The position numbers and the translations under genes were made by a program. Of a stretch of DNA of 63,069 nt, positions 1-63,069 are shown piece after piece. Each line of letters opens with the position of its first letter. Within the stretch, counting starts at the first letter, position 1. The notes beneath the pieces were generated by a model. The model saw only the letters and a list, made by a program, of their open reading frames with translations, had not been told where the DNA came from and did no database searches. Location of the stretch: the NCBI GenBank assembly GCA_019247695.1, contig JAFBAP010000070.1:1-63069 (forward strand), given 5' to 3'. The stretch is from Verrucomicrobiota bacterium. Lineage in GTDB: Bacteria > Verrucomicrobiota > Verrucomicrobiia > Chthoniobacterales > JAFAMB01.

Positions 1-397
1 ACCTGCTTCCGCAGGCCTGATCGATGCTCAAGGACAGGCGATTCGCCGCCTCAGACCACCCCCTGCCCTCGGCGGCTTCGGCGAGGTAGCGTCTGGCGTC
101 GGCAAAGCGGTGGGCCATCGAGGCGACCTGCGCGTGGATGAGCGCCGTTCGCGACGATTCCGCGTCCACGCGATCAAGGTGACTAACCAGAGCCCCCAGG
201 CGGTCGAGCGCACTTGGATCCCCGACAAACTGCAACGTCAATTGCTCCTGCTCTACGAGGTACTCTGCGATGCCTGGCCGCAACGGCGCTTGCCAGAATC
301 GGCTCCAGGCCTGCTGGCGCGCGCTCTCCAGGTTGTTAACGGCGATGTCGCCATCCGTGACCGGATAAACCAGATTGATTTCCGACGCTTCGATCAT
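1..397 (-). CDS. Partial helical (TPR-like?) protein, N-terminal 132 residues
   Basis: This frame opens with ATG at 397 and is still open at the window edge, so the C-terminus is missing. The ATG overlaps the TGA of the DUF4331 gene (ATGA at 394-397), which suggests translational coupling as the third gene of a minus-strand operon. The translation begins MIEASEINLVYPV and is rich in Ala, Leu, Glu and Arg with predicted amphipathic helices (for example SRTALIHAQVASMAHR and ARRYLAEAAEG), as in TPR-like helical proteins. I recognise no family. The opposite-strand frames in this stretch are less protein-like and lack the coupling. Confidence 0.6.
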   Translation of the reverse strand, partial: MIEASEINLVYPVTDGDIAVNNLESARQQAWSRFWQAPLRPGIAEYLVEQEQLTLQFVGDPSALDRLGALVSHLDRVDAESSRTALIHAQVASMAHRFADARRYLAEAAEGRGWSEAANRLSLSIDQACGSR

Positions 398-1890
398 TTC
401 AGGGCCCCAAAGCGTTTTTCCAGGCCTTCGAAGCCGGTTTTCATCAGGGTGGCAACGATGGTCCTCACGATCAGGGTCGGTTGGTTATCGGCCAGAAACT
501 GCACGCGCCACCCGACGGAGCTGCCGGACCCCTTGGGTTTGACGTCGAACGTTCCCGTGTAGTCCACGACCCCAAATCCACTGACGTTCGTGTAGCGGTA
601 GACCCTTTGCGACTGGTCGATGGCTTCAAGGCGTTCGATGATCCGCTTGCCGTCGATCGTTTCGATGGTGCGCAACTGGCCGACGCCTTCGCCGGTCAGC
701 TCTATGTTGGCGATCAGGGGGTGCCACCTGCCGCCAAACGGCCCGACCACCGCCCAGACCTGATCCGGAGGCGCCGCCAGGTCCACGCCGTCGGCCACAG
801 CCTGCAACTCCGTATTCGGCGAAGCCTCGTAGGGAAACGTCTTGGTGCCAGGCTTGGTCGGATTGGCGGAGCCACCTTGCAGGTACTCCCGGTCGTTGTT
901 GACCATCCACGTAAGCATGAGGTCGACCACGTCCGCGTCGACGGTACGGCCGCCGCCCGTCTGGTAGGCCTTTCCCCGGAGCGTGCTCTTTTCGATCTCA
1001 AAAAAGCTTGCGTCGCTCATCGGCTTGGACGCATCGAACAGCAAAAAGTCGTCCAGGTAGACGTTGGCGGCGGCGGCGATCTCTGCGGGCGTCCAGTCCG
1101 CCTTGCCGTCGCGCAGGTCCCACTCGGTCAGGCTATCCACCAGGCGCTGGCGAAACAAAGGCTTGAGCCCTTCTGCCAGCGCAAATGGGGTCTGCTGATT
1201 CCACAAATCCCGTAGGTCATCGACGCCTTCCAACCCCCCATTGTTCAGGCGCATGTTGGTCTGCTCCGGGCGGCCCACCCAGTCGTAACGCAGCGGCGGA
1301 CGCTCCACGGGATTATTGCCCGCCGCCAAAGGGGTGGTTTCCGCAATCGCGCCGAAGAGCGAGCCTTCGCTGGGGTTGAGCACGCGTTGGGTGTCGAATT
1401 CGATGACGATCGCCAGCACGTTGTCATGCTCCAACAGGTTGGGAACTTTTGTCGTCCCCCCCACCCATGCGAGTAAGAAGGGGTCGGAGCGCAGGCCCGC
1501 AAATACCCGGAATACCCCATCCGGCGTCGATGCGCCGTTTTCGTCATTGACCACAAAACGCAGCGTCTGGCCCCCAGGACACGTCAAGGTGCCGCGCTGG
1601 ACCGTTTTCCCGCCTTCGGGTTCGAGCAGGCCAAACCGGCAGCTGAAGCGATACTCTTTATCCCCTGGCGTGAACTTCGCATCTTTGCCGGTGCCGGCCA
1701 GCGCCACCCTGCGGATGACGATTGAGTGGTTCACCGCGTTGGAGAACACCGCCGTCACCCCCGCCGAGGGAAAGACGTTCGCGGCCAGCACCGTATGGGC
1801 GGGGTTTTCGGGGCTGGTGAACGCGAACAGATCGGTGAGATCGGCCGCCGGGTCACCGATCTGCCGTGGACCGTCGATATGGTCTGACAT
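394..1890 (-). CDS. DUF4331 protein with C-terminal SRPBCC domain
   Basis: The protein has 498 residues. Residues 1 to about 330 match the DUF4331 pattern, starting MSDHIDGPRQIGDP followed by LTDLFAF; members of that family are uncharacterised. Residues about 360-498 look like an SRPBCC/polyketide-cyclase (START-like) ligand-binding fold, with DLAAPPDQVWAVVGPFGG near the domain start and a long C-terminal helix. The combination is a fusion of two domains usually seen apart. The start is well supported: AGGAGG lies 6 bases before the ATG. No signal peptide is visible, so the protein is probably cytoplasmic. It lies 26 bases after the di-heme cytochrome gene and overlaps the next gene by four bases. 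Domain calls are from motif memory; the function is unknown. Confidence 0.82.
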   Translation of the reverse strand: MSDHIDGPRQIGDPAADLTDLFAFTSPENPAHTVLAANVFPSAGVTAVFSNAVNHSIVIRRVALAGTGKDAKFTPGDKEYRFSCRFGLLEPEGGKTVQRGTLTCPGGQTLRFVVNDENGASTPDGVFRVFAGLRSDPFLLAWVGGTTKVPNLLEHDNVLAIVIEFDTQRVLNPSEGSLFGAIAETTPLAAGNNPVERPPLRYDWVGRPEQTNMRLNNGGLEGVDDLRDLWNQQTPFALAEGLKPLFRQRLVDSLTEWDLRDGKADWTPAEIAAAANVYLDDFLLFDASKPMSDASFFEIEKSTLRGKAYQTGGGRTVDADVVDLMLTWMVNNDREYLQGGSANPTKPGTKTFPYEASPNTELQAVADGVDLAAPPDQVWAVVGPFGGRWHPLIANIELTGEGVGQLRTIETIDGKRIIERLEAIDQSQRVYRYTNVSGFGVVDYTGTFDVKPKGSGSSVGWRVQFLADNQPTLIVRTIVATLMKTGFEGLEKRFGALK

Positions 1891-1916
1891 GGCGATCCTC
1901 CTGCGTGGCTACCGGT

Positions 1917-3740
1917 TCACTGTCCCGTGGGCCCTTCCCATTTCATGTGCCCGGTGGTCGCGTCAGGTGGGCCCCCAAAGGGCGTGACCCGGCCCGCTTC
2001 CTCAGGGATGGATTTCAGGTACTCAACGAGCGCCCAGCGCTGCTCGTCGGTTAACAGCGGGCCAATGACGCCGTTTCCCCGGGGGCCCTCCTCGAACGAG
2101 TGGCCGGCATTCGAGTTGCCCTCCAGGGTCGTGTCCATGAGGAACTTGCCCGAGTTGCCCGTGGTGTCCACCCCCACCTTGGCCGGGTCAAAGTCCCGGC
2201 CGACGTAGAATTTCTTCGTCCGTTGCGCCGCCGGGACCAGCATCTCGTACAGGTTGGGCACCGACCCGTTATGCATGTAAGGCGGTTCTGCCCAAATGCC
2301 GTCGCGGGGCGCAGCCTTGTACGAGCGCTCCGGCGGATGCGGCAGGGGATATTCCCGGTAGCCGTGGAGCTTGACCTCCTCTTCCGGGGTCAGACTAAGT
2401 TTCTTCAATGCCGTCTCCAAAAGGCTTCTGCTCACGAAGGGTTCAAAGACCTTAGTGGGCACGACGGGACGACCTTGGAATGGGGGCGGCAGGTAGGGGG
2501 CCAGTTGGGCGGTCAACACGTACGGCTGAAAATCTTCGAACTGCATCGGGTCGGTGCCGATGTATGTTTGCGGCACGATGCCAACTTCAAGGAAGCGCTT
2601 GCCGTACTTGTTGGGTTCGGTCCATGCGTAGGGGTAGGCATTGTGGCATTCCGCGCAGTGATTGGCGAAGAGCTTTTTGCCCTCCGCCGCTTTAGCGACA
2701 TCGATTTTTCCAAAGAGCTCTTCCGGCCACTTGGGTGGTGCCAGGCGACAAACCAAATCCTCGATCTTCTCCAGATTGCGCAGGCGGGCATTTGAATCGA
2801 AGAGCCCTTCGTCGGGTGACTTCGAGGCCAGGTCCATGGGGAGGTAAACGCCCTGGGTTTCGCCGTAGTTGCGGGCGATCGGGTCTTGCGCAATGCCGCT
2901 CCATTGCGTCCACGTCCCCTGCGGGGCATTCCAGAGAAACGGGGGCTTGACCGGTGCCAGGGGCGGAAACCAGTTCTCAGGAATTCTCGGCGCGATCGTC
3001 GTCCGACGGTTGATGATCAGATTGAGGGCGTCCATGCGCCCCGGCCCCCAATCATGGGGGGGGGCCATGATGCGGCTGGTGTAGTAATGAACGCGCTCGG
3101 CGTCATTTTCGAAGCGTTTCCGCAGGTCGCCCCTGGCGTCTGAACTCGAGGTCCCGATCCGGGCCGCCAAACGATCGAACTTTGCGGGGTCACGCAGCGT
3201 CGCCTGCATGGCGTCATCGGCCTCATAGAACAACGCCTGGATGTCTAAATGCATGCCGACATCGCCATCGATGCGAATGCGTTTTCCCTGATAAAACAGC
3301 TCCGCGTTATGACACGCCGCGCAGTTGATGCCGGCATGCACGCCCTTCCACCGGCCTTCGCGGATCACCTCCTTGGTCACCCCAATCGGCAAGCCATCGG
3401 GATTCGTCTCTGGATCGGGCCGGGAGGGAGTAAGGCCATAGCGTTCCATATTGGCATCCGACCGAAAGGACTGCTGGCTATCGGCCCGTTCCAGGTTGAG
3501 GAAGATGTCATAGGACATCATGACGCTCCCCTGCGGTATCCAGTACCATGTGTCCCGGTCCGCTTGGGACCACCCCTGATCGAGGTAGATGACGCCGCCA
3601 TCGGAAGGCTGCGGCGCGAGTTCGCCGGACGAGGAGCGCACCGAGACGGATCCGAACAAGTAGAACGCGAGCGCACAGGCCCAATAAAGTGCCAACGCCA
3701 GAGAAGCGGCCATGCAAAGAACTTTCGGCATTCGCGGCAT
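1917..3740 (-). CDS. Di-heme c-type cytochrome, RoxA/RoxB or MauG-like
   Basis: Two CxxCH heme sites are visible, CAACH at residues 140-144 and CAECH at 362-366. A late PYMHNGSVPNLYEML segment is typical of the di-heme peroxidase/MauG/RoxA superfamily. An N-terminal hydrophobic stretch (about residues 8-28) should export it or anchor it in the periplasm. At about 607 residues it is longer than classic CcpA peroxidases and closer to rubber oxygenases RoxA/RoxB. Such proteins use H2O2 or O2 for oxidation; the substrate cannot be read from sequence. A longer frame opens with TTG at 3752, but that TTG is part of the GGAGG site that sits 6 bases before the ATG at 3740, so I use the ATG. It is the first gene of the operon with the DUF4331 fusion. 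Confidence 0.83.
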   Translation of the reverse strand: MPRMPKVLCMAASLALALYWACALAFYLFGSVSVRSSSGELAPQPSDGGVIYLDQGWSQADRDTWYWIPQGSVMMSYDIFLNLERADSQQSFRSDANMERYGLTPSRPDPETNPDGLPIGVTKEVIREGRWKGVHAGINCAACHNAELFYQGKRIRIDGDVGMHLDIQALFYEADDAMQATLRDPAKFDRLAARIGTSSSDARGDLRKRFENDAERVHYYTSRIMAPPHDWGPGRMDALNLIINRRTTIAPRIPENWFPPLAPVKPPFLWNAPQGTWTQWSGIAQDPIARNYGETQGVYLPMDLASKSPDEGLFDSNARLRNLEKIEDLVCRLAPPKWPEELFGKIDVAKAAEGKKLFANHCAECHNAYPYAWTEPNKYGKRFLEVGIVPQTYIGTDPMQFEDFQPYVLTAQLAPYLPPPFQGRPVVPTKVFEPFVSRSLLETALKKLSLTPEEEVKLHGYREYPLPHPPERSYKAAPRDGIWAEPPYMHNGSVPNLYEMLVPAAQRTKKFYVGRDFDPAKVGVDTTGNSGKFLMDTTLEGNSNAGHSFEEGPRGNGVIGPLLTDEQRWALVEYLKSIPEEAGRVTPFGGPPDATTGHMKWEGPTGQ

Positions 3741-3904
3741 GAGAACCTCCAAGAGGGATAAGGGGGGAAAACCTGCGCTTGTTCTGCGCTTACTAAAGTG
3801 GATACCAAACGGGAGTCGCCGCCGCCATTGTACTTTGGTGCAATTCCAGCTGGCGTGCCCCAGCTATGCCTGGACTTTGGTAGGGTCGAGATCTGGAGGC
3901 AGAG

Positions 3905-4110
3905 CCTATTGGGGTTGTAAGCCCAAACCCCCGAAAATTCCGCCATCCCAACTCCAGCCCCGCCACGATCGCATCCAGGTAGATGAGCTGTCCGTCACCA
4001 CGGAAGCGTAGTGCCCGTTCAGGTGGGCGTGGCGCCACGCCGCCGCCAGCTTCTTGACCAGCGCCAGGGGCTTTCGCGTTGCCGCTCGCCCCGGAGACCA
4101 GAAAAAACCG
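3905..4110 (-). pseudogene. Tn3-family transposase (tnpA) 3' end with terminal inverted repeat
   Basis: In shifting frames the minus strand reads SGNAKALALVKK, AAWRHAHLNGHY and LIYLDAIVAGLELG, which correspond to the extreme C-terminus of Tn3-family TnpA. At least two frameshifts are present, so this is a dead remnant. The outer edge, from 3911, reads GGGGTTGTAAGCCCAAAC on the plus strand; starting with GGGG is typical of Tn3-family terminal repeats. The same ~48 bp recurs at 16172-16219. The rest of the transposon is absent here. Confidence 0.6.
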
Positions 4111-4309
4111 GAGGCTGGAAGAAAGCGTCGACGACGTTTGGCTTGATCCCGCCTTACCCTGAGGAGCTGGAGCAACGCAAGGGCGAGAGCCGATTGGTTG
4201 CCGCGCAGACTTTTTGCTGGAACAGGGGTCGCCGCCCTGATTGCCTCCGATTTTTTCTGGTCTCGCGTGATGGACTGACGGAAACGGCCAAACTCCGCTA
4301 CCGTTTCCG

Positions 4310-4762
4310 TTAGGCAACCGCAATTTGCTCGCGCGCCAAGGCCTCCTTCACCGCCACCGCGAGATCGCTTCGCAGCTGAGCCAAGTTCTCGTGGCCATCC
4401 GTCCAAGCGCGAAGTTGAAAGGTGACCGCCCCGGCGCTGAAGCTCACGACGTGGGCTTGCGGCAAGGGTGCCTCCGCCACCCCCGGCTTGGCCGCGACCG
4501 TCGTTTTCAACACTTCCATCACGCGTGCGGGATCGGCGCCCGCGGTGGTGATCACCCCTTTCAAGTCGATATTATCTTTGATGGCGAGGCTCAACGGCTT
4601 ACGATTCTTCCTGTTTTCAGAGGGCGGCCAATAATCGATGAACGCGCGATCGTGAGCGCCCGCCACCGGGCGCACCGGCAGAATCGAGCAGCCGCCGAGG
4701 CAGCTCAGCAACGAAATACCCGCCAGAATCCATTGAGCGGTGACGCAGCGACGCGCTTTCAT
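4310..4762 (-). pseudogene. Chimeric ORF: amidase N-terminus joined to MscS-type C-terminus
   Basis: From the ATG at 4762 the protein starts with a lipoprotein signal (lipobox LGGC). It then reads AFIDYWPPSENRK and LAIKDNIDLKGVITTAG, which is the start of an amidase-signature protein and includes the Lys of the catalytic triad region. Immediately after TTAG the sequence changes to DPARVMEVLKTT, PQAHVVSFSAGAVTFQLRAWTD and RSDLAVAVKEAL, which is the cytoplasmic C-terminal domain of a small-conductance mechanosensitive channel. Neither half is complete: the amidase lacks its catalytic serines and the MscS part lacks all membrane helices. The most likely origin is a deletion that joined two genes in frame. 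The frame is intact, so a 150-residue lipoprotein could still be made, but no function is expected. Confidence 0.6.
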
Positions 4763-4878
4763 CGGTTGAGCAGCACGCGGCCGGATCGGGGCGCCGAGAG
4801 AGCGACCTCGATCCCGCAAGCGACGGCAGTTCTGGAATGGGATAAAGCCGGAGCTATCTCAGGCCCGCGTTAAAACCC

Positions 4879-4944
4879 CTACCTCCAGCCCGCAATACAC
4901 AGCAGAAATAAGAAGCCGCTGGATAGAACGATCAAAGTCATCAT
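4879..4944 (-). CDS. Small 21-residue hydrophobic ORF
   Basis: ATG at 4944 is preceded by GGGAGGA with suitable spacing. The peptide is a single hydrophobic helix (MMTLIVLSSGFLFLLCIAGW) ending in Arg. It resembles the tiny membrane peptides encoded ahead of kdp potassium-transport genes in some soil bacteria, but no kdp gene is nearby, so it may be an orphan leftover. Expression is unproven. Confidence 0.35.
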   Translation of the reverse strand: MMTLIVLSSGFLFLLCIAGWR

Positions 4945-5159
4945 ACCGGTTCCTCCCAAGCCGCAGGGCGCGCCGTTAAGTAGGAAGTGAAGGGCGGTTT
5001 AACACGGCCCCCCACGATGCGGGAACCCTACCGCGATCTTCCCACCTCCCTTTAAGCATTTATCTTCACCGGCTTTACGCCGAAACTAAACGGTCCTCAC
5101 CGCAATGGCTATTGGACCTTGGTTCAACCCGAAGACCCCCGTGAAGCAGTTCAGTCCGG

Positions 5160-5726
5160 TCAAGGGCGCCGTCGATTCGCTAACGGGGCCGCCTTTTTCT
5201 CTCCCCCACAGGACCATCCCCAACCGTTCTGCCCTGGAGGAAGTCCGGCCGGCGCTTCCCCAAGCGGGTCGATGCAGGCAAATCGGTAAGCGGCCTCGAA
5301 TAGCGTCGCACACACCTCGAGCTCACCCCGATCACGAGGGGTGTAGACGACCATGATGCCGGCAGGAATCACCCCGGTTCTTGCCAGCTGATGCGGTTCG
5401 GCCCAGCCGCGGACGATGGCCCAGTGCGCATCGACGAGGCGCATCGCCAGGTAAATCGTCGGGCCTGCGCGCAGGCACCGGGCGAACTCCTGGGGCGAAA
5501 TAAAGGCCCCAGGGTTGCTGGCCCTGGCGTTTTCGGTCACGCAGAACGATACGGCAGGCAGGTCCCCGGTGATAGAAATGCCACGTTCCACGTGCGGCCA
5601 GGATGCCACCCCTTCGACCAGCCGGTCCGTCCAGGTTCCGTCTCGGTTATCGCTGCATTGGAGGTGGCAGACGCCGCGTTTCATCTTTGGCCTGCCGCCT
5701 CGTCTGCTTGGCAGATCACGCAGCAT
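5160..5726 (-). CDS. DUF5519 (luciferase-domain) family protein
   Basis: About 188 residues. The recognisable part is the C-terminal half: ARCLRAGPTIYLAMRL, then a Trp-containing GWAEPHQLARTG and VVYTPRDRGELEVCATLFEAAYRFA. This pattern is seen in DUF5519 proteins, which are of unknown function and often carry a luciferase-family label. The open frame extends upstream to 6077, but the extension is Arg-rich and unlike the family. I choose ATG 5726, which follows AGGAGGAAGG; ATG 5765 with AGGAA is the alternative. The last 30 residues are low-similarity tail. No operon partner is evident. Confidence 0.55.
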   Translation of the reverse strand: MLRDLPSRRGGRPKMKRGVCHLQCSDNRDGTWTDRLVEGVASWPHVERGISITGDLPAVSFCVTENARASNPGAFISPQEFARCLRAGPTIYLAMRLVDAHWAIVRGWAEPHQLARTGVIPAGIMVVYTPRDRGELEVCATLFEAAYRFACIDPLGEAPAGLPPGQNGWGWSCGGEKKAAPLANRRRP

Positions 5727-5839
5727 TAGCGAGCCTTCCTCCTGCACCTCTGATGCTAATAACATTCCCTTATGCTTCCTGTTAATGGGCGTGGCGACGG
5801 CCAGGACGACGCGCACCGCGTTTAGCCATGTGATTTTAC

Positions 5840-6118
5840 CTATGGAAAGGCCACGCCCCATCCTGGACGGCGGTAGGTCAGGCGTTCTTTCGCACGGTAG
5901 CCGCCGAGATCGTGCTTTGCTAACCAATGGTCGGCGCCCGTCAGATCGAAAGTCGCAGTTCGTTGGCCTGCGGCGTCGAAACCCTCGCGACGGGTTGGAT
6001 CCTGCAGGCTGAGCGATAGGGCGAACGCCAACGCCATGGCCGGGACGGCGGCCGCATCGCTCAATTTGGATAACCACGCGCGCTTCACGGGAATATGCAA
6101 TCGGTCGAAGGGGGGCAA
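5840..6118 (-). other. Unassigned open frame, possibly the 3' end of a decayed gene
   Basis: The frame starts just after an in-frame TAG at 6140-6142 and has only a TTG start at 6118. It has protein-like composition, including KLSDAAAVPAMALAFALSLSL and DAAGQRTATFDLTGADHW. No ribosome binding site is seen. It may be the C-terminal remnant of a longer gene. I cannot name the family. Confidence 0.25.
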
Positions 6119-6488
6119 ATGAACAAAGCCCCTACCATTCTACGCGCGCAATCTGGTGCAGCCCGAAAGACGATTGCAATTATACCTTAGTACACTCCCG
6201 GAAGGCCTATTGACCTGGACGTTCGCACGACGCGTTGGTGCAGGACCCCGTCGCAGAGGGGGGTTGCCGGTGCAATCGTTCGAAACCCGGGCCCGGTGCC
6301 CTCGGAGGCAACCCACAGGGTAAGTATTCGGCCTCACGAGTTGGTGCCCATCCGCAAGCGCCGGGCGTGGTCGAGGGCGGCATGCTACCAAAGTACAATA
6401 GAAAGCCCTCTCGCAATCGCGTACGATGCTGCCAAGCGCCGGTCACGGTGCGGTCACGGCCGTGGCGGCGTAGGAAGGCAGGTGCCCT
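6119..6488. other. Intergenic, no gene recognised
   Basis: About 370 bases between the 5.8-kb open frame and the L,D-transpeptidase gene. Short open frames on both strands have no ribosome binding sites and no recognisable motifs. The promoter of the transpeptidase gene must lie here, but no convincing -35/-10 pair stands out. Confidence 0.5.
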
Positions 6489-7022
6489 ATGAAAGCGATT
6501 CTCTGGTCGATGATGGCGCTGCTGGCCATCGGGCCGGCAAACCGGGCGAGCGCCCAGCAAACCCGGGTGCTAATCGACCTTTCAGAGCAACGGGCTTACC
6601 TGATGGAGGGTGGCAGGGTCAGCCTGGTCGCTCCCATCTCCTCCGGCAAACCCGGCTGGTCAACGCCCACGGGCCACTTTAGCGTTTTCAGCAAAGACAT
6701 CGATCACCGCTCACGGAGCTTCGGGTCGGTCCTCGACGCCTCCGGCCGGGTGGTTAATGCCAACGCCACCCCGGCGAGCCGCATCCCTGCGGGCGGTCAT
6801 TATCGGCCCGCGCCGATGCCCTTTTTCATGGAATTCAGCCCGGCGGTGGGGCTGCACGCCGGCTACCTTCCCGGCTACCCGGCCTCGCACGGGTGCGTGC
6901 GGATGCCTCGAGACCTTGCGGCTCGCTTTTTCGGGCGAGTCCAGGTGGGTACCCCGGTCACAGTGGTCGGCAACGCGCACGTGCTCACTCGGGTTCGAAA
7001 AGCCCTGCCCGCCTTCCTCTAA
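6489..7022 (+). CDS. L,D-transpeptidase (YkuD domain)
   Basis: A 177-residue exported protein with a signal peptide ending near ASAQ (residues 1-23). The YkuD domain carries the catalytic signature HGCVRMP near residue 137, with the nucleophilic Cys, and an upstream His in GLHAGYLPG. Family members form 3-3 cross-links in peptidoglycan or attach lipoproteins to it, in the periplasm. The length is that of a minimal single-domain enzyme with no LysM or PG-binding domain. AGGAAGG lies 12 bases before the ATG. It stands alone on the plus strand. Confidence 0.88.
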   Translation: MKAILWSMMALLAIGPANRASAQQTRVLIDLSEQRAYLMEGGRVSLVAPISSGKPGWSTPTGHFSVFSKDIDHRSRSFGSVLDASGRVVNANATPASRIPAGGHYRPAPMPFFMEFSPAVGLHAGYLPGYPASHGCVRMPRDLAARFFGRVQVGTPVTVVGNAHVLTRVRKALPAFL

Positions 7023-7475
7023 ACCCCGGTGCGGTCCTCGACAAGAACGCCGCGGTCTGACGCGCGCGGACCGGTACCGTCGCTATACGCACAGTCATAA
7101 GTGATTGCGAATAGAATGGGGTGGCTTTGCATTTACGATGTCTATTTCCCACCGGTATCGATGCCGTCAATACCGCTGCTGGAGCGGGATTCGCCCAATG
7201 GACGCAGGGAAATGAGACCTTACGCCGTCTGCGTTCCATCTAACCATTTCGCACCTTTTAATGCCCTTGTGTATAGATGCGCGGCATGGAGCTATAGGGC
7301 CAAGGGCCAGTAGACATCGCAGTGCAATCGGATATGCTACTGGGGGTAAGCTGCTTATGGTGAGCGGCAAGGCCCCTTCTACCGTGTCCTATCGCGCCGG
7401 TCGGCTCTGTCCGCTTGACGACGGCTTTCGCCGGCGTCGCTCCGCCCTAGGCTCATTCATTCCGCGAGGCGCACC
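7023..7475. other. Intergenic, no gene recognised
   Basis: About 450 bases between the L,D-transpeptidase and FixJ-like genes. Only short open frames without start signals are present. It should contain the promoter for the response regulator gene. Confidence 0.5.
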
Positions 7476-8177
7476 ATGACCACGCAGACCCCCCGGAGCT
7501 CAGAACCCGCCACCGTCTTCATCGTGGACGATGAACCCGCGGTGCGCAAAAGCCTTGCCCGGCTGGTTCGTGCCGCCGGTTACGAAGTGCAGGCTTTCGC
7601 CTCCGCCCGGGAGTTTCTGGACCGCTCAAATCGAGACGCCCTGGGCTGCATCGTGTTGGATGTGACCATGCCGGACTTTACGGGCTTGGAACTGCAGGGG
7701 GTCTTGACCGCCACACGAAGCATTCTGCCGATCATCTTTCTTACCGGGCATGCGGACGTCCCCAAAGCGGTGCGCGCCCTGAAAGGCGGGGCGGCCGATT
7801 TTCTCAGCAAACCGGTGCAAAAAGACGAATTGCTGGACGCCATCGATCGAGCGATCCGCACGAACCGGGTAGCGCGTGCCGGACTTTCTCGACGGGCGCA
7901 CGACGCCGAAGCCCTACGGTTGCTGACCGCTCGGGAATACGAAGTCTTCGTGCACGTGGTCACCGGGAAACCGAACAAAGTGATTGCCGCGGACTTGGGC
8001 ACTTGCGAGCAAACGGTTAAGGTCCATCGCGGCCGGGTCATGCAAAAGCTGCGGGTCAACTCGCTGGCCGAGTTGGTGCGGTTGGCCGACCGGACGGGGA
8101 TCCGGAGCGCCGGGGCCTGGACACCTCAAGGTGGTGAGGGCAGTGACCCATCTGCAGGGCATTCGCCGCCCGTTTAA
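7476..8177 (+). CDS. FixJ-type response regulator (receiver + LuxR HTH)
   Basis: 233 residues. Receiver domain at residues 12-128: VFIVDDEPAVR carries the acidic pair, IVLDVTMPD carries the phosphorylated Asp, LTGHAD the Thr, and LSKPVQ the conserved Lys. A LuxR/NarL-type HTH follows, with LTAREYEVFVHVVTGKPNKVIAADLGTCE across the first helices and TVKVHRGRVMQKL as the recognition region. This is the FixJ/TodT layout; it would bind DNA when phosphorylated. GAGGCG precedes the ATG. The giant PAS-containing histidine kinase 1 kb downstream, of FixL-like type, is the obvious candidate partner; this pairing is inferred from position and class. Confidence 0.9.
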   Translation: MTTQTPRSSEPATVFIVDDEPAVRKSLARLVRAAGYEVQAFASAREFLDRSNRDALGCIVLDVTMPDFTGLELQGVLTATRSILPIIFLTGHADVPKAVRALKGGAADFLSKPVQKDELLDAIDRAIRTNRVARAGLSRRAHDAEALRLLTAREYEVFVHVVTGKPNKVIAADLGTCEQTVKVHRGRVMQKLRVNSLAELVRLADRTGIRSAGAWTPQGGEGSDPSAGHSPPV

Positions 8178-8431
8178 CCGGCCTTTTAGCTCGCTGCACC
8201 GGGCGGCGCTACCCTCCGATCCCTTTATGCCCCGGCGGCTACCGCTTGGTGGTGAGACGACGACCGCCGTCTGCCCTGAGGGCCGGGGCACGACGGCTGC
8301 CTTTCACCGGCCTAACGCGCGGACCCGTGAGCTTCGCCGCAGGATCGCGCCGCGCGGCCGGCCCGCGTCGTTATTAACCGAAGGTTCAATACCGATTTCG
8401 GGCAGGTCTGCTAACGTCGGGGGTGAATCGT

Positions 8432-8812
8432 ATGGCGCACTCCCTTATTGCCGTCGTGGACGACGAAGCCCCCGTGGGCAAAGCCCTTACCCGGTTGCTG
8501 CGTGTGGCGGGGCTGGACGTGGAGACGTTCGCTTCCGGGGCGGCATTGCTGGACTCGTTGCAAACTCACACCCCCGACTGCGTGATCCTTGACCTACACA
8601 TGCCGCAGATGGACGGCTTTGAAGTGCAAGGCCGGCTGACGCAGGCGGGGGTGCGGGTGCCGGTCATCGCCATCACCGGCCGAGATTCCCCACAGGCCCG
8701 TGACCGCGCCCTGGCGGGCGGCGCCACGGCGTACCTCGCCAAGCCGGTGGATCGCCAGGCGCTGCTCGACGCCATCGCCGTCGCGATTGATTACCCCCAA
8801 GATCCACAATGA
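8432..8812 (+). CDS. Single-domain response regulator (receiver only)
   Basis: About 126 residues covering only a receiver: IAVVDDEAPVG (acidic pocket), CVILDLHMPQMDG (phospho-acceptor Asp), AITGRDS (Thr/Ser) and LAKPVD (Lys). There is no output domain, as in CheY/DivK-like proteins, so it probably acts by protein contact or as a phosphate sink. ATG 8432 lies 8 bases after a GGGGG run; GTG 8423 in the same frame is possible. It sits between the FixJ-like regulator and the giant hybrid sensor on the same strand, suggesting a shared signalling unit. Confidence 0.85.
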   Translation: MAHSLIAVVDDEAPVGKALTRLLRVAGLDVETFASGAALLDSLQTHTPDCVILDLHMPQMDGFEVQGRLTQAGVRVPVIAITGRDSPQARDRALAGGATAYLAKPVDRQALLDAIAVAIDYPQDPQ

Positions 8813-9192
8813 ACCCACCCTCAGGATCACCCGACAAGACCAATGAGGGTTTCGATCCGCAGCGTCCCTGAAAGCGGAGCCCGAGGGTGATCTGGGCGCC
8901 ATGCAAGGCCATTTGGTAGAGGAAGTGAGGAAGCGAGCGCTTCAGGGCTGGCGAGGATTGGACCATTTTTTGCGCCCGCATCGCGGTGAAGCACTCCCGA
9001 GAACGCGCCGAGGTAGCTACCTTTGTTGGAATTTAACCCGGAAGGCACTTTTGGCAGATGCTATACTCGGGGTGACACGAATTGTCCCAAGGCGGTTCGC
9101 GGGCGGCGACCGTCGGTGGGTGCTCAACGCTGGGCCGGCTCCGTAGGGAGGTCAGACAACCGTGGGAGGTGAGGCAACCGCAGGCGCTGCAA
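8813..9192. other. Intergenic leader of the giant sensor gene
   Basis: About 380 bases without a recognisable gene. A TATACT hexamer at 9062-9067 could be a -10 element, but no good -35 lies 16-18 bases upstream. Near the gene start an imperfect 18-base direct repeat encodes EVRQPW and EVRQPQ, in the possible 5' extension of the next frame. Confidence 0.35.
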
Positions 9193-12100
9193 ATGGTGAT
9201 GACGGACCTTTCCACATACGCGCTGGAGCTTTTACAGGAAGACGCGGCGTTCGTCCTTTACCGCGGCCGCAGGGACGCAGAGCCCCGCCGGATCCTGGTG
9301 GTCAGGCCTCGGTCGACCTCCCCGGCGCGAGAGACCTTGAAACGGCTCGAGCGTTACCATGCGCTCCGGAGCGAGCTGGACCCGGCCTGGGCCGTTCTCC
9401 CGATGGCACTGGTTCGAGACGGGGGCCAGAGGGCGCTGGTGCTTGCGGACCCGGGCGGTGAGCCCCTGGATCGGCTGCTCGCGCGCCCGTTGGACCTGAG
9501 GCAGTTTCTGCGCATCGCCCTCGGGCTTTGCGCCGCGCTGGGCAGGCTTCATGCCCGCGGCATGATTCACAAGGACCTCAAGCCGGCCCACGTCATGGTG
9601 GACCTGACGTCTGGCCAGGTTTGGTTGACGGGTTTTGGGATCGCTTCGCACGTGCCGCGCGAGCGCCCGGCCCTTGAGCCCCCCGAATCGCTTGCGGGGA
9701 CCCTCGCCTACATGGCGCCCGAGCAAACCGGCCGCATGAACCGCTCGATCGACTCGCGCAGCGACCTCTATGCCTTGGGGGTGACCCTCTACGAGGTGCT
9801 CACGGGCGCGCTGCCGTTTAGCGCCGCCGATGCCCTCGAGTGGGTCCACTGCCACATGGCAAGGCAGCCCTTGCCGCCCGCGCAACGGAAAAAAGCGGTC
9901 CCTGAAGCGCTCTCGGCCATCATCCTGAAGCTGCTGGCCAAGACCGCCGAAGGGCGCTACCAAACCGCCGCCGGGCTGGAAGCGGACTTGCGGCGATGCC
10001 TAGGGGAATGGGAGGCCCGCGGCCGCATCGACCCTTTTGGGCTTGGGGCCGATGACGTCCTGGACCGGCTCCTGATCCCGGAGAAGCTCTACGGGCGCGA
10101 GCGGGAAAGCCAGGCGTTGCGCGAGGCCTTCGAGCGGGTGGCCGCGAGCGGCACCCCGGAGCTGGTGTTGGTGTCGGGCTACGCCGGCATTGGCAAATCC
10201 TCGGTGGTCAACGAGCTGCACCAGGCCGTCGCGCGGTCGCGGGGCATTTTCCTCTCGGGCAAGTTTGACCAGTACAAACGGGACATCCCTTACGCGACGC
10301 TCGCCCAGGCCTTTCAGGCCCTGATCGGCCGAATTCTGAGCCAATCCGAAGCCGAGGCCGGGCGTTGGCGGGAGGGGATCCGGGAGGCGGTTGGCCCTAA
10401 CGGCCAACTGATAGCCGGCCTCATCCCCGAGCTGGAACGGCTCCTTGGCCCGCAGCCGCCCGTGACCGAGTTGCCCCCTCAAGAGGCCCAGCACCGCTTC
10501 CAGGCGGTGTGGCGGGCTTTCCTGGGCGTCTTTGCCCGCGCGGAGCACCCGCTGGCGCTTTTCCTCGACGATTTGCAATGGCTGGACGCGGCCAGCCTCG
10601 AGCTCCTCGAGCACCTGGTCACTCACCCGGACGTCCGGCACCTGCTCCTGATCGGCGCCTACCGGGACAACGAGGTCAGTCCCTTTCATCCGCTCAGGGG
10701 GGCGTTGGGCTCGATCCGCCGGGCCGGGGCGCGCGTGGAGGACATCGTGCTCGGCCCGCTGCCGCTCGAGGCGGTGAGCCAACTTACCGCCGATAGCCTG
10801 CATCAGGAGCGCACGCGCCCCGAGTCCCTGGCGCGGCTGGTGCACGAGAAGACGGCGGGCAACCCCTTCTTTGCGATCCAATTCCTGGCGGCGCTGGCCG
10901 AAGAACGCCTGTTAGAGTTTGACCCGCGCCAAGCGGCCTGGCGCTGGGACCTGGAGCGCATTCGCGCCCGGCGCATCACCGACAACGTGGTCGACCTGGT
11001 CGCCGGCAAGCTCCATCGGCTCGGGGAGGCCACCCGACGGGCGCTCGAACGGTTCGCCTGCCTTGGAAACCGGGCTGAGGCCGCCATCCTGGCGGTCGTT
11101 CATGGGGCCTCGGAGGCGGAGCTGCACGCGGAGCTCCGCGAAGCGGTCCGCGAAGGGCTTGTCACCCGCTCGGCCAGCTCGTACCAATTCGCCCATGACC
11201 GCATCCAGGAAGCCGCCTACTCATTGATCCCCGAGGCGATGCGCGCCAACGCCCATCTGCAACTCGGCCGTCTCCTGGCGAGACTGCCTCCCGAAAAGCT
11301 CGCCCAGAACCTCTTTGATACCGTCAACCAGCTCAACCAAGGCGTGGCGCTCATCTCGGACTTGGACGAGAAAGGGCGCGCGGCCCAACTCAACCTGGAG
11401 GCCGGCAGAAAAGCCCGGGCTTCGACGGCCTACGCGGCCGCGTGCACCTACCTGGGGGTGGGAATGACCCTGCTTGGCCGCGAGGGCTGGCAGAACCGGT
11501 ACGAGCTTGCGTTTAGCTTATGGTTGCTGCGCGCCGAATGCCAGTTCCTGTGCGGAAACTTCGAAGAGGCGGCCTCCCTGATTTCGGAGCTGCTCAAGCA
11601 CGCCGCGTCGAAAGCCGATAAGGCGGCCGTCTATCGCTTGAGGATTAATCTCCACATCCTGGGATCGACTTACCAGGAGGCCGTCAATAGCGCGCTCGAA
11701 GGTCTGCGCCTGTTCGGCATCGAGTTGCCGGCCCACCCCACCCCGGAGCAGGTCCAAGCTGAATACGAGCTGGTTTGGCGGAACTTGGGCGGCCGGCCCA
11801 TCGAGGGCCTGATCGACCTGCCGCCCATGACCGACCCGGAAATTCAGGCGGCCACGCGCGTGCTGTCTGCCCTCTACTCCCCGGCGTTCTTCACCGATAC
11901 CAACCTGTTCCTGCTGTCCATCTGCCGGATCGTGAACCTGAGCTTGGAGCACGGCACGACGGATGCCGCCGCGCACGGTTACGCGTATTTTGGGTTCATT
12001 TTAGGGCCGGCCTTTCACCGCTATGCCGAGGGCTACCGTTTTGGAAAGCTCGGCATCGACCTCGTCGAGAAGTACGGATTTGTTGCCTACCGGGCGAAGG

Positions 12101-14700
12101 TTTACATGACCATGGCCTGGGTTGCGATTTGGACCCAACCCGTCACGACGGCGCTGGACTTTATCAGGGCTGCCTTTGCCGCCGCGGTCGAAACGGGCGA
12201 CCTTACTTATGCCTGTTACTGCTGTGACCATACCGTCACCGACCTTCTGGTGCGAGGGGATCACCTGGACGAGGTGTGGAGCGAGTCCGAGAAATGCCTG
12301 GATTTCGTCCGGAAAGCCAAATCCCGTGACTATGTGGAGCGCCTCCTCAGCCAGCAACAGTTCATTCAGAGCATGCGGGGAGGCAGCCCAACGGCCTTCA
12401 CCTCCGAAGGCGCACGCGTCGACGAGGCCGCCTTCGAGGTACAGTTAACGGGCGACCGGGCCATCGTTTGCTGGTACTGGATTCTTCAACTGCAGGGGCG
12501 ATTCATCCTGGGCGACCACGAAGCGGCGCTCGCCGCCGCCCAGAAGGCCAAGGCGCTGCTTTGGGCCGCGACGGGTTGCGTCCACTTGGCCGATTACCAT
12601 TACTACCTGGCCCTTACGATCGCGGCGCTCTTTGAGACGACACCCCCTGAGCAACAGCGCGGGTGGCGCGAAGCGCTCACGGAGGCCATGGCGCAGCTTC
12701 GCGAATGGGCCGAGTGCTGTGCGGCTACCTTTCTGGACAAATACGCCCTGGTTGCAGCCGAGGTCGCCCGCCTCGACGGGCGGCTTTTCGAGGCCGAGCG
12801 CCTGTACGAACGGGCGATCCGGTCCGCACGCGAAAATGGTTTTACCCAGAACGAGGGCATCGCCAACGAACTTGCGGGCCGATTCTACCTTCGCCGCGGT
12901 TCAGGGGCAACGGGCCACGACCACCTCCGGGATGCGCGCGCTTGTTATTTCCGGTGGGGCGCTCGGGGCAAGGTGAAGCGGCTCGACCAACTCTACCCGG
13001 AACTCACAGGGGTGCCGCTTGAGCCGACCATTACGATGGGCGCGTCCCTCGAGCAACTTGACCTCACCACCGTGGTCAAGGCCATGCAAGCGGTGTCCCG
13101 TGAGATCGACCTCGGGAAACTCGTCGAGGCCCTTATGGTGATTGCGGTCGAGAGCGCCGGTGCCGAGCGAGGCCTCCTGTTCCTGCCCCATGGGCAGGAG
13201 CCCGGGACCGCGGCGGAGGCCGCGACGCGGGACGACAAGGTCGAGGTGACCCTCGCGCAAGCCTTCGTGACGCCCCCCAAAGTCCCCGAGTCCGTCCTTC
13301 GCTACGTGATGAGGACGCATGATCGCGTGATTCTGGACGACGCCTCGGCCCCGAGTCCATTTTCGCACGACGACGACGTGCGCGCGAGGCGTCTACGGTC
13401 CATCCTGTGCTTGCCGCTGGTGAAGACGGGCGCGTTGGTCGGCGTGCTTTATCTCGAGAACAACCTGACGCCCCGCGTTTTCACTCCGGGTCGCCTTGCG
13501 GTGCTGGAACTGCTGGCCTCACAGGCGGCGATCTCTCTAGAAAACGCCCGATTGTACGCTGACCTGAGGCAAGAAAACTGCGATCGAAGCAAGGCTGAAG
13601 AAGCGCTGCGTGACAGCGAGGAGCGCATGTGCCTCGCGGCGGAGGCTGCCGACTTGGCCATGTGGACGTGGGACATCCCGCAAGACGAGGCTTGGAGTTC
13701 GGACCCAGGCCGGGCGCTGTTCGGCTTCACGCCGTCGGAGAAACTCAGCTTCGAGCGCGGCCTGCAGGCGGTGCACCCGCAGGATCGCGAGGCGGTGCGC
13801 CAAGCCGTCACCAAGGCGCTGAGCGGCGACGGCGAGTATGAGAGCGAGTTCCGCGTCATGTTGCCTGATGGGCAGGTGCGGTGGATGGCCGGGCGTGGCC
13901 GCGTCGAGTTCCAGGGCGGCAAGCCGCGGCGCCTGCGCGGCGTCTCGCTGGACATCACCCGACGCAAGCAGGCCGAACTGGAAGCGGCGCGGCAGCGCAA
14001 CGAACTGGCCCACCTCTCGCGCGTGATGCTGGTGGGGGAGCTGTCCGGCGCGCTGGCCCACGAACTCAACCAGCCGCTCACGGCCATCCTGAGTAACGCG
14101 CAAGCCGCGCAGCTTTTGATGGCGCAGGGGGGCGCCGATGCGGCCGAACTGCAGGACATCCTCAATGACGTCGTGGAGGACAGCAAGCGCGCGACCGAAG
14201 TCATCCGGCGCCTACGGTTGCTGCTGAAAAAGGGCGAGGTGCAACGGCAGCGGCTCGACGTGAACGAAGTGGTCCAGAACGCCCTCAAGTTGGCGCGCAG
14301 CGACTTGGCCCGTCAGCAGGTTGCCGTGGAGGCCGACCTGGCGCAGCCCCTGCCGACGGTGCCCGGCGACGGGGTGCAGCTCCAGCAGGTGCTGCTCAAC
14401 CTGGTGGTCAATGGCTGTGACGCCATGGCCGGCGTCGAGGGGTCTGAGCGCAGGCTGCGGGTGCGCACCGAGCTGGGGGATGGCCAAGGGGTGCGGGTAT
14501 CGGTGACCGACCAGGGCGGCGGCATTCCACCCGATAAACTAGAGCGCATCTTTGAGCCCTTTTTCACGACGAAGGGGCAAGGCATGGGCTTGGGCTTGGG
14601 GGTGTGCCGCACCATCATCTCGGCCCACGGGGGCCGGCTTTGGGCCACCAACAACCCGGGGCGCGGCGCGACGTTTCAGTTCACGCTACCCCTAGCCTAA
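9193..14700 (+). CDS. Giant sensor: kinase-like domain, AAA ATPase, helical repeats, GAF, PAS, histidine kinase
   Basis: About 1835 residues. A Ser/Thr kinase-like domain (9.23-10.0 kb) is followed by an AAA/STAND-type ATPase: Walker A GYAGIGKSS at about 10.18 kb and Walker B LALFLDDLQWLD at 10.56 kb. A long helical-repeat region (11.2-13.0 kb), a GAF domain (13.06-13.54 kb) and a PAS domain (13.6-13.96 kb) follow. At the end are HisKA, with the H-box ALAHELNQPL at 14.05 kb, and HATPase_c with the N-box VLLNLVVNGCDAM and GLGLGV glycines. This layout is known as the multidomain kinase/ATPase/sensor histidine kinase. In the kinase domain the catalytic loop is HKDLKPAH (usual Asn is His) and DFG is GFG at 9631-9639; the VAIK Lys also seems lost. 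It is probably a pseudokinase with an active C-terminal histidine kinase. The start is uncertain: TTG 9082, GTG 9169, ATG 9193 and ATG 9199 are in frame. Likely partners are the two response regulators upstream. Confidence 0.88.
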   Translation: MVMTDLSTYALELLQEDAAFVLYRGRRDAEPRRILVVRPRSTSPARETLKRLERYHALRSELDPAWAVLPMALVRDGGQRALVLADPGGEPLDRLLARPLDLRQFLRIALGLCAALGRLHARGMIHKDLKPAHVMVDLTSGQVWLTGFGIASHVPRERPALEPPESLAGTLAYMAPEQTGRMNRSIDSRSDLYALGVTLYEVLTGALPFSAADALEWVHCHMARQPLPPAQRKKAVPEALSAIILKLLAKTAEGRYQTAAGLEADLRRCLGEWEARGRIDPFGLGADDVLDRLLIPEKLYGRERESQALREAFERVAASGTPELVLVSGYAGIGKSSVVNELHQAVARSRGIFLSGKFDQYKRDIPYATLAQAFQALIGRILSQSEAEAGRWREGIREAVGPNGQLIAGLIPELERLLGPQPPVTELPPQEAQHRFQAVWRAFLGVFARAEHPLALFLDDLQWLDAASLELLEHLVTHPDVRHLLLIGAYRDNEVSPFHPLRGALGSIRRAGARVEDIVLGPLPLEAVSQLTADSLHQERTRPESLARLVHEKTAGNPFFAIQFLAALAEERLLEFDPRQAAWRWDLERIRARRITDNVVDLVAGKLHRLGEATRRALERFACLGNRAEAAILAVVHGASEAELHAELREAVREGLVTRSASSYQFAHDRIQEAAYSLIPEAMRANAHLQLGRLLARLPPEKLAQNLFDTVNQLNQGVALISDLDEKGRAAQLNLEAGRKARASTAYAAACTYLGVGMTLLGREGWQNRYELAFSLWLLRAECQFLCGNFEEAASLISELLKHAASKADKAAVYRLRINLHILGSTYQEAVNSALEGLRLFGIELPAHPTPEQVQAEYELVWRNLGGRPIEGLIDLPPMTDPEIQAATRVLSALYSPAFFTDTNLFLLSICRIVNLSLEHGTTDAAAHGYAYFGFILGPAFHRYAEGYRFGKLGIDLVEKYGFVAYRAKVYMTMAWVAIWTQPVTTALDFIRAAFAAAVETGDLTYACYCCDHTVTDLLVRGDHLDEVWSESEKCLDFVRKAKSRDYVERLLSQQQFIQSMRGGSPTAFTSEGARVDEAAFEVQLTGDRAIVCWYWILQLQGRFILGDHEAALAAAQKAKALLWAATGCVHLADYHYYLALTIAALFETTPPEQQRGWREALTEAMAQLREWAECCAATFLDKYALVAAEVARLDGRLFEAERLYERAIRSARENGFTQNEGIANELAGRFYLRRGSGATGHDHLRDARACYFRWGARGKVKRLDQLYPELTGVPLEPTITMGASLEQLDLTTVVKAMQAVSREIDLGKLVEALMVIAVESAGAERGLLFLPHGQEPGTAAEAATRDDKVEVTLAQAFVTPPKVPESVLRYVMRTHDRVILDDASAPSPFSHDDDVRARRLRSILCLPLVKTGALVGVLYLENNLTPRVFTPGRLAVLELLASQAAISLENARLYADLRQENCDRSKAEEALRDSEERMCLAAEAADLAMWTWDIPQDEAWSSDPGRALFGFTPSEKLSFERGLQAVHPQDREAVRQAVTKALSGDGEYESEFRVMLPDGQVRWMAGRGRVEFQGGKPRRLRGVSLDITRRKQAELEAARQRNELAHLSRVMLVGELSGALAHELNQPLTAILSNAQAAQLLMAQGGADAAELQDILNDVVEDSKRATEVIRRLRLLLKKGEVQRQRLDVNEVVQNALKLARSDLARQQVAVEADLAQPLPTVPGDGVQLQQVLLNLVVNGCDAMAGVEGSERRLRVRTELGDGQGVRVSVTDQGGGIPPDKLERIFEPFFTTKGQGMGLGLGVCRTIISAHGGRLWATNNPGRGATFQFTLPLA

Positions 14701-14819
14701 GTTCGAGAGCGGGAGATTTTGGGGGGGTCGGATTCGAAGCCCAGACCTGTAGGCTTCGGAAACGTGCCCGCATGGCTGAACCTTCCGTATCTTCCGGGGA
14801 TTTATCAACTTCGATCAAC

Positions 14820-15011
14820 TTCGCGTCGTGCTCCGCAGCGTCCAGCCCGTTGGTGTGGCGGCGCCTGCTCGTGGCCAGCCACCCCAGCCTCGCCGACCTC
14901 CACTCCATGCAATCCTCCAGCATACCTTCGCTTGGAGCGACGAGCACCTGCACCGCTTCCTGATCCATGGCACGGCCTACGGGGTCCCGCGCCTGGGCGG
15001 CATCGCCTTCT
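14820..15011 (+). pseudogene. pRiA4b ORF-3-like protein remnant
   Basis: Pieces in different frames read DQLRVVLRSV, SPLVWRRLLVASHPSLADLH and AILQHTFAWSDEHLHRFLIHG, followed by a LGGIAF end. Together they match the plasmid pRiA4b ORF-3 family (function unknown, common on mobile DNA). There are two frameshifts, near 14857 and 14907. The homology stops exactly where the inverted-repeat element at 15012 begins, so that element or the rearrangement that formed it truncated the gene. Confidence 0.6.
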
Positions 15012-15344
15012 GGGGTAGCGGGAGGGAAGCCGCGATAAGACCTCACAAGAGCCGGATGCCCCGGTCAGGGGGCAGCGGCGGGGCATGGGGGTCTTCTCGG
15101 AAAGGGTGGTTTTTAAGGACCGCAGCCGAATGCCGAAGGTCCACCTTGTCGCCTCGGGACGGCCATTCTCGAAATCCATTCTTGAAACCGTTTTCTTGGA
15201 ATGTCGCGCCCGAGCTGAGTTTCGAGAACCGCCATGCGGATCGGCTACGCCCAGGTATCCACCGATGAACAGCACTTGCAGCTGCCCCCTTACCGGGGAT
15301 CCGGCTCTTGTGAAGTCTTATCGCGGCTTCCCTCCCGCTACCCC
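15012..15344. mobile_element. 333-bp element with ~64-bp inverted ends (Tn3-derived, TIME-like)
   Basis: Positions 15012-15076 and 15281-15344 are inverted copies of each other with only a few differences. The outer end begins GGGGTAGCGGGAGGG, and the GGGG start is typical of Tn3-family ends. The 200-bp core contains the first 17 codons of a serine resolvase gene and, ahead of it, a stretch where a res site would be expected. This matches the idea of Tn3-derived inverted-repeat miniature elements. I see no matching 5-bp target duplication (CTTCT left, TGGAA right), so it may not be a simple insertion. Confidence 0.6.
15234..15284 (+). pseudogene. Serine resolvase (tnpR) N-terminal fragment
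   Basis: ATG 15234 starts MRIGYAQVSTDEQHLQL, the start of the resolvase/invertase family, whose catalytic Ser lies in the YAQVSTDEQ motif. The frame then runs into the right inverted repeat, so only the first 17 residues remain. No recombinase activity can remain. Confidence 0.65.
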
Positions 15345-15430
15345 TGGAACTCGGCCCGGCTCAAGCGTTTTCCTTCCGGTTCCGAGGCAATGCTGAGGGA
15401 TTGCCCGTTTTCGGCGTCCTGAATCATGTT

Positions 15431-15476
15431 GGGCCGTTTTAGTATTGATAACGCGCTTTATCAATACTAAACGGGC
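15431..15476. other. dif-like palindrome (13-bp arms, 6-bp centre)
   Basis: Perfect 13-bp arms TTAGTATTGATAA (15439-15451) and TTATCAATACTAA (15458-15470) flank the 6-bp centre CGCGCT. The symmetry extends imperfectly into GGCC-rich flanks. The inner ATAA-N6-TTAT layout is that of XerCD dif and related tyrosine-recombinase core sites. There is no T-tract after it, so a terminator is less likely. It lies among Tn3-family debris and toxin-antitoxin remnants, where mobile dif modules also occur. Confidence 0.5.
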
Positions 15477-15916
15477 CGCCTGCGACACCGTTTTAAATTT
15501 GTAAATGTGCCGGAAGGCCATTTCGCGCCGCACTGCAACTTGCTGCAAGGGAACCACTTAAGGAAACTTAGGGTCGGGCCGCTTCCGAGTAATTCCTTGA
15601 AGGGTTCGCCCCGGTGGCTGTGCCAACAGCGCAGCACTTCAACGATTCCTTCGGCTTCTTTGCGCAAGTAAAGGATGCGGTAGGAGCGTTTGAAGGCCGG
15701 GAGCTCTTGCACTTCGGGGTAAGCGGTGCGCCGCAGGTGGTGACCGCGGCGGACAACGCCCGGGTCGCTGAGCGGGCGGATCGCTTCGGCCGGAAGATCG
15801 TGCGCGTACTGTTCGCCGCGCTAGGGTTCACCCCGCCGGCTCCAGTAGGCGACGATTTTCTCGAGATCACCCCAGGCGCTTCGGGTGAAGACTACTCGGA
15901 GCCTCCTGGCGGCCAT
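15467..15916 (-). pseudogene. RelE/ParE-family toxin with internal stop
   Basis: From ATG 15916 the frame reads MAARRLRVVFTRSAWGDLEKIV and YWSRRGEP, then TAG at 15821-15823. It continues in the same frame with RGEQYAHDLPAEAI, VQELPAFKRSYRILYLR and VEVLRCWHSHR, the full length of a ParE/RelE-type toxin. The stop probably replaced a Trp codon (TGG to TAG). Only the last part has an open frame with a GTG start. The start overlaps the end of the antitoxin gene, the usual antitoxin-first order. Toxin activity is expected to be lost unless the stop is read through. Confidence 0.65.
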
Positions 15917-16092
15917 CGTTCGCGCACTTTCGCCATGAACTCTTCGGCGCTATAAGTGCGGCCGGCGCGTGGGTCGGCCAGGGCCTCGTCGATAGCGTGA
16001 TCCATCCGCAGCGCTTCACACACTTCGATGAATACCGGGGAATCATCGGGCAGTTCATCAATAAGGAGGTGGACCTGTTGCTTGAGGGTCAT
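15892..16092 (-). CDS. Antitoxin of a type II toxin-antitoxin pair
   Basis: 66 residues, starting MTLKQQVHLLIDELPDDSP and containing YSAEEFMAKVRERW near the end, similar in layout to small antitoxins paired with ParE/RelE toxins. It precedes and overlaps the toxin frame by 25 bases. A TAAGGAGG-like site (rich in AGG) lies on the plus strand, not upstream, so no clear ribosome site supports the start. It is intact although its toxin is broken, as often seen in decaying modules. The exact antitoxin family is uncertain. Confidence 0.55.
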   Translation of the reverse strand: MTLKQQVHLLIDELPDDSPVFIEVCEALRMDHAIDEALADPRAGRTYSAEEFMAKVRERWPPGGSE

Positions 16093-16171
16093 GGTTTACC
16101 GCCAATAATGGTTCGCAAGGATCCAGCTAACGGTCAAGGCATGAAGGCCGGAAAACAAGGCGCGCCGACCA

Positions 16172-16425
16172 GGGGTTGTAAGCCCAAACCCCTGAAAATT
16201 CCGTCACCCCAACTCCAGCTCCGCTCGGCCATTGCCCAAGTCGGCGGCAAGAAGGAGCTGACCGGCAGGACCGACATCGAAATCGAGGTCAGCAACCCGT
16301 GCGCACGGCTGATCGCGAATGCGATCGTCTACTACCACGCCGCCATCCTGTCGCGGCTGCTCGCCAAATACGAGGCGAGCGGCAACGCGAAAGCCCTGGC
16401 GCTGATCAAGCAAGGCCTGATCATT
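16172..16425 (+). pseudogene. Tn3-family tnpA fragment next to an inverted copy of its own 3' end
   Basis: On the plus strand 16210-16421 encodes SAIAQVGGKKELTG, IEIEVSNPCARLIANAIVYYH and AILSRLLAKYEASG, a conserved C-terminal part of Tn3-family TnpA. Just before it, 16172-16219 carries the tnpA 3' end plus terminal repeat in the opposite orientation (minus strand ends ELELG, stop, then the GGGG-type end). In an intact gene the two parts are in the same orientation with more coding sequence between. An inversion or recombination between copies is the simplest explanation. The frame then runs into another transposase remnant. Confidence 0.65.
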
Positions 16426-16925
16426 CTTGCGGTAGGCGCAGCAGCAGGTCAGCTCCAGCCCGCGCTGGCGGCCATAGGCCACCAGCGTTTCATTGATGAA
16501 GGCGCTATCGATTGTCCACGTCCGGCCCGCGCAGCGGTACCGGCAACTTCGCCCGCACTTGCTCAAGGGTCTGAATAAGTAGGGTTTGTTCGCGCACCAC
16601 CATCGCCGCGCACTGGAGTCCAGCCCGAGGCGATATCGGTCAACACCAAACTATGGACGTAATTGCCCAGGGTCGATTGGCCGCAGTGGGCCACCGTCGT
16701 ACAGACGACGGGCACGGGTCTTGGCCGCTCGCCCAAGGCCTGCGACGCTTGGGCCGCCGCGCTTCAGCAGCCGCAAGACATGCTTGCGGTGAAAGCCGGT
16801 AGTTCGTCGCAGGGTCCGAGCTGGCCGGGGACGGTGGCATCGATCCGGCGCCGGAGCGCAGGCGGATCACGGACCGGCAGAAGGGCGCCAGGTGTTCGTA
16901 CCAGACCAGCCGCTCACGCATACGG
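16422..16925 (-). pseudogene. Integrase-core (rve) transposase remnant
   Basis: Several minus-strand frames give parts of one DDE transposase: LVWYEHLAPFCRSVIR, TVAHCGQSTLGNYVHSLVL, TDIASGWTPV, VREQTLLIQTLEQVRAKLPV, AFINETLVAYGRQRGLEL and AYRKNDQA. The order and spacing match the insertion-sequence family whose integrase core carries an AYRKNDQA motif. At least three frameshifts are present. The 3' edge at about 16422 joins the Tn3 fragment directly, indicating insertion into, or recombination with, it. Confidence 0.6.
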
Positions 16926-16929
16926 GCGG

Positions 16930-17482
16930 CTAGCGCAAGAATTTGGCCGGGATCTCGTCGGGGAACTCAGGACAGAGGCCGGAGCGTTCAAGCGGTCCTT
17001 CCGGGCCGTAAAACCTCATTTTGCCTTTGCGGTCGCAGACCCAAACCTCCCGGACGCCGACCCCGAAGAAAGCCGCCGCCTTTTCGCGGAGTTTGGGTGG
17101 GGTGTCGCTGGGCGATTGCACCTCGACGCAAATGTCCGGCGCAAAGTCCGGCACGCTCAGCTCCTCGCGCTCGACGCGCCGGGCCAAGGGGGCTGGGTAC
17201 CAGACCGCGTCGGCAATCTTGACGCCTTGACCGGTCGAAACGGCCCCTTCGGCGAAGGTGCCCCCCCTCGGGTAAGAGCCGGTTCAGGAGCTCGCTGATG
17301 CGCTGCCGGCGCACGCGGTGGGGCATTAAGGGCGGTGGGCTCATCATCAGGCGGCCGTCGCGGTCGGTCTCTACCCGTTCGAGGACGTCCTCGAAACGAG
17401 GGTCGTCGACGATCCGGTCCCAGACCTGACGGTTCAAGGCGTGCTGCTCGGCAAAGGGCCGCGCGGTAGCGGGTGCGCTCAT
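16930..17482 (-). pseudogene. Uma2-family endonuclease-like protein, frameshifted
   Basis: The ATG at 17482 starts MSAPATARPFAEQHALN and runs to LLNRLLPEGG, then shifts frame; a second frame continues with ADAVWYPAPLARRVERE, VPDFAPDICVEVQSPSDT and AAFFGVGVREVWVCD. The joined product is a normal-length Uma2 (DUF820) protein of the PD-(D/E)xK nuclease fold, with the D and ExQ-type residues in the PDICVEVQSPSD segment. The break is a run of seven Cs at 17261-17267, where six would restore the frame. It may be a real indel or a sequencing error. Confidence 0.7.
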
Positions 17483-17485
17483 GGT

Positions 17486-17701
17486 TTACCCCTGCACGAT
17501 AACCGGCACATGCTGGTTGGCCAAGCGATCAGCGCGCGTCTTAGCATCCTCCAGCCCGTAATCGTCCCGCTCCCGAACGAACAGCGGCGAATTCTCTGAG
17601 CGGACTCGATACATCCGAAGCAGGTAGCCGTGGTTGCGTGTGCTGCGGATCTCAAAATCGTAGGAACCGAAGAGATGATTGAAGAGGTGAAACCGAAGCC
17701 C
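17486..17701 (-). pseudogene. Truncated hypothetical protein upstream of the Uma2 gene
   Basis: The frame opens directly after an in-frame TAG (17702-17704) and has no upstream start codon. It reads FHLFNHLFGSYDFEIRSTR, then NSPLFVRERDDYGLED, and ends 3 bases before the Uma2 ATG. It looks like the C-terminal part of a real protein cut off at its 5' side. The first usable ATG would leave only about 42 residues. I do not recognise the family. Confidence 0.4.
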
Positions 17702-17883
17702 CTAAGCCGCCGCCGCCAGAACCGGACGTCCGGCTCATCCCGCAATCCTCCCGGTTACCTGAAGCGTTAGTCGACGAACTCATCGACGTCTCGGCCCGGC
17801 GAAAGGGGACCGGCCAAAAGGACTGGTCGCATCAGGACATCGTGGCCCATGCGCTCCGGGAGTGGTTCGACCGGAGTAAGTGA
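17683..17883 (+). pseudogene. Remnant of a small DNA-binding or antitoxin-like protein
   Basis: The frame lies between TGA 17680 and TGA 17881 and encodes RLIPQSSRLPEALVDELI, KGTGQKDWSHQDIVA and HALREWFDRSK. The layout resembles ribbon-helix-helix antitoxin-like proteins found on mobile DNA. No start codon (ATG, GTG or TTG) is present ahead of the conserved part. It overlaps the opposite-strand remnant at 17486-17701. It may have been the partner of the HicA-like remnant that follows. Confidence 0.35.
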
Positions 17884-17948
17884 ATGCGGACTTTCATGAA
17901 TTCACGTTTGCAACCATGATGCCTTGAGGGGCGCGCTGTCCCGAACGC

Positions 17949-18083
17949 ACGCCACGGAAGATCCGAGCGTTGATCAATGACCTGGAAAAAGCCGGCTGGG
18001 TGCTCGATCATTTCACCGGGAGCAACCGGGTTTTTAGGCACCCCGGCGTTTACCACTCAATCGCGCTCAACGATCACGGCTGA
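17949..18083 (+). pseudogene. HicA-like toxin remnant without start codon
   Basis: The frame encodes TPRKIRALINDLEKAGW, then VLDHFTGSNRVFRHPG and ends in NDHG. This fits the HicA mRNA-interferase fold (dsRBD-like), including the conserved GSNR/FRHP His region. The family normally has M in place of the CGC/ACG codons here; no start is found before an upstream TGA, and the C-terminal part is short. It ends inside the last codons of the convergent GH51 gene. It is likely inactive. Confidence 0.5.
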
Positions 18084-20713
18084 CCGTGCCCAGGCCCGCC
18101 GATGGGCAGGACCGTGACCGAGTAGGGTTGAAGCTCCAAATCGAAGCTGGGGCCCCCGCCCCTGACCTGCATGATCCGCGGCACCACTCTGTAAGGCTCA
18201 TCCAAAGTGTTCGTGTCCTGCGGGTTGGCCGAGGTCAGCACCACCGCGAGGCCCGCAGCGGCGCCGCCCGCGCCGTTCAGGGTCACGTGCAGCGGCTGGA
18301 GTTCCCCGGCCATATTGACCAGCTTCAGGTAGATGGTTCCATCCCGCGTGTCGCGCGTGACGCTTTCATACAGCAGCGAGCCGCCGCTCGTCGTCAGCTT
18401 TGCCGGCAGCACCACGTCGCCGTGGAGCCAGTCGAACATCACCTGCATGTAGTAGGAAGGCGACCCGTAGCTGCGCAGCGCGTCGTAGCCGATCAGGTTG
18501 GTCGGCCACTGGTAGGCGCCCGGGTTGACGTTGGCCAGCAGCGGCGCGTAGCACTCCATGATTACCAGGTCGGCGTTGCGTTCCAGGCCGGTCAGCCAGG
18601 CGGCGTCGCCCAAGGCGGCAAACAGGTCCGGCGTCGGGCTACCCTCTTGGGAGGCCCATTCGCCCACGAAGATTTTCGGTCCGGTCCGGCCGTAATTGCT
18701 CGGGTCATAATGGCTGGACATGCGCGCCATGCTCCGGGGCGAGTTGTAGAAGTGATCGTCCACCACGTCGGGCGTGCGGCTGCTGACGCGCGTCGTAGCG
18801 ATCAGCTTCAGGTTGGGGTAGGTCGCCTTGATGGCGTCGTAGAATTGGGCAAAACGGCCTTCGTAGCTGCCCGAAGTGTCAAAGAAATCTTCGTTGCCGA
18901 CCTCCACGTACTCCAGCGGGAAGGGCGCCGGGTGGCCATCGGCGGCGCGCCGGGCGCCCCAGGCGGTGCTGGTGCTGCCGGTGACGTACTGAATCTCATC
19001 GAGCGCGTCCTGCACGTAAGGCGCCAGGTCCGGGCCGGGGTTGACGTGGGTGCCATTAAGCGAGTAGCCGGCATAGACCGCCAGCAGCGGCTGCATGTTC
19101 AAATCCTCGCACCATTCCAAAAACTCCAAGAGCCCCACCCCTTCGTCAGAGCGGTAGCCCCAGGTGCCCATGTGCCCGGGCCGCAGCTCGATGGGGCCGA
19201 TCGTGTTTTTCCACTCGAAACGGGTCTCAATGGTGTTGCCCTCCAGGTAATTGCCGCCCGGCATCCGGAGAAAATGCGGCCTCATGGCCGCCATCATTTC
19301 CATCAGGTCGATGCGGTTGCCGTTGGGGCGGTTGCGGTACGTGGGTCGAAACAGCGACACCTGGTTGAGCCAGAAGGTGCCGGCGCTGCCCGTGGAGATC
19401 ACAAAGCGGGCGTCATCGGTGAAGGGCGCATAAAAGGTCTGGAGCAGGACGCCGTATTTCGCCCAGTCGGTGGTGATCTCGGGCACCTGGGCCCGGGCGT
19501 ACACCGTCGTGCCGTCGGCGCTTTGCACCTCCAGCGTCAGCGGGCCGCTGAAACCTGGGGCGGCTTTGGCCCAGAAGGAGGCCCGGTAAGTCATCAAGGG
19601 CCGGACGGGGATGCCCCAGTAGCCCTCGTTGGCGACCCCCACGCGCGGGCCGTGGCTCACGTCCACCCGGAGGCTCACGGTCAAGGCGGTATTCGGCACG
19701 GGTTGGCTCGGGTCCAGGGCGATCGAACCGGCCCCGCCGCCGTCCTGCACGACCGACCAATGCACCGGGGTGGTGGGGTCATCCTTAAAGTCCCGGTTCT
19801 GGATCAGTTCGCCGTAGAGGCCGCCGTCCAGCGAGTGGTTGATTTCCTCGATCATCAGGCCGTTGAACAGGGGATCAAGCCGGGCCCCTGGGTGGGCGGC
19901 GTCGACCTCGAGCGCGGCCGGTTGCACCGTCGGCACGGTCAGGGACGGGTTGCCGATCTGCGCAATCCGCAGGATATCGGCCCCGCTCAGGGCGGCGCCG
20001 TAGAGGCGCACGTCGTCGATGGCCCCGTTGACCCAGTCCACGTAGCTGCCGGCAAACTGCCCATGGCCGATGCCCGTGTGGCCGCTCGCCGCCCGGGGTG
20101 CCACGCGATAGATGGTGTCCGCGAGGACCCCGTTGACGTAGAGGGAGACCGACTGGGCGGCGGCATCATAAACGCCGGCCAGGTGGTACCATCGGCCCGC
20201 GACCGGCGTGAAGCCCGACTGGGCGTTAATGAAAAAGCTGTAGGGAATGGTGAAGGAGAACTGGTGGCTGTCGCCGCGCAATTGCAGGAAGAAGGCGCTT
20301 TCCGGGTTGGTGGGTTCCGGGCCGTCTTCGCTGACGAAGGTCTGGTAGCCGTTGACATCGTTGAGTTTAACCCAGGCAGCCACCGTATAGCTCTGGGTGG
20401 TGTCGACCACATCCGTAGGGACGTCGGCGTAGCTGCCGGGGGCACCGGGCAGGCTGAGGGCATAGGGGCCCACGAGGCCGGCCGTCCAACCGGCGCCGCC
20501 CTGCAGGGTGGCATCGTGGTTATTGCCCGACGCATCGTGGGCCACGATGCCGGTGCCCTCGTCGAAGGGCCAGTAGGCAGCCGGGTTGACCGTCTGCGCG
20601 CGCAGGCCGGCAGCGGTTATCATGAGCCCGAGCAGGAGGCTGACCGTGAGCCAAGAAGGCGGGCGCCGGCGCATCTGCCTCACGCCTTGGTGGAGGTAAA
20701 AACGGGGTTGCAT
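18074..20713 (-). CDS. Alpha-L-arabinofuranosidase, GH51-like, with N-terminal LamG domain
   Basis: 879 residues, exported: signal segment WLTVSLLLGLMITAAGLRAQ near residues 21-40. Residues about 45-230 form a LamG/concanavalin-like domain (AAYWPFDEGTG, YTVAAWVKLND, WYHLAGVYDAA, IDDVRLYGAAL). A carbohydrate-binding-like beta domain follows, then the GH51 (beta/alpha)8 core. RMPGGNYLEGN marks the core, YVEVGNEDF carries the acid/base Glu, and KIFVGEWAS the nucleophile Glu; a C-terminal beta-sandwich ends the protein. It should release arabinose from arabinoxylan or arabinan outside the cytoplasm. AAGGAG lies 7 bases before the ATG. The 897-codon opposite-strand frame is a GC-driven shadow. No sugar transporter or regulator adjoins it. 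Confidence 0.9.
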   Translation of the reverse strand: MQPRFYLHQGVRQMRRRPPSWLTVSLLLGLMITAAGLRAQTVNPAAYWPFDEGTGIVAHDASGNNHDATLQGGAGWTAGLVGPYALSLPGAPGSYADVPTDVVDTTQSYTVAAWVKLNDVNGYQTFVSEDGPEPTNPESAFFLQLRGDSHQFSFTIPYSFFINAQSGFTPVAGRWYHLAGVYDAAAQSVSLYVNGVLADTIYRVAPRAASGHTGIGHGQFAGSYVDWVNGAIDDVRLYGAALSGADILRIAQIGNPSLTVPTVQPAALEVDAAHPGARLDPLFNGLMIEEINHSLDGGLYGELIQNRDFKDDPTTPVHWSVVQDGGGAGSIALDPSQPVPNTALTVSLRVDVSHGPRVGVANEGYWGIPVRPLMTYRASFWAKAAPGFSGPLTLEVQSADGTTVYARAQVPEITTDWAKYGVLLQTFYAPFTDDARFVISTGSAGTFWLNQVSLFRPTYRNRPNGNRIDLMEMMAAMRPHFLRMPGGNYLEGNTIETRFEWKNTIGPIELRPGHMGTWGYRSDEGVGLLEFLEWCEDLNMQPLLAVYAGYSLNGTHVNPGPDLAPYVQDALDEIQYVTGSTSTAWGARRAADGHPAPFPLEYVEVGNEDFFDTSGSYEGRFAQFYDAIKATYPNLKLIATTRVSSRTPDVVDDHFYNSPRSMARMSSHYDPSNYGRTGPKIFVGEWASQEGSPTPDLFAALGDAAWLTGLERNADLVIMECYAPLLANVNPGAYQWPTNLIGYDALRSYGSPSYYMQVMFDWLHGDVVLPAKLTTSGGSLLYESVTRDTRDGTIYLKLVNMAGELQPLHVTLNGAGGAAAGLAVVLTSANPQDTNTLDEPYRVVPRIMQVRGGGPSFDLELQPYSVTVLPIGGPGHGQP

Positions 20714-21014
20714 GGTTTGACTCCTTCATGGGCGATGGGCGGCTACTCTTTGCAGACACTAGGGAAAAAGCAGCCGTAATAGCGGTTCGCGTACGCAGGA
20801 GGCTGCTCCTATGGATGGGCGATTGGCCTGACTTTTTTCGCCTTGGCTGGGCCAGGGATTAAGTACAAGCGATTTGGAGAGCGGGAGATTCTCAGGGTCG
20901 GACCGCGATGCTTTGCACCGGCTGCCGGAAGCCGGGATACAACCGCGGAACACCTCTTCCCGTTCGCTGCCTGAGCACCCGGGCCCGGATCAGCTGTCGA
21001 ACTGCACTTAAATC
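20714..21014. other. Intergenic, no intact gene
   Basis: Region between the GH51 gene start and the IS256 remnant. It shares a short GAGAGCGGGAGATT string with the region just after the giant sensor gene (about 14706), possibly flanks of the same kind of mobile insertion. No coding frame is convincing. Confidence 0.4.
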
Positions 21015-21248
21015 GTAGACTGGCCACCCGGGTGGCCAACTGTCGTTCCGGCACGTGGCCGTTGCGCACGACGGCCGCGTGGCCCTGGGCCGTGCGCCGA
21101 CTTTGGTGAGCCCGCAGTAGGCTTGTACCTCGTGGTCAATGGCGGCTTGGAGCATTTTGCGAGCGTCTTGGGCGATGAGTTCTTCCAAGGGACTGCGGGC
21201 GTCAAGTTCTGCCGGCTCCTCCGTACGCGCCGGACTAATCACGCCCAT
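21015..21248 (-). pseudogene. IS256 (mutator)-type transposase N-terminal remnant
   Basis: From ATG 21248 the frame reads MGVISPARTEEPAEL, then SPLEELIAQDARKMLQAAI and DHEVQAYCGL; after a frameshift near 21075 it continues VVRNGHVPERQLATRVA. This is the N-terminal region of IS256-family transposases, including the conserved RNGxxPER motif. The DDE catalytic part is missing. No terminal repeats were recognised. Confidence 0.6.
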
Positions 21249-21510
21249 ATCAGGTGCGCCAAGGCGGTGGTTACTTGCGAACTGCCCGGGCCCGGGGCGT
21301 CCGTTCCGCCACGCGCTGGACGGGGAAGTCGGCCGGCTTCGCGATACAGACCATTTGGTTAGGTAAAAAATCAGGTAGCAAACAGCGATCTGAGTTAAAG
21401 CCACGCAAAATGCGGGAGAGCAGAATTTTACGGAGCAGTATAAGGTGGAATCGACCTTTCTGCGTGTGGACGGAGCGGATCGTTTTGGAAGACACGTCGA
21501 TCACGAAGTG

Positions 21511-21969
21511 TTAATCAAAACGTACGAGGCTTTCTCTGAAGCCTTTTACCTTCGGTATTTTCCCTTTTTTGTCGATGGTGAAACCCTCTTCTTCCAATCG
21601 TGCCGCCTGACCGGCTGCGCCGCCGGGAAACCGAGCGATCAGCCCTCCGTTCGCATTTATCACCCGCCAGTAAGCAATATTTTTGCTTGAGTCATTAGCG
21701 ATCGCTTGGAGAGCCTTTTGGGTCGTAACAGGACAAGTCCCTCGCACCTTGAACTGATCAGCAAGTTCCTTACAAAGCAGCTTGGTCGTGATGAGTTTGC
21801 TCTCAGGGATTTGCTTTATCAGGGCTGCCACGGCCGCACGACTTGGTAACAGCATTTTCCCGGTACCCCCAAAGAATTTTACGCGGTCTTTGGGGATGTC
21901 AACAATGGCATCTTCGTTGGGTTCCATAAGTCTTTTGCGCACCGTCTTGCCATCCGGCCAGTGCAGCAC
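21511..21969 (-). CDS. MGMT-family alkyltransferase-like (ATL) DNA-binding protein
   Basis: 152 residues from GTG 21969. The core fits the DNA-binding domain of O6-alkylguanine transferases: IPESKLITTKLLCKELA, GTCPVTTQKALQAIAN and YWRVINANGGLIARFPGGAAGQ. The active-site PCHR of true transferases is replaced by YWRV, so no alkyl acceptor Cys is present at that place. Such ATL proteins bind damaged DNA and hand it to excision repair. An in-frame TGA lies 7 codons upstream, preceded by a short GTG-started frame with a good ribosome site. Composition is more AT-rich than the neighbours, hinting at separate origin. Confidence 0.7.
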   Translation of the reverse strand: MLHWPDGKTVRKRLMEPNEDAIVDIPKDRVKFFGGTGKMLLPSRAAVAALIKQIPESKLITTKLLCKELADQFKVRGTCPVTTQKALQAIANDSSKNIAYWRVINANGGLIARFPGGAAGQAARLEEEGFTIDKKGKIPKVKGFRESLVRFD

Positions 21970-21987
21970 AAATGATTCAGGCGATGG

Positions 21988-22047
21988 TCAGGTGCGGTTG
22001 CTTAGACGCTTATGCTCCTCCAGCGAGAGGACCTTATCTTCTTTCAC
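21988..22047 (-). CDS. 19-codon ORF in frame with the ATL gene, possible leader peptide
   Basis: GTG 22047 is preceded by AAAGGA at good distance and reads MKEDKVLSLEEHKRLSN, ending at TGA 21988-21990. The ATL gene continues in the same frame after this TGA. It could be a leader peptide, the original start of the ATL gene split by a nonsense mutation, or chance. Confidence 0.35.
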   Translation of the reverse strand: MKEDKVLSLEEHKRLSNRT

Positions 22048-22066
22048 GGTGCATCCTTTCGTTGCG

Positions 22067-22102
22067 GACTGCCTCGGGTGAGGCAGTCGGGTTTCTTTTT
22101 CG
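22067..22102 (+). terminator. Rho-independent terminator
   Basis: A perfect 9-bp stem GACTGCCTC / GAGGCAGTC with a 4-base loop is followed by GGGTTTCTTTTTCG. The U-tract points to transcription on the plus strand. No plus-strand gene ends here, so it may end an antisense or small RNA across the ATL gene, or be a leftover. Confidence 0.5.
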
Positions 22103-22379
22103 TTACTGGAAGGATGCGCCTTTCTTTACGCCCTCATCCGCAACTTTCGGTTATACCTCGCTGGAGGGGGCGCCAGTCCACGAATCAAGTACAGGAAATC
22201 GCCTCAGTCTACGATTTAAGTACGGTCCGACACCAATCCCTGAAGGCACCTCAATGCCTGATACCATGTCCCCCAAGCGGTCACTCATACGCGTTCGGGC
22301 CACGCAGGTTCAAATCCGGTCCCGTCAGCCGGCCGATTTGTACAGTTTTAAGCCGCCGCAGTAATACAGGCGCAAACAA

Positions 22380-22967
22380 TCAGCGCGATCCAAGCCGCGC
22401 TGCCTCGATTACGGCAATATCGATCTTTTTCATTCCCATCATCGCGTCGAAAGCGCGTTTGGCGGCCGTCCGATCGTGACCGGTTACCGCCTCCAGAAGC
22501 ACCCTTGGGGTGATCTGCCAGGACAAGCCCCACCGATCCTTGCACCACCCGCACTGGCTTTCTTCTCCCCCATTGTCAACGATCGCGTTCCAGTAACGGT
22601 CGGTCTCGGCCTGATCCTCGGTGACAATCTGAAACGAGAACGCTTCGCTGTGTTCGACGGCCGGGCCGCCATTGAGGCCGAGGCAGGGTATTCCGAGCAC
22701 CGTGAACTCGACCATCAACACATCTCCCAGCTTGCCCGCCGGATAATCGCCAGGGGCGCGGTGAACCGCGGTGACGGCGCTGTCCGGAAAAGTCCGGGCG
22801 TAAAATCCGGCGGCCTCTTCCGCTGTGCCGTTGTACCAAAGGCAAATAACGTTTTTCGCCGTCGTCTGTACCTCCTCGTCAGTCGGCAAGCCTGTCCGTT
22901 GCAACGAAAGAATGTCATGGAAGCCGACAATCCTCAAGAGTCCAAAGGAGCGGAAAAGCGATAACAA
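22380..22967 (-). CDS. VOC-family protein (PhnB / 3-demethylubiquinone methyltransferase-like domain)
   Basis: The conserved part begins KNVICLWYNGTAEEAAGFY and includes FPDSAVTAVHRAPGDYPAG, VEFTVLGIPCLGLNGGP and WGLSWQITPRVL. These are hallmarks of the PhnB-like glyoxalase/VOC group. Members fold as paired beta-alpha-beta-beta-beta units; many lack known activity. The start is unsure: the long frame uses TTG 22967, while AGGAGG just before GTACAGACG suggests a start close to residue 33. Only the VOC domain (about 160 residues) is family-like. It ends ILxAARLGSR-like with no further domain. Confidence 0.75.
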   Translation of the reverse strand: MLSLFRSFGLLRIVGFHDILSLQRTGLPTDEEVQTTAKNVICLWYNGTAEEAAGFYARTFPDSAVTAVHRAPGDYPAGKLGDVLMVEFTVLGIPCLGLNGGPAVEHSEAFSFQIVTEDQAETDRYWNAIVDNGGEESQCGWCKDRWGLSWQITPRVLLEAVTGHDRTAAKRAFDAMMGMKKIDIAVIEAARLGSR

Positions 22968-23221
22968 AGCGTTGGTGCCATTGCCGGACCCGGTTCAAGG
23001 AACGTGTCCCCGGACCGAAAAATTGATTCCTCTCAAGGCGCGGACCAACGCCCCAGACTGTCGAGGAATCCTTAAGGAGATGATAATGGCGGCGTCAGCG
23101 GAACAGCCAGTTGATCACGGCCACGGTCCGGTGCACTGGGCCGGGAACCCACGGCGGCAGCACCGGGTTTGGCCGGTCTCTTGGGAGCCGGCACCCTCCG
23201 GGGCAGCGTTTCAGGCGTCCC
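22968..23221. other. Intergenic, no gene recognised
   Basis: Space between the VOC gene start and the repeat cluster. A plus-strand frame is open but carries no recognisable motif or start signal. Confidence 0.35.
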
Positions 23222-23607
23222 TGATAGGGGACGCGCTCCCTCTTCCACCATTCAGACCGTTATTCCGGTAGAAGACCGGCTCAGGGGGGCGCCGGAGGAT
23301 GCTGCGCACCTTGTTGAACGGCTCTTACACCAATTCAGAGGGTTACCTTGGTGGAAGTTCAACCGGGTTTCAGCCCCGAAGGGGGGGCAGAACATAGCCC
23401 AGGGTTTACCCTGGGTAACCGTAAAATCACGATCGAGCCCTGAAGGGGCGGCAGAAGGCGTTGTCGGCAGGTTCTGCTGCCCCTTCAGGGCTCGATCGGG
23501 GGGAGGGGTGCGTTCCCAGGGTGGAACCCTGGGCTATGTTCTACCGGCCCGTTGGGCCTAAGACAACATTTTCGCTCGATGGTCATCGAAATGGTATGAT
23601 TGAGACT
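23222..23607. repeat. Composite intergenic repeat (modules C, P, B)
   Basis: Contains, in reverse order to the 36-kb copy, module C (reverse of the GGCGCC-rich block, around 23290), the palindrome P (about 23367-23562) and part of module B (to 23607). P has arms built on CATAGCCCAGGGTTTACCCTGGG and its complement near CCCTGGGCTATG, and GCCCTGAAGGGGCGGC in the inner part. Open frames in it are artefacts of the repeat. Confidence 0.75.
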
Positions 23608-23675
23608 TGATCGATACGATCAGGGTCATTTTTCCGCGGATTGTTCGGTGATTACATTTGTTAAAGCTCAATAAA

Positions 23676-23925
23676 TGCCCCGTCCAGGGACTGAAAGTCC
23701 CTGGCTAACCTCAGCCGTCCCTGCGGGACCAAAGCGCCCCCATCCAGCGGCCCTTAACTAAATGGCAGTGGGATAAAACCCGGGGCTAAGTTCCTTTGGC
23801 CCTTCAGGCCATCAAACCGCCTCCCGGCCCGTTGGGCCTATGCCGTTTATACGGTCTGATAGGTGTAACGCCGGCAGGGCACCTGGGAAGGAAGACATAA
23901 TTTACCTCCATGGAACTGCTGCAGC
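23676..23925. repeat. Second repeat block with module B and a GTCCAGGGACT hairpin unit
   Basis: The first ~110 bp (CGTCCAGGGACTGAAAGTCC through GCAGTGGGATAAAACC) recur almost unchanged at 46430-46543. They contain a small hairpin, CAGGGACTGAAAGTCCCTG. The end (23849-23920) is module B in reverse, with TACCTCCATGG at its edge. No gene is present. Confidence 0.7.
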
Positions 23926-23935
23926 GACCCGGCAG

Positions 23936-24439
23936 CTAATCCTGTGAGCGCATAAAAACCTCCTCGCCGGGCCGAAACAGGTTTGTAAGCACCAACCGGC
24001 GGTCCCCCACATCGATCAGGTTAACCACCTTGTTGCACCACCGCTTGACGCGTTTGGCACGCATGCCAGACCCGAGTTCGTTGATGCCATACCTCAGGTG
24101 TTCGACGGTGAGCAAGACTTGCTGGTTGGCCCGGCGCTGCCACGTGCCTCGCCCGGCCAGATTATCCTCTGGACTCGTGCCCGGACCGTGGCCGGCCGCC
24201 ATCTCGACCGAGAGTGAATGGTCTGAGCTAAACTTCAGGCGCACATCGACCTGAGCCGCTTCCAGAGGGCCAAACCTTTCCACGCCCGCCCAATCGCCGA
24301 TCAGAGGATCCTGTGGTGCGTCCCCGTGTGCGCGATGGGTCGATTGCAGTGCACCACTCCAGCAGACGCATGCCAGCCAGCCCGCCGCGGCTGCTATGAC
24401 CCATGCCCGTTTCGACTTAATAAAGCTCACATCCGGCAT
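23936..24439 (-). CDS. Hypothetical exported protein
   Basis: 167 residues with an N-terminal signal or anchor (RAWVIAAAAGWLACVCWSG, residues 11-29) and a Cys that could be a lipobox site. The mature part includes DPLIGDWAGVERFG and VLLTVEHLRYGINELG, and may form a small beta-rich lipocalin-like fold (the IGDWAG start resembles such proteins), but I do not recognise a family. It is the only gene between two repeat-rich gaps and stands alone on the minus strand. Confidence 0.55.
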   Translation of the reverse strand: MPDVSFIKSKRAWVIAAAAGWLACVCWSGALQSTHRAHGDAPQDPLIGDWAGVERFGPLEAAQVDVRLKFSSDHSLSVEMAAGHGPGTSPEDNLAGRGTWQRRANQQVLLTVEHLRYGINELGSGMRAKRVKRWCNKVVNLIDVGDRRLVLTNLFRPGEEVFMRSQD

Positions 24440-24626
24440 CTGAGTTCTCGGGAAGGCGGTTGCGCCGCCGTGAAGTCAGGAGGCGGACCGTTGGTTCCGG
24501 CAACCTTTTGAAGCGTAATTCGATCCTTGGTGCAAGCAAAGTTTTCGGATTTTTCCATAATTTTCACATTATTTGGGCTGGTAGGCGCGGCATTTGATGA
24601 TTGGCAACGGCCTTGGCAGGACGAAA

Positions 24627-25229
24627 ATGGCTGATTTTATGAGCAATTCCTTGAAGCAATGGTTTGAGACCGCGCTGTGGAACAGCCGTTTTGTGGTGCT
24701 GGTCACCGTGGTGATAAGCGTCATGAGCGCCGTCGCGTTGGTGCTTTTAGTCACCGCTGACTTTGTCGGCATCCTGACGACCACCGTTCATTCCTTCAGC
24801 CCGGCCATCACCTCGGAAATGCACGATTCCTTGCTGGGCGATATCGCACGCAAAATCATTGCGGTAATTGATATCTCGTTGCTCGCCGCATTCATGCTCA
24901 TCTTCGCGTTCGGCCTGTACGAGCTTTTCATCGGTGAGCTTGCGGTTGCGCGTGCTTCAAGCATTTCACGGCGGCTCCTGGAGATCGAATCATTGGAGGA
25001 TCTCAAAACCCGCCTCGGCAAGATCATCCTGATCATCCTTATCGTGGAGGTATTTAAAGATGCGAACCGGCCCGAAACGCCCCCACTGAACCTGGTCTAC
25101 CTTACGGTGGGCATTGCGCTGATCGCGCTTGCCTTGTACCTGACGCACGCGGGTGAGGCGCCGAAAACGATTGACAGCGAGGAACACGGCAGGACTGATC
25201 ACCGCCAACCCGAGGTTGGCCCGCGTTAG
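24627..25229 (+). CDS. YqhA/UPF0114-family inner membrane protein
   Basis: About 200 residues with four predicted membrane helices: VVLVTVVISVMSAVALVLL, IAVIDISLLAAFMLIFAFGLY, IILIILIVEVF and LVYLTVGIALIALALYL. The second carries the family-typical IDISLLA and GLYELF motif, followed by an amphipathic IESLEDLKTRLGKIIL stretch. UPF0114 members are inner membrane proteins of unknown function. ATG 24627 is preferred because AGGA sits 5 bases upstream; TTG 24594 and ATG 24597 would add residues unlike the family. The Gly/His-rich tail after the last helix is unique. Confidence 0.82.
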   Translation: MADFMSNSLKQWFETALWNSRFVVLVTVVISVMSAVALVLLVTADFVGILTTTVHSFSPAITSEMHDSLLGDIARKIIAVIDISLLAAFMLIFAFGLYELFIGELAVARASSISRRLLEIESLEDLKTRLGKIILIILIVEVFKDANRPETPPLNLVYLTVGIALIALALYLTHAGEAPKTIDSEEHGRTDHRQPEVGPR

Positions 25230-25361
25230 TTAGACGCCATGGAAGTGCAGCGGCCTGAACAACGGCGGTCAGCGATATCCGGTTCGCCGCGGCCCTTCTA
25301 AACGGCCGTTGCCGGCTTGAGAGTTAGTATACAGGGTTTCTCGCGCGTGCCGGCGGCAGCT

Positions 25362-28190
25362 TCAGAACCCTTGCTCAATCTCGAGAATCCGGGTGCGTTT
25401 AACCTCGTTCTGCGTACGCAGATCGGCCAGGATGCTTTGATATTCGCGGTCAGACGCAAAGACGGCCAACCCCGGATCGGCCGTTCCTAACACCGGATGG
25501 GGAAAACCGCCGTGGGCTACCAACTCGCGCAAGAACTGATAAGCCTCGTCCTTTCGATCCAGCAGCCGCAAACCTACCGCCAGATCAAAACGCATCCAGC
25601 GGGGCGCTTTCGTCGTTGGCAGGCTTTGCCGGGCCAACGTCACGGCACGTTCGGCCGTACCGTTGGCCTCGTCTTCCTGGCCGGCCCCTCGCCGCGCGAG
25701 CGCGAGACGGAGCAGGGCAGTCGGGTTGTCGCCGTTTGCCTTCAGCCTGGCCTCGAGGGCGCTGATGGCGGCCGTCCAATCCCCTAGCCGCAACGAACAG
25801 AAAAGAACCAGGTCCGAAACCGTTGCGTACTGGGTTTTCAGATCCGGCGGCAACGGCTTCAATTGAGGACGCGCCGAGGCGTAATCGCCGCGGTACACCA
25901 GCCGTTCAGCCTCCATGAGGTGGTGCTTCTGCGGATCAGCTTCCAAATTGATGGCGCGTTGCATCCATTGCTCGGCCAGAACCGTCTCGCTGACCGTCCA
26001 GCAGATCAACGCGAGCTCATAGGGCGCCCACGAATCCTGCGGGTTGGTCACGAAGCACTTTCGAATCGATGCGTACATTTCCGGCTCACGCCTGAGCTCC
26101 GTGAACTCGGCTGCCGCCATGCGGTTTGCATCCCAATCATTCGGCGCGAGCTCGAGGGCGGTGCGAACCGGTCCATCCATCCGATCAAACGAGCCTTTGA
26201 GGTTAAAGGCGTTGGCCAGCGTGGTGTACGCGCGCAGTTGCTTCGGGTCGAGTGCGATCGCCTGCTGGCAAAGGTCAACCGCAGAATCCAGCCAGAAAGC
26301 CTCACCTTGAAAGCGCTTCACCCGATCGATGTAGGCGCCGGCCAGGCCGACGTAGGCGAGCCCGAACCTGGGATCCTGCGCCAACGCCTGTTCGAAAAAC
26401 TCGACCGCATGGTCGTTGTCCTCCTTGCGATCGAGGTGCGAGGCTGCTTCTCCACGGAGGTAGAGGTCGTAGGCATTAACGTTCTCGGTCGGATTTTGCT
26501 GGAGATTTGCACGCCTCTCGGCAGAGAGCGTTGCGTGCAGCGCGACGGCGATCTGCTCGGCCAGATCGCTCTGGATGGCGAATACATCCTTCAAATCACG
26601 ATCGTACGATGATCCCCAGAGCCTCCGGCCGGCCCGTGCCCCGTAGAGAATGGTGATGACCTTGATCCGGTTGCCGACCCGTTGCACGCTGCTCTCCAGA
26701 ATCGCGCCGACATCAAGTTCGGTGCCGATTTCACCCAGACTCTTCCGCTGAGCCGGCGGAATCGCTTTGTACTGCAGGACTGAACCGCGCGCGATCACGC
26801 GTAAATCCGGCACGCCGGATAGCCGGTAGATCACTTCAGAGGTCAGGCCATCACTGAAATATTCATTTTCCTTGTCGCCGCTGAGGTTGTCGAACGGCAG
26901 CACCGCGACGGACGACCCGGCCGTCGGCGCCGGCAGCGATCGCGGACTGGAAAAATACCAATTCAGGCCGAGCGCGGCCGCCAACAGCAGAAGCGCAACG
27001 CCAATCCCGGCGGGAAGCCAATTCCACCGGCGGGACGGCACTTTCCTCCCCGGCTGAGAAATCCCTCGCCGGTCTCGAAATTCCGGCCGTTGCGGCGCGT
27101 CCAATGCCTTCTTCATGGCGCGTAACGCCGACTGGAGTTCGTCGGGAGTCTGCGGGCGTCGCGCGGGATCTTTCTCCAGCATGAACTGAAGCAGCACGCA
27201 GACCGGGTGCGGGAGCTGTTTCAGTTGCTGGAACGGAAGCGGCGCGTGCAAATGCTGGTGGATGAGCTGAGGCGCGGTGCCTTCGAAAGGCAGTTTGGCC
27301 GTGAGCATCTGCCAGAGGGTTACGCCCAGCGAATAAATGTCTGAACGAATGTCCACCTTTGCACCGGAGCACTGCTCCGGGCTGGCGAAGAGAGCTGTTC
27401 CTGCAAAGGTGCCTGGCGCGGAGAGGCCCGGATCAGACTGCGAAGGGGACGTTACCTTCGACAAACCGAAGTCGATAACTTTGACGGTCACCGCGCCGTC
27501 CTGGCCGAAGCAGAGCATGAGATTGGACGGTTTGATGTCCCGATGGACGATTTGCTCTTTGTTCGCCGCGCCCAGCGCAGCAGCGACCTGGGCGACAACC
27601 TCGACCGCCACGTCCACCCCCAACGGCCCTTGGCGATGAATCACTTCGCCAAGCGTTTCGCCCTCCACGAATTCCATGGCGTAAAAGTAATGGCCGCCTT
27701 TCGTGCCGAGATGAAAGACGGACGCCACGTGCGGGTGGCGAAGTCGGGCGGCCGCACGTGCCTCGCGGACAAATCTTGCGCGCACGGATTCGTCGTAGAG
27801 GTAACGGGGATTGATGACTTTCAACGCCACGGGACAACGCAGGTTGGTGTCGAAGGCTTTATACGTGACGCCCATCGCCCCGCGACCGAGCTCAACGGGA
27901 GTACCGTCGTTGCGCGTGAACAATTCGTAATGATCAAACCTGTGCACTGACGGTGTGCCGGCGCCTTTCCCCGGAGAGATTTCCGCCGGGTCGCCGTCAC
28001 TCGTGGTTTCGACGGGTTCGGTGGTTGTCTCCAACGCAGCCCGGAGTTGGCAAACCGGACACCGCTCGGCAGGACGGGCAGCCGGCAGTTTCGTCCCGCA
28101 TTTCGGGCATGTGGAAATTACGTCAGTGGGTGGCGGCGCCCCGGCCTGGGCTTTCGAATCGATCGCAGCGTCTCCGGACGCCCCGTTCAT
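25362..28190 (-). CDS. Zinc-ribbon Ser/Thr protein kinase with TolB-like domain and TPRs
   Basis: 942 residues from ATG 28190. The N-terminus has a CxxC-x12-CxxC zinc ribbon (Cys 28, 31, 44, 47). The kinase domain (about 86-360) is complete: GRGAMGVTYKA glycine loop, VALKVI Lys, HRDIKPSN catalytic loop and IDFGLSK metal-binding Asp. One membrane helix (AGIGVALLLLAAALGLNW) follows, then a TolB/adenylate-cyclase-associated domain (VAVLPFDNLSGDKENEYFSDGL) and TPR repeats to the end, probably outside the membrane. The start codon overlaps the stop of the sigma factor gene (ATGA), so the two are coupled; such sigma-kinase pairs suggest that the kinase controls the sigma factor. This architecture is common in Verrucomicrobiota and Acidobacteriota. 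Confidence 0.9.
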   Translation of the reverse strand: MNGASGDAAIDSKAQAGAPPPTDVISTCPKCGTKLPAARPAERCPVCQLRAALETTTEPVETTSDGDPAEISPGKGAGTPSVHRFDHYELFTRNDGTPVELGRGAMGVTYKAFDTNLRCPVALKVINPRYLYDESVRARFVREARAAARLRHPHVASVFHLGTKGGHYFYAMEFVEGETLGEVIHRQGPLGVDVAVEVVAQVAAALGAANKEQIVHRDIKPSNLMLCFGQDGAVTVKVIDFGLSKVTSPSQSDPGLSAPGTFAGTALFASPEQCSGAKVDIRSDIYSLGVTLWQMLTAKLPFEGTAPQLIHQHLHAPLPFQQLKQLPHPVCVLLQFMLEKDPARRPQTPDELQSALRAMKKALDAPQRPEFRDRRGISQPGRKVPSRRWNWLPAGIGVALLLLAAALGLNWYFSSPRSLPAPTAGSSVAVLPFDNLSGDKENEYFSDGLTSEVIYRLSGVPDLRVIARGSVLQYKAIPPAQRKSLGEIGTELDVGAILESSVQRVGNRIKVITILYGARAGRRLWGSSYDRDLKDVFAIQSDLAEQIAVALHATLSAERRANLQQNPTENVNAYDLYLRGEAASHLDRKEDNDHAVEFFEQALAQDPRFGLAYVGLAGAYIDRVKRFQGEAFWLDSAVDLCQQAIALDPKQLRAYTTLANAFNLKGSFDRMDGPVRTALELAPNDWDANRMAAAEFTELRREPEMYASIRKCFVTNPQDSWAPYELALICWTVSETVLAEQWMQRAINLEADPQKHHLMEAERLVYRGDYASARPQLKPLPPDLKTQYATVSDLVLFCSLRLGDWTAAISALEARLKANGDNPTALLRLALARRGAGQEDEANGTAERAVTLARQSLPTTKAPRWMRFDLAVGLRLLDRKDEAYQFLRELVAHGGFPHPVLGTADPGLAVFASDREYQSILADLRTQNEVKRTRILEIEQGF

Positions 28191-28951
28191 AACCGGCCTT
28201 CGGCAACAACCAGCGCATCGCACAACGCGCGGATCTCATCTTCGATCTCCGCCGGGTCCGTCACCGTGAGGGCGACTTCCTGGCGCAAAAATGCGGCATA
28301 TTGTTTCCGGAACCGGTGGATCAACGTCTTGGCCGCACCGATCCTTACGCCCAGCAATTTGGCGATTTCTTCGTAGGACGGCGGGCCCTTCCCTTCCTCC
28401 ACACCCACGAACACCTTGAGCACTTCAAACTTTGATTGCTCGCCACGGGCAACGTAATCATCGCGCAGACGTTCTACCGCCCGGGTAAGCAGGGTCATGG
28501 CCCAGCGTGCCTCAAAGATCTTTTCTGCGGTCAGGTGGTCGCGCGGTTCGAGCCCGTAACGTTTCTCACCGTCCTCGGCATCCAGAAAAACAAACTCGCG
28601 GTTCCCGCCCCGCTTGAGGCAGCGAGCCCGGTCAATTTCGTCCGCCAGGAAATTTTGGAAAGAGGCGAGCAAAAAGGATCGAAACTTCCCTTTCAGCGGC
28701 TGAACGTGTTTCAGGGCCCGATGTTCCAACAGGTGCAGGAAAAAGCCTTGGGTGAGGTCCTGGGCATCGTGCGGAGCAGACCCGCGGCGGCGGGCGAATG
28801 CATACAGGGGGTACCAGTAAAGGCGGCAGAGCTCGCTTAGAGCCGCCTGGCTTCCGGGTAACTGGCTCTGCGCGGCCACAAGGATTGCGCTCCAGCGGGT
28901 CGTGCAAAAACGCGCCGGGTCATCCGTTATGGGCGCATGCTCCGGATTCAA
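28187..28951 (-). CDS. ECF-type RNA polymerase sigma factor
   Basis: 254 residues, TTG start at 28951 with AAGGAA upstream. Sigma2 is visible as LYWYPLYAFARRRGSAPHDA then QDLTQGFFLHLLEH (region 2.2/2.3 core contact). Sigma4 follows near residues 170-220, with YEEIAKLLGVRIGAAKTLIHRFRK as the helix-turn-helix for the -35 element. Long linkers (DAEDGEKRYGLEP) are typical of the kinase-associated ECF subgroup. It is first in a two-gene operon with the zinc-ribbon kinase, joined by a four-base overlap. No anti-sigma factor is present; regulation by phosphorylation is plausible but inferred. Confidence 0.88.
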   Translation of the reverse strand: MNPEHAPITDDPARFCTTRWSAILVAAQSQLPGSQAALSELCRLYWYPLYAFARRRGSAPHDAQDLTQGFFLHLLEHRALKHVQPLKGKFRSFLLASFQNFLADEIDRARCLKRGGNREFVFLDAEDGEKRYGLEPRDHLTAEKIFEARWAMTLLTRAVERLRDDYVARGEQSKFEVLKVFVGVEEGKGPPSYEEIAKLLGVRIGAAKTLIHRFRKQYAAFLRQEVALTVTDPAEIEDEIRALCDALVVAEGRL

Positions 28952-29738
28952 CGCTAGTTCCTTCCCTATTTAATCGCTGGATGGCCCTGTGTCGATGTCG
29001 AATCCTCTTGAAGCGCCAATCTTATCCGTTCGGGCCATGCTACAGCCCGCAAAACGCGTGAGAGCAGCGCATCTCGGGGCCGGCGGCCTGCCGTATCCGG
29101 AGAGCGTTAAGACCATTTCGATGGCCATCGAGGTAAAATTTTTGTCTTAGGCCCGACGGGCCGGCAGACCTTAGCCCAGGGTTCCACCCCTGAGCTTTAC
29201 CCACATTGTTTGAGGGCAGCGCGGGGACAGCCGTGACCGTCTTTCGGCCCGAAAGGCCAAGAGAACTTAGCCCAAGGTTTACCCTGGGTAACCGTAAAAT
29301 CACGATCGAGCCCTGAAGGGGCGGCAGAACCCGACGGCAACGCTTTCTACCGCCCCTTCAGCAAATCCAACCCGGCGGGACGGGCGTTTGTTAGGGAGGG
29401 CGTACAGGCGTGACGCCTTAGGAGGGCTCGATCGTGATTTTACGGTTACCCAGGGTAAACCTTGGGCTAAGGTCTGCTGCCCCTTCGGGGCTGAAACCCG
29501 GTCGAAATTCCACCAAGACAACTGTCTGAACGGTGTAAGATCAATTCGACAAGGCGCGGAGCATCCGCCAGTACCCCCTCGCGCCCGAATTCTACCGAGA
29601 TAATTGTCTAAATGGTATGAGACAGGCTCCGCCCTGCGGGCGACTGCGCTGAGGTTAAGGCGTAGCCCTGAAGGCCCGGCACTCAACGGCCGCGGCCCGG
29701 GACGCCAGAACCCGCCCCGCCGCGCGGCAGCAGGCGGT
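28952..29738. repeat. Repeat-filled intergenic region (B, P-type palindrome, C modules)
   Basis: Module B lies around 29104-29150, an incomplete palindrome around 29150-29300, a second palindrome around 29250-29510 (GGTTTACCCTGGGTAACCGT on one side, ACGGTTACCCAGGGTAAACC on the other) and module C around 29540-29625. Between the arms of the second palindrome the loop is longer and differs from other copies. No gene is supported in the 787 bases. Confidence 0.7.
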
Positions 29739-31622
29739 TCACCTTCGGCTTCTCGATTTTATTCTGATCCAACCCGGTTCGACAGAAAAGGTCACCCGCC
29801 GCCCGCCGGAGGCTTGGAGGCCGCCGTCGGCAAAGCGGGAGACTTGTGCGGTCGCAGCACTCCGCTTCCCTGGCGGGCGCTCGGCCGTCGTGACCATCAG
29901 CAACCGCGCGTCCGGCCCTGCGGGCGCAAGGACGAGGGGTCGGAAGGCATTCAAGTCCAGAACCTGATCATGGAAGCGGCGCAACCCCGTTCGATGCCCC
30001 GTGCTGACCACGGTGGACTGCGGGAGCGCCGTGCGCAAAAGGCCGTACAAGTGGGCCTCGGCGCGGTGATCCAGCGCCGAAGTCGCCTCGTCCAGAAACA
30101 CCATCGCCGGTCTGGCCAACAGGATCCGGGCAAATGCCAGCCGCTGTTGCTCGCCCAGCGACAGCTGCCTTGACCAGTCTCGCTCCCGATGAAGGTCGGG
30201 CGTTAACGCCTCGAGCCCGACGGCCTCGAGCGCCATCCGGAGCCGCTCGTCCGGCGAGCCGTGCGTTTCGCCCCGGGGATAAAGGAGCGCGGCACGCAAC
30301 GCGCCCAACGGCATGTAGGCCGACTGGGGAACCGAGAGGAGCGAACCGGACCCAAGCTCAATTTCGCCCCGGCAATAAGGCCACACGCCGGTGATGGCCC
30401 GCAATAAGGTCGTTTTTCCTATCGCCGCCGGGCCGGTGATCAGCAGCGCCTTTCCGGGGGCGACCTCAAACGTTACCCCACGCAAAAGGGGGATGTTCGC
30501 CGGAAGATCAACATCCAGGTTCCGGACCACCACACCCCCGGCGGCCCGGCCGCGGCGAAAGGCGGTCTGCGACGGCGCATCCGGCAGTTTGCGAATGCTG
30601 CCCAAGCGCCGCTCGAAGTCGCTGAGCCGTTGCGTGACCGCCTGCAGAGCCGCAATATCCGGATAGCTGCTGATGATGAACGACAGGGCGGCATGGACGT
30701 TGGCGAAGGCATTCACCACCTGCATCAAACCCCCCAGGGTGATCAGTCCGGCAAAATAATGCGGCGCAATGAGTACCATGGGAAAAATGGGCGCCACCTG
30801 GGTGTAGCCGGAAGTGAACCAGCCCAGGATCCGTTGACGCTTCATGATGCGCTTGAAGTTCTCGAAAATGCGGTGATAGCGCTGGTGGAAAACGTCGAGC
30901 TCAACCGGTTCGCCACCATAAACGGCCACCCGCTCCGCGTTTTCGCGCAGGCGCACCAGGCTGAAGCGGAAGTCGGCCTCGTAGCGTTGCCGGTCGAAAT
31001 TCAAGGTCACCAGCGGCCGGCCGATCTTAACCGCCACGCAGGTAGCAACTCCGGCGTAGAGCAGAGCCGCCCAGACCAAAAACCCGGGGATGCGCGCCGC
31101 CCCCAGCGGGCCAAGCGGGATCTCTGCCGTCCCGGAAAGACCCCAGAGAATCACGCAGAACGAGGCAAACGAGGCGATCGAGGAAATGAGGCCCACCGCC
31201 AGGCTCATCAGGTAAGCCGTAAACTGGCCGATATCCTCCGCAATCCGCTGGTCCGGGTTATCCGTCGTGCTCAACAACTGCAACCGGTAATAGGCCTGTT
31301 GCCCCATCCAGGCATCCAGATGCTCGTGAGTCAGCCACCGCCTCCAGCGCACGTATAGCATCTGGTTCAGGTAGACGGCGTAGACCGAAGTCGTAACCGC
31401 AAGGACCACCAGGATACAAAAAATGCCGAATTGCCGGAAAAGCTCGGTCCGATCGAAGCTTTGGAACGCGTTGTAGAAGGCACGATTCCACTCGTTGACC
31501 CGGACGCTGAGATAGACGCTGCCGAGGTTGAGGGTGATCACCGCGAACAGGAGCCCCCAGGCCCATGCCTTCTCTTGGCTGGTCCAGTAAGGTTTTGCCA
31601 GGCGCCAGATTTCACGAATCAT
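29739..31622 (-). CDS. ABC transporter, SbmA/BacA-YddA type, fused permease and ATPase
   Basis: About 627 residues from ATG 31622. The N-terminal membrane domain shows the family pattern: LGSVYLSVRVNEWNRAFYNAFQ, WRRWLTHEHLDAWMG and TDNPDQRIAEDI. The ATPase domain has Walker A GPAAIGKTT, ABC signature LSLGEQQRLAFAR, Walker B MVFLDEATSALD and a switch His (STGHR). Walker A has AAIGK in place of the usual SGxGK form. YddA/SbmA proteins export or import peptides and vitamin-like compounds. The tail after residue 580 (ARLLMVTTAERPP onward) extends beyond the family and is probably a repeat-encoded or unique extension. No ribosome site is obvious; the upstream part of the frame (to 31769) is not family-like. 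Confidence 0.85.
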   Translation of the reverse strand: MIREIWRLAKPYWTSQEKAWAWGLLFAVITLNLGSVYLSVRVNEWNRAFYNAFQSFDRTELFRQFGIFCILVVLAVTTSVYAVYLNQMLYVRWRRWLTHEHLDAWMGQQAYYRLQLLSTTDNPDQRIAEDIGQFTAYLMSLAVGLISSIASFASFCVILWGLSGTAEIPLGPLGAARIPGFLVWAALLYAGVATCVAVKIGRPLVTLNFDRQRYEADFRFSLVRLRENAERVAVYGGEPVELDVFHQRYHRIFENFKRIMKRQRILGWFTSGYTQVAPIFPMVLIAPHYFAGLITLGGLMQVVNAFANVHAALSFIISSYPDIAALQAVTQRLSDFERRLGSIRKLPDAPSQTAFRRGRAAGGVVVRNLDVDLPANIPLLRGVTFEVAPGKALLITGPAAIGKTTLLRAITGVWPYCRGEIELGSGSLLSVPQSAYMPLGALRAALLYPRGETHGSPDERLRMALEAVGLEALTPDLHRERDWSRQLSLGEQQRLAFARILLARPAMVFLDEATSALDHRAEAHLYGLLRTALPQSTVVSTGHRTGLRRFHDQVLDLNAFRPLVLAPAGPDARLLMVTTAERPPGKRSAATAQVSRFADGGLQASGGRRVTFSVEPGWIRIKSRSRR

Positions 31623-32067
31623 GTTCTGTTGCGCCGCCGGTCGAAGAGCGCTGAAAACGTGCGCGCCGAAGCCTGCGGAGGCGATGTTAATTTGACGCTG
31701 ATGCGCCCGCTTCGGGAGACGTTCCCCTTGCTCCGGGAAGCGGTGATCACCCGGAACCCGCCTGCGCACGCGAAAGCACCGCTGCCGGTAGCGCGCAGCC
31801 CCGTCTGCGGGCTGAAAATTCCGTCCGTTCCCCCTTTTAGCCTTCGAGACAGTCGCCCGTCAGATGATCCTAACTCCGGCAACGGAAATCACGGGGGGAT
31901 CTGCGCGCCTGCGAATCGCGGCTATAGTTATCAAGGCAGCAGCTGCCGCGCGCCTCGGCCTCCTTCAAACAAAGCGAATTTCCCGGCGATGGCTCCTGAC
32001 CAAAGGGGCAAACGGCGTGGCGAACCGCCAGGAACAAAAGAAACGCTTTCAAAGGAACGCAAATTGG
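31623..32067. other. Divergent intergenic region
   Basis: About 445 bases between the ABC transporter start and the MarR operator, so promoters for both directions must be here. No gene is recognised; short frames on both strands look like shadows. Confidence 0.45.
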
Positions 32068-32090
32068 TTGTAGATTCGAACTATCTTCAA
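32068..32090. promoter_or_regulatory. Candidate MarR operator (inverted repeat)
   Basis: TTGTAGAT, a 7-base spacer and ATCTTCAA form an 8-bp inverted repeat with one mismatch, ending four bases before the MarR start codon. MarR proteins usually bind such 16-23 bp inverted repeats and repress their own gene. No Shine-Dalgarno sequence is visible between repeat and ATG, so the mRNA may be leaderless or weakly translated. Confidence 0.5.
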
Positions 32091-32094
32091 TATC

Positions 32095-32598
32095 ATGAGT
32101 ATGGCTGACCTTGTCAAGGCCCGGGAATTGATGGAGGCGGTCGTCACCCTGGTTCGTGCCTTTGGTCTGCATCGGCCCGACCGGATGCCGTCCGGCGGCC
32201 GACCGATCTCCGTGGCCGAAGTTCACGCGTTAATGGACATGCACGCTGCCGGACCGATCAGCCAACGCGATCTCGCGGCGGGTTTATGCCTGGAAAAGAG
32301 TACGGTCAGCCGTTTGGTACGGTTGATGGAAGGCCGTGGCTGGGTCAGGCGGACCACCGCCGAGCACGACCGCCGGGTCATGCACGTCAGTTTGAGCGAA
32401 GCAGGCAGAACCGCTGCGCAACACCTCGCACGGGTGCGCGGCGCGAAATTCGCGCGCGTTCTTGCCGCCATCCCGCAAGATCAGCGGGTAAGCGTTGTCG
32501 AGGCCGTTTCGGCTTTGGTCATGGCCGCTCGTGACCTGTCGGCCCGCAAACCTGCCTCCGGCATCGGGTTTTCCCGGTCTCGGGGGCCAGAAATCTGA
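32095..32598 (+). CDS. MarR-family transcriptional regulator
   Basis: 167 residues. The winged HTH is clear: ISVAEVHALMDMHAAGPISQRDLAAGL, EKSTVSRLVRLMEGRGWVRR as recognition helix, then TAEHDRRVMHVSLSEAGR as the wing with the conserved DxR. It should dimerise and repress genes until a small ligand or oxidant is sensed; no Cys suggests ligand rather than thiol sensing. Its targets are probably itself (operator just upstream) and perhaps the divergent SbmA/YddA-type transporter or the phosphoketolase gene downstream. This is inferred from position. Confidence 0.87.
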   Translation: MSMADLVKARELMEAVVTLVRAFGLHRPDRMPSGGRPISVAEVHALMDMHAAGPISQRDLAAGLCLEKSTVSRLVRLMEGRGWVRRTTAEHDRRVMHVSLSEAGRTAAQHLARVRGAKFARVLAAIPQDQRVSVVEAVSALVMAARDLSARKPASGIGFSRSRGPEI

Positions 32599-32806
32599 CG
32601 AATGATCGATTCCAAGAACCCGTCATCGGCGGCAGGCGCGACCAGAGGAAACGGGATTTCGACGCGTACCTGCAGCGCTTCGGGCCGCTGCCGCCCAATT
32701 CTGAACGCTGGGTGCTATCGGCTTTCGGCCCGGCCCGAACGGCGCCATTTCCACCGCCACCACTATCACCATCGCCATCAACCTCAAGCCTGACGAGCAA
32801 CGACCC
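32599..32806. other. Intergenic between MarR and phosphoketolase genes
   Basis: About 208 bases. A plus-strand frame reads KRDFDAYLQRFGPLPPN in part but has no start signal or recognisable family. A promoter for the phosphoketolase gene may lie here. Confidence 0.35.
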
Positions 32807-35251
32807 ATGGACCCGAAGAACATCGAGTTTGTAGATTCGCATGACCTGGACAACTTGAGCGCCTACGGCCCGGCCAGAGCCACCATACCGGGATCGCCTC
32901 TGACGGACGAAGAGGTGCGCCTGCTGGACGCCTATTGGCGGGCGAGCCTTTACCTCTGCGTCGGCATGATTTATCTGCGCGACAATCCACTGTTGCGCGA
33001 ACCGCTCCGGCCCGAGCACCTCAAGACGCGTCTACTCGGCCACTGGGGGTCAGACCCCGGCATGAGCCTGATCTACACGCACGTTAACCGGCTTATCCGC
33101 AAGCTCGACCTTAACCTCATTTTTATCGCCGGTCCGGGCCACGGGGCACCCGCGGTGCTTTCCCACATCTACCTGGAAGGCACCTACTCGGAAGTTTATC
33201 CCGACAAAAGCCAGGACGAAGAGGGGCTGCGGCGGTTTTTCAGGCAGTTCTCGTTCCCGGGCGGCATCGGCAGCCATTGCACGCCTGAAACCCCGGGTTC
33301 CATCCACGAAGGCGGCGAGCTCGGGTACAGTTTGTCGCACGCCTACGGCGCGGCCTTTGATCATCCCGACCTGATTGCCGTAACCATCGTGGGAGACGGC
33401 GAGGCTGAGACCGCGGCCCTGGCCACTTCGTGGCACTCCAATAAATTCCTCAACCCCGCCCGCGATGGGGCCGTGCTGCCCGTACTGCACCTCAACGGCT
33501 ACAAGATCAACAATCCGACCGTCCTCGCCCGCGTCCCGCACGAGGAACTCGAGGCCTTGTTGCGCGGTTACGGTTACCGTCCCTATTTTGCGGAGGGGTC
33601 TGAACCTCAATCGATGCATCAGGCGCTGGCGGCCACCCTGGAGCGCTGTTTTGAAGAGATCCGGGCCATCCAGGACCAGGTGCGCCGGTCGGGCCGTACG
33701 GGCCGGCCGCGTTGGCCGATGATTGTGCTGCGCAGTCCGAAGGGGTGGACCGGCCCCAAGGAGGTCGACGGCCACCGCGTGGAAGGCTTCTGGCGCGCCC
33801 ACCAGGTGCCCATCGCCACCATCGCCCAGAACCCGGAGCACCTTAAGATGCTGGAGAATTGGCTGGCCGGCTACCGTCCCCACGAGTGTTTCGATGCGCA
33901 GGGCCGGCTGATGCCTGAACTCAAGGCGTTGGCTCCGGCCGGCACGCGCCGCATGAGCGCCAACCCGGTCACCAACGGCGGCTTGATCCGGCGGACCTTG
34001 CGGCTGCCGGACTTCCGGGATTTCATGGCTGACGTCAATGCCCCCGGTAAAACCGAGGCCGAAAACACCCGGCCTTTGGGAACGTTCCTGCGCGAGGTAC
34101 TGCGGGCCAATCCGAACAATTTCCGCGTCTTCGGTCCCGACGAGACCACGTCCAACAAGCTCGATGAGGTCTATGCCGCCTCGAAGAAAACCTGGAATGC
34201 GGTTTTCTTTCCCGAGGACGCCGACGGTGGCGAGCTTTCGACCGACGGCCGGGTCATGGAGGTGTTGAGCGAACACAACCTCGAGGGCTGGCTGGAAGGG
34301 TACCTGCTGACGGGGCGTCACGGTTTTTTCTCCAGCTACGAGGCGTTCGCGCACGTGATCGATTCCATGGTCAACCAGCATTGCAAATGGCTTGAGATCA
34401 GCCGCGACCTGGCTTGGCGGGCGCCGATTTCCTCGCTGAACCTCCTGATCACCTCCACCGTCTGGCGCCAGGACCACAACGGGTTTACCCACCAGGACCC
34501 CGGTTTTATCGACATCGTCATTAACAAAAGCCCTCAGGTCGTACGGGTTTACCTGCCGCCGGACGTAAACTGCCTTTTGTCGGTCGCCGACCATTGCCTG
34601 CGAAGCAGTGATTACGTCAACGTGATCGTCTCCGACAAGCAGCGCCATTTACAGTACCTGAACCGGGATGCCGCTATCGCCCACTGCACCAAAGGCCTGG
34701 GCATTTGGGAATGGGCCAGCACCGACGAGGGGCAGGAGCCGGAGGTGGTGCTGGTGGGTTGCGGTGACATTCCCACCCTGGAGGCCCTGGCAGCCAGCGT
34801 GCTGCTGCGAGCTGACTTCCCGGACCTGCGGCTCCGATTCATCAACGTGGTAGACTTGCTGAAGCTCGAGCCCGACACCGAGCACCCGCATGGTTTGTCG
34901 GACCGCGACTTTAACAGCCTGTTTACCCTGGATAAGCCGATCATCTTCAACTTCCACGGTTATCCCTACCTGATTCACCGGCTGGCCTACCGGCGCACCA
35001 ACCATGACAACCTGCACGTCCACGGGTACAGGGAACACGGCAATATCAACACGCCGCTGGAACTGGCGATCCGAAATCAGATCGACCGGTTCAGCCTGGC
35101 CATGGACGTTATTGACCGGGTGCCGCGGCTCAAAGTGGCAGGCGCCCACGCTAAGGAGCGCTACAAGAACACCCAGATTGCCTGCCGCCAATACGCGTAT
35201 GACCACGGGGTCGACGTCCCGGAAGCAGCCAATTGGAAATGGCCTCTCTGA
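32807..35251 (+). CDS. xfp: Xylulose-5-phosphate/fructose-6-phosphate phosphoketolase
   Basis: 814 residues, the usual full length. Thiamine diphosphate-enzyme hallmarks are present: [21 protein letters not shown], the signature [30 protein letters not shown] (the metal/TDP-binding GDG motif) and [11 protein letters not shown]. Later segments include [14 protein letters not shown] and [17 protein letters not shown]. It splits xylulose-5-P (and perhaps fructose-6-P) with phosphate to acetyl-phosphate and glyceraldehyde-3-P or erythrose-4-P. This would bypass part of glycolysis. No acetate kinase or phosphotransacetylase adjoins, but an alcohol dehydrogenase lies 1.2 kb downstream on the same strand. 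No strong ribosome site is visible before the ATG. Confidence 0.95.
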
Positions 35252-35397
35252 CGTGAGAGGCACGCAGAACCGGGCAGGTTGCGTCGCGGTGCCGCGCAAC
35301 GATGGCGCGGCACGAGACGGCTGATTCTCTCCAAGCCCTCACGCGCGCCTTCGTCGAGCAACATAAAGGATATCGGGCCGGTAGGTTGAAATGCCTC

Positions 35398-35680
35398 AGG
35401 CCCAACGGGCCGGTAGAGCATAGCCCAGGGTTTACCCTGGGTAACCGTCAAAACACGATCAAGCCCTGAAGGGGCGGCAGAAAGCGTTGCTCACGGTTTC
35501 CGCCGCCCCTTCAGGGCTGGGTTGGGGGAAAAAGCCTTCCCAGGGTAAACCCTGGGCTAAGATCTTCCGGCCCGTTGGGCCTAGGATGACTATACGGTCT
35601 AGTGGGTTTAACGCCGGCAGGTAACCTGGGAAGGAAGACAAAATTTTACCTCCATGGCCGTCGAAGCGGTATTAAAGCCG
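35398..35680. repeat. Palindrome P (185 bp) plus reversed module B
   Basis: Positions 35398-35582 form a palindrome starting AGGCCCAACGGGCCGG and ending with its complement. Inside, GCCCTGAAGGGGCGGCAG pairs with GCCGCCCCTTCAGGGC. Module B follows in reverse (35583-35680), including AACGCCGGCAGG and TTTACCTCCATGG. Confidence 0.8.
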
Positions 35681-35984
35681 GCTCATAACGCTTCGAGGCC
35701 TCGCGATCCTTAACTCTAACGTTTCGGGGCTGCGGGCTTAATGGCCGGCCAAGGCCTTGGCGCCCATTGCGGGCGCTGTGAAGGTGAACCGCGCTGCGGT
35801 GAAGCGCCCAACCGCTTAGGCGTAACGGTCTGGCGGGCAATATCGGTTCGTCTCTGAGGGTTATCCCGGGGATAGCGTTCCATTTTTTCGATCCTTACCA
35901 TCGCTCGATTACACCATATTACACCATTACTGACGCAGCGCGGCCCTGGCCGTTACAGCGTCGAGCAGCTCTTTTGATCCGGGG
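35681..35984. other. Intergenic between two repeat copies
   Basis: About 300 bases. It holds no recognisable gene; a minor hairpin GCGCTGTGAAGG / AAGCGCCC and an ACACCATATTACACCAT short tandem (35912-35928) are visible. Confidence 0.35.
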
Positions 35985-36362
35985 CTAATACCATTTCGAC
36001 GGCCATGGAGGTAAAAAATGTTGTCTTCCTCCCCAGGTACCTTGTCGGCGTTGCACCTATTAAACCGTATGAACGGCCTAGGCCCAACGGGCCGGTAGAC
36101 CATAGCCCAGGGTTTACCCTGGGAAGGCGTTTCCCCACGACCCTGGCTTGAAGGGGCGGCGGAAACCGTGAGCAACGTCTTCTGCCGCCCTTTCAGGGCT
36201 CGATCGTAGTTTTACGGTTACCCAGGGTAAACCCTGGGCTAGGTTCTACCGGCCCGTTGGGCCTAAGGCATTTCAACTAAGTACGAAGCATCCTCCGGCG
36301 CCGACACCCCCCTGAGCCGGCATTCTGCCGAGATAAGATAAATGTCTGAACGGTATAAGGTC
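35985..36362. repeat. Complete composite repeat B-P-C (about 378 bp)
   Basis: Best-preserved copy. Module B (35985-36079) has ATACCATTTCGACGGCCATGG at its edge; palindrome P spans 36080-36264 (185 bp, with 44-bp near-perfect outer arms); module C (36265-36362) has the GCATCCTCCGGCGCCG block and ends near TGTCTGAACGGTATAAGG. B and C start and end with matching ACCATTTCGA / GGTATAAG-type edges. Confidence 0.8.
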
Positions 36363-36473
36363 TCTTGATGGTTGGGCCGTACAGGGGTCGCAGCCTTTCC
36401 CTGTACGGGCAATGTAAATTTACCGGCAGCGTTTCAGTGAAAACCCGCTGCATATCCTTTACCCTCGAAGCTG

Positions 36474-37490
36474 ATGCCCGAAGCACAAATTCCACCCCTC
36501 ATGCTGGCGATGGTCCTGGAGAAGCCCTTGACGGCGCTTGTGCCCAAGCGGGTGCCCACCCCGCAGCCCGGGACCGGGGAACTCCTGGTCCGGGTGGAAG
36601 CCTGTGCCGTCTGCAGGACCGACCTGCACGTTGTCGATGGCGAACTGACCGAACCGAAACTGCCCCTCATTCCGGGCCATGAAATTGTCGGCAAGGTCCT
36701 CCGGTGCGACTCCGGCCGATTCGCGTCCGGCCGGCGCGTGGGTATCCCCTGGTTAGGTTGGACCTGCAGCCAGTGCCGGTTCTGCAAACGGGGCGACGAA
36801 AATCTCTGCGAGCGGGCGCAGTTTACCGGTTACACGCGCGACGGCGGCTATGCGGAGTACGCCGTTGCCGATGAGCGTTTCTGTTTTGCGATCCCCGTGG
36901 CGTACGATGAACCCGCCGTTGCGGCGCCCCTGCTTTGTGCCGGCCTGATCGGGTACCGGTCGCTGGTGATGGCGGGCAACCCGGACCGCGTGCGAAGGCT
37001 TGGCCTTTACGGGTTCGGCGCGGCGGCGCACCTGGTGGCTCAGGTGGCCCGTTACCAGGGACGGCAGATCTACGCTTTCACCCGCCCCGGTAAAGCCGCC
37101 GATTGGGAGTTTGCCAAACGCCTCGGGGCAATCTGGGCCGGCGGTTCGGATGAACCGCCGCCGGAACCCCTGGATGCCGCGATCATTTTCGCCCCGGCGG
37201 GGCCGTTGGTACCCCTGGCGCTCAAGGCCGTCGACAAGGGAGGCCGCGTCGTGTGCGGCGGCATCCACATGAGCGATGTACCTTCGTTTCCTTACGCCTG
37301 GCTCTGGGGTGAACGCACGATCTGTTCGGTGGCCAACCTGACGCGGCGCGACGCCGAAGAATTTCTTACCCTGGCGCCGGCCGCCGGGATCAAACCGGAG
37401 GTACAACGTTTGCCGTTAACGGAGGCAAACGAGGCGCTCGAACGGTTGCGCACCGGACGCCTGCAGGGAGCTGCAGTCCTGGTGCCGTGA
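36474..37490 (+). CDS. Zinc-dependent alcohol dehydrogenase
   Basis: 338 residues, medium-chain dehydrogenase fold. Catalytic zinc ligands: Cys47 in CAVCRTDLH, His69-Glu70 in PGHEIVG and a later Cys in APLLCAGLIGY. The structural zinc lobe has four Cys in CSQCRFCKRGDENLC. The Rossmann fold starts LGLYGFGAAAHLVAQVA, with the glycine motif GFGAAA. It belongs to the group typified by zinc-binding ADH-like proteins that reduce aldehydes or oxidise primary alcohols with NAD. It begins 1.2 kb after the phosphoketolase gene, behind two repeat copies, so it is not an operon partner. ATG 36474 is chosen; GAAGC lies just upstream. Confidence 0.88.
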   Translation: MPEAQIPPLMLAMVLEKPLTALVPKRVPTPQPGTGELLVRVEACAVCRTDLHVVDGELTEPKLPLIPGHEIVGKVLRCDSGRFASGRRVGIPWLGWTCSQCRFCKRGDENLCERAQFTGYTRDGGYAEYAVADERFCFAIPVAYDEPAVAAPLLCAGLIGYRSLVMAGNPDRVRRLGLYGFGAAAHLVAQVARYQGRQIYAFTRPGKAADWEFAKRLGAIWAGGSDEPPPEPLDAAIIFAPAGPLVPLALKAVDKGGRVVCGGIHMSDVPSFPYAWLWGERTICSVANLTRRDAEEFLTLAPAAGIKPEVQRLPLTEANEALERLRTGRLQGAAVLVP

Positions 37491-37500
37491 GGTCGCATCA

Positions 37501-37903
37501 TCAAGCGTGGCCGTCGCCGCGGAGATCAGCAACGCCCAAAACGCCCAAGACCGGCCAGAGGTCGATCTCGACCTCACCCCTGGGTTGCGAGCAGCAGATC
37601 AACAGATTTCCTTCGCTTGGCGGCTCCAAGGGCGAGGGGTGATAGTCGACCGCCCCTCCGATCAACGCGCACTCGCAGGTGTGGCACACCCCGAATGAAG
37701 GTGGTCCACAGAGGTAGAAATCACCATTTCGAGTGACGCGAAGCCGATCGAGCAAGGCCACTTTCAGGCGGCCGGCGGAGTCGTAATCCTGACCCAGCTG
37801 ATCCTCAAGCTCGGGCCTGCTATAGACAATGTGGCTCCACAGTCTGCCCCCGCCAGGTGACCTCACGCGGCAGGCCTACGTTGACTGACACAAGCTTTCC
37901 CAT
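37501..37903 (-). pseudogene. MOSC-FAD-ferredoxin oxidoreductase with two internal deletions
   Basis: ATG 37903, with GGAG upstream, starts MGKLVSVNVGLPREVTWRGQ, the start of a MOSC-domain protein, and soon meets a TAG. In another frame the sequence jumps to HIVYSRPELEDQLGQDYD, then NGDFYLCGPPSF, which belongs to the reductase domain. It jumps again directly to GVCHTCECALIGG and CCSQPRGEVEIDL, the end of a plant-type [2Fe-2S] ferredoxin domain. The full-length protein has about 550-600 residues; here only about 110 are left in three blocks. The remaining ferredoxin block keeps three of the four cluster Cys. It is a pseudogene produced by deletions. Confidence 0.75.
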
Positions 37904-38007
37904 GGGATACTCCTCCACTACCGGTACGCAGCGTCAGATTACTGAACCGCGAATGACGATCGCTTCCCGTGTGAGGTTAATTCGGATGCCTTCTGCCGGC
38001 TTCGCTC

Positions 38008-38607
38008 TTAGTCCTGCTCGCCTAAAGTCTGCGCGTAAGTTTTGCCGTAGGGATAGAAGAGGTCCTTCCGGCCTTGTTGCCAGGCTGCTTTCAGTTCCGG
38101 CGTGGTGATGTCCCAGTCCGGCCGGCAGTTCCTGGTCACGGCGCGTAAGTCCTGTCGTAGCTCTTCAATGGTCGGCCGGCCGAAGAACCAGTAGCCCATG
38201 TAGACCTTGTAGATGACAAGACCCGGTTCGAGTACAATGACGTGAGGAATCATCGGATTGTGCTCCGGATCCGTATACTCCGCGATGTCGAGATCCTTTT
38301 GAATCCTGCGGCCCGGATCGGAAAGGAAAGGCCAGTGCGCGCCGATTCCCGAGCGAAACTCATTCGTCTCAGTGATGTTATCTGTGCTGATCGTGACGAG
38401 CCGGCAGTAGCCCACCTCCAGCTCGCGGTGAAGTTGGACCAAGCCTTCGTGATGGCGGCGATCCTTCGGGCAATACCCCCCGCGACTCAGGACGAGCACC
38501 ATCGGATGTTGTCCTTGCAAGTCGGATAGCTTGCGGCGTTTCGCCGTGTGATCGGTGAGCTCGTAGTCTGGGAATTTGGACCCTGGAACAATGTCGGGAC
38601 GCATCAT
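38008..38607 (-). CDS. AhpC/TSA-family peroxiredoxin-like protein
   Basis: 199 residues with a thioredoxin fold. Cys46 in SRGGYCPKDRR stands at the place of the peroxidatic Cys, in a xGGYCPxD context that differs from the usual PxxxTxxC. VTISTDNITETNEF and LSDPGRRIQKDLDI are family-typical. The C-terminal part (LRAVTRNCRPDWDITT) includes another Cys that could resolve a disulfide. It probably reduces peroxides with a thiol donor, but the altered motif leaves the activity open. It lies near a disulfide oxidoreductase gene on the same strand. ATG 38607 or 38604 are both possible. Confidence 0.78.
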   Translation of the reverse strand: MMRPDIVPGSKFPDYELTDHTAKRRKLSDLQGQHPMVLVLSRGGYCPKDRRHHEGLVQLHRELEVGYCRLVTISTDNITETNEFRSGIGAHWPFLSDPGRRIQKDLDIAEYTDPEHNPMIPHVIVLEPGLVIYKVYMGYWFFGRPTIEELRQDLRAVTRNCRPDWDITTPELKAAWQQGRKDLFYPYGKTYAQTLGEQD

Positions 38608-38812
38608 CCTAGCTTTCCATCATAGGAACCGCGTCGCAAACGAAGCAAGGTCCGCCATGCCAGCCGGCTCCGGCCACCCCACGTGCCCTCTTCGAAGGTC
38701 TTCCGCAACCACACGGCATTCTTTCCTACAGGCGCAATGTACTTCCACGTTTCGTAGTTGTCTGGGCGTTATCGATGATGGGGCGCGTAGGAAGCTGCGG
38801 CGTCAACAAGGG

Positions 38813-40189
38813 TCACAGGGGCTTGAGCCCGCCCAGCATGGTGGGAATCAGCTCCGAAACCGTCGGGTGAATGTGTACGGCCCTTTGGATGACGGTGTAC
38901 GGGGCTTTTGCATACATGACGTCCAGGATCGAGTGAATGACTTCATCGCCGCCGGGCCCGAGGATGGCCGCACCTAGAATTTCTTTGGTATCTGCATCGA
39001 CCAGGATTTTCATGAAGCCCTGCGTTTCGCCTTTCTCGATCGCACGAGCCACCCGCGCCATCGGTCGTTTTCCGACGAGCGCACGCCTGCCTGCATTGCG
39101 CACCTCTGCTTCACTCATGCCCGCCCTCCCGAGTGGTGGGTCGATGTAAAGGGCATAGGCCGGGATCCGGTCGCTAACCCGCCTGGGGTCTTGATCGAGG
39201 ACATTCGCGGCCACGATCTCGTAGTCGTTATAAGCCGTGTGGGTAAAGGCGCCTTTGCCGTTGCAGTCGCCCAGCGCCCAAATGCCGGGCACGTTGGTGC
39301 GCAGTTCATCGTCTACGAGAATGTACCCGTGTTTGTCCACGGCAACGCCGGCTTTCTCGAGCCCGAGGTCGTCGGTGTTGGGCCGGCGTCCGACCGCGAG
39401 CAACAGATGAGATCCGCCGATGACGGGAGGCCCGCTCGCGCAATCGACCGTTACGGTGATCTCGTCGCCCCGCTTGCCCACGCTGATGCACTGCGCGTTG
39501 AGGCGCACGTTAACGCCTTCGCGCTCGAAGATGTCTTTCACTGCGGCGGAGACGTCCTCGTCTTCGCGACGGACCAGACGCGGCCCCATTTCGATGATCG
39601 TGACCTGACTGCCGAAGCGCCGATACATTTGGCCGAACTCAAGGCCCACGTAGCTGCCGCCCACGATAACCAGATGGCGAGGAAGGAAGTCCACGTCCAT
39701 CATCGAGCTGTTGGTAAGATAACTGACCTGATCAAGGCCGGGCAGGGGCGGTGCCAGAGCGCGCCCGCCTACATTGATGAAGATGCGTTCCGCGCTCAGC
39801 AGCGTGGTGCCTACGCTCACCTCGGTCGGCGAAATGAAACGGGCGTGCCCTTCGTACACCGTGCAGTTCTGCATGGCCTTGAGCCAGGATTCGACGCCTT
39901 TTCGGGACTCGCCCGACACGGCGTCTTTGCGGGCCTTCACTTTTGTCATGTCCACACTCACCCGGCCCTCGATCACCACCCCAAAATCGGCTGCGCGGCG
40001 AGCGAGGTGCGCCGCATAGGCATTTGCCACCAGGGTTTTGGTCGGCGTGCACCCGGTATTGACGCAGGTGCCCCCGAACAGCTTGCGCTCGATTACGGCA
40101 ACCTTCATCCCGGCGGCGGTAAGGCGTTCTGCCAGGGACGGTCCGGCTTGTCCGGTTCCGATGATAATGGCGTCGTATGCATTGGTCAT
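38813..40189 (-). CDS. Pyridine nucleotide-disulfide oxidoreductase, mercuric reductase-like
   Basis: 458 residues. FAD-binding IIIGTGQAGPSLAERL, redox-active disulfide Cys42/Cys47 in FGGTCVNTGCTPTK, NAD(P)-binding IVGGSYVGLEFGQMYRRFG and IWALGDCNGKGAFTHTAYND, and the catalytic His-Glu in HIHPTVSELI. The Cys-Cys and GTCVNTGC pattern, and lack of a lipoyl or C-terminal Cys pair, place it between MerA core enzymes and glutathione-reductase-like proteins. Substrate is unknown; its neighbours (a peroxiredoxin) suggest redox defence. AAGGAGAAGG sits just before ATG 40189, which is why I reject the longer frame (to 40228). Confidence 0.85.
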   Translation of the reverse strand: MTNAYDAIIIGTGQAGPSLAERLTAAGMKVAVIERKLFGGTCVNTGCTPTKTLVANAYAAHLARRAADFGVVIEGRVSVDMTKVKARKDAVSGESRKGVESWLKAMQNCTVYEGHARFISPTEVSVGTTLLSAERIFINVGGRALAPPLPGLDQVSYLTNSSMMDVDFLPRHLVIVGGSYVGLEFGQMYRRFGSQVTIIEMGPRLVRREDEDVSAAVKDIFEREGVNVRLNAQCISVGKRGDEITVTVDCASGPPVIGGSHLLLAVGRRPNTDDLGLEKAGVAVDKHGYILVDDELRTNVPGIWALGDCNGKGAFTHTAYNDYEIVAANVLDQDPRRVSDRIPAYALYIDPPLGRAGMSEAEVRNAGRRALVGKRPMARVARAIEKGETQGFMKILVDADTKEILGAAILGPGGDEVIHSILDVMYAKAPYTVIQRAVHIHPTVSELIPTMLGGLKPL

Positions 40190-40372
40190 AAAAACCTTCT
40201 CCTTCTCACTCGACTCCGCGGCGGGCACGGGCCCCGCCCACGATCACGGCCTTCACCATTCGCTTCCGCCGGCAAGTCCGTGCGCGCGTTGCCGCCAAAA
40301 CGTCCGACGGCCAGCATCAAAATAAAAAAAGTTCAGCCGCCGATCGGGGTTCAATCCGGCCTCAGTGTGGCC

Positions 40373-40786
40373 TCACATGATCTGCTGAACCCATTGGCTC
40401 CGCCAGGCCGGCGCCTCGAAGGGATCCGCGAAATACTGTGTCTCGCGCACGACCTTTCCGTTGCGGAACTCCATAATACTCACTGTGTATGCTGGTCGCC
40501 CCTGGTACGTGATTGTGTATTCCGTGATCCAGAGATCACCGTTTCCGAGCATTCGCTTGACGTTGAAGCCCGACGGCTTACCGGGATGATGACTTCGCAA
40601 GGCCTGCAAATTGTTCCTCCCAAGGATTCGTTCACCTGACTGGGGATAATCACAAATGGCATCGTCAGCGTAAATATCGTGTTCCGCGTTTGCGTCGCCG
40701 GCTGCCGACGCGTGCCAGTGCGTATTCAGGGCTTCACGTATTTGTTCCTCTTGCATGGACTGCTCCAGGTGCTGGTTGGCTCTCAT
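40373..40786 (-). CDS. SnoaL/NTF2-like protein
   Basis: About 137 residues with the NTF2-like fold pattern: IREALNTHWHASAAGD, IYADDAICDYPQSGERILG, LWITEYTITYQGRPAYTVSIMEF and RNGKVVRETQYFADPFEAP. The FxNGKVxRExxYFxDPF ending is typical of SnoaL-like proteins. Members range from ketosteroid isomerase-like enzymes to small ligand binders; no specific substrate can be given. AGAGGAAGG precedes the start; GTG 40792 and ATG 40786 lie in the same frame and ATG is preferred. Upstream is a short heptamer repeat. Confidence 0.8.
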   Translation of the reverse strand: MRANQHLEQSMQEEQIREALNTHWHASAAGDANAEHDIYADDAICDYPQSGERILGRNNLQALRSHHPGKPSGFNVKRMLGNGDLWITEYTITYQGRPAYTVSIMEFRNGKVVRETQYFADPFEAPAWRSQWVQQIM

Positions 40787-40899
40787 GTTCACCTTCCTCT
40801 TGGAATAAACCCAGGCACGCCGGTCTCCACAACCGAATTAAATCTTTGCCGCGTCTTGATTCCCTGACTAATCTCTTCCACTCGTGCCCTGAGGGAGAA

Positions 40900-40940
40900 C
40901 GGGTAACGGGTAACGGGTAACGGGTAACGGGTAACGGGTG
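40900..40940. repeat. Tandem heptamer (CGGGTAA)n
   Basis: About five and a half perfect copies of a 7-base unit in the intergenic space upstream of the SnoaL-like gene. Length change by slippage is likely. A different heptamer array lies at 61225. Confidence 0.85.
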
Positions 40941-41133
40941 CCGGGAACAACGTATCGCTGACTACAAAAAGGGAAGGTGTCCATCGCCCGGTAGTTAGAA
41001 AGCAAGGGCAGCAACGTACGCCATCCCAGGAACTGACGGCTGAAAGTGCGGCGCGGCCGGATCGCAAGTACAAAAACGCGCAACTGTATCCTTGGCAATC
41101 CCCCCTTTACTCGCGCGCGAAATTTCGGCTGGA
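40941..41133. other. Intergenic, no gene recognised
   Basis: Space between the heptamer array and the next composite repeat. Only short frames are seen and none carries start signals. Confidence 0.4.
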
Positions 41134-41335
41134 GCCCGTAATACCATTTCGAGGGCCATGGAGGTAAATTTTTTCTTCCTTCCCAGATGCCGTGCCGGTG
41201 TTACACCTATTAGACCGTATAAACGGTCCAGGCCCAACGGGCCGGGCATTTCCACCAACCAAGTACGGAGCATCCTGCGGCGCCGGCACCCCCCGTCGGC
41301 ATTCTATCGAGATAACCGTCTGAATGGTGTAAGAG
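41134..41335. repeat. Composite repeat with collapsed palindrome (B-p-C)
   Basis: Module B (41134-41228) and module C (about 41253-41335) are both recognisable, but between them only AGGCCCAACGGGCCGGGCATTTCC remains of palindrome P. This is the outcome expected if the palindrome was deleted by replication slippage. It shows that B and C are parts of the element and not of P. Confidence 0.7.
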
Positions 41336-41444
41336 GCCAGGGCCGCAAATTTGGTCTCCAGATACAGGCAAAACGAAAATACCTTGTACCTCACTTTTGC
41401 CGAACCGGCTGTGTGCCCCGGAAGCGCAAGGCCGACCCACACAC

Positions 41445-42908
41445 TCACGGCTTGAGACGCAAACCTTTTGGAATGACCACACGATCCAACGCCTCAAACC
41501 CAACCTGGGCCAGCAACGCGAGTGATGCGGCGGGAATTGCGCCCTGCAGAATGGTATTGGAGTCGTTGAGGTTAAGCCCGCTTAGAATGGGTTCCCCCAG
41601 CCCGCCGACCCCGATTAACGCGGCGAGCGTGGCGGTACCCACGTTGATGATCGCGCTGGTTTTTATGCCTGCCAAGATCGTACGCGAGGCCAGCGGCAGA
41701 AATACCTTGCGCAGCTGCGCGCGCGGCTCCAAGCCAAGCGCCGCGGCCGAGTCCCGGACCGCTGCGGGAATGTCCTGAAGGCCCGTGGCGGTGTTGCGGA
41801 CGATCGGCAACAGGCTGTACAGAAACAGCGCAAAGATCGCCGTTGCCGGGCTGATCCCGAAAAACGGGACTGGTACGAGCAACGCCAGTAACGCGAGCGA
41901 CGGGATGGTTTGAATGATCCCGCATGCCCCCAGAATGAAGTTGCTGACCGGGCCGGGCCGGCTCGCGCGGATGCCAAGCGGCAGGCCGACGATGATGGCG
42001 AGCAGCAGCGAGGCTCCCACGAGCTCCAAATGGCGCAGGGTCCAGTGCGCCACTTTCGTTGCGAGGTTACCATCCGCACGCCTTGGCGCGCCGCCAAAGT
42101 AGAGCGCCGCGGCTCCCGCGTAGTCCTTGGTCCGCTCCGCCTCGGCGTTGAGGCGCGTCATGCGCCCCTCGTCCAACGTGCCTGCGAGCGTTTCCAGCGC
42201 GGCAACCGCATGTGGATCGGTGTCGAGCCGGTAGAGAAACACCGCCTTGTACTGCGGGAAAAAATGAAGGTCATCGTCAAGGACGACGAGGTCGTTCTCG
42301 ACGATCTTGGCATCCGTCGCGTAGGCGTCCTTGAGATCGAGTGAGCCGCCGGCCAGCGCGGCGTAGCCGAGCGCGTGATCGATCCCGCGCACATCATCCA
42401 TCTGCAAATGGTAGCGCCTGCTCAGCGGCACCCAGCCGTCCTGCCGGTCGAGGAACTCATGCGTCAGGCCCACTCGCAAGTCGGCATGTTGCCGCAAATC
42501 ACTGATTTTGCGGATACCGAGCTGGCCGGCGCGCTGCCGCGTCATCACCAGCGCGTAGGTGTTGTTGAAACCAAGCTCTCCTGTCACACCGATGCCCTGT
42601 TGGCGAAGCGGCGCACGCATGCTGTCTACGCTGAGCGGCTCCTTTGCCCTTAGAATTTCCTCGCCGATGGTGCCCGTATACTCCGGATAGAGTGAGATTT
42701 GGCCGCCGCACAAGGCTTGCCATAAAATGATCGTTCCACCCATCCCCTGCCGGAGTTCAACGGTAAATCCCGCGCGCTGCAAAACGGCCTTGGCAAGCTC
42801 GCCCAGCACGTAGGACTCGGTGAATTTCTTCGAACCGACAGCCACCGGCTTCGGCGGTGCGGCAGCGCAGAACGCCAGAACGAGCAAGATCGCGACCGTC
42901 CCTCTCAT
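41445..42908 (-). CDS. ABC transporter fused substrate-binding protein and permease (OpuC/EgtU-like)
   Basis: 487 residues. A signal segment (VAILLVLAFCAAAPP) leads into an OsmX/ProX-type binding domain: VAVGSKKFTESYVLGELA, LYPEYTGTIGEEIL and LKDAYATDAKIVENDLVVL. From about residue 285 a six-helix permease follows, with the EAA loop AAVRDSAAALGLEPRAQLRKVFLPLA and VGTATLAALIGVGGLGEPI. Together with the ATPase gene it forms a complete importer. In known fused OpuC/EgtU proteins the permease usually comes first; here the order is binding domain, then permease. ATGA overlap with the ATPase gene upstream. Because it is in one operon with egtB and egtD, the substrate is likely hercynine or ergothioneine rather than glycine betaine; that is inference. 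Confidence 0.85.
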   Translation of the reverse strand: MRGTVAILLVLAFCAAAPPKPVAVGSKKFTESYVLGELAKAVLQRAGFTVELRQGMGGTIILWQALCGGQISLYPEYTGTIGEEILRAKEPLSVDSMRAPLRQQGIGVTGELGFNNTYALVMTRQRAGQLGIRKISDLRQHADLRVGLTHEFLDRQDGWVPLSRRYHLQMDDVRGIDHALGYAALAGGSLDLKDAYATDAKIVENDLVVLDDDLHFFPQYKAVFLYRLDTDPHAVAALETLAGTLDEGRMTRLNAEAERTKDYAGAAALYFGGAPRRADGNLATKVAHWTLRHLELVGASLLLAIIVGLPLGIRASRPGPVSNFILGACGIIQTIPSLALLALLVPVPFFGISPATAIFALFLYSLLPIVRNTATGLQDIPAAVRDSAAALGLEPRAQLRKVFLPLASRTILAGIKTSAIINVGTATLAALIGVGGLGEPILSGLNLNDSNTILQGAIPAASLALLAQVGFEALDRVVIPKGLRLKP

Positions 42909-43639
42909 GTCGTCGTTAACGCGCGCTGCGCATTCACGAATTCCCGGACAAACGCCGACGCCGGCCTGACCCGCAGGTCATCGAGGGTTCCGGACTGGAC
43001 GATGCGACCTTCATTGAGCAACACCATGCGGTCGGCCAAAAACGCGGCTTCGGCCATGTCGTGGGTCACCAACACCGTGGTCTGGCGGAGCCGATGAAAA
43101 ATTTCCTTTAACTCCTCCTGTAACCGCGCGCGCACCATCGGATCAAGTGCGCCGAGCGGCTCATCGAGAAGCAGCACCCTGGGCTCAAGCATCAGCGCAC
43201 GCATCAGGCTCACGCGCTGACGTTGGCCACCGGAGAGCTCGACCGGGTAGCGTCCGAGGCCATTTCCGGGGAAATGCGTCAGCTCGCAGAGCTCGTGCAA
43301 CCGGGTTTCCATTCGCGCGACGGGCCATTTCAAATGTTTCGCCATCAGCAGCACATTTTGCGCAGCCGTCAGGTGCGCAAAAAGCCCCCCTTCCTGAATC
43401 ACGTACCCGATACGCCGCCGCAGCTCGAGGATGTTCGTCGGGGAGACGCGCTGGCCGTCGACGGTGAGGATGCCGGTGGTCGGCTTGAGCAATCCGATGA
43501 TCAATCGCAAAAGCGTTGACTTGCCGCAGCCGCTCGGGCCGATGAGCGCGGTGGTTTTTCCTGCCTCGACCGACAGGTCGGTTTCGTGGAGGGCTACCGT
43601 CGCGCCGAACGCTTTGCTGACTGATTTGAGTTCAATCAT
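42905..43639 (-). CDS. ABC transporter ATPase (ProV/OpuCA/EgtV-like)
   Basis: 244 residues. Walker A GPSGCGKST, signature LSGGQRQRVSLMRAL, Walker B VLLLDEPLGALD, H-loop LVTHDMAEA. Unlike OpuCA or ProV it has no C-terminal CBS domains, ending shortly after the ATPase fold (FVREFVNAQRA). It starts at an ATGA overlap with egtD and ends at an ATGA overlap with the fused permease gene, so all three are translationally coupled. It supplies energy for the neighbouring importer, at the inner membrane. Confidence 0.9.
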   Translation of the reverse strand: MIELKSVSKAFGATVALHETDLSVEAGKTTALIGPSGCGKSTLLRLIIGLLKPTTGILTVDGQRVSPTNILELRRRIGYVIQEGGLFAHLTAAQNVLLMAKHLKWPVARMETRLHELCELTHFPGNGLGRYPVELSGGQRQRVSLMRALMLEPRVLLLDEPLGALDPMVRARLQEELKEIFHRLRQTTVLVTHDMAEAAFLADRMVLLNEGRIVQSGTLDDLRVRPASAFVREFVNAQRALTTT

Positions 43640-44667
43640 CTCGCGGGGCTTACGGGATCGCCGCCGTTGACGCGGGGCCACGCTCCGTACCGGTCAACGA
43701 CGAGGTACAGCACGCTAAACAGACGGCCGGCATCGACCCAGAAGCTTTCGAGCGTCCATCCCGATCGCGCCGCGAGCTTTTCAAAGTCCTCGACGGAGTA
43801 TTTGTACGAGTGTTCCGTGCCGATGGATTCTCCGCGCCCAAAAGCAATTTCGGCGCCGTCTAATTGTACGGTCTGTTCGGCCCCGTTCACCAGGTGCATT
43901 TCGATCCGGCCGAATGCTTCGTTGTAAAAGGCGTGATGCCGAAAGGATTCGCTCCGGATGGATACGCCAAACGCGCGATTGATGCGCGTCAGCAAGTTGA
44001 GATTAAACGCCGCCGTCACACCACGGGCGTCGTTGTAGGCGCGCTCCAGGGTGCGCCGGTCCTTCTTCAGGTCCACGCCGATCAGCAATGCCCCGCCCTG
44101 GCCGCAGAGTGCCGCAACCCGGCGGAGAAAATGCTCGGCCTCCGCCGGCTCCAGGTTGCCGATCGTTGAGCCGGGAAAGAACGCAACCGTCCGGCGCGGC
44201 GCAGACGGCATGCGCGGCAAACTGAAGTCCGCTGTGTAGTCAACGCATACCGGCAACACGCTCAGACCCGGGTAAACGCGTGAAAGGCTGGCCGAAGATC
44301 GCAACAAATGCTCCCGCGCTATGTCGACCGGCACATACGCAGCCGGCGAGGAAAGGCGGTCGAGCAAAATGCGCGTTTTGGTACTGCTGCCGCTGCCAAA
44401 CTCGACCAACCGGCACCCGGGGCCGAGTGCTGCACAAATCTCGGCGGCATTCTCCCGAAGGATACTTGTCTCCGTACGGGTGGGATAATACTCGTCGAGC
44501 CGGCAAATCTCGTCGAAAAGTTTGCAGCCGGTCTCATCGTAAAGGAATTTCGGTGCGATGCGTTTTGGGCGTTCTGACAAACCGCGCACCACTTCGCGGC
44601 GAAATGCATCCAGCGAAGGTTCGAAATCGTGAAAGTTCCCGGCAATCGCGTGGTCGTCAGGTTTCAT
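43636..44667 (-). CDS. egtD: L-histidine N-alpha-methyltransferase EgtD
   Basis: 343 residues. Family pattern is clear: PKFLYDETGCKLFDEIC, EYYPTRTETSIL, VEFGSGSSTKTRILL (SAM-binding), VPVDIAREHL, FFPGSTIGNLEP and LIGVDLKKD. It methylates histidine three times with SAM to give hercynine (trimethylhistidine), first step of ergothioneine synthesis. ATG 44667 is chosen because family similarity starts soon after; the frame is open to 44925. It lies 35 bases after egtB and overlaps the ABC ATPase gene by ATGA, placing hercynine synthesis and transport in one transcript. Confidence 0.93.
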   Translation of the reverse strand: MKPDDHAIAGNFHDFEPSLDAFRREVVRGLSERPKRIAPKFLYDETGCKLFDEICRLDEYYPTRTETSILRENAAEICAALGPGCRLVEFGSGSSTKTRILLDRLSSPAAYVPVDIAREHLLRSSASLSRVYPGLSVLPVCVDYTADFSLPRMPSAPRRTVAFFPGSTIGNLEPAEAEHFLRRVAALCGQGGALLIGVDLKKDRRTLERAYNDARGVTAAFNLNLLTRINRAFGVSIRSESFRHHAFYNEAFGRIEMHLVNGAEQTVQLDGAEIAFGRGESIGTEHSYKYSVEDFEKLAARSGWTLESFWVDAGRLFSVLYLVVDRYGAWPRVNGGDPVSPAR

Positions 44668-44702
44668 GGGGAAAAGTACGCCGCCACCCGATTTGCAGGC
44701 CG

Positions 44703-46025
44703 TTAGTCCACATCTCTGGCCAGGCGGATCCCCATGAACTGCCACCGCGCTTGGGGCGGGAAAAAATTGCGGTACGTCTTGCGGATGTGTGACCGGGAAG
44801 TCGCGCACGAGCCGCCGCGCAGCACGTACTGATTGCACATGAATTTGCCATTGTATTCGCCGAGTGCACCGGCCACGGGCGCATAACCCGGATAGGGCGC
44901 GTATGAACTGCGCGTCCATTCCCACACATCACCGAACATTTGCGCAAAGGGTTCATCAGTGGCCGTTTCATCGAGCGGCTTTGCATGAAAGATTTCGTCG
45001 TCCGCGAAGTTTCCTGCCCGCGGCAAATCCGCCGCCGCGACCTCCCACTCAAACTCAGTCGGCAGACGCGCTCCGGCCCAGCGCGCAAATGCATCGGCCT
45101 CAAAATAGCTGACGTGACAGACCGGCTCGCTGCGATTGAGTTCGCGCGTGCCCGACAACGTGAAAGTGGACCAGCTTCCGTCGCGTCGTTCCCAATAGAG
45201 GGGTGCCTCCCAGCCCTGTTCATTGACGGTGTACCAGCCGAGCGAAAGCCAAAACTCGGGCCGCTGGTAGCCGCCGTCTTCGATGAAGTCAAGGTACTCG
45301 CCGTTAGTAACGAGCCGCGACGCAAGCTGGAAACCTTCAACAAACTGCCGGTGCCGCGGCCCCTCGTTATCGTAACAAAACTCATCGCCGTTGTACCCGA
45401 TCTCGTGCACCCCCGCCGTGAACGTTTGCCACCGGAGCGGGGGAACCGGCGAGGCCGCCAACCGTGGACGCTCACGAAACACGGGGCGCAGCGGGTTTTC
45501 TGAGAAAACGTGTTTGATATCCGTCAGCATCAACTCCTGGTGTTGTTGTTCGTGGTGCAGCCCCAGGGTGATGACCGGGGCAAATTTCTCGGTGAGATCC
45601 GGATCTTCAAAAACGCGATCCATGAACGCGTCAACGCGAGAGCGGTATTCCCATGTCTGGCGTAGGGTGGGACGCGAGATCAGCCCGCGCTTCGGCCGGC
45701 AGTGCATTTTGCCGGCAGCGTTGTAATACGAATTAAACAGGTAGGCGTACTCCGGGCTAATGGACGCGTAACCGGGCACCGCTACCTTGAGTACGAATGC
45801 CTCAAAAAACCAACTCGTGTGCGCCAGGTGCCACTTGGTCGGACTCACTTCGGGCACCGTCTGGACGACGCAGTCCTCAGGCTCAAGCGTTGCACAAAGC
45901 TTTCGGCTAAAATCTCGAACGCGGTAGTATGCAGAAACGACTTGGCTGCCGTTGCCAGTGTTCTCGAAAGGTGTCGAAGCGCCAGGCGCAGTTTCCGTCC
46001 ATGCTGTCACTGGTGGGAAAGGCAT
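44703..46025 (-). CDS. egtB: Ergothioneine biosynthesis sulfoxide synthase EgtB
   Basis: 440 residues. The N-terminal DinB-like half carries the iron ligands: WHLAHTSWFFE (His66/69) and HHEQQHQELMLTDI (HxxxHxE, His158/162). The C-terminal FGE-sulfatase-like half reads FCYDNEGPRHRQFVEGFQLASR, ARLPTEFEWEVAA, MFGDVWEWTRSSYAPYPG and VLRGGSCATSRSHIRKTYRNFF. It joins hercynine to a cysteine or gamma-glutamylcysteine sulfur in an O2-dependent step. A YLFNSYYNAAG stretch (Tyr100-Tyr101) resembles the tandem-Tyr active site of the cysteine-using EgtB type; this subtype call is tentative. No egtA, egtC or egtE gene is nearby, consistent with a shorter cysteine route and an unlinked lyase. ATG 46025 (AGGG upstream) is preferred over 46115. 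Confidence 0.92.
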   Translation of the reverse strand: MPFPPVTAWTETAPGASTPFENTGNGSQVVSAYYRVRDFSRKLCATLEPEDCVVQTVPEVSPTKWHLAHTSWFFEAFVLKVAVPGYASISPEYAYLFNSYYNAAGKMHCRPKRGLISRPTLRQTWEYRSRVDAFMDRVFEDPDLTEKFAPVITLGLHHEQQHQELMLTDIKHVFSENPLRPVFRERPRLAASPVPPLRWQTFTAGVHEIGYNGDEFCYDNEGPRHRQFVEGFQLASRLVTNGEYLDFIEDGGYQRPEFWLSLGWYTVNEQGWEAPLYWERRDGSWSTFTLSGTRELNRSEPVCHVSYFEADAFARWAGARLPTEFEWEVAAADLPRAGNFADDEIFHAKPLDETATDEPFAQMFGDVWEWTRSSYAPYPGYAPVAGALGEYNGKFMCNQYVLRGGSCATSRSHIRKTYRNFFPPQARWQFMGIRLARDVD

Positions 46026-46204
46026 GGTTGAAACCCTACCGCAGAAATGGTCCGCGACAAATCCAAAAGGCGTTACTGGCCGGGGCACCAGGAAGGGCTG
46101 GTTGCATCGGATCATCGGATCACCTCAGGGCGGTTCAACTCAATCCCTGGCACTCACGACGCCCCTCCGACGCCTAGCGTTTTGCAGGCCGAGGCGAAAA
46201 CAAT

Positions 46205-46660
46205 TTTTACACCATTTCGACGGATACAGAGGTAAAACTACGTCTTCCTTCCCGGGCGCCCTGCCAGCGTTACCCCTATCCGACCGGGTCTCAGCCCCGA
46301 AGGGGCGGCAGAACATAGCCCAGGGTTTACCCTTGGTAACCGTAAAATGACGTGAGCCCTGAAGGGGCGGTAGAACCCGCGAGCAACGCCTTCCGCCGCC
46401 CCTTTCCCGACGGGACGCGATCGCTCTTAAACGCCCCGTCCAGGGACTAAAAGTCCCTGGCTAACCTCAGCCGGCCCTACGAGACGAAAGCGCCCCCATC
46501 CAGCGGCCCTTAACTAAATGGCAGTGGGCTAAACCCTGGGCTATGTTCTACCGGCCCGTTGGGCCCAAGGCATTTCAACCAAGTACGCAGCATCCTCCGG
46601 CGCCGACGCCCCCCGAGCCGACATTCTACCGAGATAAATGTGTCAATGGTATTACGCCGG
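46205..46660. repeat. Composite repeat with rearranged centre (B, part of P, hairpin unit, C)
   Basis: Module B at 46205-46283, half of palindrome P (GGTTTACCCTTGGTAACCGT and GAGCCCTGAAGGGGCGG) to about 46400, then the CGTCCAGGGACT hairpin unit (46430-46543) shared with 23676, the closing arm CTATGTTCTACCGGCCCGTT and module C (46565-46655). It is a mosaic of repeat modules. Confidence 0.7.
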
Positions 46661-46674
46661 TTACGGAAATTTTG

Positions 46675-47775
46675 TTATCCTTCCGCAGGTTTGATCGCAG
46701 GCTGCTGCCGTTCGAGCGGATCGGGATTTACGCGGATAATCTTTTTGCCGAAATTCTCACCTCTTAACAAACCGATCAGCTCACGCGGCGCATTTTCCAG
46801 CCCATCCGTGACATCTTCGCGGTACTTGACCCGGCCTTCGCTGAGCCACCCGCTCATGTCCGTGATAAACTCGGGATATTGCGAAGCGTAGTCGAAGACG
46901 ATAAACCCATGAAAGGTTAACCGCCTGGTCAGGATAGCGCGCATGAACAGCGGAACGCGGTCAGGCCCCGGCGGCAACTCGGTAGCGTTGTAGTGAGCGA
47001 TCAGGCCGCAGACCGGGATACGGGCAAAGTTGTTCAACAGCGGCAACACCGCATCCATAACGGGGCCGCCGACATTCTCGAAGTAGATATCGATGCCGTT
47101 CGGACAAGCCGCCTCCAGGCGTTCCGGCAGATCCGGCTCGCGGTGATCAAGGCAGGCATCGAACCCGAGTTCGTCCCGAACGTAACGGCATTTCTCCTGG
47201 CCCCCGGCAACGCCGACAACCCGGCAGCCCTTGATTTTGGCAACCTGGCCCACAACCGAACCGACCGCGCCGGCGGCCGCGGCGACGACGACGGTTTCTC
47301 CGGGTCGGGGTTTACCGATATTCAGCAAACCGGTGTAAGCCGTGAGGCCGGGCATGCCCAGAACGCCGAGCGCATAAGAAATCGGACCGAGCGAGCGATC
47401 GATCTTTTGCGTTCCGGCACCATCAGACAGCGAATAGTCCTGCCACCCGCTTGCCGCCAGGACAAGGTCGCCGGGATGGCAGCCGGGGACGTCCGACTCG
47501 ACAACCTCGCACACCGACTGCCCGACCATCACCTCCCCGACCTCAACCGGGGGTGCGTACGAGGGACCGGCGTTCATCCGGCCGCGCATGTAGGGATCGA
47601 GGGAAAGGTAAATGGTTCGCAGCAACATCCGGCCCGGGCCAGGGTCGGGAATATCAGTCTCGACCAGCCGGAAATTCTCCGTTGAGGGTTCGCCGCCGGG
47701 ACGTGAAGCGAGCAGAATCCGGCGGTTCCTGGCCGGCGGTTGCCATCCGGGCGCATTGGCAGGTTGAGGACTCAT
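46675..47775 (-). CDS. NADP-dependent MDR-family oxidoreductase (CurA/YncB-like)
   Basis: 366 residues. Family hallmarks: TIYLSLDPYMRGRM, VGEVMVGQSVCEVVES, GMPGLTAYTGLLNIGKP, VVVAAAAGAVGSVVGQVAKIKGC (Rossmann AxxGxxG) and YFENVGGPVMDAVLPLL. No zinc ligands, so this is a leukotriene B4 dehydrogenase-like / CurA-type reductase of activated double bonds using NADPH. The C-terminal RVNPDPLERQQ tail is a little longer than usual. Monocistronic on the minus strand, starting ATG 47775. Confidence 0.9.
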   Translation of the reverse strand: MSPQPANAPGWQPPARNRRILLASRPGGEPSTENFRLVETDIPDPGPGRMLLRTIYLSLDPYMRGRMNAGPSYAPPVEVGEVMVGQSVCEVVESDVPGCHPGDLVLAASGWQDYSLSDGAGTQKIDRSLGPISYALGVLGMPGLTAYTGLLNIGKPRPGETVVVAAAAGAVGSVVGQVAKIKGCRVVGVAGGQEKCRYVRDELGFDACLDHREPDLPERLEAACPNGIDIYFENVGGPVMDAVLPLLNNFARIPVCGLIAHYNATELPPGPDRVPLFMRAILTRRLTFHGFIVFDYASQYPEFITDMSGWLSEGRVKYREDVTDGLENAPRELIGLLRGENFGKKIIRVNPDPLERQQPAIKPAEG

Positions 47776-47839
47776 GGACTGCCTTTCTCAGCGGTACCGG
47801 ACAAAAGCAACTCGCCGGCATTATCACCGTTTACACGCG

Positions 47840-48784
47840 TCATGTGAGCAGCGGCTGGCCGGCGAGTTTTTCCAGAACCCGGGCGGGAGATTTCTCGGGC
47901 AGGATCATCGCACTGAGGGGAATGATGAAGGTCTGCTCGAGGGCGAGCCGTCCGCTTAAAACCGAGTGCGGCACCCCGTCAGTGAACACGATCCAGGTGG
48001 AGAACGGCGGAAACTCAGTTCTCAACTTCCCTTGTTTTTCGGCTTGGTAATCCTGGCGCTCCTTCAGGTAATCGTGAAAGCTCAGCATGAACTCGTCATA
48101 AGCGGTGCGCTGGGCCGCGCCCTTTCCTGCCAGGGGACCAAGAACGTGCCGTAACGTCCTGCGAAGGCGACCGGCCGGAGAGGATGATTGGGCCGCCATG
48201 CGGGAGAGTCCGGCGTCCCGCGCGAAGCGCTGGGCGAGCACGCTCATCGGTTCGCCCGTTACCCAGACGCGCGATTCTGCAGGGTTCACGTTGGTGAAGC
48301 AGCGCAAAATCCGGTCGCCCCGTGTAGGCCGGGTCGGAAAGGCGTCCACGTGCATCAGGTCGTTGCGGCGATGTACCGGCAGGTCGCGGCCTTGCTCCTC
48401 AATGGCGCGGTAACTTGCGAAATCGTGACGAAAACGGCCGGCATACGGTTCCAACAGGCGCGAAATGAATGCGGTCACGTTTTGCGAGTAGGACCTCATG
48501 ACCTGGTGCAGCCGCTCGGTCGCTTCCGGGGGAGCCGATCCAACTCCCCGCAGCACGTCCCCTTTCGGCCGGTACGAGATGTTTTTGTGGAGGGCCGAAT
48601 CGCTCTGCTTCACCCCGGTAAGGAATTCAAGGTCGGCTTTCGGCATCTCGAAGGGCATGTGGCGAAAGAAAAGGATGTTCCCTTCTTCAAGCTGCCGGCA
48701 ACAATCCCGGCTGCGCTGGGTTGAGGATTGCGGATCGGTCCAACCGCCGGGGGTATTAAAATCGGAAATTTCGATTAGTGCCAT
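47840..48784 (-). CDS. Kdo hydroxylase family protein (2OG-Fe(II) dioxygenase)
   Basis: 314 residues. The conserved parts read LEEGNILFFRHMPFEMPKAD, LHKNISYRPKGDVLRG, LMHVDAFPTRPTRGDRILRCFTNVNP and FPPFSTWIVFTDGVPHSVLSG. HVDAFP gives the HxD iron ligands and GVPHSVL the distal His. KdoO-type enzymes hydroxylate the 3-position of Kdo in LPS inner core, giving Ko. This implies an LPS-bearing outer membrane. The ATG at 48784 lacks a clear ribosome site. No other LPS genes adjoin. Confidence 0.82.
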   Translation of the reverse strand: MALIEISDFNTPGGWTDPQSSTQRSRDCCRQLEEGNILFFRHMPFEMPKADLEFLTGVKQSDSALHKNISYRPKGDVLRGVGSAPPEATERLHQVMRSYSQNVTAFISRLLEPYAGRFRHDFASYRAIEEQGRDLPVHRRNDLMHVDAFPTRPTRGDRILRCFTNVNPAESRVWVTGEPMSVLAQRFARDAGLSRMAAQSSSPAGRLRRTLRHVLGPLAGKGAAQRTAYDEFMLSFHDYLKERQDYQAEKQGKLRTEFPPFSTWIVFTDGVPHSVLSGRLALEQTFIIPLSAMILPEKSPARVLEKLAGQPLLT

Positions 48785-48983
48785 ATATCATTGGATCTGA
48801 AATCTTGGGGGCAAGCTTCTGCCGTCCTGCGCTCCGGATCCGCCGTATGGGCGGCCGGGCTAGAGGCCGTTGACGCCCTCCGTGCCCTGACTTCGGCCGC
48901 GAGGGAAACGCCGCGCAGCGCGGGACAGTGTTCATGGAGTTTGCCGGCCTTGGTTACACACTTATAAAGTTGAACCAACACTT
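48785..48983. other. Divergent intergenic region
   Basis: Space between the Kdo hydroxylase start and a short plus-strand ORF. A TATAAAG string at 48963-48969 could be a -10 element for plus-strand transcription. No gene is recognised. Confidence 0.35.
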
Positions 48984-49175
48984 ATGCAGGCCCCCGTCCC
49001 CGTCAATCGTGCTCCCGCGCTTGCCCCGGCCCCGGATGCGATCCCGAACCGGCCGGCGACGTCGTGCGCTGCGTCCGGGCGGACGCCCAAGCGCTTTTAC
49101 CCGCTTTTACCTGAAGCGCTAATCGTCCCGACCGCCGTGCCACGCATCCGGACCCGTAGGGCTCGCGCGATGTGA
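48984..49175 (+). CDS. Possible small Pro/Arg-rich ORF
   Basis: 63 codons starting MQAPVPVNRAPALAPAP and ending RIRTRRARAM. It ends in a TGA that overlaps a GTG of the next gene. Composition is that of a GC-rich spacer, and there is no similarity to a known family. Listed only because of the possible overlap with the following gene. Confidence 0.2.
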   Translation: MQAPVPVNRAPALAPAPDAIPNRPATSCAASGRTPKRFYPLLPEALIVPTAVPRIRTRRARAM

Positions 49176-49177
49176 GA

Positions 49178-49906
49178 ATGGCCACCTTTGCCATGACCCG
49201 GCACCACGGCCCCGTTTTTATGCACGCACGATCCGATTCGCACCAGACCGGCAGCGCCTTCAAGGTGAGCTTGCTTTTCCTGCTGTACGGCGTCGTTCAC
49301 AGCTTGCTGGCTTCCGCCGCCGTAAAGCAGGGGTTTGCCAGGCTGCTGGGCGAACGCGCCCGCAACGGCCTCTATCGCCCCCTTTACATCGGCCAATCAG
49401 TGCTCACCACGCTGGTCGCGGCCGTTGCTTTCCAGCGGTTGCGGGACCGGGATCTTTACCGGGTCCCGAAGCCATGGGCCTGGGCGTTTAATCTCATGCA
49501 GTTGGCCGGTATCGGCCTGCTGATACGCGCGCTGAGCGTTACCGGCTTCGACCGGATCCTTGGGTTGCCGCAACTCGTTGCCTACTTGCGGGGTGGTGAT
49601 CCTCCTCCGGAGGCCGCCGCCCAAGGACCGCCGCTGCAGGCGCTCAAGCATCCGGAAAAACTCGGGCCGTTTCGCAACGTGAGACACCCTGAAAACGTCG
49701 GCGTCATGGTGGCCCTGTGGGCCTTCCCGAGGATGACGGTTAACCGTCTCGCGCTCGCCCTGTGGACGAGTCTGTACGGCATCGTGGGCTCCCTGCACGA
49801 GGACAGCCGGTTGGAAGGGGCCTATGGTGCGGCCTTTGACCGGTACCGTCGCGCTACCCCCATGCTCGTGCCACGGTTCGGCGGACCGCGAAACCAGCAC
49901 CGGTAA
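49178..49906 (+). CDS. ICMT/NnrU-like membrane methyltransferase-family protein
   Basis: About 242 residues with several membrane helices: VSLLFLLYGVVHSLLAS, LYRPLYIGQSVLTTLVAAVAF, AWAFNLMQLAGIGLLIRAL and RLALALWTSLYGIVGSLHED. The RHPENVGVMVALWAFPRM segment near the C-terminus, followed by EDSRLEGAYGAAFDRYRR, matches the isoprenylcysteine carboxyl methyltransferase/NnrU superfamily, in which RHP and ExxLxxxFGxxYxxY bind SAM. Its substrate is unknown. GTG 49172 and ATG 49178 and 49220 are all possible starts. Confidence 0.72.
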   Translation: MATFAMTRHHGPVFMHARSDSHQTGSAFKVSLLFLLYGVVHSLLASAAVKQGFARLLGERARNGLYRPLYIGQSVLTTLVAAVAFQRLRDRDLYRVPKPWAWAFNLMQLAGIGLLIRALSVTGFDRILGLPQLVAYLRGGDPPPEAAAQGPPLQALKHPEKLGPFRNVRHPENVGVMVALWAFPRMTVNRLALALWTSLYGIVGSLHEDSRLEGAYGAAFDRYRRATPMLVPRFGGPRNQHR

Positions 49907-50066
49907 GCCGAAGCCGTTCACCGGCGGACCACGCCCGGGTTTGTCTTGCGCCGGTTCTCATCATTTGCAAATGTTACCGGCAGAAGAGCGGCGGGGCCTC
50001 GCCACTTGAGGACCAGTGCGGGCTGGGGGAATGGAGTCAAACGGAGCTTCACCGTTCCTAGGCCTG

Positions 50067-53000
50067 ATGAAAACCATCCGGGTTTTTGTTTCCTCGCCAG
50101 GAGATGTCCAGGCGGAACGCACGATCGCGGACCGCCTGATCCGGATGACGGCCGAAGAACTGGGGATCCCGGTCAGTGTTCAATATTCGAACCTTCTCCG
50201 CGACGAACCGCTGCCGGCATCATCGAGCGATTCCAGCGAACCGGAATCGGGTGAGGTGATTCTTTGCCCCTACTTTTGGGAATACCAGCGATTTTCATTG
50301 GAACTCCCCTACCAGGACCAGATTCCCAATACGGCTCAGTTCGACCTGGTGATTTGTATCCTGTGGTCGCGCCTCGGAACGAAGTTGCATCCCCGCTTCA
50401 GGATGCCGGACGGGAGTGAGCCTCAGTCCGGGACGGATTACGAGGTTGCCTGGGCACAGGCGCAACGCAAGAAAACGCCCGGCATTCCGGCACTGCACGT
50501 CTACCGCAACCGGAGCCAGCCTAACCCGCCCCTCGAGCCGCCGGAAAAACTTGAAGAATTTCTCCGGCAATGGAAGGCGCTCCAGGCATTCTTTGCGGCT
50601 CTCCTGAAAGATAGTGAAGGCCAGTACATTGGTGCGTTCAATAACTACCGGAGTCTTGAGCAGTTTGAGCAGCTCTTTCGCGAGCATTTCCGGGATTTTC
50701 TCTCCACTCAGCTTTCCGGTGAGCGCCGGCGCCAGCTGGTGGGCGGCCGCGGCCAGGTACGGCGCTGGAAACATAACCCGTTCCGCGGCCTGCAGTTTTT
50801 CGATTTCGAACACGCGCCGATCTTTCACGGCAGAACCAAAGCCATCGGGGAAGTCTTGGAGGCCTTGGAAGAGCAAGCCAGGATGCAACGGCCGTTTGTG
50901 CTCATCGTGGGTGCCAGCGGTTCGGGCAAGAGCTCGCTGGCGTGCGCGGGCGTGCTTCCGTTGTTGACGCAACCCGAAACGATTGAAGGAATCGGATTCT
51001 GGCGCCGCGCCATCACCAGACCCGGAGCGGGCGGAGGCGACGGGGATTGTTTCGATGCGCTGGCGGCCGCGCTGCTGGAAGCCCCTGCGCTGCCGGCCTT
51101 GGAGGATCCGGAATCGCCGAACGCAGTCCGTGATCTGGCGGCCGAACTGAGGCAACACTCCGGCACCGTCGCATTCCGGGTCCGGGACGCGCTCGACCAC
51201 GCTGCGCGGGAGTGGAAAATCCAGCAGTGCCATTCCCTGGAGGAACGAGAGCGGCAACTGCGGGCCGCAGGCCGGTCTGCCGACGCGGAGCTGGCCCGGC
51301 AGCAGAGGGAGGGGCTCGAACTGCCGAAAGCCCGATTGGCATTGGTGGTTGACCAGTTCGAGGAGTTGTTCACGACCGGCTTTTCACCGGAGGTTCGGCA
51401 GGGCTATATCTCCGCGCTTGCCGGTTTGGCGCACGGTGGCCGGGTCTTTGTCCTGGCGACGTTACGGAGTGATTTTTACCCCTTCTATCAGCAATTCCCG
51501 GAACTGATCGAGCTTACTCGTCCGCGTGGGAAAGTCGACCTGCGGCCCCCTGCGGCATACGAGATCGGGAACATGATCCGGCTGCCGGCCGAAGCAGCCG
51601 GCCTGCGCTTCGAACCGGAGCCGGCCACCGGCCAATACCTGGATCAAGCACTTTGCGACGCCGCTTCGGCGACTCCGGAATCCTTGCCCCTGCTCGAGCA
51701 CGTTTTATCACTGCTGTACGACGCGCAGGCGGCTCGCAGCGACGGGTTGCTCCGGTGGTCGGACTACCGCGGACTGGGGGAATTAAAAGGCGCGCTCGCC
51801 AAGCATGCCGAAGCGGTATTCCTCACGCTGCAACCGCATGAGCAAAGGGCGTTTCCGTTGGCGATGCGGTACCTGGTCACGCTGGGTCAGGGCGAGGAAG
51901 AGGTGCCCAACCGCCGGACGGTACCTTACCGTGATTTCGTCACCGCGGAGGGCATGGGCCAGGATCAGAATGCCGGTGCGAAGGGCTTCATCGACCTGTT
52001 CATCAAGGAACGGCTGTTGGTCGCCGACACCGACCCCCAAGGCGAGGTCACCGTAAGCGTCGCGCACGAGGCGCTGCTCCGGGAATGGCAGCGCGTGAAA
52101 GAATGGCTGGCCGAAAACCGCGAGTTCCTGCGCATGCGGGACCGCCTGGATGCGAGCCTCAAGCTTTGGCTGAGCCGCGGCAAACAGCGGGACGACCTGC
52201 TCGGACCGGGACTACCCCTGGCGGAAGGCGAAAAGCTCCTCAAAGATTTCAAACCGTCGCTCAGCCGGGCACAAGTCGATTACGTCGCGGCAAGTCTTGC
52301 GGAGCGGCGACGGCGCAAACACGTCCAGGAGCGGATTCGTTACGCGGTGATGGCGGCGATCACCGGGCTTGCGATCGTCGCCGGCGTTCAATGGCTCCGG
52401 GCTGAGCGCCAGCGCCGGAGTGCGGCGCTGGCGTTTGCATCGGAAGCACAGATTGCGGTGAAGCTGAAGGAGCAGCTGCGGCAGGCCAGCTGGGCAAGCT
52501 TCAATCAGGCCGAGCGCCAGTTTCAAATGGGCGAGTGGCAGGAAGCCATCGCCTCTCTCGCGCGTGCGATCAGGTTCGACCCGGCGAATCAAGTGGCTTC
52601 CGAACGCTTCTTCCACGAGTTGATCATTCACCGTGAGAACGCGCTTCCCCGGCTCACCACCGCCTTTACCCATCAGGAAGTGATCATCGCCGCAGCGTTC
52701 AGTCCCGACGGCACACGCGTCCTGACGGCGAGCTGGGACAAGACCGCCAAGCTCTGGGACGCGGCTTCGGGCAAGCTCCTCGCCGCCTTCGCCCACCAGA
52801 ATGCAGTTAATGCCGCGGCGTTCAGCCCCGACGGTACCCGGATCCTGACGGCCAGCGCGGACAAAACCGCCCAACTCCGGGACGCGGCTTCGGGCAAGGT
52901 GCTCGCCTCGTTTACCCACCAGGGTACGGTTAATGCCGTGGCGTTTAGTCCCGACGGCACGCGGGTGCTGACGGCCAGCGCGGACAAAACCGCCAAACTC

Positions 53001-55217
53001 TGGGACGCAGCCTCAGGCAGGCTCCTCGCTTCCTTTACTCACCAGGATGAAACGAACGAGGCGGTGTTTAGTCCCGACGGCACGCGCGTTCTGACGGCCA
53101 GCGCGGATAAGACCGCCAAATTCTGGGACGCGGCTTCGGGCGAGATGCTCGCCTCGCTTGTTCATCAGGGAGCCGTCTACCATGCAGCCTTCAGCCCGGA
53201 CGGTTCACGGATCCTGACTGCCAGCAGAGACAAAACGGCCCGGCTCTGGGATGCGCCATCGGGAAAACCGCTGGCGACCTTTACGCATGACCAGGCAGTG
53301 TACAACGCAGCGTTCAGCCCGGACGGCACGCGGGTCCTGACGTCCAGTTGGGACAAAACGGCCAAGCTTTGGGAAGCGGGCTCAGGCAAGCTCCTGGCTT
53401 CCTTTGCCCACCAGGATGTAGTCGCATCCGGGGCGTTCAGCCGCGACGGCACGCGGGTCCTGACGGCGAGCTGGGACAAAACGGCCAAGCTCTGGGAAGC
53501 GGGCTCAGGCAAGCTGCTCGCAACCTTCACTCACCAGGACGCCGTAAGCACCGTGGCGTTCAGTTCTGACGGTACTCGAATCCTGACCGCGAGCTGGGAT
53601 AAAACCGCCAAGGTCTGGGAAGCGGCCTCAGGTGGGTTCAGCGCCTCGTTTGACCATCAGGACGTCGTTAACGACGCAACGTTTAGTCCCGATGGCACCC
53701 GGGTGCTGACGGCAGGCGCAGATCACCGGGCCAGACTCTGGGATACAGGCTCCGGTAAACTGCTGACTTCATTTGCTCACCAGGACGGAGTCAATGCCGT
53801 GGCGTTCAGCCAGGACGGCACACGGATGCTGACGGCCAGCGCGGATAGAACCGCCAAGCTCTGGGACAGTGCGTCGGGTAAACTTCTCACCTCCGTTGAG
53901 CACCAGGATGCGGTAAATACCGCGGCGTTGAGTCCCGATGGCGCCCGCATCCTCACGGCCAGCGCGGACAAAACCGCTAAACTCTGGGACGCGATTTCAG
54001 GCAAACTCCTCACCGTCTTTGAGCATCAGGACGCGGTAAATACCGCGGTTTTCAGTCCCGACGGTACACGGATTCTCACGGCCGGCGCCGATAAAGCCGC
54101 AAGGCTCTGGGAGGCCGCCTCCGGCAAACCCCTCACCTCCTTTACCCATCAGGGTACGGTCAACACCGCTGCGTTCAGCCCGGACGGCGCCCGCGTCCTG
54201 ACGGCCGGCGCAGACCATCGTGCCCGGCTCTGGGAAGCGGCTTCGGGCAAACTCCTCGCCACCTTTACCCATCAGGATGAGGTCAGCGAGGCGGTCTTCA
54301 GTGCCGACGGCACGCGGATCCTGACAGCCGGCGCAGACCACACAGCCAAGCTCTGGGAGGCCCCTTCCGGCAAGCTCCTGGCGTCTTTCGATCATCAAGC
54401 GAATGTGTACCATGGAGCATTCAGTCCGGATGGCGCCCGGATTCTGACGTCCGGCGCAGATAACCGCGCCAACCTTTGGGACGCGGCGTCAGGCAAGCGG
54501 CTTGCCTCCTTCGTTCATCAGGATGCGGTCCGATGGGCTGCTTTTAGTCCGGACGGGACCCGGGTCCTGACGGCGAGCTGGGACAAGACCGTCAAGCTTT
54601 GGGACGTGGCTACCCCGGCCGAACTCGCTCGACAGGTAAAAGCATTGCCTGGCTCGATGTCCGGTACCGATCTGCTGCAAGTCGAAGCGCTCTCGGCGAT
54701 CGCAAGCGGACTCCGATTTTCAGACGATGGCTCGCTCGTTACGGTCGATGAGGAATCCAGATCTCAATGGACGAACCAGCTCAACGACTCGGCGCGGGAC
54801 CTCCGTCCGGGAACCCGCTTTATACGTTGGTTCTTTAGCGCCGGAACCGATCGAACCATCTTTCCCGCCAGCGATGTCACGATCGTTGAATGGGTGGATA
54901 ACGTGCTCCTGACAAATCCGAGCATCGCCGACGAATCTATGCGGAACGCGTTGGCCTTCCGTCCCGATCACCCCTTGCTTCACATTGCGCTGGCCGGGAC
55001 TGAGACTGACTCCAAGCGCTCCGACTTCCTTCGCTCATTCGGTCTGGCGCACCTCCCGAAAAACAGCGTTATCTGCACGCGCGCGGCTGAGATGCTGCTG
55101 GCGCAACATCGGCCCGATCTCGCCCTGGTGGCGGTTGATCACGCGCTTCTCGCCAGCCCGGCGGACCTGACCGCCAGGCAAGTTCGATCGAAAATCCTGG
55201 AGGCGATACCTCGATGA
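50067..55217 (+). CDS. DUF4062-STAND NTPase-WD40 protein
   Basis: About 1716 residues. N-terminus: DUF4062-like (IRVFVSSPGDVQAERTIAD), a domain linked to TIR-like or conflict proteins. Then a STAND-type NTPase: NPFRGLQFFDFEHAPIFHGR entry, Walker A GASGSGKSSLA (near residue 283) and Walker B ALVVDQFEELFTTG (near 425). A single membrane helix (AVMAAITGLAIVAGVQWL, near 758) is followed by 16 WD40 repeats of exactly 41 residues (866-1521). A 195-residue C-terminal region has TPR-like helices. STAND proteins sense a ligand through the repeat domain and oligomerise. ATG 50067 fits the usual DUF4062 start; ATG 50031 and the frame start 50016 are alternatives. No effector domain such as a nuclease is visible, so the effector role may lie in the N-terminus or a partner. 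Confidence 0.88.
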   Translation: MKTIRVFVSSPGDVQAERTIADRLIRMTAEELGIPVSVQYSNLLRDEPLPASSSDSSEPESGEVILCPYFWEYQRFSLELPYQDQIPNTAQFDLVICILWSRLGTKLHPRFRMPDGSEPQSGTDYEVAWAQAQRKKTPGIPALHVYRNRSQPNPPLEPPEKLEEFLRQWKALQAFFAALLKDSEGQYIGAFNNYRSLEQFEQLFREHFRDFLSTQLSGERRRQLVGGRGQVRRWKHNPFRGLQFFDFEHAPIFHGRTKAIGEVLEALEEQARMQRPFVLIVGASGSGKSSLACAGVLPLLTQPETIEGIGFWRRAITRPGAGGGDGDCFDALAAALLEAPALPALEDPESPNAVRDLAAELRQHSGTVAFRVRDALDHAAREWKIQQCHSLEERERQLRAAGRSADAELARQQREGLELPKARLALVVDQFEELFTTGFSPEVRQGYISALAGLAHGGRVFVLATLRSDFYPFYQQFPELIELTRPRGKVDLRPPAAYEIGNMIRLPAEAAGLRFEPEPATGQYLDQALCDAASATPESLPLLEHVLSLLYDAQAARSDGLLRWSDYRGLGELKGALAKHAEAVFLTLQPHEQRAFPLAMRYLVTLGQGEEEVPNRRTVPYRDFVTAEGMGQDQNAGAKGFIDLFIKERLLVADTDPQGEVTVSVAHEALLREWQRVKEWLAENREFLRMRDRLDASLKLWLSRGKQRDDLLGPGLPLAEGEKLLKDFKPSLSRAQVDYVAASLAERRRRKHVQERIRYAVMAAITGLAIVAGVQWLRAERQRRSAALAFASEAQIAVKLKEQLRQASWASFNQAERQFQMGEWQEAIASLARAIRFDPANQVASERFFHELIIHRENALPRLTTAFTHQEVIIAAAFSPDGTRVLTASWDKTAKLWDAASGKLLAAFAHQNAVNAAAFSPDGTRILTASADKTAQLRDAASGKVLASFTHQGTVNAVAFSPDGTRVLTASADKTAKLWDAASGRLLASFTHQDETNEAVFSPDGTRVLTASADKTAKFWDAASGEMLASLVHQGAVYHAAFSPDGSRILTASRDKTARLWDAPSGKPLATFTHDQAVYNAAFSPDGTRVLTSSWDKTAKLWEAGSGKLLASFAHQDVVASGAFSRDGTRVLTASWDKTAKLWEAGSGKLLATFTHQDAVSTVAFSSDGTRILTASWDKTAKVWEAASGGFSASFDHQDVVNDATFSPDGTRVLTAGADHRARLWDTGSGKLLTSFAHQDGVNAVAFSQDGTRMLTASADRTAKLWDSASGKLLTSVEHQDAVNTAALSPDGARILTASADKTAKLWDAISGKLLTVFEHQDAVNTAVFSPDGTRILTAGADKAARLWEAASGKPLTSFTHQGTVNTAAFSPDGARVLTAGADHRARLWEAASGKLLATFTHQDEVSEAVFSADGTRILTAGADHTAKLWEAPSGKLLASFDHQANVYHGAFSPDGARILTSGADNRANLWDAASGKRLASFVHQDAVRWAAFSPDGTRVLTASWDKTVKLWDVATPAELARQVKALPGSMSGTDLLQVEALSAIASGLRFSDDGSLVTVDEESRSQWTNQLNDSARDLRPGTRFIRWFFSAGTDRTIFPASDVTIVEWVDNVLLTNPSIADESMRNALAFRPDHPLLHIALAGTETDSKRSDFLRSFGLAHLPKNSVICTRAAEMLLAQHRPDLALVAVDHALLASPADLTARQVRSKILEAIPR
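52665..54632 (+). repeat. Tandem 123-bp repeat encoding 16 WD40 units
   Basis: Sixteen units of exactly 41 codons follow one another without gaps. Most read F-x-HQ-x-xV-xx-AAFSPDGTRVLTAS-x-DKTAKLWD-AASGKLLAS. Differences concentrate around the residues after HQ and around the WD and ADH/WDK positions. Units 11 and 12 (from about 53895) share long stretches. The even length and high similarity suggest amplification and homogenisation. Confidence 0.92.
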
Positions 55218-55301
55218 GACCGGCTGCCCGCACCTCAAATAAAAACGTTCCTTTAACTATCCCTCGCGTGTAGAATAGGTCGAATCGATTCGAGCTCAGG
55301 T

Positions 55302-55865
55302 ATGAGAATCCCCCTGTATCCACGGGCGGCCGCTTGCATCGCAGCCGCGTTTGTCCTTGCGGTAAATTGTTCGCTGAGCGCTTCCGCCCAGCAAGCGCCG
55401 GAGCCGGCCCGGCCCGCTCCGGGGAACAGGCCGGTAATTTCGCCTGAGCAAGCCGCACCGAATGATCCGAAAGGCGGTCTGGCAACAAAAATCAACGTAG
55501 ATAGCCAAGGGGTGATTCTGAAGGGGTACGATCCGGTCGCCTACTTCAAACAACGAAAGCCGGTCGCGGGCAATCCCACCTTCACGAGCACCTATCGGGG
55601 TGCTACCTACCTGTTCGTATCGCCAGCGGATAAGGCCGAGTTTGACAAGGATCCCGCGAAGTACGCGCCCAGCTATGGCGGATTCTGTGCTTACAGCCTC
55701 GCCAAGGGAGTACTGGCCGACGTCGAAGGTCCGGAGGCCTTTACCGTTTACAACGGCAAGCTGTACGTCTGCGGTAACGCGGCTGCGTTGAAAAATTTCA
55801 AGACTGATATCGACGCTAACATCGGCCAGGCGGATGTTAACTGGCTCCGCCTGAACGGGCCTTAA
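55302..55865 (+). CDS. Exported YHS-domain protein
   Basis: 187 residues with a signal peptide (AAACIAAAFVLAVNCSLSASA) and Pro-rich linker, then a YHS-like domain: GVILKGYDPVAYFKQRKPVAG, FTSTYRGATYLFVSPADKAEF and KDPAKYAPSYGGFCAYSLAKG. YHS domains are small metal-binding modules; the GYDPVAYF start and the YGGxCAY ending with a Cys are typical of the secreted group. Function unknown. It lies between the STAND gene and the SLATT-like gene, but on the opposite strand from the latter, so no operon with it. It ends shortly before the convergent gene. Confidence 0.85.
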   Translation: MRIPLYPRAAACIAAAFVLAVNCSLSASAQQAPEPARPAPGNRPVISPEQAAPNDPKGGLATKINVDSQGVILKGYDPVAYFKQRKPVAGNPTFTSTYRGATYLFVSPADKAEFDKDPAKYAPSYGGFCAYSLAKGVLADVEGPEAFTVYNGKLYVCGNAAALKNFKTDIDANIGQADVNWLRLNGP

Positions 55866-55890
55866 CGGTCAGACTGCGCGGCTTTGCTGT

Positions 55891-58158
55891 TCACGCGCTC
55901 ACCGGTTCGAGCGGCCGCACGCGATGGGTTATCAGCCACTCGGCGTTTTCTGAAAGCGCTTCGCTGCCCACCGCGACCAGCAAGGCTTGGAGGCCGGTGA
56001 GTGCGTGCCGTTCGGCGGCCGCTTTCTGATCCGGAGGAACGCGTTCGGGCAGGTTGAAATAATGGTCAAAACGCGGGCCGGCCGCTTGGAAGAGGGAAAC
56101 CATGGAAGCGTAGCGGCGGAGGTTTTCCTCAAAGAAGTTAACCTCCATCCAGGCACCGCAGAGAACGCCGCCGGTCAAGACCAGATTCTTGAGGATGCTG
56201 CCCAGATTGCGAGCCGATGGCAGCCAGGGCACGATCGCCCCGAGCAGGTAAACCGTTCCAAGGATGAACAGGGTCAAAGCGATCACCGTCAGGCCGTTAG
56301 TGATCAGGCGCCGCGCTGGAAATGATCCCGTTCGCAGGCCGGCGTGGTTCGAGGCTAAGCCCTTCTCGCGGGGTTCAGCGCGGGTCTTGAGAAGATGCAG
56401 GGCGCCCAGAGTCAGCGCGCCCAGAATAACCGGAAATAGCGCAAGCGGGCGCGACAGGAATGGAGCCGCGGGGTGCTGGGCAACGTAAATGAGGGTTGCC
56501 TGGAGCAAAAAGCCCGTCCAGAGCAGAACTCGAGCACGGGTCGAAAACGCTTCCTTACGGTGCGTAAGCCGCTCGATTTGGGCTTTGAAATACGCGTGCT
56601 GCCCGTCAAGCCAGGCGATGCGGATGCTTCGCAGCACGGCGCGCTGAGCGACCGGCGATAGCCGGTTGAACTGCAGGCGATTGGGTTCGTACGGGAAGGC
56701 CACGGCGCTGACTACGTTACGGATCCAACCGAGTTCACCCCGCTGATGTTGCAGGTAGCGGGACGCAACCGACTCACCGCTGCCGCACGCGGTCCAGTAA
56801 AACTGAACCCGCAGCCCCTCCGCGATGGCACGATAATCGTCGTAGCGTTCGGCCGCCGCGGTCGTTTTGAACCGAAAGTAAGCAAGCCAGGTGGCCAGCG
56901 TTAACCCCAAGGCCGCCAGAAAAGAGACCTGCTGAAACGGTGTCCCTGGGGCCGGCGCCTCCCAGTATTCAGCCAACGAAAAGAGAAGCGCCACGCAAAA
57001 TGCCAGGGTAAACAGCGTGCGCTTCAGCCGGTTAAGGCGCGCGTTGTAATGCGCACTGCAATCGGCCACGCGGCGCCGCAACCGGGCGAGGCGATCCAGG
57101 GTTGCTCTAAGCGACTCGCTCGCCGCGGGCAGCGCGTGGCCTCGCGGCGCGTCTGCCGGGCCATGAGTAATTTCGGGCAGCATCTCGGCGAACGCCTGAT
57201 CTTCCCGGGCCGGATCAAAAACCTTTTCATGGTTAAGCCGTTCGAGGTGCTGAGTGATGACCTTCAAAATCTCCCTGCCGGCCTCGACCCATCGGGGATC
57301 ATGGCATGCAGACTCGCTGACTCCCCTGGGCCGGCAGTCGTCAGGATAAAGCACTTCGAGCGCCTCACCCGGTTCATGCGACAACGCGGCACCGCCGGCG
57401 GGCGGCGACTCTGATTTCCGGGGTGCATAGACGTGAATAATGGGTCCGTCCTCGGCCCCGCTCAGAACCGGCAGGATCGGCAAGAGGCCCGGCGTAATCC
57501 CAAAACGCTTCAACTCCGTGACGGCACGGGCGCCAACATCGTCGCCGGCATTCCGCACCGCGTCTTCGGCCTCATCCAGGGGTTTGTCCGTCAGCGCGAT
57601 GAGGACGTCACTGTAGGCAGCCACGTATTCGCCGGCTGCGAGGTGACGGCGGTCGCGATCGTGTTTGCCGGTGGCACTGGTGAGGAGGGCGCAGCACTTT
57701 TCACGCAGGGCGTTGTCGTCCAGATCGAGCTCCTCGGGCAGGCGCACCACAAAAGTATCGCGCTCCGGGAACTCCGCCAGGAACCGGCCGGCCGCTTCAT
57801 CGCGCATGGCGCCCTCCCGCGTGAAGATGGAAGTTTGCAGGTACTGGTCTTTGGGGAACGGCAACGGCGCCAGGATACGGAGGCCCGCCGGGTGGTTTGC
57901 CTCTCGAGCGGCTTCCACCGCCCACTGGCCGGGCCCTGGGGCAAGCGAGGAGAGCAGGATCAGCGGAGTCCGCGTCAGCCCGAGCCCCGGACCGAGCGCA
58001 GGATCGTGTGAGTCAGCCGGACGACCCACCCAGCGGATGATGCGTTTTACCTCGGCTTTGATCCGGTCACGATCGGCTGGGTCAAGGCCGGTGTGACCCG
58101 TTACGCCGATAATGAAGGCAGGCTTGGAAACATCGGCTGGCGGCGGACGCGGCGGCAT
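55891..58158 (-). CDS. SLOG-like/SLATT-like multi-TM protein
   Basis: 755 residues. N-terminus (about 10-230) resembles SLOG-type Rossmann-like nucleotide-binding domains: FIIGVTGHTGLDPADRDRI, LILLSSLAPGPGQWAVEAA and ILAPLPFPKDQYLQ, with DVLIALTDKPLDE at the end. The C-terminal half has membrane helices in pairs (TLFTLAFCVALLFSLAEYW and VSFLAALGLTLATWLAYF; then LWTGFLLQATLIYVA, FPVILGALTLGALHLL, and ITNGLTVIALTLFILGTVYLL). DDYRAIAEGLRVQFYW and a closing FFEENLRRYASMVSLFQ recall SLATT (SMODS- and SLOG-associating 2TM) effectors. Such proteins are predicted to bind a nucleotide signal and act on the membrane in phage defence. Here the two functions would be in one chain, with about five to six helices. 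ATG 58158 is chosen, since residues before it are low-complexity. Confidence 0.72.
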   Translation of the reverse strand: MPPRPPPADVSKPAFIIGVTGHTGLDPADRDRIKAEVKRIIRWVGRPADSHDPALGPGLGLTRTPLILLSSLAPGPGQWAVEAAREANHPAGLRILAPLPFPKDQYLQTSIFTREGAMRDEAAGRFLAEFPERDTFVVRLPEELDLDDNALREKCCALLTSATGKHDRDRRHLAAGEYVAAYSDVLIALTDKPLDEAEDAVRNAGDDVGARAVTELKRFGITPGLLPILPVLSGAEDGPIIHVYAPRKSESPPAGGAALSHEPGEALEVLYPDDCRPRGVSESACHDPRWVEAGREILKVITQHLERLNHEKVFDPAREDQAFAEMLPEITHGPADAPRGHALPAASESLRATLDRLARLRRRVADCSAHYNARLNRLKRTLFTLAFCVALLFSLAEYWEAPAPGTPFQQVSFLAALGLTLATWLAYFRFKTTAAAERYDDYRAIAEGLRVQFYWTACGSGESVASRYLQHQRGELGWIRNVVSAVAFPYEPNRLQFNRLSPVAQRAVLRSIRIAWLDGQHAYFKAQIERLTHRKEAFSTRARVLLWTGFLLQATLIYVAQHPAAPFLSRPLALFPVILGALTLGALHLLKTRAEPREKGLASNHAGLRTGSFPARRLITNGLTVIALTLFILGTVYLLGAIVPWLPSARNLGSILKNLVLTGGVLCGAWMEVNFFEENLRRYASMVSLFQAAGPRFDHYFNLPERVPPDQKAAAERHALTGLQALLVAVGSEALSENAEWLITHRVRPLEPVSA

Positions 58159-58300
58159 AGGAGACCAGCTTAGCTCACCCCGGAGCGGTGCGTCGATCAA
58201 CCCGGTGTGCGCTGGGCCAGGCGGACCCGAACCGTCCGGCCACCCGCGCGCCGGCCTCGCTGAACATGCCCATTTTGAAACCGTTGCCGTCGAGGCCATA

Positions 58301-59245
58301 ATGAAACTCTGCTACCTGAATCCACCCTACCAGGACCTGTCGACCGAGCATCAGCCGCTCCGCGACGCCGGCATCGAGTTAGTTCCCTGTGCGGTGCATG
58401 GCGAAGAAGAAGTGATCCGCGCAGCGAGAGATGCCGACGCGATCCTGACGGTCACTGATCCCATCACCGCCCGCGTCGCGGAGGCACTTGAGTCTTGCAA
58501 GGTCATCGTGCGCCTCGGCGTCGGTTATGACGTGATCGACGTTGCCGCCTGCCGAAGGCGCGGCATCCTCGTCTGCAACGTGCCCGATTACGGCACCGAG
58601 GAGGTGGCGAACCATGCCCTGGCGCTTTGTTTTGCCGTGCACCGGCGGATCCGTGCCTACGATGGAAATGTCAGGAGCGGCCGCTGGGGTCACGCGCTCC
58701 CCTGGCCCATTCACCGGTTGAGCACGCTGCGGGCAGGCGTCCTGGGCCTTGGAAGAATCGGGACCGCCTTCGCTAAAGGAATTCAGCCGTTCGTCCGTGA
58801 GGTGGTCGCGTTCGACCCGTTCCTTTCCGCAGAGCAGTTCCAGACCAAAGGGGTCACTCAGGCCGCACTCCCGGAGATTTTTGAAACCTGCGACCTCATC
58901 AGCCTGCACCTGCCGCTCTCGAAGGAGAACCATCATCTCATTTCCGAAGCAGCCATTGCGCAGATGAAACGCAAGCCGATCCTGATCAACGTGAGCCGGG
59001 GCGGTCTGATCGACAGCCCCGCGCTGATCCGAGCGCTTCAAAGCGGGCAGGTTTCCGGCGCCGGACTTGACGTATTTGAGAGTGAACCGGACGTTCCCGC
59101 CGAATTGCTCGCGCTGGAAAACGTCGTACTGAGCCCTCACGTGGCCTGGTATTCCGTGGAAGCCGACCTCCAACTGCGCCGGAGTGCGATTGAGGAGATC
59201 GTCCGTGTGCTGAGGGGACAACCGCCCCGCAACCCGGTGCATTGA
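58301..59245 (+). CDS. D-isomer specific 2-hydroxyacid dehydrogenase
   Basis: 314 residues. NAD-binding AGVLGLGRIGTAFAKGIQPF (GxGxxG), PDYGTEEVANHALALCFAVHR, LISLHLPLSKENHHLIS, LINVSRGGLIDSPAL (catalytic Arg in the family's NxxRGxxxD) and the LSPHVAWYSVEAD (catalytic His). This fits the C-terminal binding protein-like branch of the family. It would interconvert a 2-oxoacid and D-2-hydroxyacid. The start at 58301 leaves 143 bases to the divergent SLOG/SLATT start; the frame upstream (to 58112) is not family-like. No ribosome site is clear. Confidence 0.9.
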   Translation: MKLCYLNPPYQDLSTEHQPLRDAGIELVPCAVHGEEEVIRAARDADAILTVTDPITARVAEALESCKVIVRLGVGYDVIDVAACRRRGILVCNVPDYGTEEVANHALALCFAVHRRIRAYDGNVRSGRWGHALPWPIHRLSTLRAGVLGLGRIGTAFAKGIQPFVREVVAFDPFLSAEQFQTKGVTQAALPEIFETCDLISLHLPLSKENHHLISEAAIAQMKRKPILINVSRGGLIDSPALIRALQSGQVSGAGLDVFESEPDVPAELLALENVVLSPHVAWYSVEADLQLRRSAIEEIVRVLRGQPPRNPVH

Positions 59246-59389
59246 AAAGCCGGTGGGAAGCGGCGGGGCGTCCGGGATCAATCCACCCGATGGAGGCGTG
59301 CGCGCGTACGCGGGCGCAGGTTTAATCGCCGGCGAATTTATCGAGAGTGTGAAGCCTGACCGAACGTGTGGTCCGGACCTAACCGAAAA
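59246..59389. other. Intergenic before tRNA-Tyr 3' end
   Basis: Short gap with no gene recognised. No terminator hairpin with a T-tract was found downstream of the tRNA. Confidence 0.35.
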
Positions 59390-59472
59390 TGGGCAGGGCT
59401 GGATTCGAACCAGCGAAGGCGTAAGCCAGCAGATTTACAGTCTGCCCCGTTTGGCCACTTCGGTACCTACCC
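59390..59472 (-). tRNA. tRNA-Tyr (GUA)
   Basis: 83 nt. Acceptor stem GGGTAGG pairs with CCTGCCC (one G-T), anticodon loop CTGTAAA gives GUA, a long variable arm (GCTTACGCCTTCGC region) marks class II and GCTGGTTCGAATCCAGC is the T arm. The 3' CCA is not encoded (A then TTT). Confidence 0.95.
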
Positions 59473-59590
59473 GTGAAGTTTTTTGCCGTACGTAAAGCGC
59501 GCCTTTCGGCGTGTTCTGACCAGCGGGAGACACCATATAGGGCGACGGCCCTGCGGGTGCAAGTGGTTTTTCGCCCATGCTTATCTCCCG

Positions 59591-61177
59591 CTAACGCAGA
59601 CGGCGGTGGCCGAAGCGCTTCGCCACGACCTGGGCGGCATTGCGGCCGCTTGCGCCGAATACGCCGCCGCCCGGATGGGTGCTGGCTCCGGTCAGGTAGA
59701 AACCATCGATCGGCGTCCGGTATTGACTCAATTCCGGCAACGGCCGGAAAGCGAACATCTGGTCGAGGCTCATCTCGACGTGCATCACGTTGGCCCGCAA
59801 CAGGCCGAGCCGGCGCTCCAGGTCAAGGGGCGTCTGGATCAGGCGATCGATGAGGGTGCCGCGCATGTTGGGCGCGTACCGGCAGATGACCTCGTAGATC
59901 TTGTCGGCTTCACGTTCCGCGATGGCGTCCCAATCCTCGCCGTTATTGAGTTCGTAAGGGTGGTATTGCGCCCAGGCAAAAAGGACGTGCTTACCTGCAG
60001 GCGCCAGGGTCGGGTCAATGGCCGAAAACGTCATTCCCAAGATTGCGGGCTCAGCGGGCGGCCTGCCCGCAAGGTAATCCCGGTAAGCGGCCTGCAGGTA
60101 TTCGCGGTCCGGACAGAGCAACTGCATGGCTGAGTGCGCGGGGCTGACCCCGCGGGGGTCGCGCGGCTGGCCGGGGTAAGCGGGCAAATCCGAGACGGCG
60201 TGCCGGACGGTCATGCCGAACCCGTTGCCGATCTGGATCGTTTTCACCCGTGCCCGCAATTTTTCCCCGACGAGGCCGGGATCGAGCAGGTCGCGCAGCG
60301 CAGTCACCACGTGGCATGCGGCCACGACCGCACTGGCTGAATAATCACCGGCTTCACTTTGCACTTCCCAGCGTCCCCCACTCCTGGTGACCCGCCGGAC
60401 GGTCGCATTCAGCACGATCTGGCCACCTTGCGCCTGCAAGGCTTTCGCCAATGCCTGGGTAAGGGAACCCGACCCGCCTTTGGCCCGCCACGCGCCGTGC
60501 TTGTGAATCATCGCCTGCCACCCGGCGAAATCTCCAGTTGCCACTTCGTCGGGTGCCGGACCGGATTGGGCGGCCAGCCAGGTCAGCGCCGTGCGCACCG
60601 GCTCCGACTCGAACGTGTTCCGAATCAGTTTGCCGTAGCTGCCCAAGAGCGCCCGCGTGATGTCCATCGAACCCCAGACCCGGCGGCTCCGGGAACGGAA
60701 CAGGCTGCGCCTGGCGATCGCACCCGCCATTGCGCCGAAAGTCGGGGCACGAAGGAAGACGTCCCATACCCCCTCGTTGAGTTCGCCCCAGGTCCGGACA
60801 AACTCACGGTAAGCCCCTGCGTCTTTCGCACTCACTTGCGCGATGCTTTCGCACGTGCGCTCAACGTCCCGGTAAAAGCTGATGGCACGATCGGAGCCGG
60901 GAACGGGATAAAACGCCCACGGATCAAGCTCGAGGTACTCAAGGCCGTACGCCGCCAATTCCAATTCGTCCATGATCGGCGTGCTGCGGAACATGATATG
61001 GACGGAAGAGCCGACATCGAACCGGAAGCCGGGCACGACCTCCTCGGTACACACTGCGCCGCCGACGATGTCCCGGCGTTCCAGGACACCTACCTTCAGG
61101 CCTAACCGGGCCAGGTAGCAGGCGCAAATCAACCCGTTATGGCCGGCTCCGATTACGATGACGTCAAACACGCCCAT
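59591..61177 (-). CDS. Phytoene dehydrogenase-like FAD oxidoreductase (PYROXD2-type)
   Basis: 528 residues. FAD-binding dinucleotide fold VIVIGAGHNGLICACYLARLG then VLERRDIVGGAVCTEE, later TLAPAGKHVLFAWAQYHPYEL and a C-terminal DGFYLTGASTHPGGGVFGASGRNAAQ, typical of carotenoid/phytoene desaturase-like enzymes and the PYROXD2 group. No other carotenoid genes adjoin, so the substrate is open. ATG 61177 is chosen; the frame extends to 61438 through low-complexity, repeat-derived sequence with no family similarity. The C-terminus is complete. Confidence 0.88.
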   Translation of the reverse strand: MGVFDVIVIGAGHNGLICACYLARLGLKVGVLERRDIVGGAVCTEEVVPGFRFDVGSSVHIMFRSTPIMDELELAAYGLEYLELDPWAFYPVPGSDRAISFYRDVERTCESIAQVSAKDAGAYREFVRTWGELNEGVWDVFLRAPTFGAMAGAIARRSLFRSRSRRVWGSMDITRALLGSYGKLIRNTFESEPVRTALTWLAAQSGPAPDEVATGDFAGWQAMIHKHGAWRAKGGSGSLTQALAKALQAQGGQIVLNATVRRVTRSGGRWEVQSEAGDYSASAVVAACHVVTALRDLLDPGLVGEKLRARVKTIQIGNGFGMTVRHAVSDLPAYPGQPRDPRGVSPAHSAMQLLCPDREYLQAAYRDYLAGRPPAEPAILGMTFSAIDPTLAPAGKHVLFAWAQYHPYELNNGEDWDAIAEREADKIYEVICRYAPNMRGTLIDRLIQTPLDLERRLGLLRANVMHVEMSLDQMFAFRPLPELSQYRTPIDGFYLTGASTHPGGGVFGASGRNAAQVVAKRFGHRRLR

Positions 61178-61224
61178 TGCCAGACTACGTGCAGCCTCTT
61201 GGGACAGACGCAAGGAGAGCTGTT

Positions 61225-61330
61225 CCGAGTGCCGGGTGCCGAGTGCCGAGTGCCGAGTAGAGTTCGGTGTTCGGAGCGGCTGCGCCCGTCGTGTGCCGTT
61301 AATCTGTGCAATCTGTGTAATCTGTGGATG
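61225..61330. repeat. Tandem heptamer (CCGAGTG)5 and AATCTGTG-type repeats
   Basis: Five near-perfect copies of a 7-base unit lie at 61225-61259, followed by three copies of AATCTGTG plus one base at about 61305-61330. They sit in the divergent intergenic region between the phytoene dehydrogenase-like gene and the next plus-strand gene. The 3' array resembles low-complexity runs often seen in verrucomicrobial spacers. Confidence 0.7.
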
Positions 61331-61402
61331 TTTTCTTCTTTTCTGCGTTCTCTGCGTGTTCTGCGGCTGATTCTGTCTTCCCGCCGTGGTACGCTCGCCG
61401 CC

Positions 61403-63069
61403 ATGCCCGCAATGGACCTCCCCGATCCGTCCAAGCACGCCCTTACCGTTCCGCTTCGACCTGAGGATATCGCGGCGCCGGTGTCTTTCGGGCTGATCCT
61501 GGTGAAGGGGGACGGCGGCGGTTCACCGTTCATTCTTTTGCGCCAGACGACCGGCGCCCTGATTTTTCTGGGCTGCATTCGCGACCGGGACGGGTTGGTG
61601 TTGGAATTGTGCGAGGTCTGGGTGCAGGATGTGCCCGGGTTGCGCGCTTCTTTCCGCGCCCGGTTGGAGCGGATTACGAACGAATCGTTTGACCGGCACT
61701 GGCTCGACCGCTGGCAGGTGCGACGCCAGGTCAGCGGCGCACACGTTCCCCGCACCGGGTGGGAAGGGGCGGCCGTTAATCCCATTGTTTTTGAGCCTGC
61801 CGGCCAGAAGGTAGAATACCTGCAAGCTCCGGACAGCGGATCACCGCTGGCGCTCTGCACGGACGATTCCGTTTTGCTCGAAGCGGGCCTGCCCGCGTAT
61901 CGGGGTTCGTTATCGCGTTTTCTCTGGAACCAGAACACCGCGGAGCCCCATTTTTACCAGCTTGCTTCGAGTGAACCCTTACCGGCAGGGGTCAATCCGT
62001 GGCCAAAGCAGCCGGACCCGAAGCTGGTGTTCAACCCCGGCGGCGGCAGCCTGTCGATCTACCCATACGCCCCATTCGCGCTGCCGGAATACGCCGACCT
62101 GCTTGCGGGCAAACCGTGGACCGGCGTCAGGCCGGAGGTGATTGCGTGCCTGCCCGCCTGGTACCAAGGGTTGATTGATCCGGACGATCTGGCCCATGGG
62201 GATTCCCTTTTTTTGCACAGCCGATTTGGTCCGAGCGAACGGCTGACCGAGACATTGCTCCTGAAGATTAATCTTCTGACCCAGGCCATAAGCCAGGTTG
62301 AAACCCAGACGCGAATCCGCCAGCAGCCGTTCCTGCGATTAGATCAGGATAGTTTCAGGGTCCACCTGGCGGCTCCCGGTCCGGGTCTGCCGGCGTTCTG
62401 GAATGCACGGGTCGAGCTGGTCGCCGACAGCGCGGCCGAGCGCGTTTCTCTGGGACAGACCGACCTCCCCTACTTCCTGCCTCCGGACGCGCTTTCTCCG
62501 TCCGTCTACCAGCCTAAAAGCACGCCGGTGTACCAGCGCTCGACGGCAACGGTTCGCATCCGCGAAGTGTTGCCTTCCGCAGACGGAAGGACTGCGCTTG
62601 ACCTGACGTTTGCCACGGAGGACGAGTTGCCGGCGGCCGCGAGCGACTTGGTCCACCTCACGCTGCCCGCCGCCGGCGGCAGCCTGGACGTGTACGGGCA
62701 TCCCGACAAGCCGCGCGGCTTGGCTGAGCGCGAAGTGCGCATCCGGACGTTACCGCAGGTTATCGCACCTGCCGTGGGCAAGGAACTGGAGCGCATGGCG
62801 GGTCTGCCGCTGACCAAGGTTCCGTTTGAACTCTTGCCGCGGCTAACGTCCCCCTACGATCTCTATGCGCTGGCCGTGCTCGGCGCAAAAGTTTTACTCT
62901 CGGCTGACGAAAATCCCCTTCCCATCGTCATCGACGAGCTGCTTAGTTTTGCCGCCCAACTGGCCTCGGAACAAGCGCGGCAGGAACCGCTCAGGGAACG
63001 AATCGTCAGGCTCTTCGGACAGGAAGCGCGTTGGTCACGCACGCTGGGACCGCAAAATGTGCGCCGGCA
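61403..63069 (+). CDS. Large unidentified protein, partial at window end
   Basis: From ATG 61403 the frame is open for 555 codons to the window edge. It starts MPAMDLPDPSKHALTVPLRP and has no signal peptide or clear motif; composition and absence of stops over 1.67 kb support it as real. Visible pieces include FLWNQNTAEPHFYQLAS, LVFNPGGGSLSIYPYAPF and GLIDPDDLAHGDSLFLHS, suggesting a beta-rich N-terminal part followed by a helical/linker part (DLLAGKPWTGVRPEVIACL). Several Gly/Pro-rich loops could be inter-domain linkers. It may be a modular cytoplasmic or structural protein; I cannot name a family. The promoter should lie within the repeat-containing gap upstream. Confidence 0.7.
   Translation, partial: MPAMDLPDPSKHALTVPLRPEDIAAPVSFGLILVKGDGGGSPFILLRQTTGALIFLGCIRDRDGLVLELCEVWVQDVPGLRASFRARLERITNESFDRHWLDRWQVRRQVSGAHVPRTGWEGAAVNPIVFEPAGQKVEYLQAPDSGSPLALCTDDSVLLEAGLPAYRGSLSRFLWNQNTAEPHFYQLASSEPLPAGVNPWPKQPDPKLVFNPGGGSLSIYPYAPFALPEYADLLAGKPWTGVRPEVIACLPAWYQGLIDPDDLAHGDSLFLHSRFGPSERLTETLLLKINLLTQAISQVETQTRIRQQPFLRLDQDSFRVHLAAPGPGLPAFWNARVELVADSAAERVSLGQTDLPYFLPPDALSPSVYQPKSTPVYQRSTATVRIREVLPSADGRTALDLTFATEDELPAAASDLVHLTLPAAGGSLDVYGHPDKPRGLAEREVRIRTLPQVIAPAVGKELERMAGLPLTKVPFELLPRLTSPYDLYALAVLGAKVLLSADENPLPIVIDELLSFAAQLASEQARQEPLRERIVRLFGQEARWSRTLGPQNVRR

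Follow-up and report, generated by a model that had tools for sequence, protein, structure and literature searches.

A palindromic intergenic repeat of a Verrucomicrobiota genome as a probable tnpA-less derivative of a Y1 transposase unit with Acido-Lenti-1 ends

We analysed a stretch of 63,069 nucleotides from a Verrucomicrobiota bacterium (contig JAFBAP010000070.1 of assembly GCA_019247695.1, hereafter the window) and found that its repeated palindrome, here named P, probably derives from a transposase unit of the single-domain Y1/HUH kind, having lost tnpA and with it its autonomy; its ends belong to the Rfam family Acido-Lenti-1, and it is carried for the most part by a MITE. Two copies of P had been noted in an earlier sequence-only reading of the window, and both their coordinates and their common length of 185 bp were confirmed by reading the sequence and by self-comparison. 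The copies and the hairpins of copy 1 are as follows.

35398-35582, no strand: palindrome P, copy 1, with the layout HP1-HP2-HP3 / HP3'-HP2'-HP1', a tnpA-less core
36080-36264, no strand: palindrome P, copy 2, inverted relative to copy 1
35399-35411, no strand: HP1 of copy 1 (GGCCCAACGGGCC), partner HP1' at 35569-35581; the helix covaries across relatives
35424-35441, no strand: HP2 of copy 1 (CCCAGGGTTTACCCTGGG), partner HP2' at 35539-35556; the helix covaries across relatives
35463-35475, no strand: HP3 of copy 1 (GCCCTGAAGGGGC), partner HP3' at 35505-35517

Copy 1 and copy 2 share 90% identity when compared as inverted repeats and 78% as direct repeats. The arms of P align with each other, and the description of these arms as near-perfect was overstated, their ungapped complementarity being 78-80%. 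A single strand of P is predicted to fold into one long nested hairpin, with -86.4 kcal/mol as DNA (z -14.0 vs shuffles) and -146.8 kcal/mol as RNA (z -14.6 vs shuffles), far better than the shuffled controls, which excludes a chance origin of the fold. P is also not confined to the window, a possibility that the sequence-only reading had left to be checked: a genome search returned matches of at least 110 bp at 40 or more places on 28 contigs, at least 25 of them being 170 bp or longer, and these genome-wide counts are lower bounds, given the limited number of candidates scored.

Both ends of P match Acido-Lenti-1 (RF01687) over the whole length of the model and face outward. The mobile, palindromic character of the element had been recognized earlier, while the identity of its ends with a known Rfam motif had been missed. 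The motif consists of the hairpin HP2, followed by a linker beginning with CTA and then by the smaller hairpin HP1, and its presence at each end gives P its layout. Using the covariance model, we detected 10 RF01687 matches of at least 35 bits in the window, 6 of these at or above the curated cut-off (37), and at least 106 in the genome, where the best 150 of 2028 candidates were scored. A further model, R2, was built on 10 motif copies from this genome and its relatives (6 dispersed copies and 4 from the flanks of tnpA genes), and its scores are added below for the two ends that fall under the cut-off.

35398-35441, minus strand: Acido-Lenti-1, left end of P copy 1; 36.8 bits, just under the cut-off of 37 (R2, 44.9 bits)
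35539-35582, plus strand: Acido-Lenti-1, right end of P copy 1; 39.0 bits
36080-36123, minus strand: Acido-Lenti-1, left end of P copy 2; 37.0 bits
36221-36264, plus strand: Acido-Lenti-1, right end of P copy 2; 35.2 bits, under the cut-off (R2, 42.3 bits)

A second Acido-Lenti-1 subtype, with other stem sequences, is found in the window at 23684-23730 (CCAGGGACTGAAAGTCCCTGG with GTCCCTGCGGGAC at 23684) and at 46440-46486, and these differing stems indicate that the genome holds more than one variant of the motif.

The genome carries two Y1 transposase genes, and the one on contig C153 has inverted Acido-Lenti-1 motifs on both sides. The sequence-only reading had reported no transposase nearby; a Y1/HUH TnpA gene does exist, but on this other contig. 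The C153 protein is about 150 aa long, shows the motifs DHVH, WQ and Y---Q--HH with intact catalytic residues, and by the published motifs and length (~148 aa) is assigned to TnpA subclass 1.2. The earlier guess of a Y1/RAYT-type transposase was therefore right as to the Y1 gene and wrong as to its kind, subclass 1.2 not being a classical RAYT subclass. The predicted structure of the protein (mean pLDDT 88.8) matches the TnpA of ISDra2 and IS608, with the E. coli RAYT lower in the list. This gene is the one intact subclass 1.2 tnpA of the genome, which holds fragments in addition. The other Y1 gene, an IS200-like gene on C19, was considered as a partner of P and rejected, no motif flanking it.

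The full tnpA unit has the layout HP1-HP2-HP3-tnpA-HP3'-HP2'-HP1', and each half of P copy 1 aligns with one end of the C153 unit, at 82% and 74% identity. A hairpin equivalent to HP3 adjoins tnpA in C153 and in other genomes. Moreover, contig C176 retains both extremities of such a tnpA between the same ends, most of the gene being deleted, and C93 holds a more truncated tnpA piece; judging by sequence, both resemble stages on the way from the full unit to P. In a relative, G022, we observed 26 tnpA matches, mostly short or broken, together with few Acido-Lenti-1 matches, a decaying gene population.

The association between the motif and this kind of tnpA extends across phyla. With a profile search we identified 80 loci whose products are relatives of the C153 TnpA, in Verrucomicrobiota, Planctomycetota, Acidobacteriota, Bacteroidota, Armatimonadota and others, and R2 was scanned over 79 of them (L072, which coincides with the locus of G071, a relative from the family of the window genome, was left out). 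A match within 250 bp of the gene was found at 65 of the 79 loci, and most of the other 14 have inverted HP1-HP2-HP3 ends with other loop lengths. R2 matches typically lie 45-90 bp from tnpA, at 16 times the density of more distant DNA, and 83 of the 107 located within 150 bp have the expected, inverted orientation. On 27 loci (26 distinct genes) of other Y1 subclasses from this genome and its relatives, R2 gave no match (0/27, E up to 1). Among the order relatives searched for both motif and gene, four or more motif matches were present in 16 of 17 with tnpA vs 1 of 21 without, and 1-5 matches were counted in seven relatives in which no tnpA was detected. Likewise, the motif occurs in 35 of 40 tnpA-bearing genomes vs none of 14 control genomes. 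Many matches form inverted pairs, either ~150 bp or ~610-650 bp apart, and the three pairs of the wider spacing that were read (C165 of G140, C65 and C112 of G147) all enclose tnpA. Plasmid records yielded one further motif-flanked tnpA (Persicobacter, L299), and no motif match at a Bernardetia locus nor at a TnpB-linked cyanobacterial locus.

Both helices of the motif covary strongly, with changes on both sides in 9 of 13 pairs and a covariation score of 0.713, vs 0.263 after shuffling and at most 0.097 when slid. A functional RNA normally tolerates G-U pairs. In 2014 cells of the stems taken from other genomes, G-T/T-G make up 0.7% and A-C/C-A 1.8%, and this scarcity of G-U, which is not in excess over A-C, agrees with selection on DNA hairpins. 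The composition of the stems hence points to DNA hairpins rather than RNA, and the Acido-Lenti-1 ends of P are probably not a small RNA.

The opposite view, that Acido-Lenti-1 and hence P is a structured small RNA lying near a transposase incidentally, has the curation of RF01687 as an sRNA in Rfam behind it, as well as the table of the 2010 discovery paper, which lists Acido-Lenti-1 as a probable RNA (PMC2864571). P folds well as RNA also, and a 2026 paper (PMC13298647), which calls the function of the family little known, suggests a regulation of proteases and proposes as regulators the copies found downstream of protease genes in Tannerella forsythia. Such an RNA would not be expected to flank a single tnpA subclass in inverted pairs in many phyla, and no other Y1 subclass, to occur in most of its dispersed copies as inverted pairs, and to be nearly devoid of G-U pairs, and we therefore hold this view to be very improbable. 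Another explanation would make P a hairpin useful to the host, such as a transcription terminator, an mRNA stabiliser or a nucleoid site, and retained for that use, as its intergenic position and very stable fold might suggest. The congener G047 shares with the window the syntenic genes around 28-29, 32.7-35.3 and 36.4-37.5 kb (83-88% identity), and we found no credible motif match in the syntenic stretch, so that P was either gained here or lost in G047; the insertion point of copy 2 could not be read from this alignment, the intergenic DNA being too diverged at the junction. This absence, together with the frequently broken, nested or collapsed state of P copies, leaves a host function with hardly any credibility as the reason for the presence of P.

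P is itself embedded in a second element. Most P copies examined lie between two modules, B and C, which the sequence-only reading had described beside P in several places without recognizing that they are the arms of a separate MITE. The related B/P/C units that it listed at 23, 29, 36, 41 and 46 kb are real (23.2-23.9, 29.1-29.5, 35.4-36.4, 41.1-41.3 and 46.2-46.65 kb), and so is the collapse of P at 41.2 kb, where B is joined to C with one small hairpin remaining. The outer ends of B and C are inverted repeats (TACCATTTCGACGG... and TACCATTCAGACAATTATCTCGG...), and the units of the window are the following.

35583-35671, minus strand: B arm belonging to the unit with P copy 1, an inverted repeat with 36015-36277; end TACCGCTTCGACGG at 35671
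~35384-35397: arm C of the unit around P copy 1, truncated, on the other side of P
35989-36355, plus strand: complete B-P-C MITE with P copy 2, its B arm spanning 35989-36079 and its C arm 36265-36355
35986-35988 and 36356-36358: TAA flanks of the MITE with P copy 2, a duplication read by eye
41142-41329, plus strand: collapsed unit of arms B and C, where a single HP1 (GGCCCAACGGGCC) is all that remains of P; TAA at each flank
46210-46651, plus strand: B-P-C unit flanked by TTA at both ends, its P being rearranged; it contains Acido-Lenti-1 at 46293-46336 (minus strand)
29111-29535, no strand: MITE unit flanked by TAA at both ends, its P broken in HP3; it contains Acido-Lenti-1 at 29149-29194 (minus strand) and 29449-29492 (plus strand)
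23372-23559, no strand: P copy with short arms, itself nested within a B...C composite of greater length (~23245-23913); this P is 82% identical to P copy 1
23515-23559, plus strand: Acido-Lenti-1 of the 23-kb P copy; 40.9 bits

Inside HP3 of the 29-kb copy, at ~29290-29352, lies an insert of ~63 bp, reading CCTAAGGCGTCACGCC...GGTTGGATTTGCT in one orientation or the other. It represents one more small repeat nested in the element, and it occupies the same place in L150, L151, L271, L273 and L276.

Genome-wide, 33 distinct complete B-P-C units with terminal inverted repeats were identified, as is typical of a MITE. Identical 3-bp flanks, nearly all of them TNA, border 12 of the 33, vs 0-1 at shifted positions. 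As TNA is itself a consensus, a stricter test was needed, and where TNA stands on both sides the two flanks are equal in 11 of 21 units (expected ~27%, p ~0.01), a modest excess. On these sequence features we read B-P-C as a MITE with a 3-bp TNA target duplication. Such a TNA duplication pattern belongs to some IS5-family groups. For an autonomous partner of the MITE, the search covered PF01609, and none of its 6 matches is bounded by these ends. At position ~156 of L305 (C170), a MITE end of the B type immediately adjoins a fragment of DDE_Tnp_1 that lies outside the MITE; this is probably an insertion beside DDE_Tnp_1 rather than an autonomous partner.

Arms of the B/C type are also present on the C176 unit and on one side of the C153 unit. 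Five B-C copies lack P (the one at 41.2 kb and four elsewhere), and each retains one HP1 remnant; their junctions differ, suggesting independent collapses of the palindrome. The same composite plan was found with unrelated arms in a Deltaproteobacteria MAG (TAGAGCA ends) and in an uncultured bacterium (AGGGCGTGTTGCCC ends, with ~4-bp duplications read by eye), and the tnpA units read in these two genomes (G140 and G147) end at HP1 and carry no MITE arms.

By analogy with IS608, ISDra2 and the E. coli TnpAREP, we infer that TnpA would bind the ends as single-stranded DNA hairpins and cut and rejoin them in trans, probably when the DNA is single-stranded at replication. A DDE-type transposase would move B-P-C as a whole, and the present copy number of P probably owes much to it, most copies lying inside the TIR-bounded MITE. 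The long palindrome would then decay by internal deletion until one HP1 is left. As the homology among P copies extends beyond HP1 into the MITE arms, the ends used by TnpA are putative. It may be asked, in this respect, whether the B-C MITE, moved by a DDE transposase, is the sole vehicle by which P spreads, TnpA being a relic without a current role here. The location of most examined P copies between B and C, the TNA duplications enclosing the whole unit, the single intact subclass 1.2 tnpA on another contig and the recurrence of the composite plan with other arms in two more genomes all agree with this explanation. It accounts poorly, in turn, for tnpA units that end at HP1 without arms in G140 and G147, for the intact catalytic residues and for a motif that tracks tnpA across phyla, and the PF01609 search gave it no DDE partner; we consider it unlikely, and prefer a TnpA-derived P that the MITE now carries.

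Several known systems share features with P. As in REPtrons, the REP/BIME (REPIN)-RAYT systems, a Y1 tnpA stands between inverted hairpins, and the same repeats are dispersed in high copy number, intergenic and often in inverted pairs. Unlike in REPtrons, the motif has two hairpins, the GT[AG]G foot is lacking as a conserved feature (many copies here have GTAG in their linker, which relatives do not conserve), and TnpA has Y---Q--HH, outside class 2 (Y..NP). For want of this foot and of a class 2 TnpA, we keep the P system apart from the REPIN/REPtron, although by analogy it may work like one. Subclass 1.2 has been reported without REP and mostly from cyanobacteria and Bacteroidetes (Quentin et al. 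2018, PMC6006769), the absence of REP being a reported trait and not a definition. The TnpA described here shares with it DH[VI]H, WQ, Y---Q--HH, a length of ~150 aa and a low copy number, and differs from that account by its inverted Acido-Lenti-1 flanks (65/79 loci) and its occurrence in many phyla. The same study describes class 3 tnpA genes accompanied by atypical hairpins with CnGA at the foot, ~600 in Solibacter. They recall our case by the high-copy hairpins beside tnpA and by a stretch resembling CnGA that several copies here have in the linker joining HP1 to HP2. Membership in class 3 was rejected, class 3 having Y----Q and TnpA here Y---Q--HH. TIRYT/TIRtrons, described in 2013 (PMC3733652), are Y1 genes between inverted repeats, some self-complementary and some acidobacterial, and resemble the present units in these inverted flanks as compared by description. 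On descriptions only, class 3 hairpins and TIRYT TIRs may overlap with the Acido-Lenti-1 family, and part of the motif-transposase association may thus have been glimpsed earlier without the Rfam link. With IS200/IS605 elements such as IS608 and ISDra2, the system shares the HUH/Y1 fold and the hairpin ends; these have several near-identical full tnpA copies, whereas here one tnpA is intact and most dispersed copies are gene-less.

Acido-Lenti-1 itself is an sRNA in Rfam (RF01687; Weinberg et al. 2010, PMC2864571), and here it appears as DNA, paired at the ends of a tnpA unit and of the derivatives that have lost the gene. In the literature naming the family that our search reached, which left most subscription journals outside, we found no link to a transposase. 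We lean towards a wider reading, in which the Acido-Lenti-1 family would comprise not RNAs but DNA ends, those of a REPtron-like system of pan-phylum range with TnpA subclass 1.2 and six hairpins, whose gene-less palindromes would have been adopted repeatedly as cores of unrelated TIR-type MITEs (three genomes), so that two transposition systems would act on one element. This would assign to an Rfam family of little-known role a function that is concrete and testable, and would supply the missing partner sequences of a transposase subclass described without any. The sRNA labels given by annotation pipelines would be mislabelled transposon ends, proposals of neighbour-gene regulation by Acido-Lenti-1 would need rethinking, and the Tannerella forsythia copies may, given the present findings, be transposon ends. 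The recurrent nesting in other MITEs raises a new question on how palindromes spread.

Other repeats were observed in the window. A short tandem GGGTAAC array lies at ~40901-40942, and similar short matches are scattered in the congener G047. A long array of diverged direct repeats (52652-54611) has a spacing of ~123 bp, corresponding to ~41 residues if coding, and an identity of 70-72%. A 68-bp inverted repeat (94%) is present at 15012-15344 and a separate 46-bp palindrome at 15432-15477, and two related repeat stretches, at 3911-4093 and 16172-16410, are 92-93% identical in pieces.
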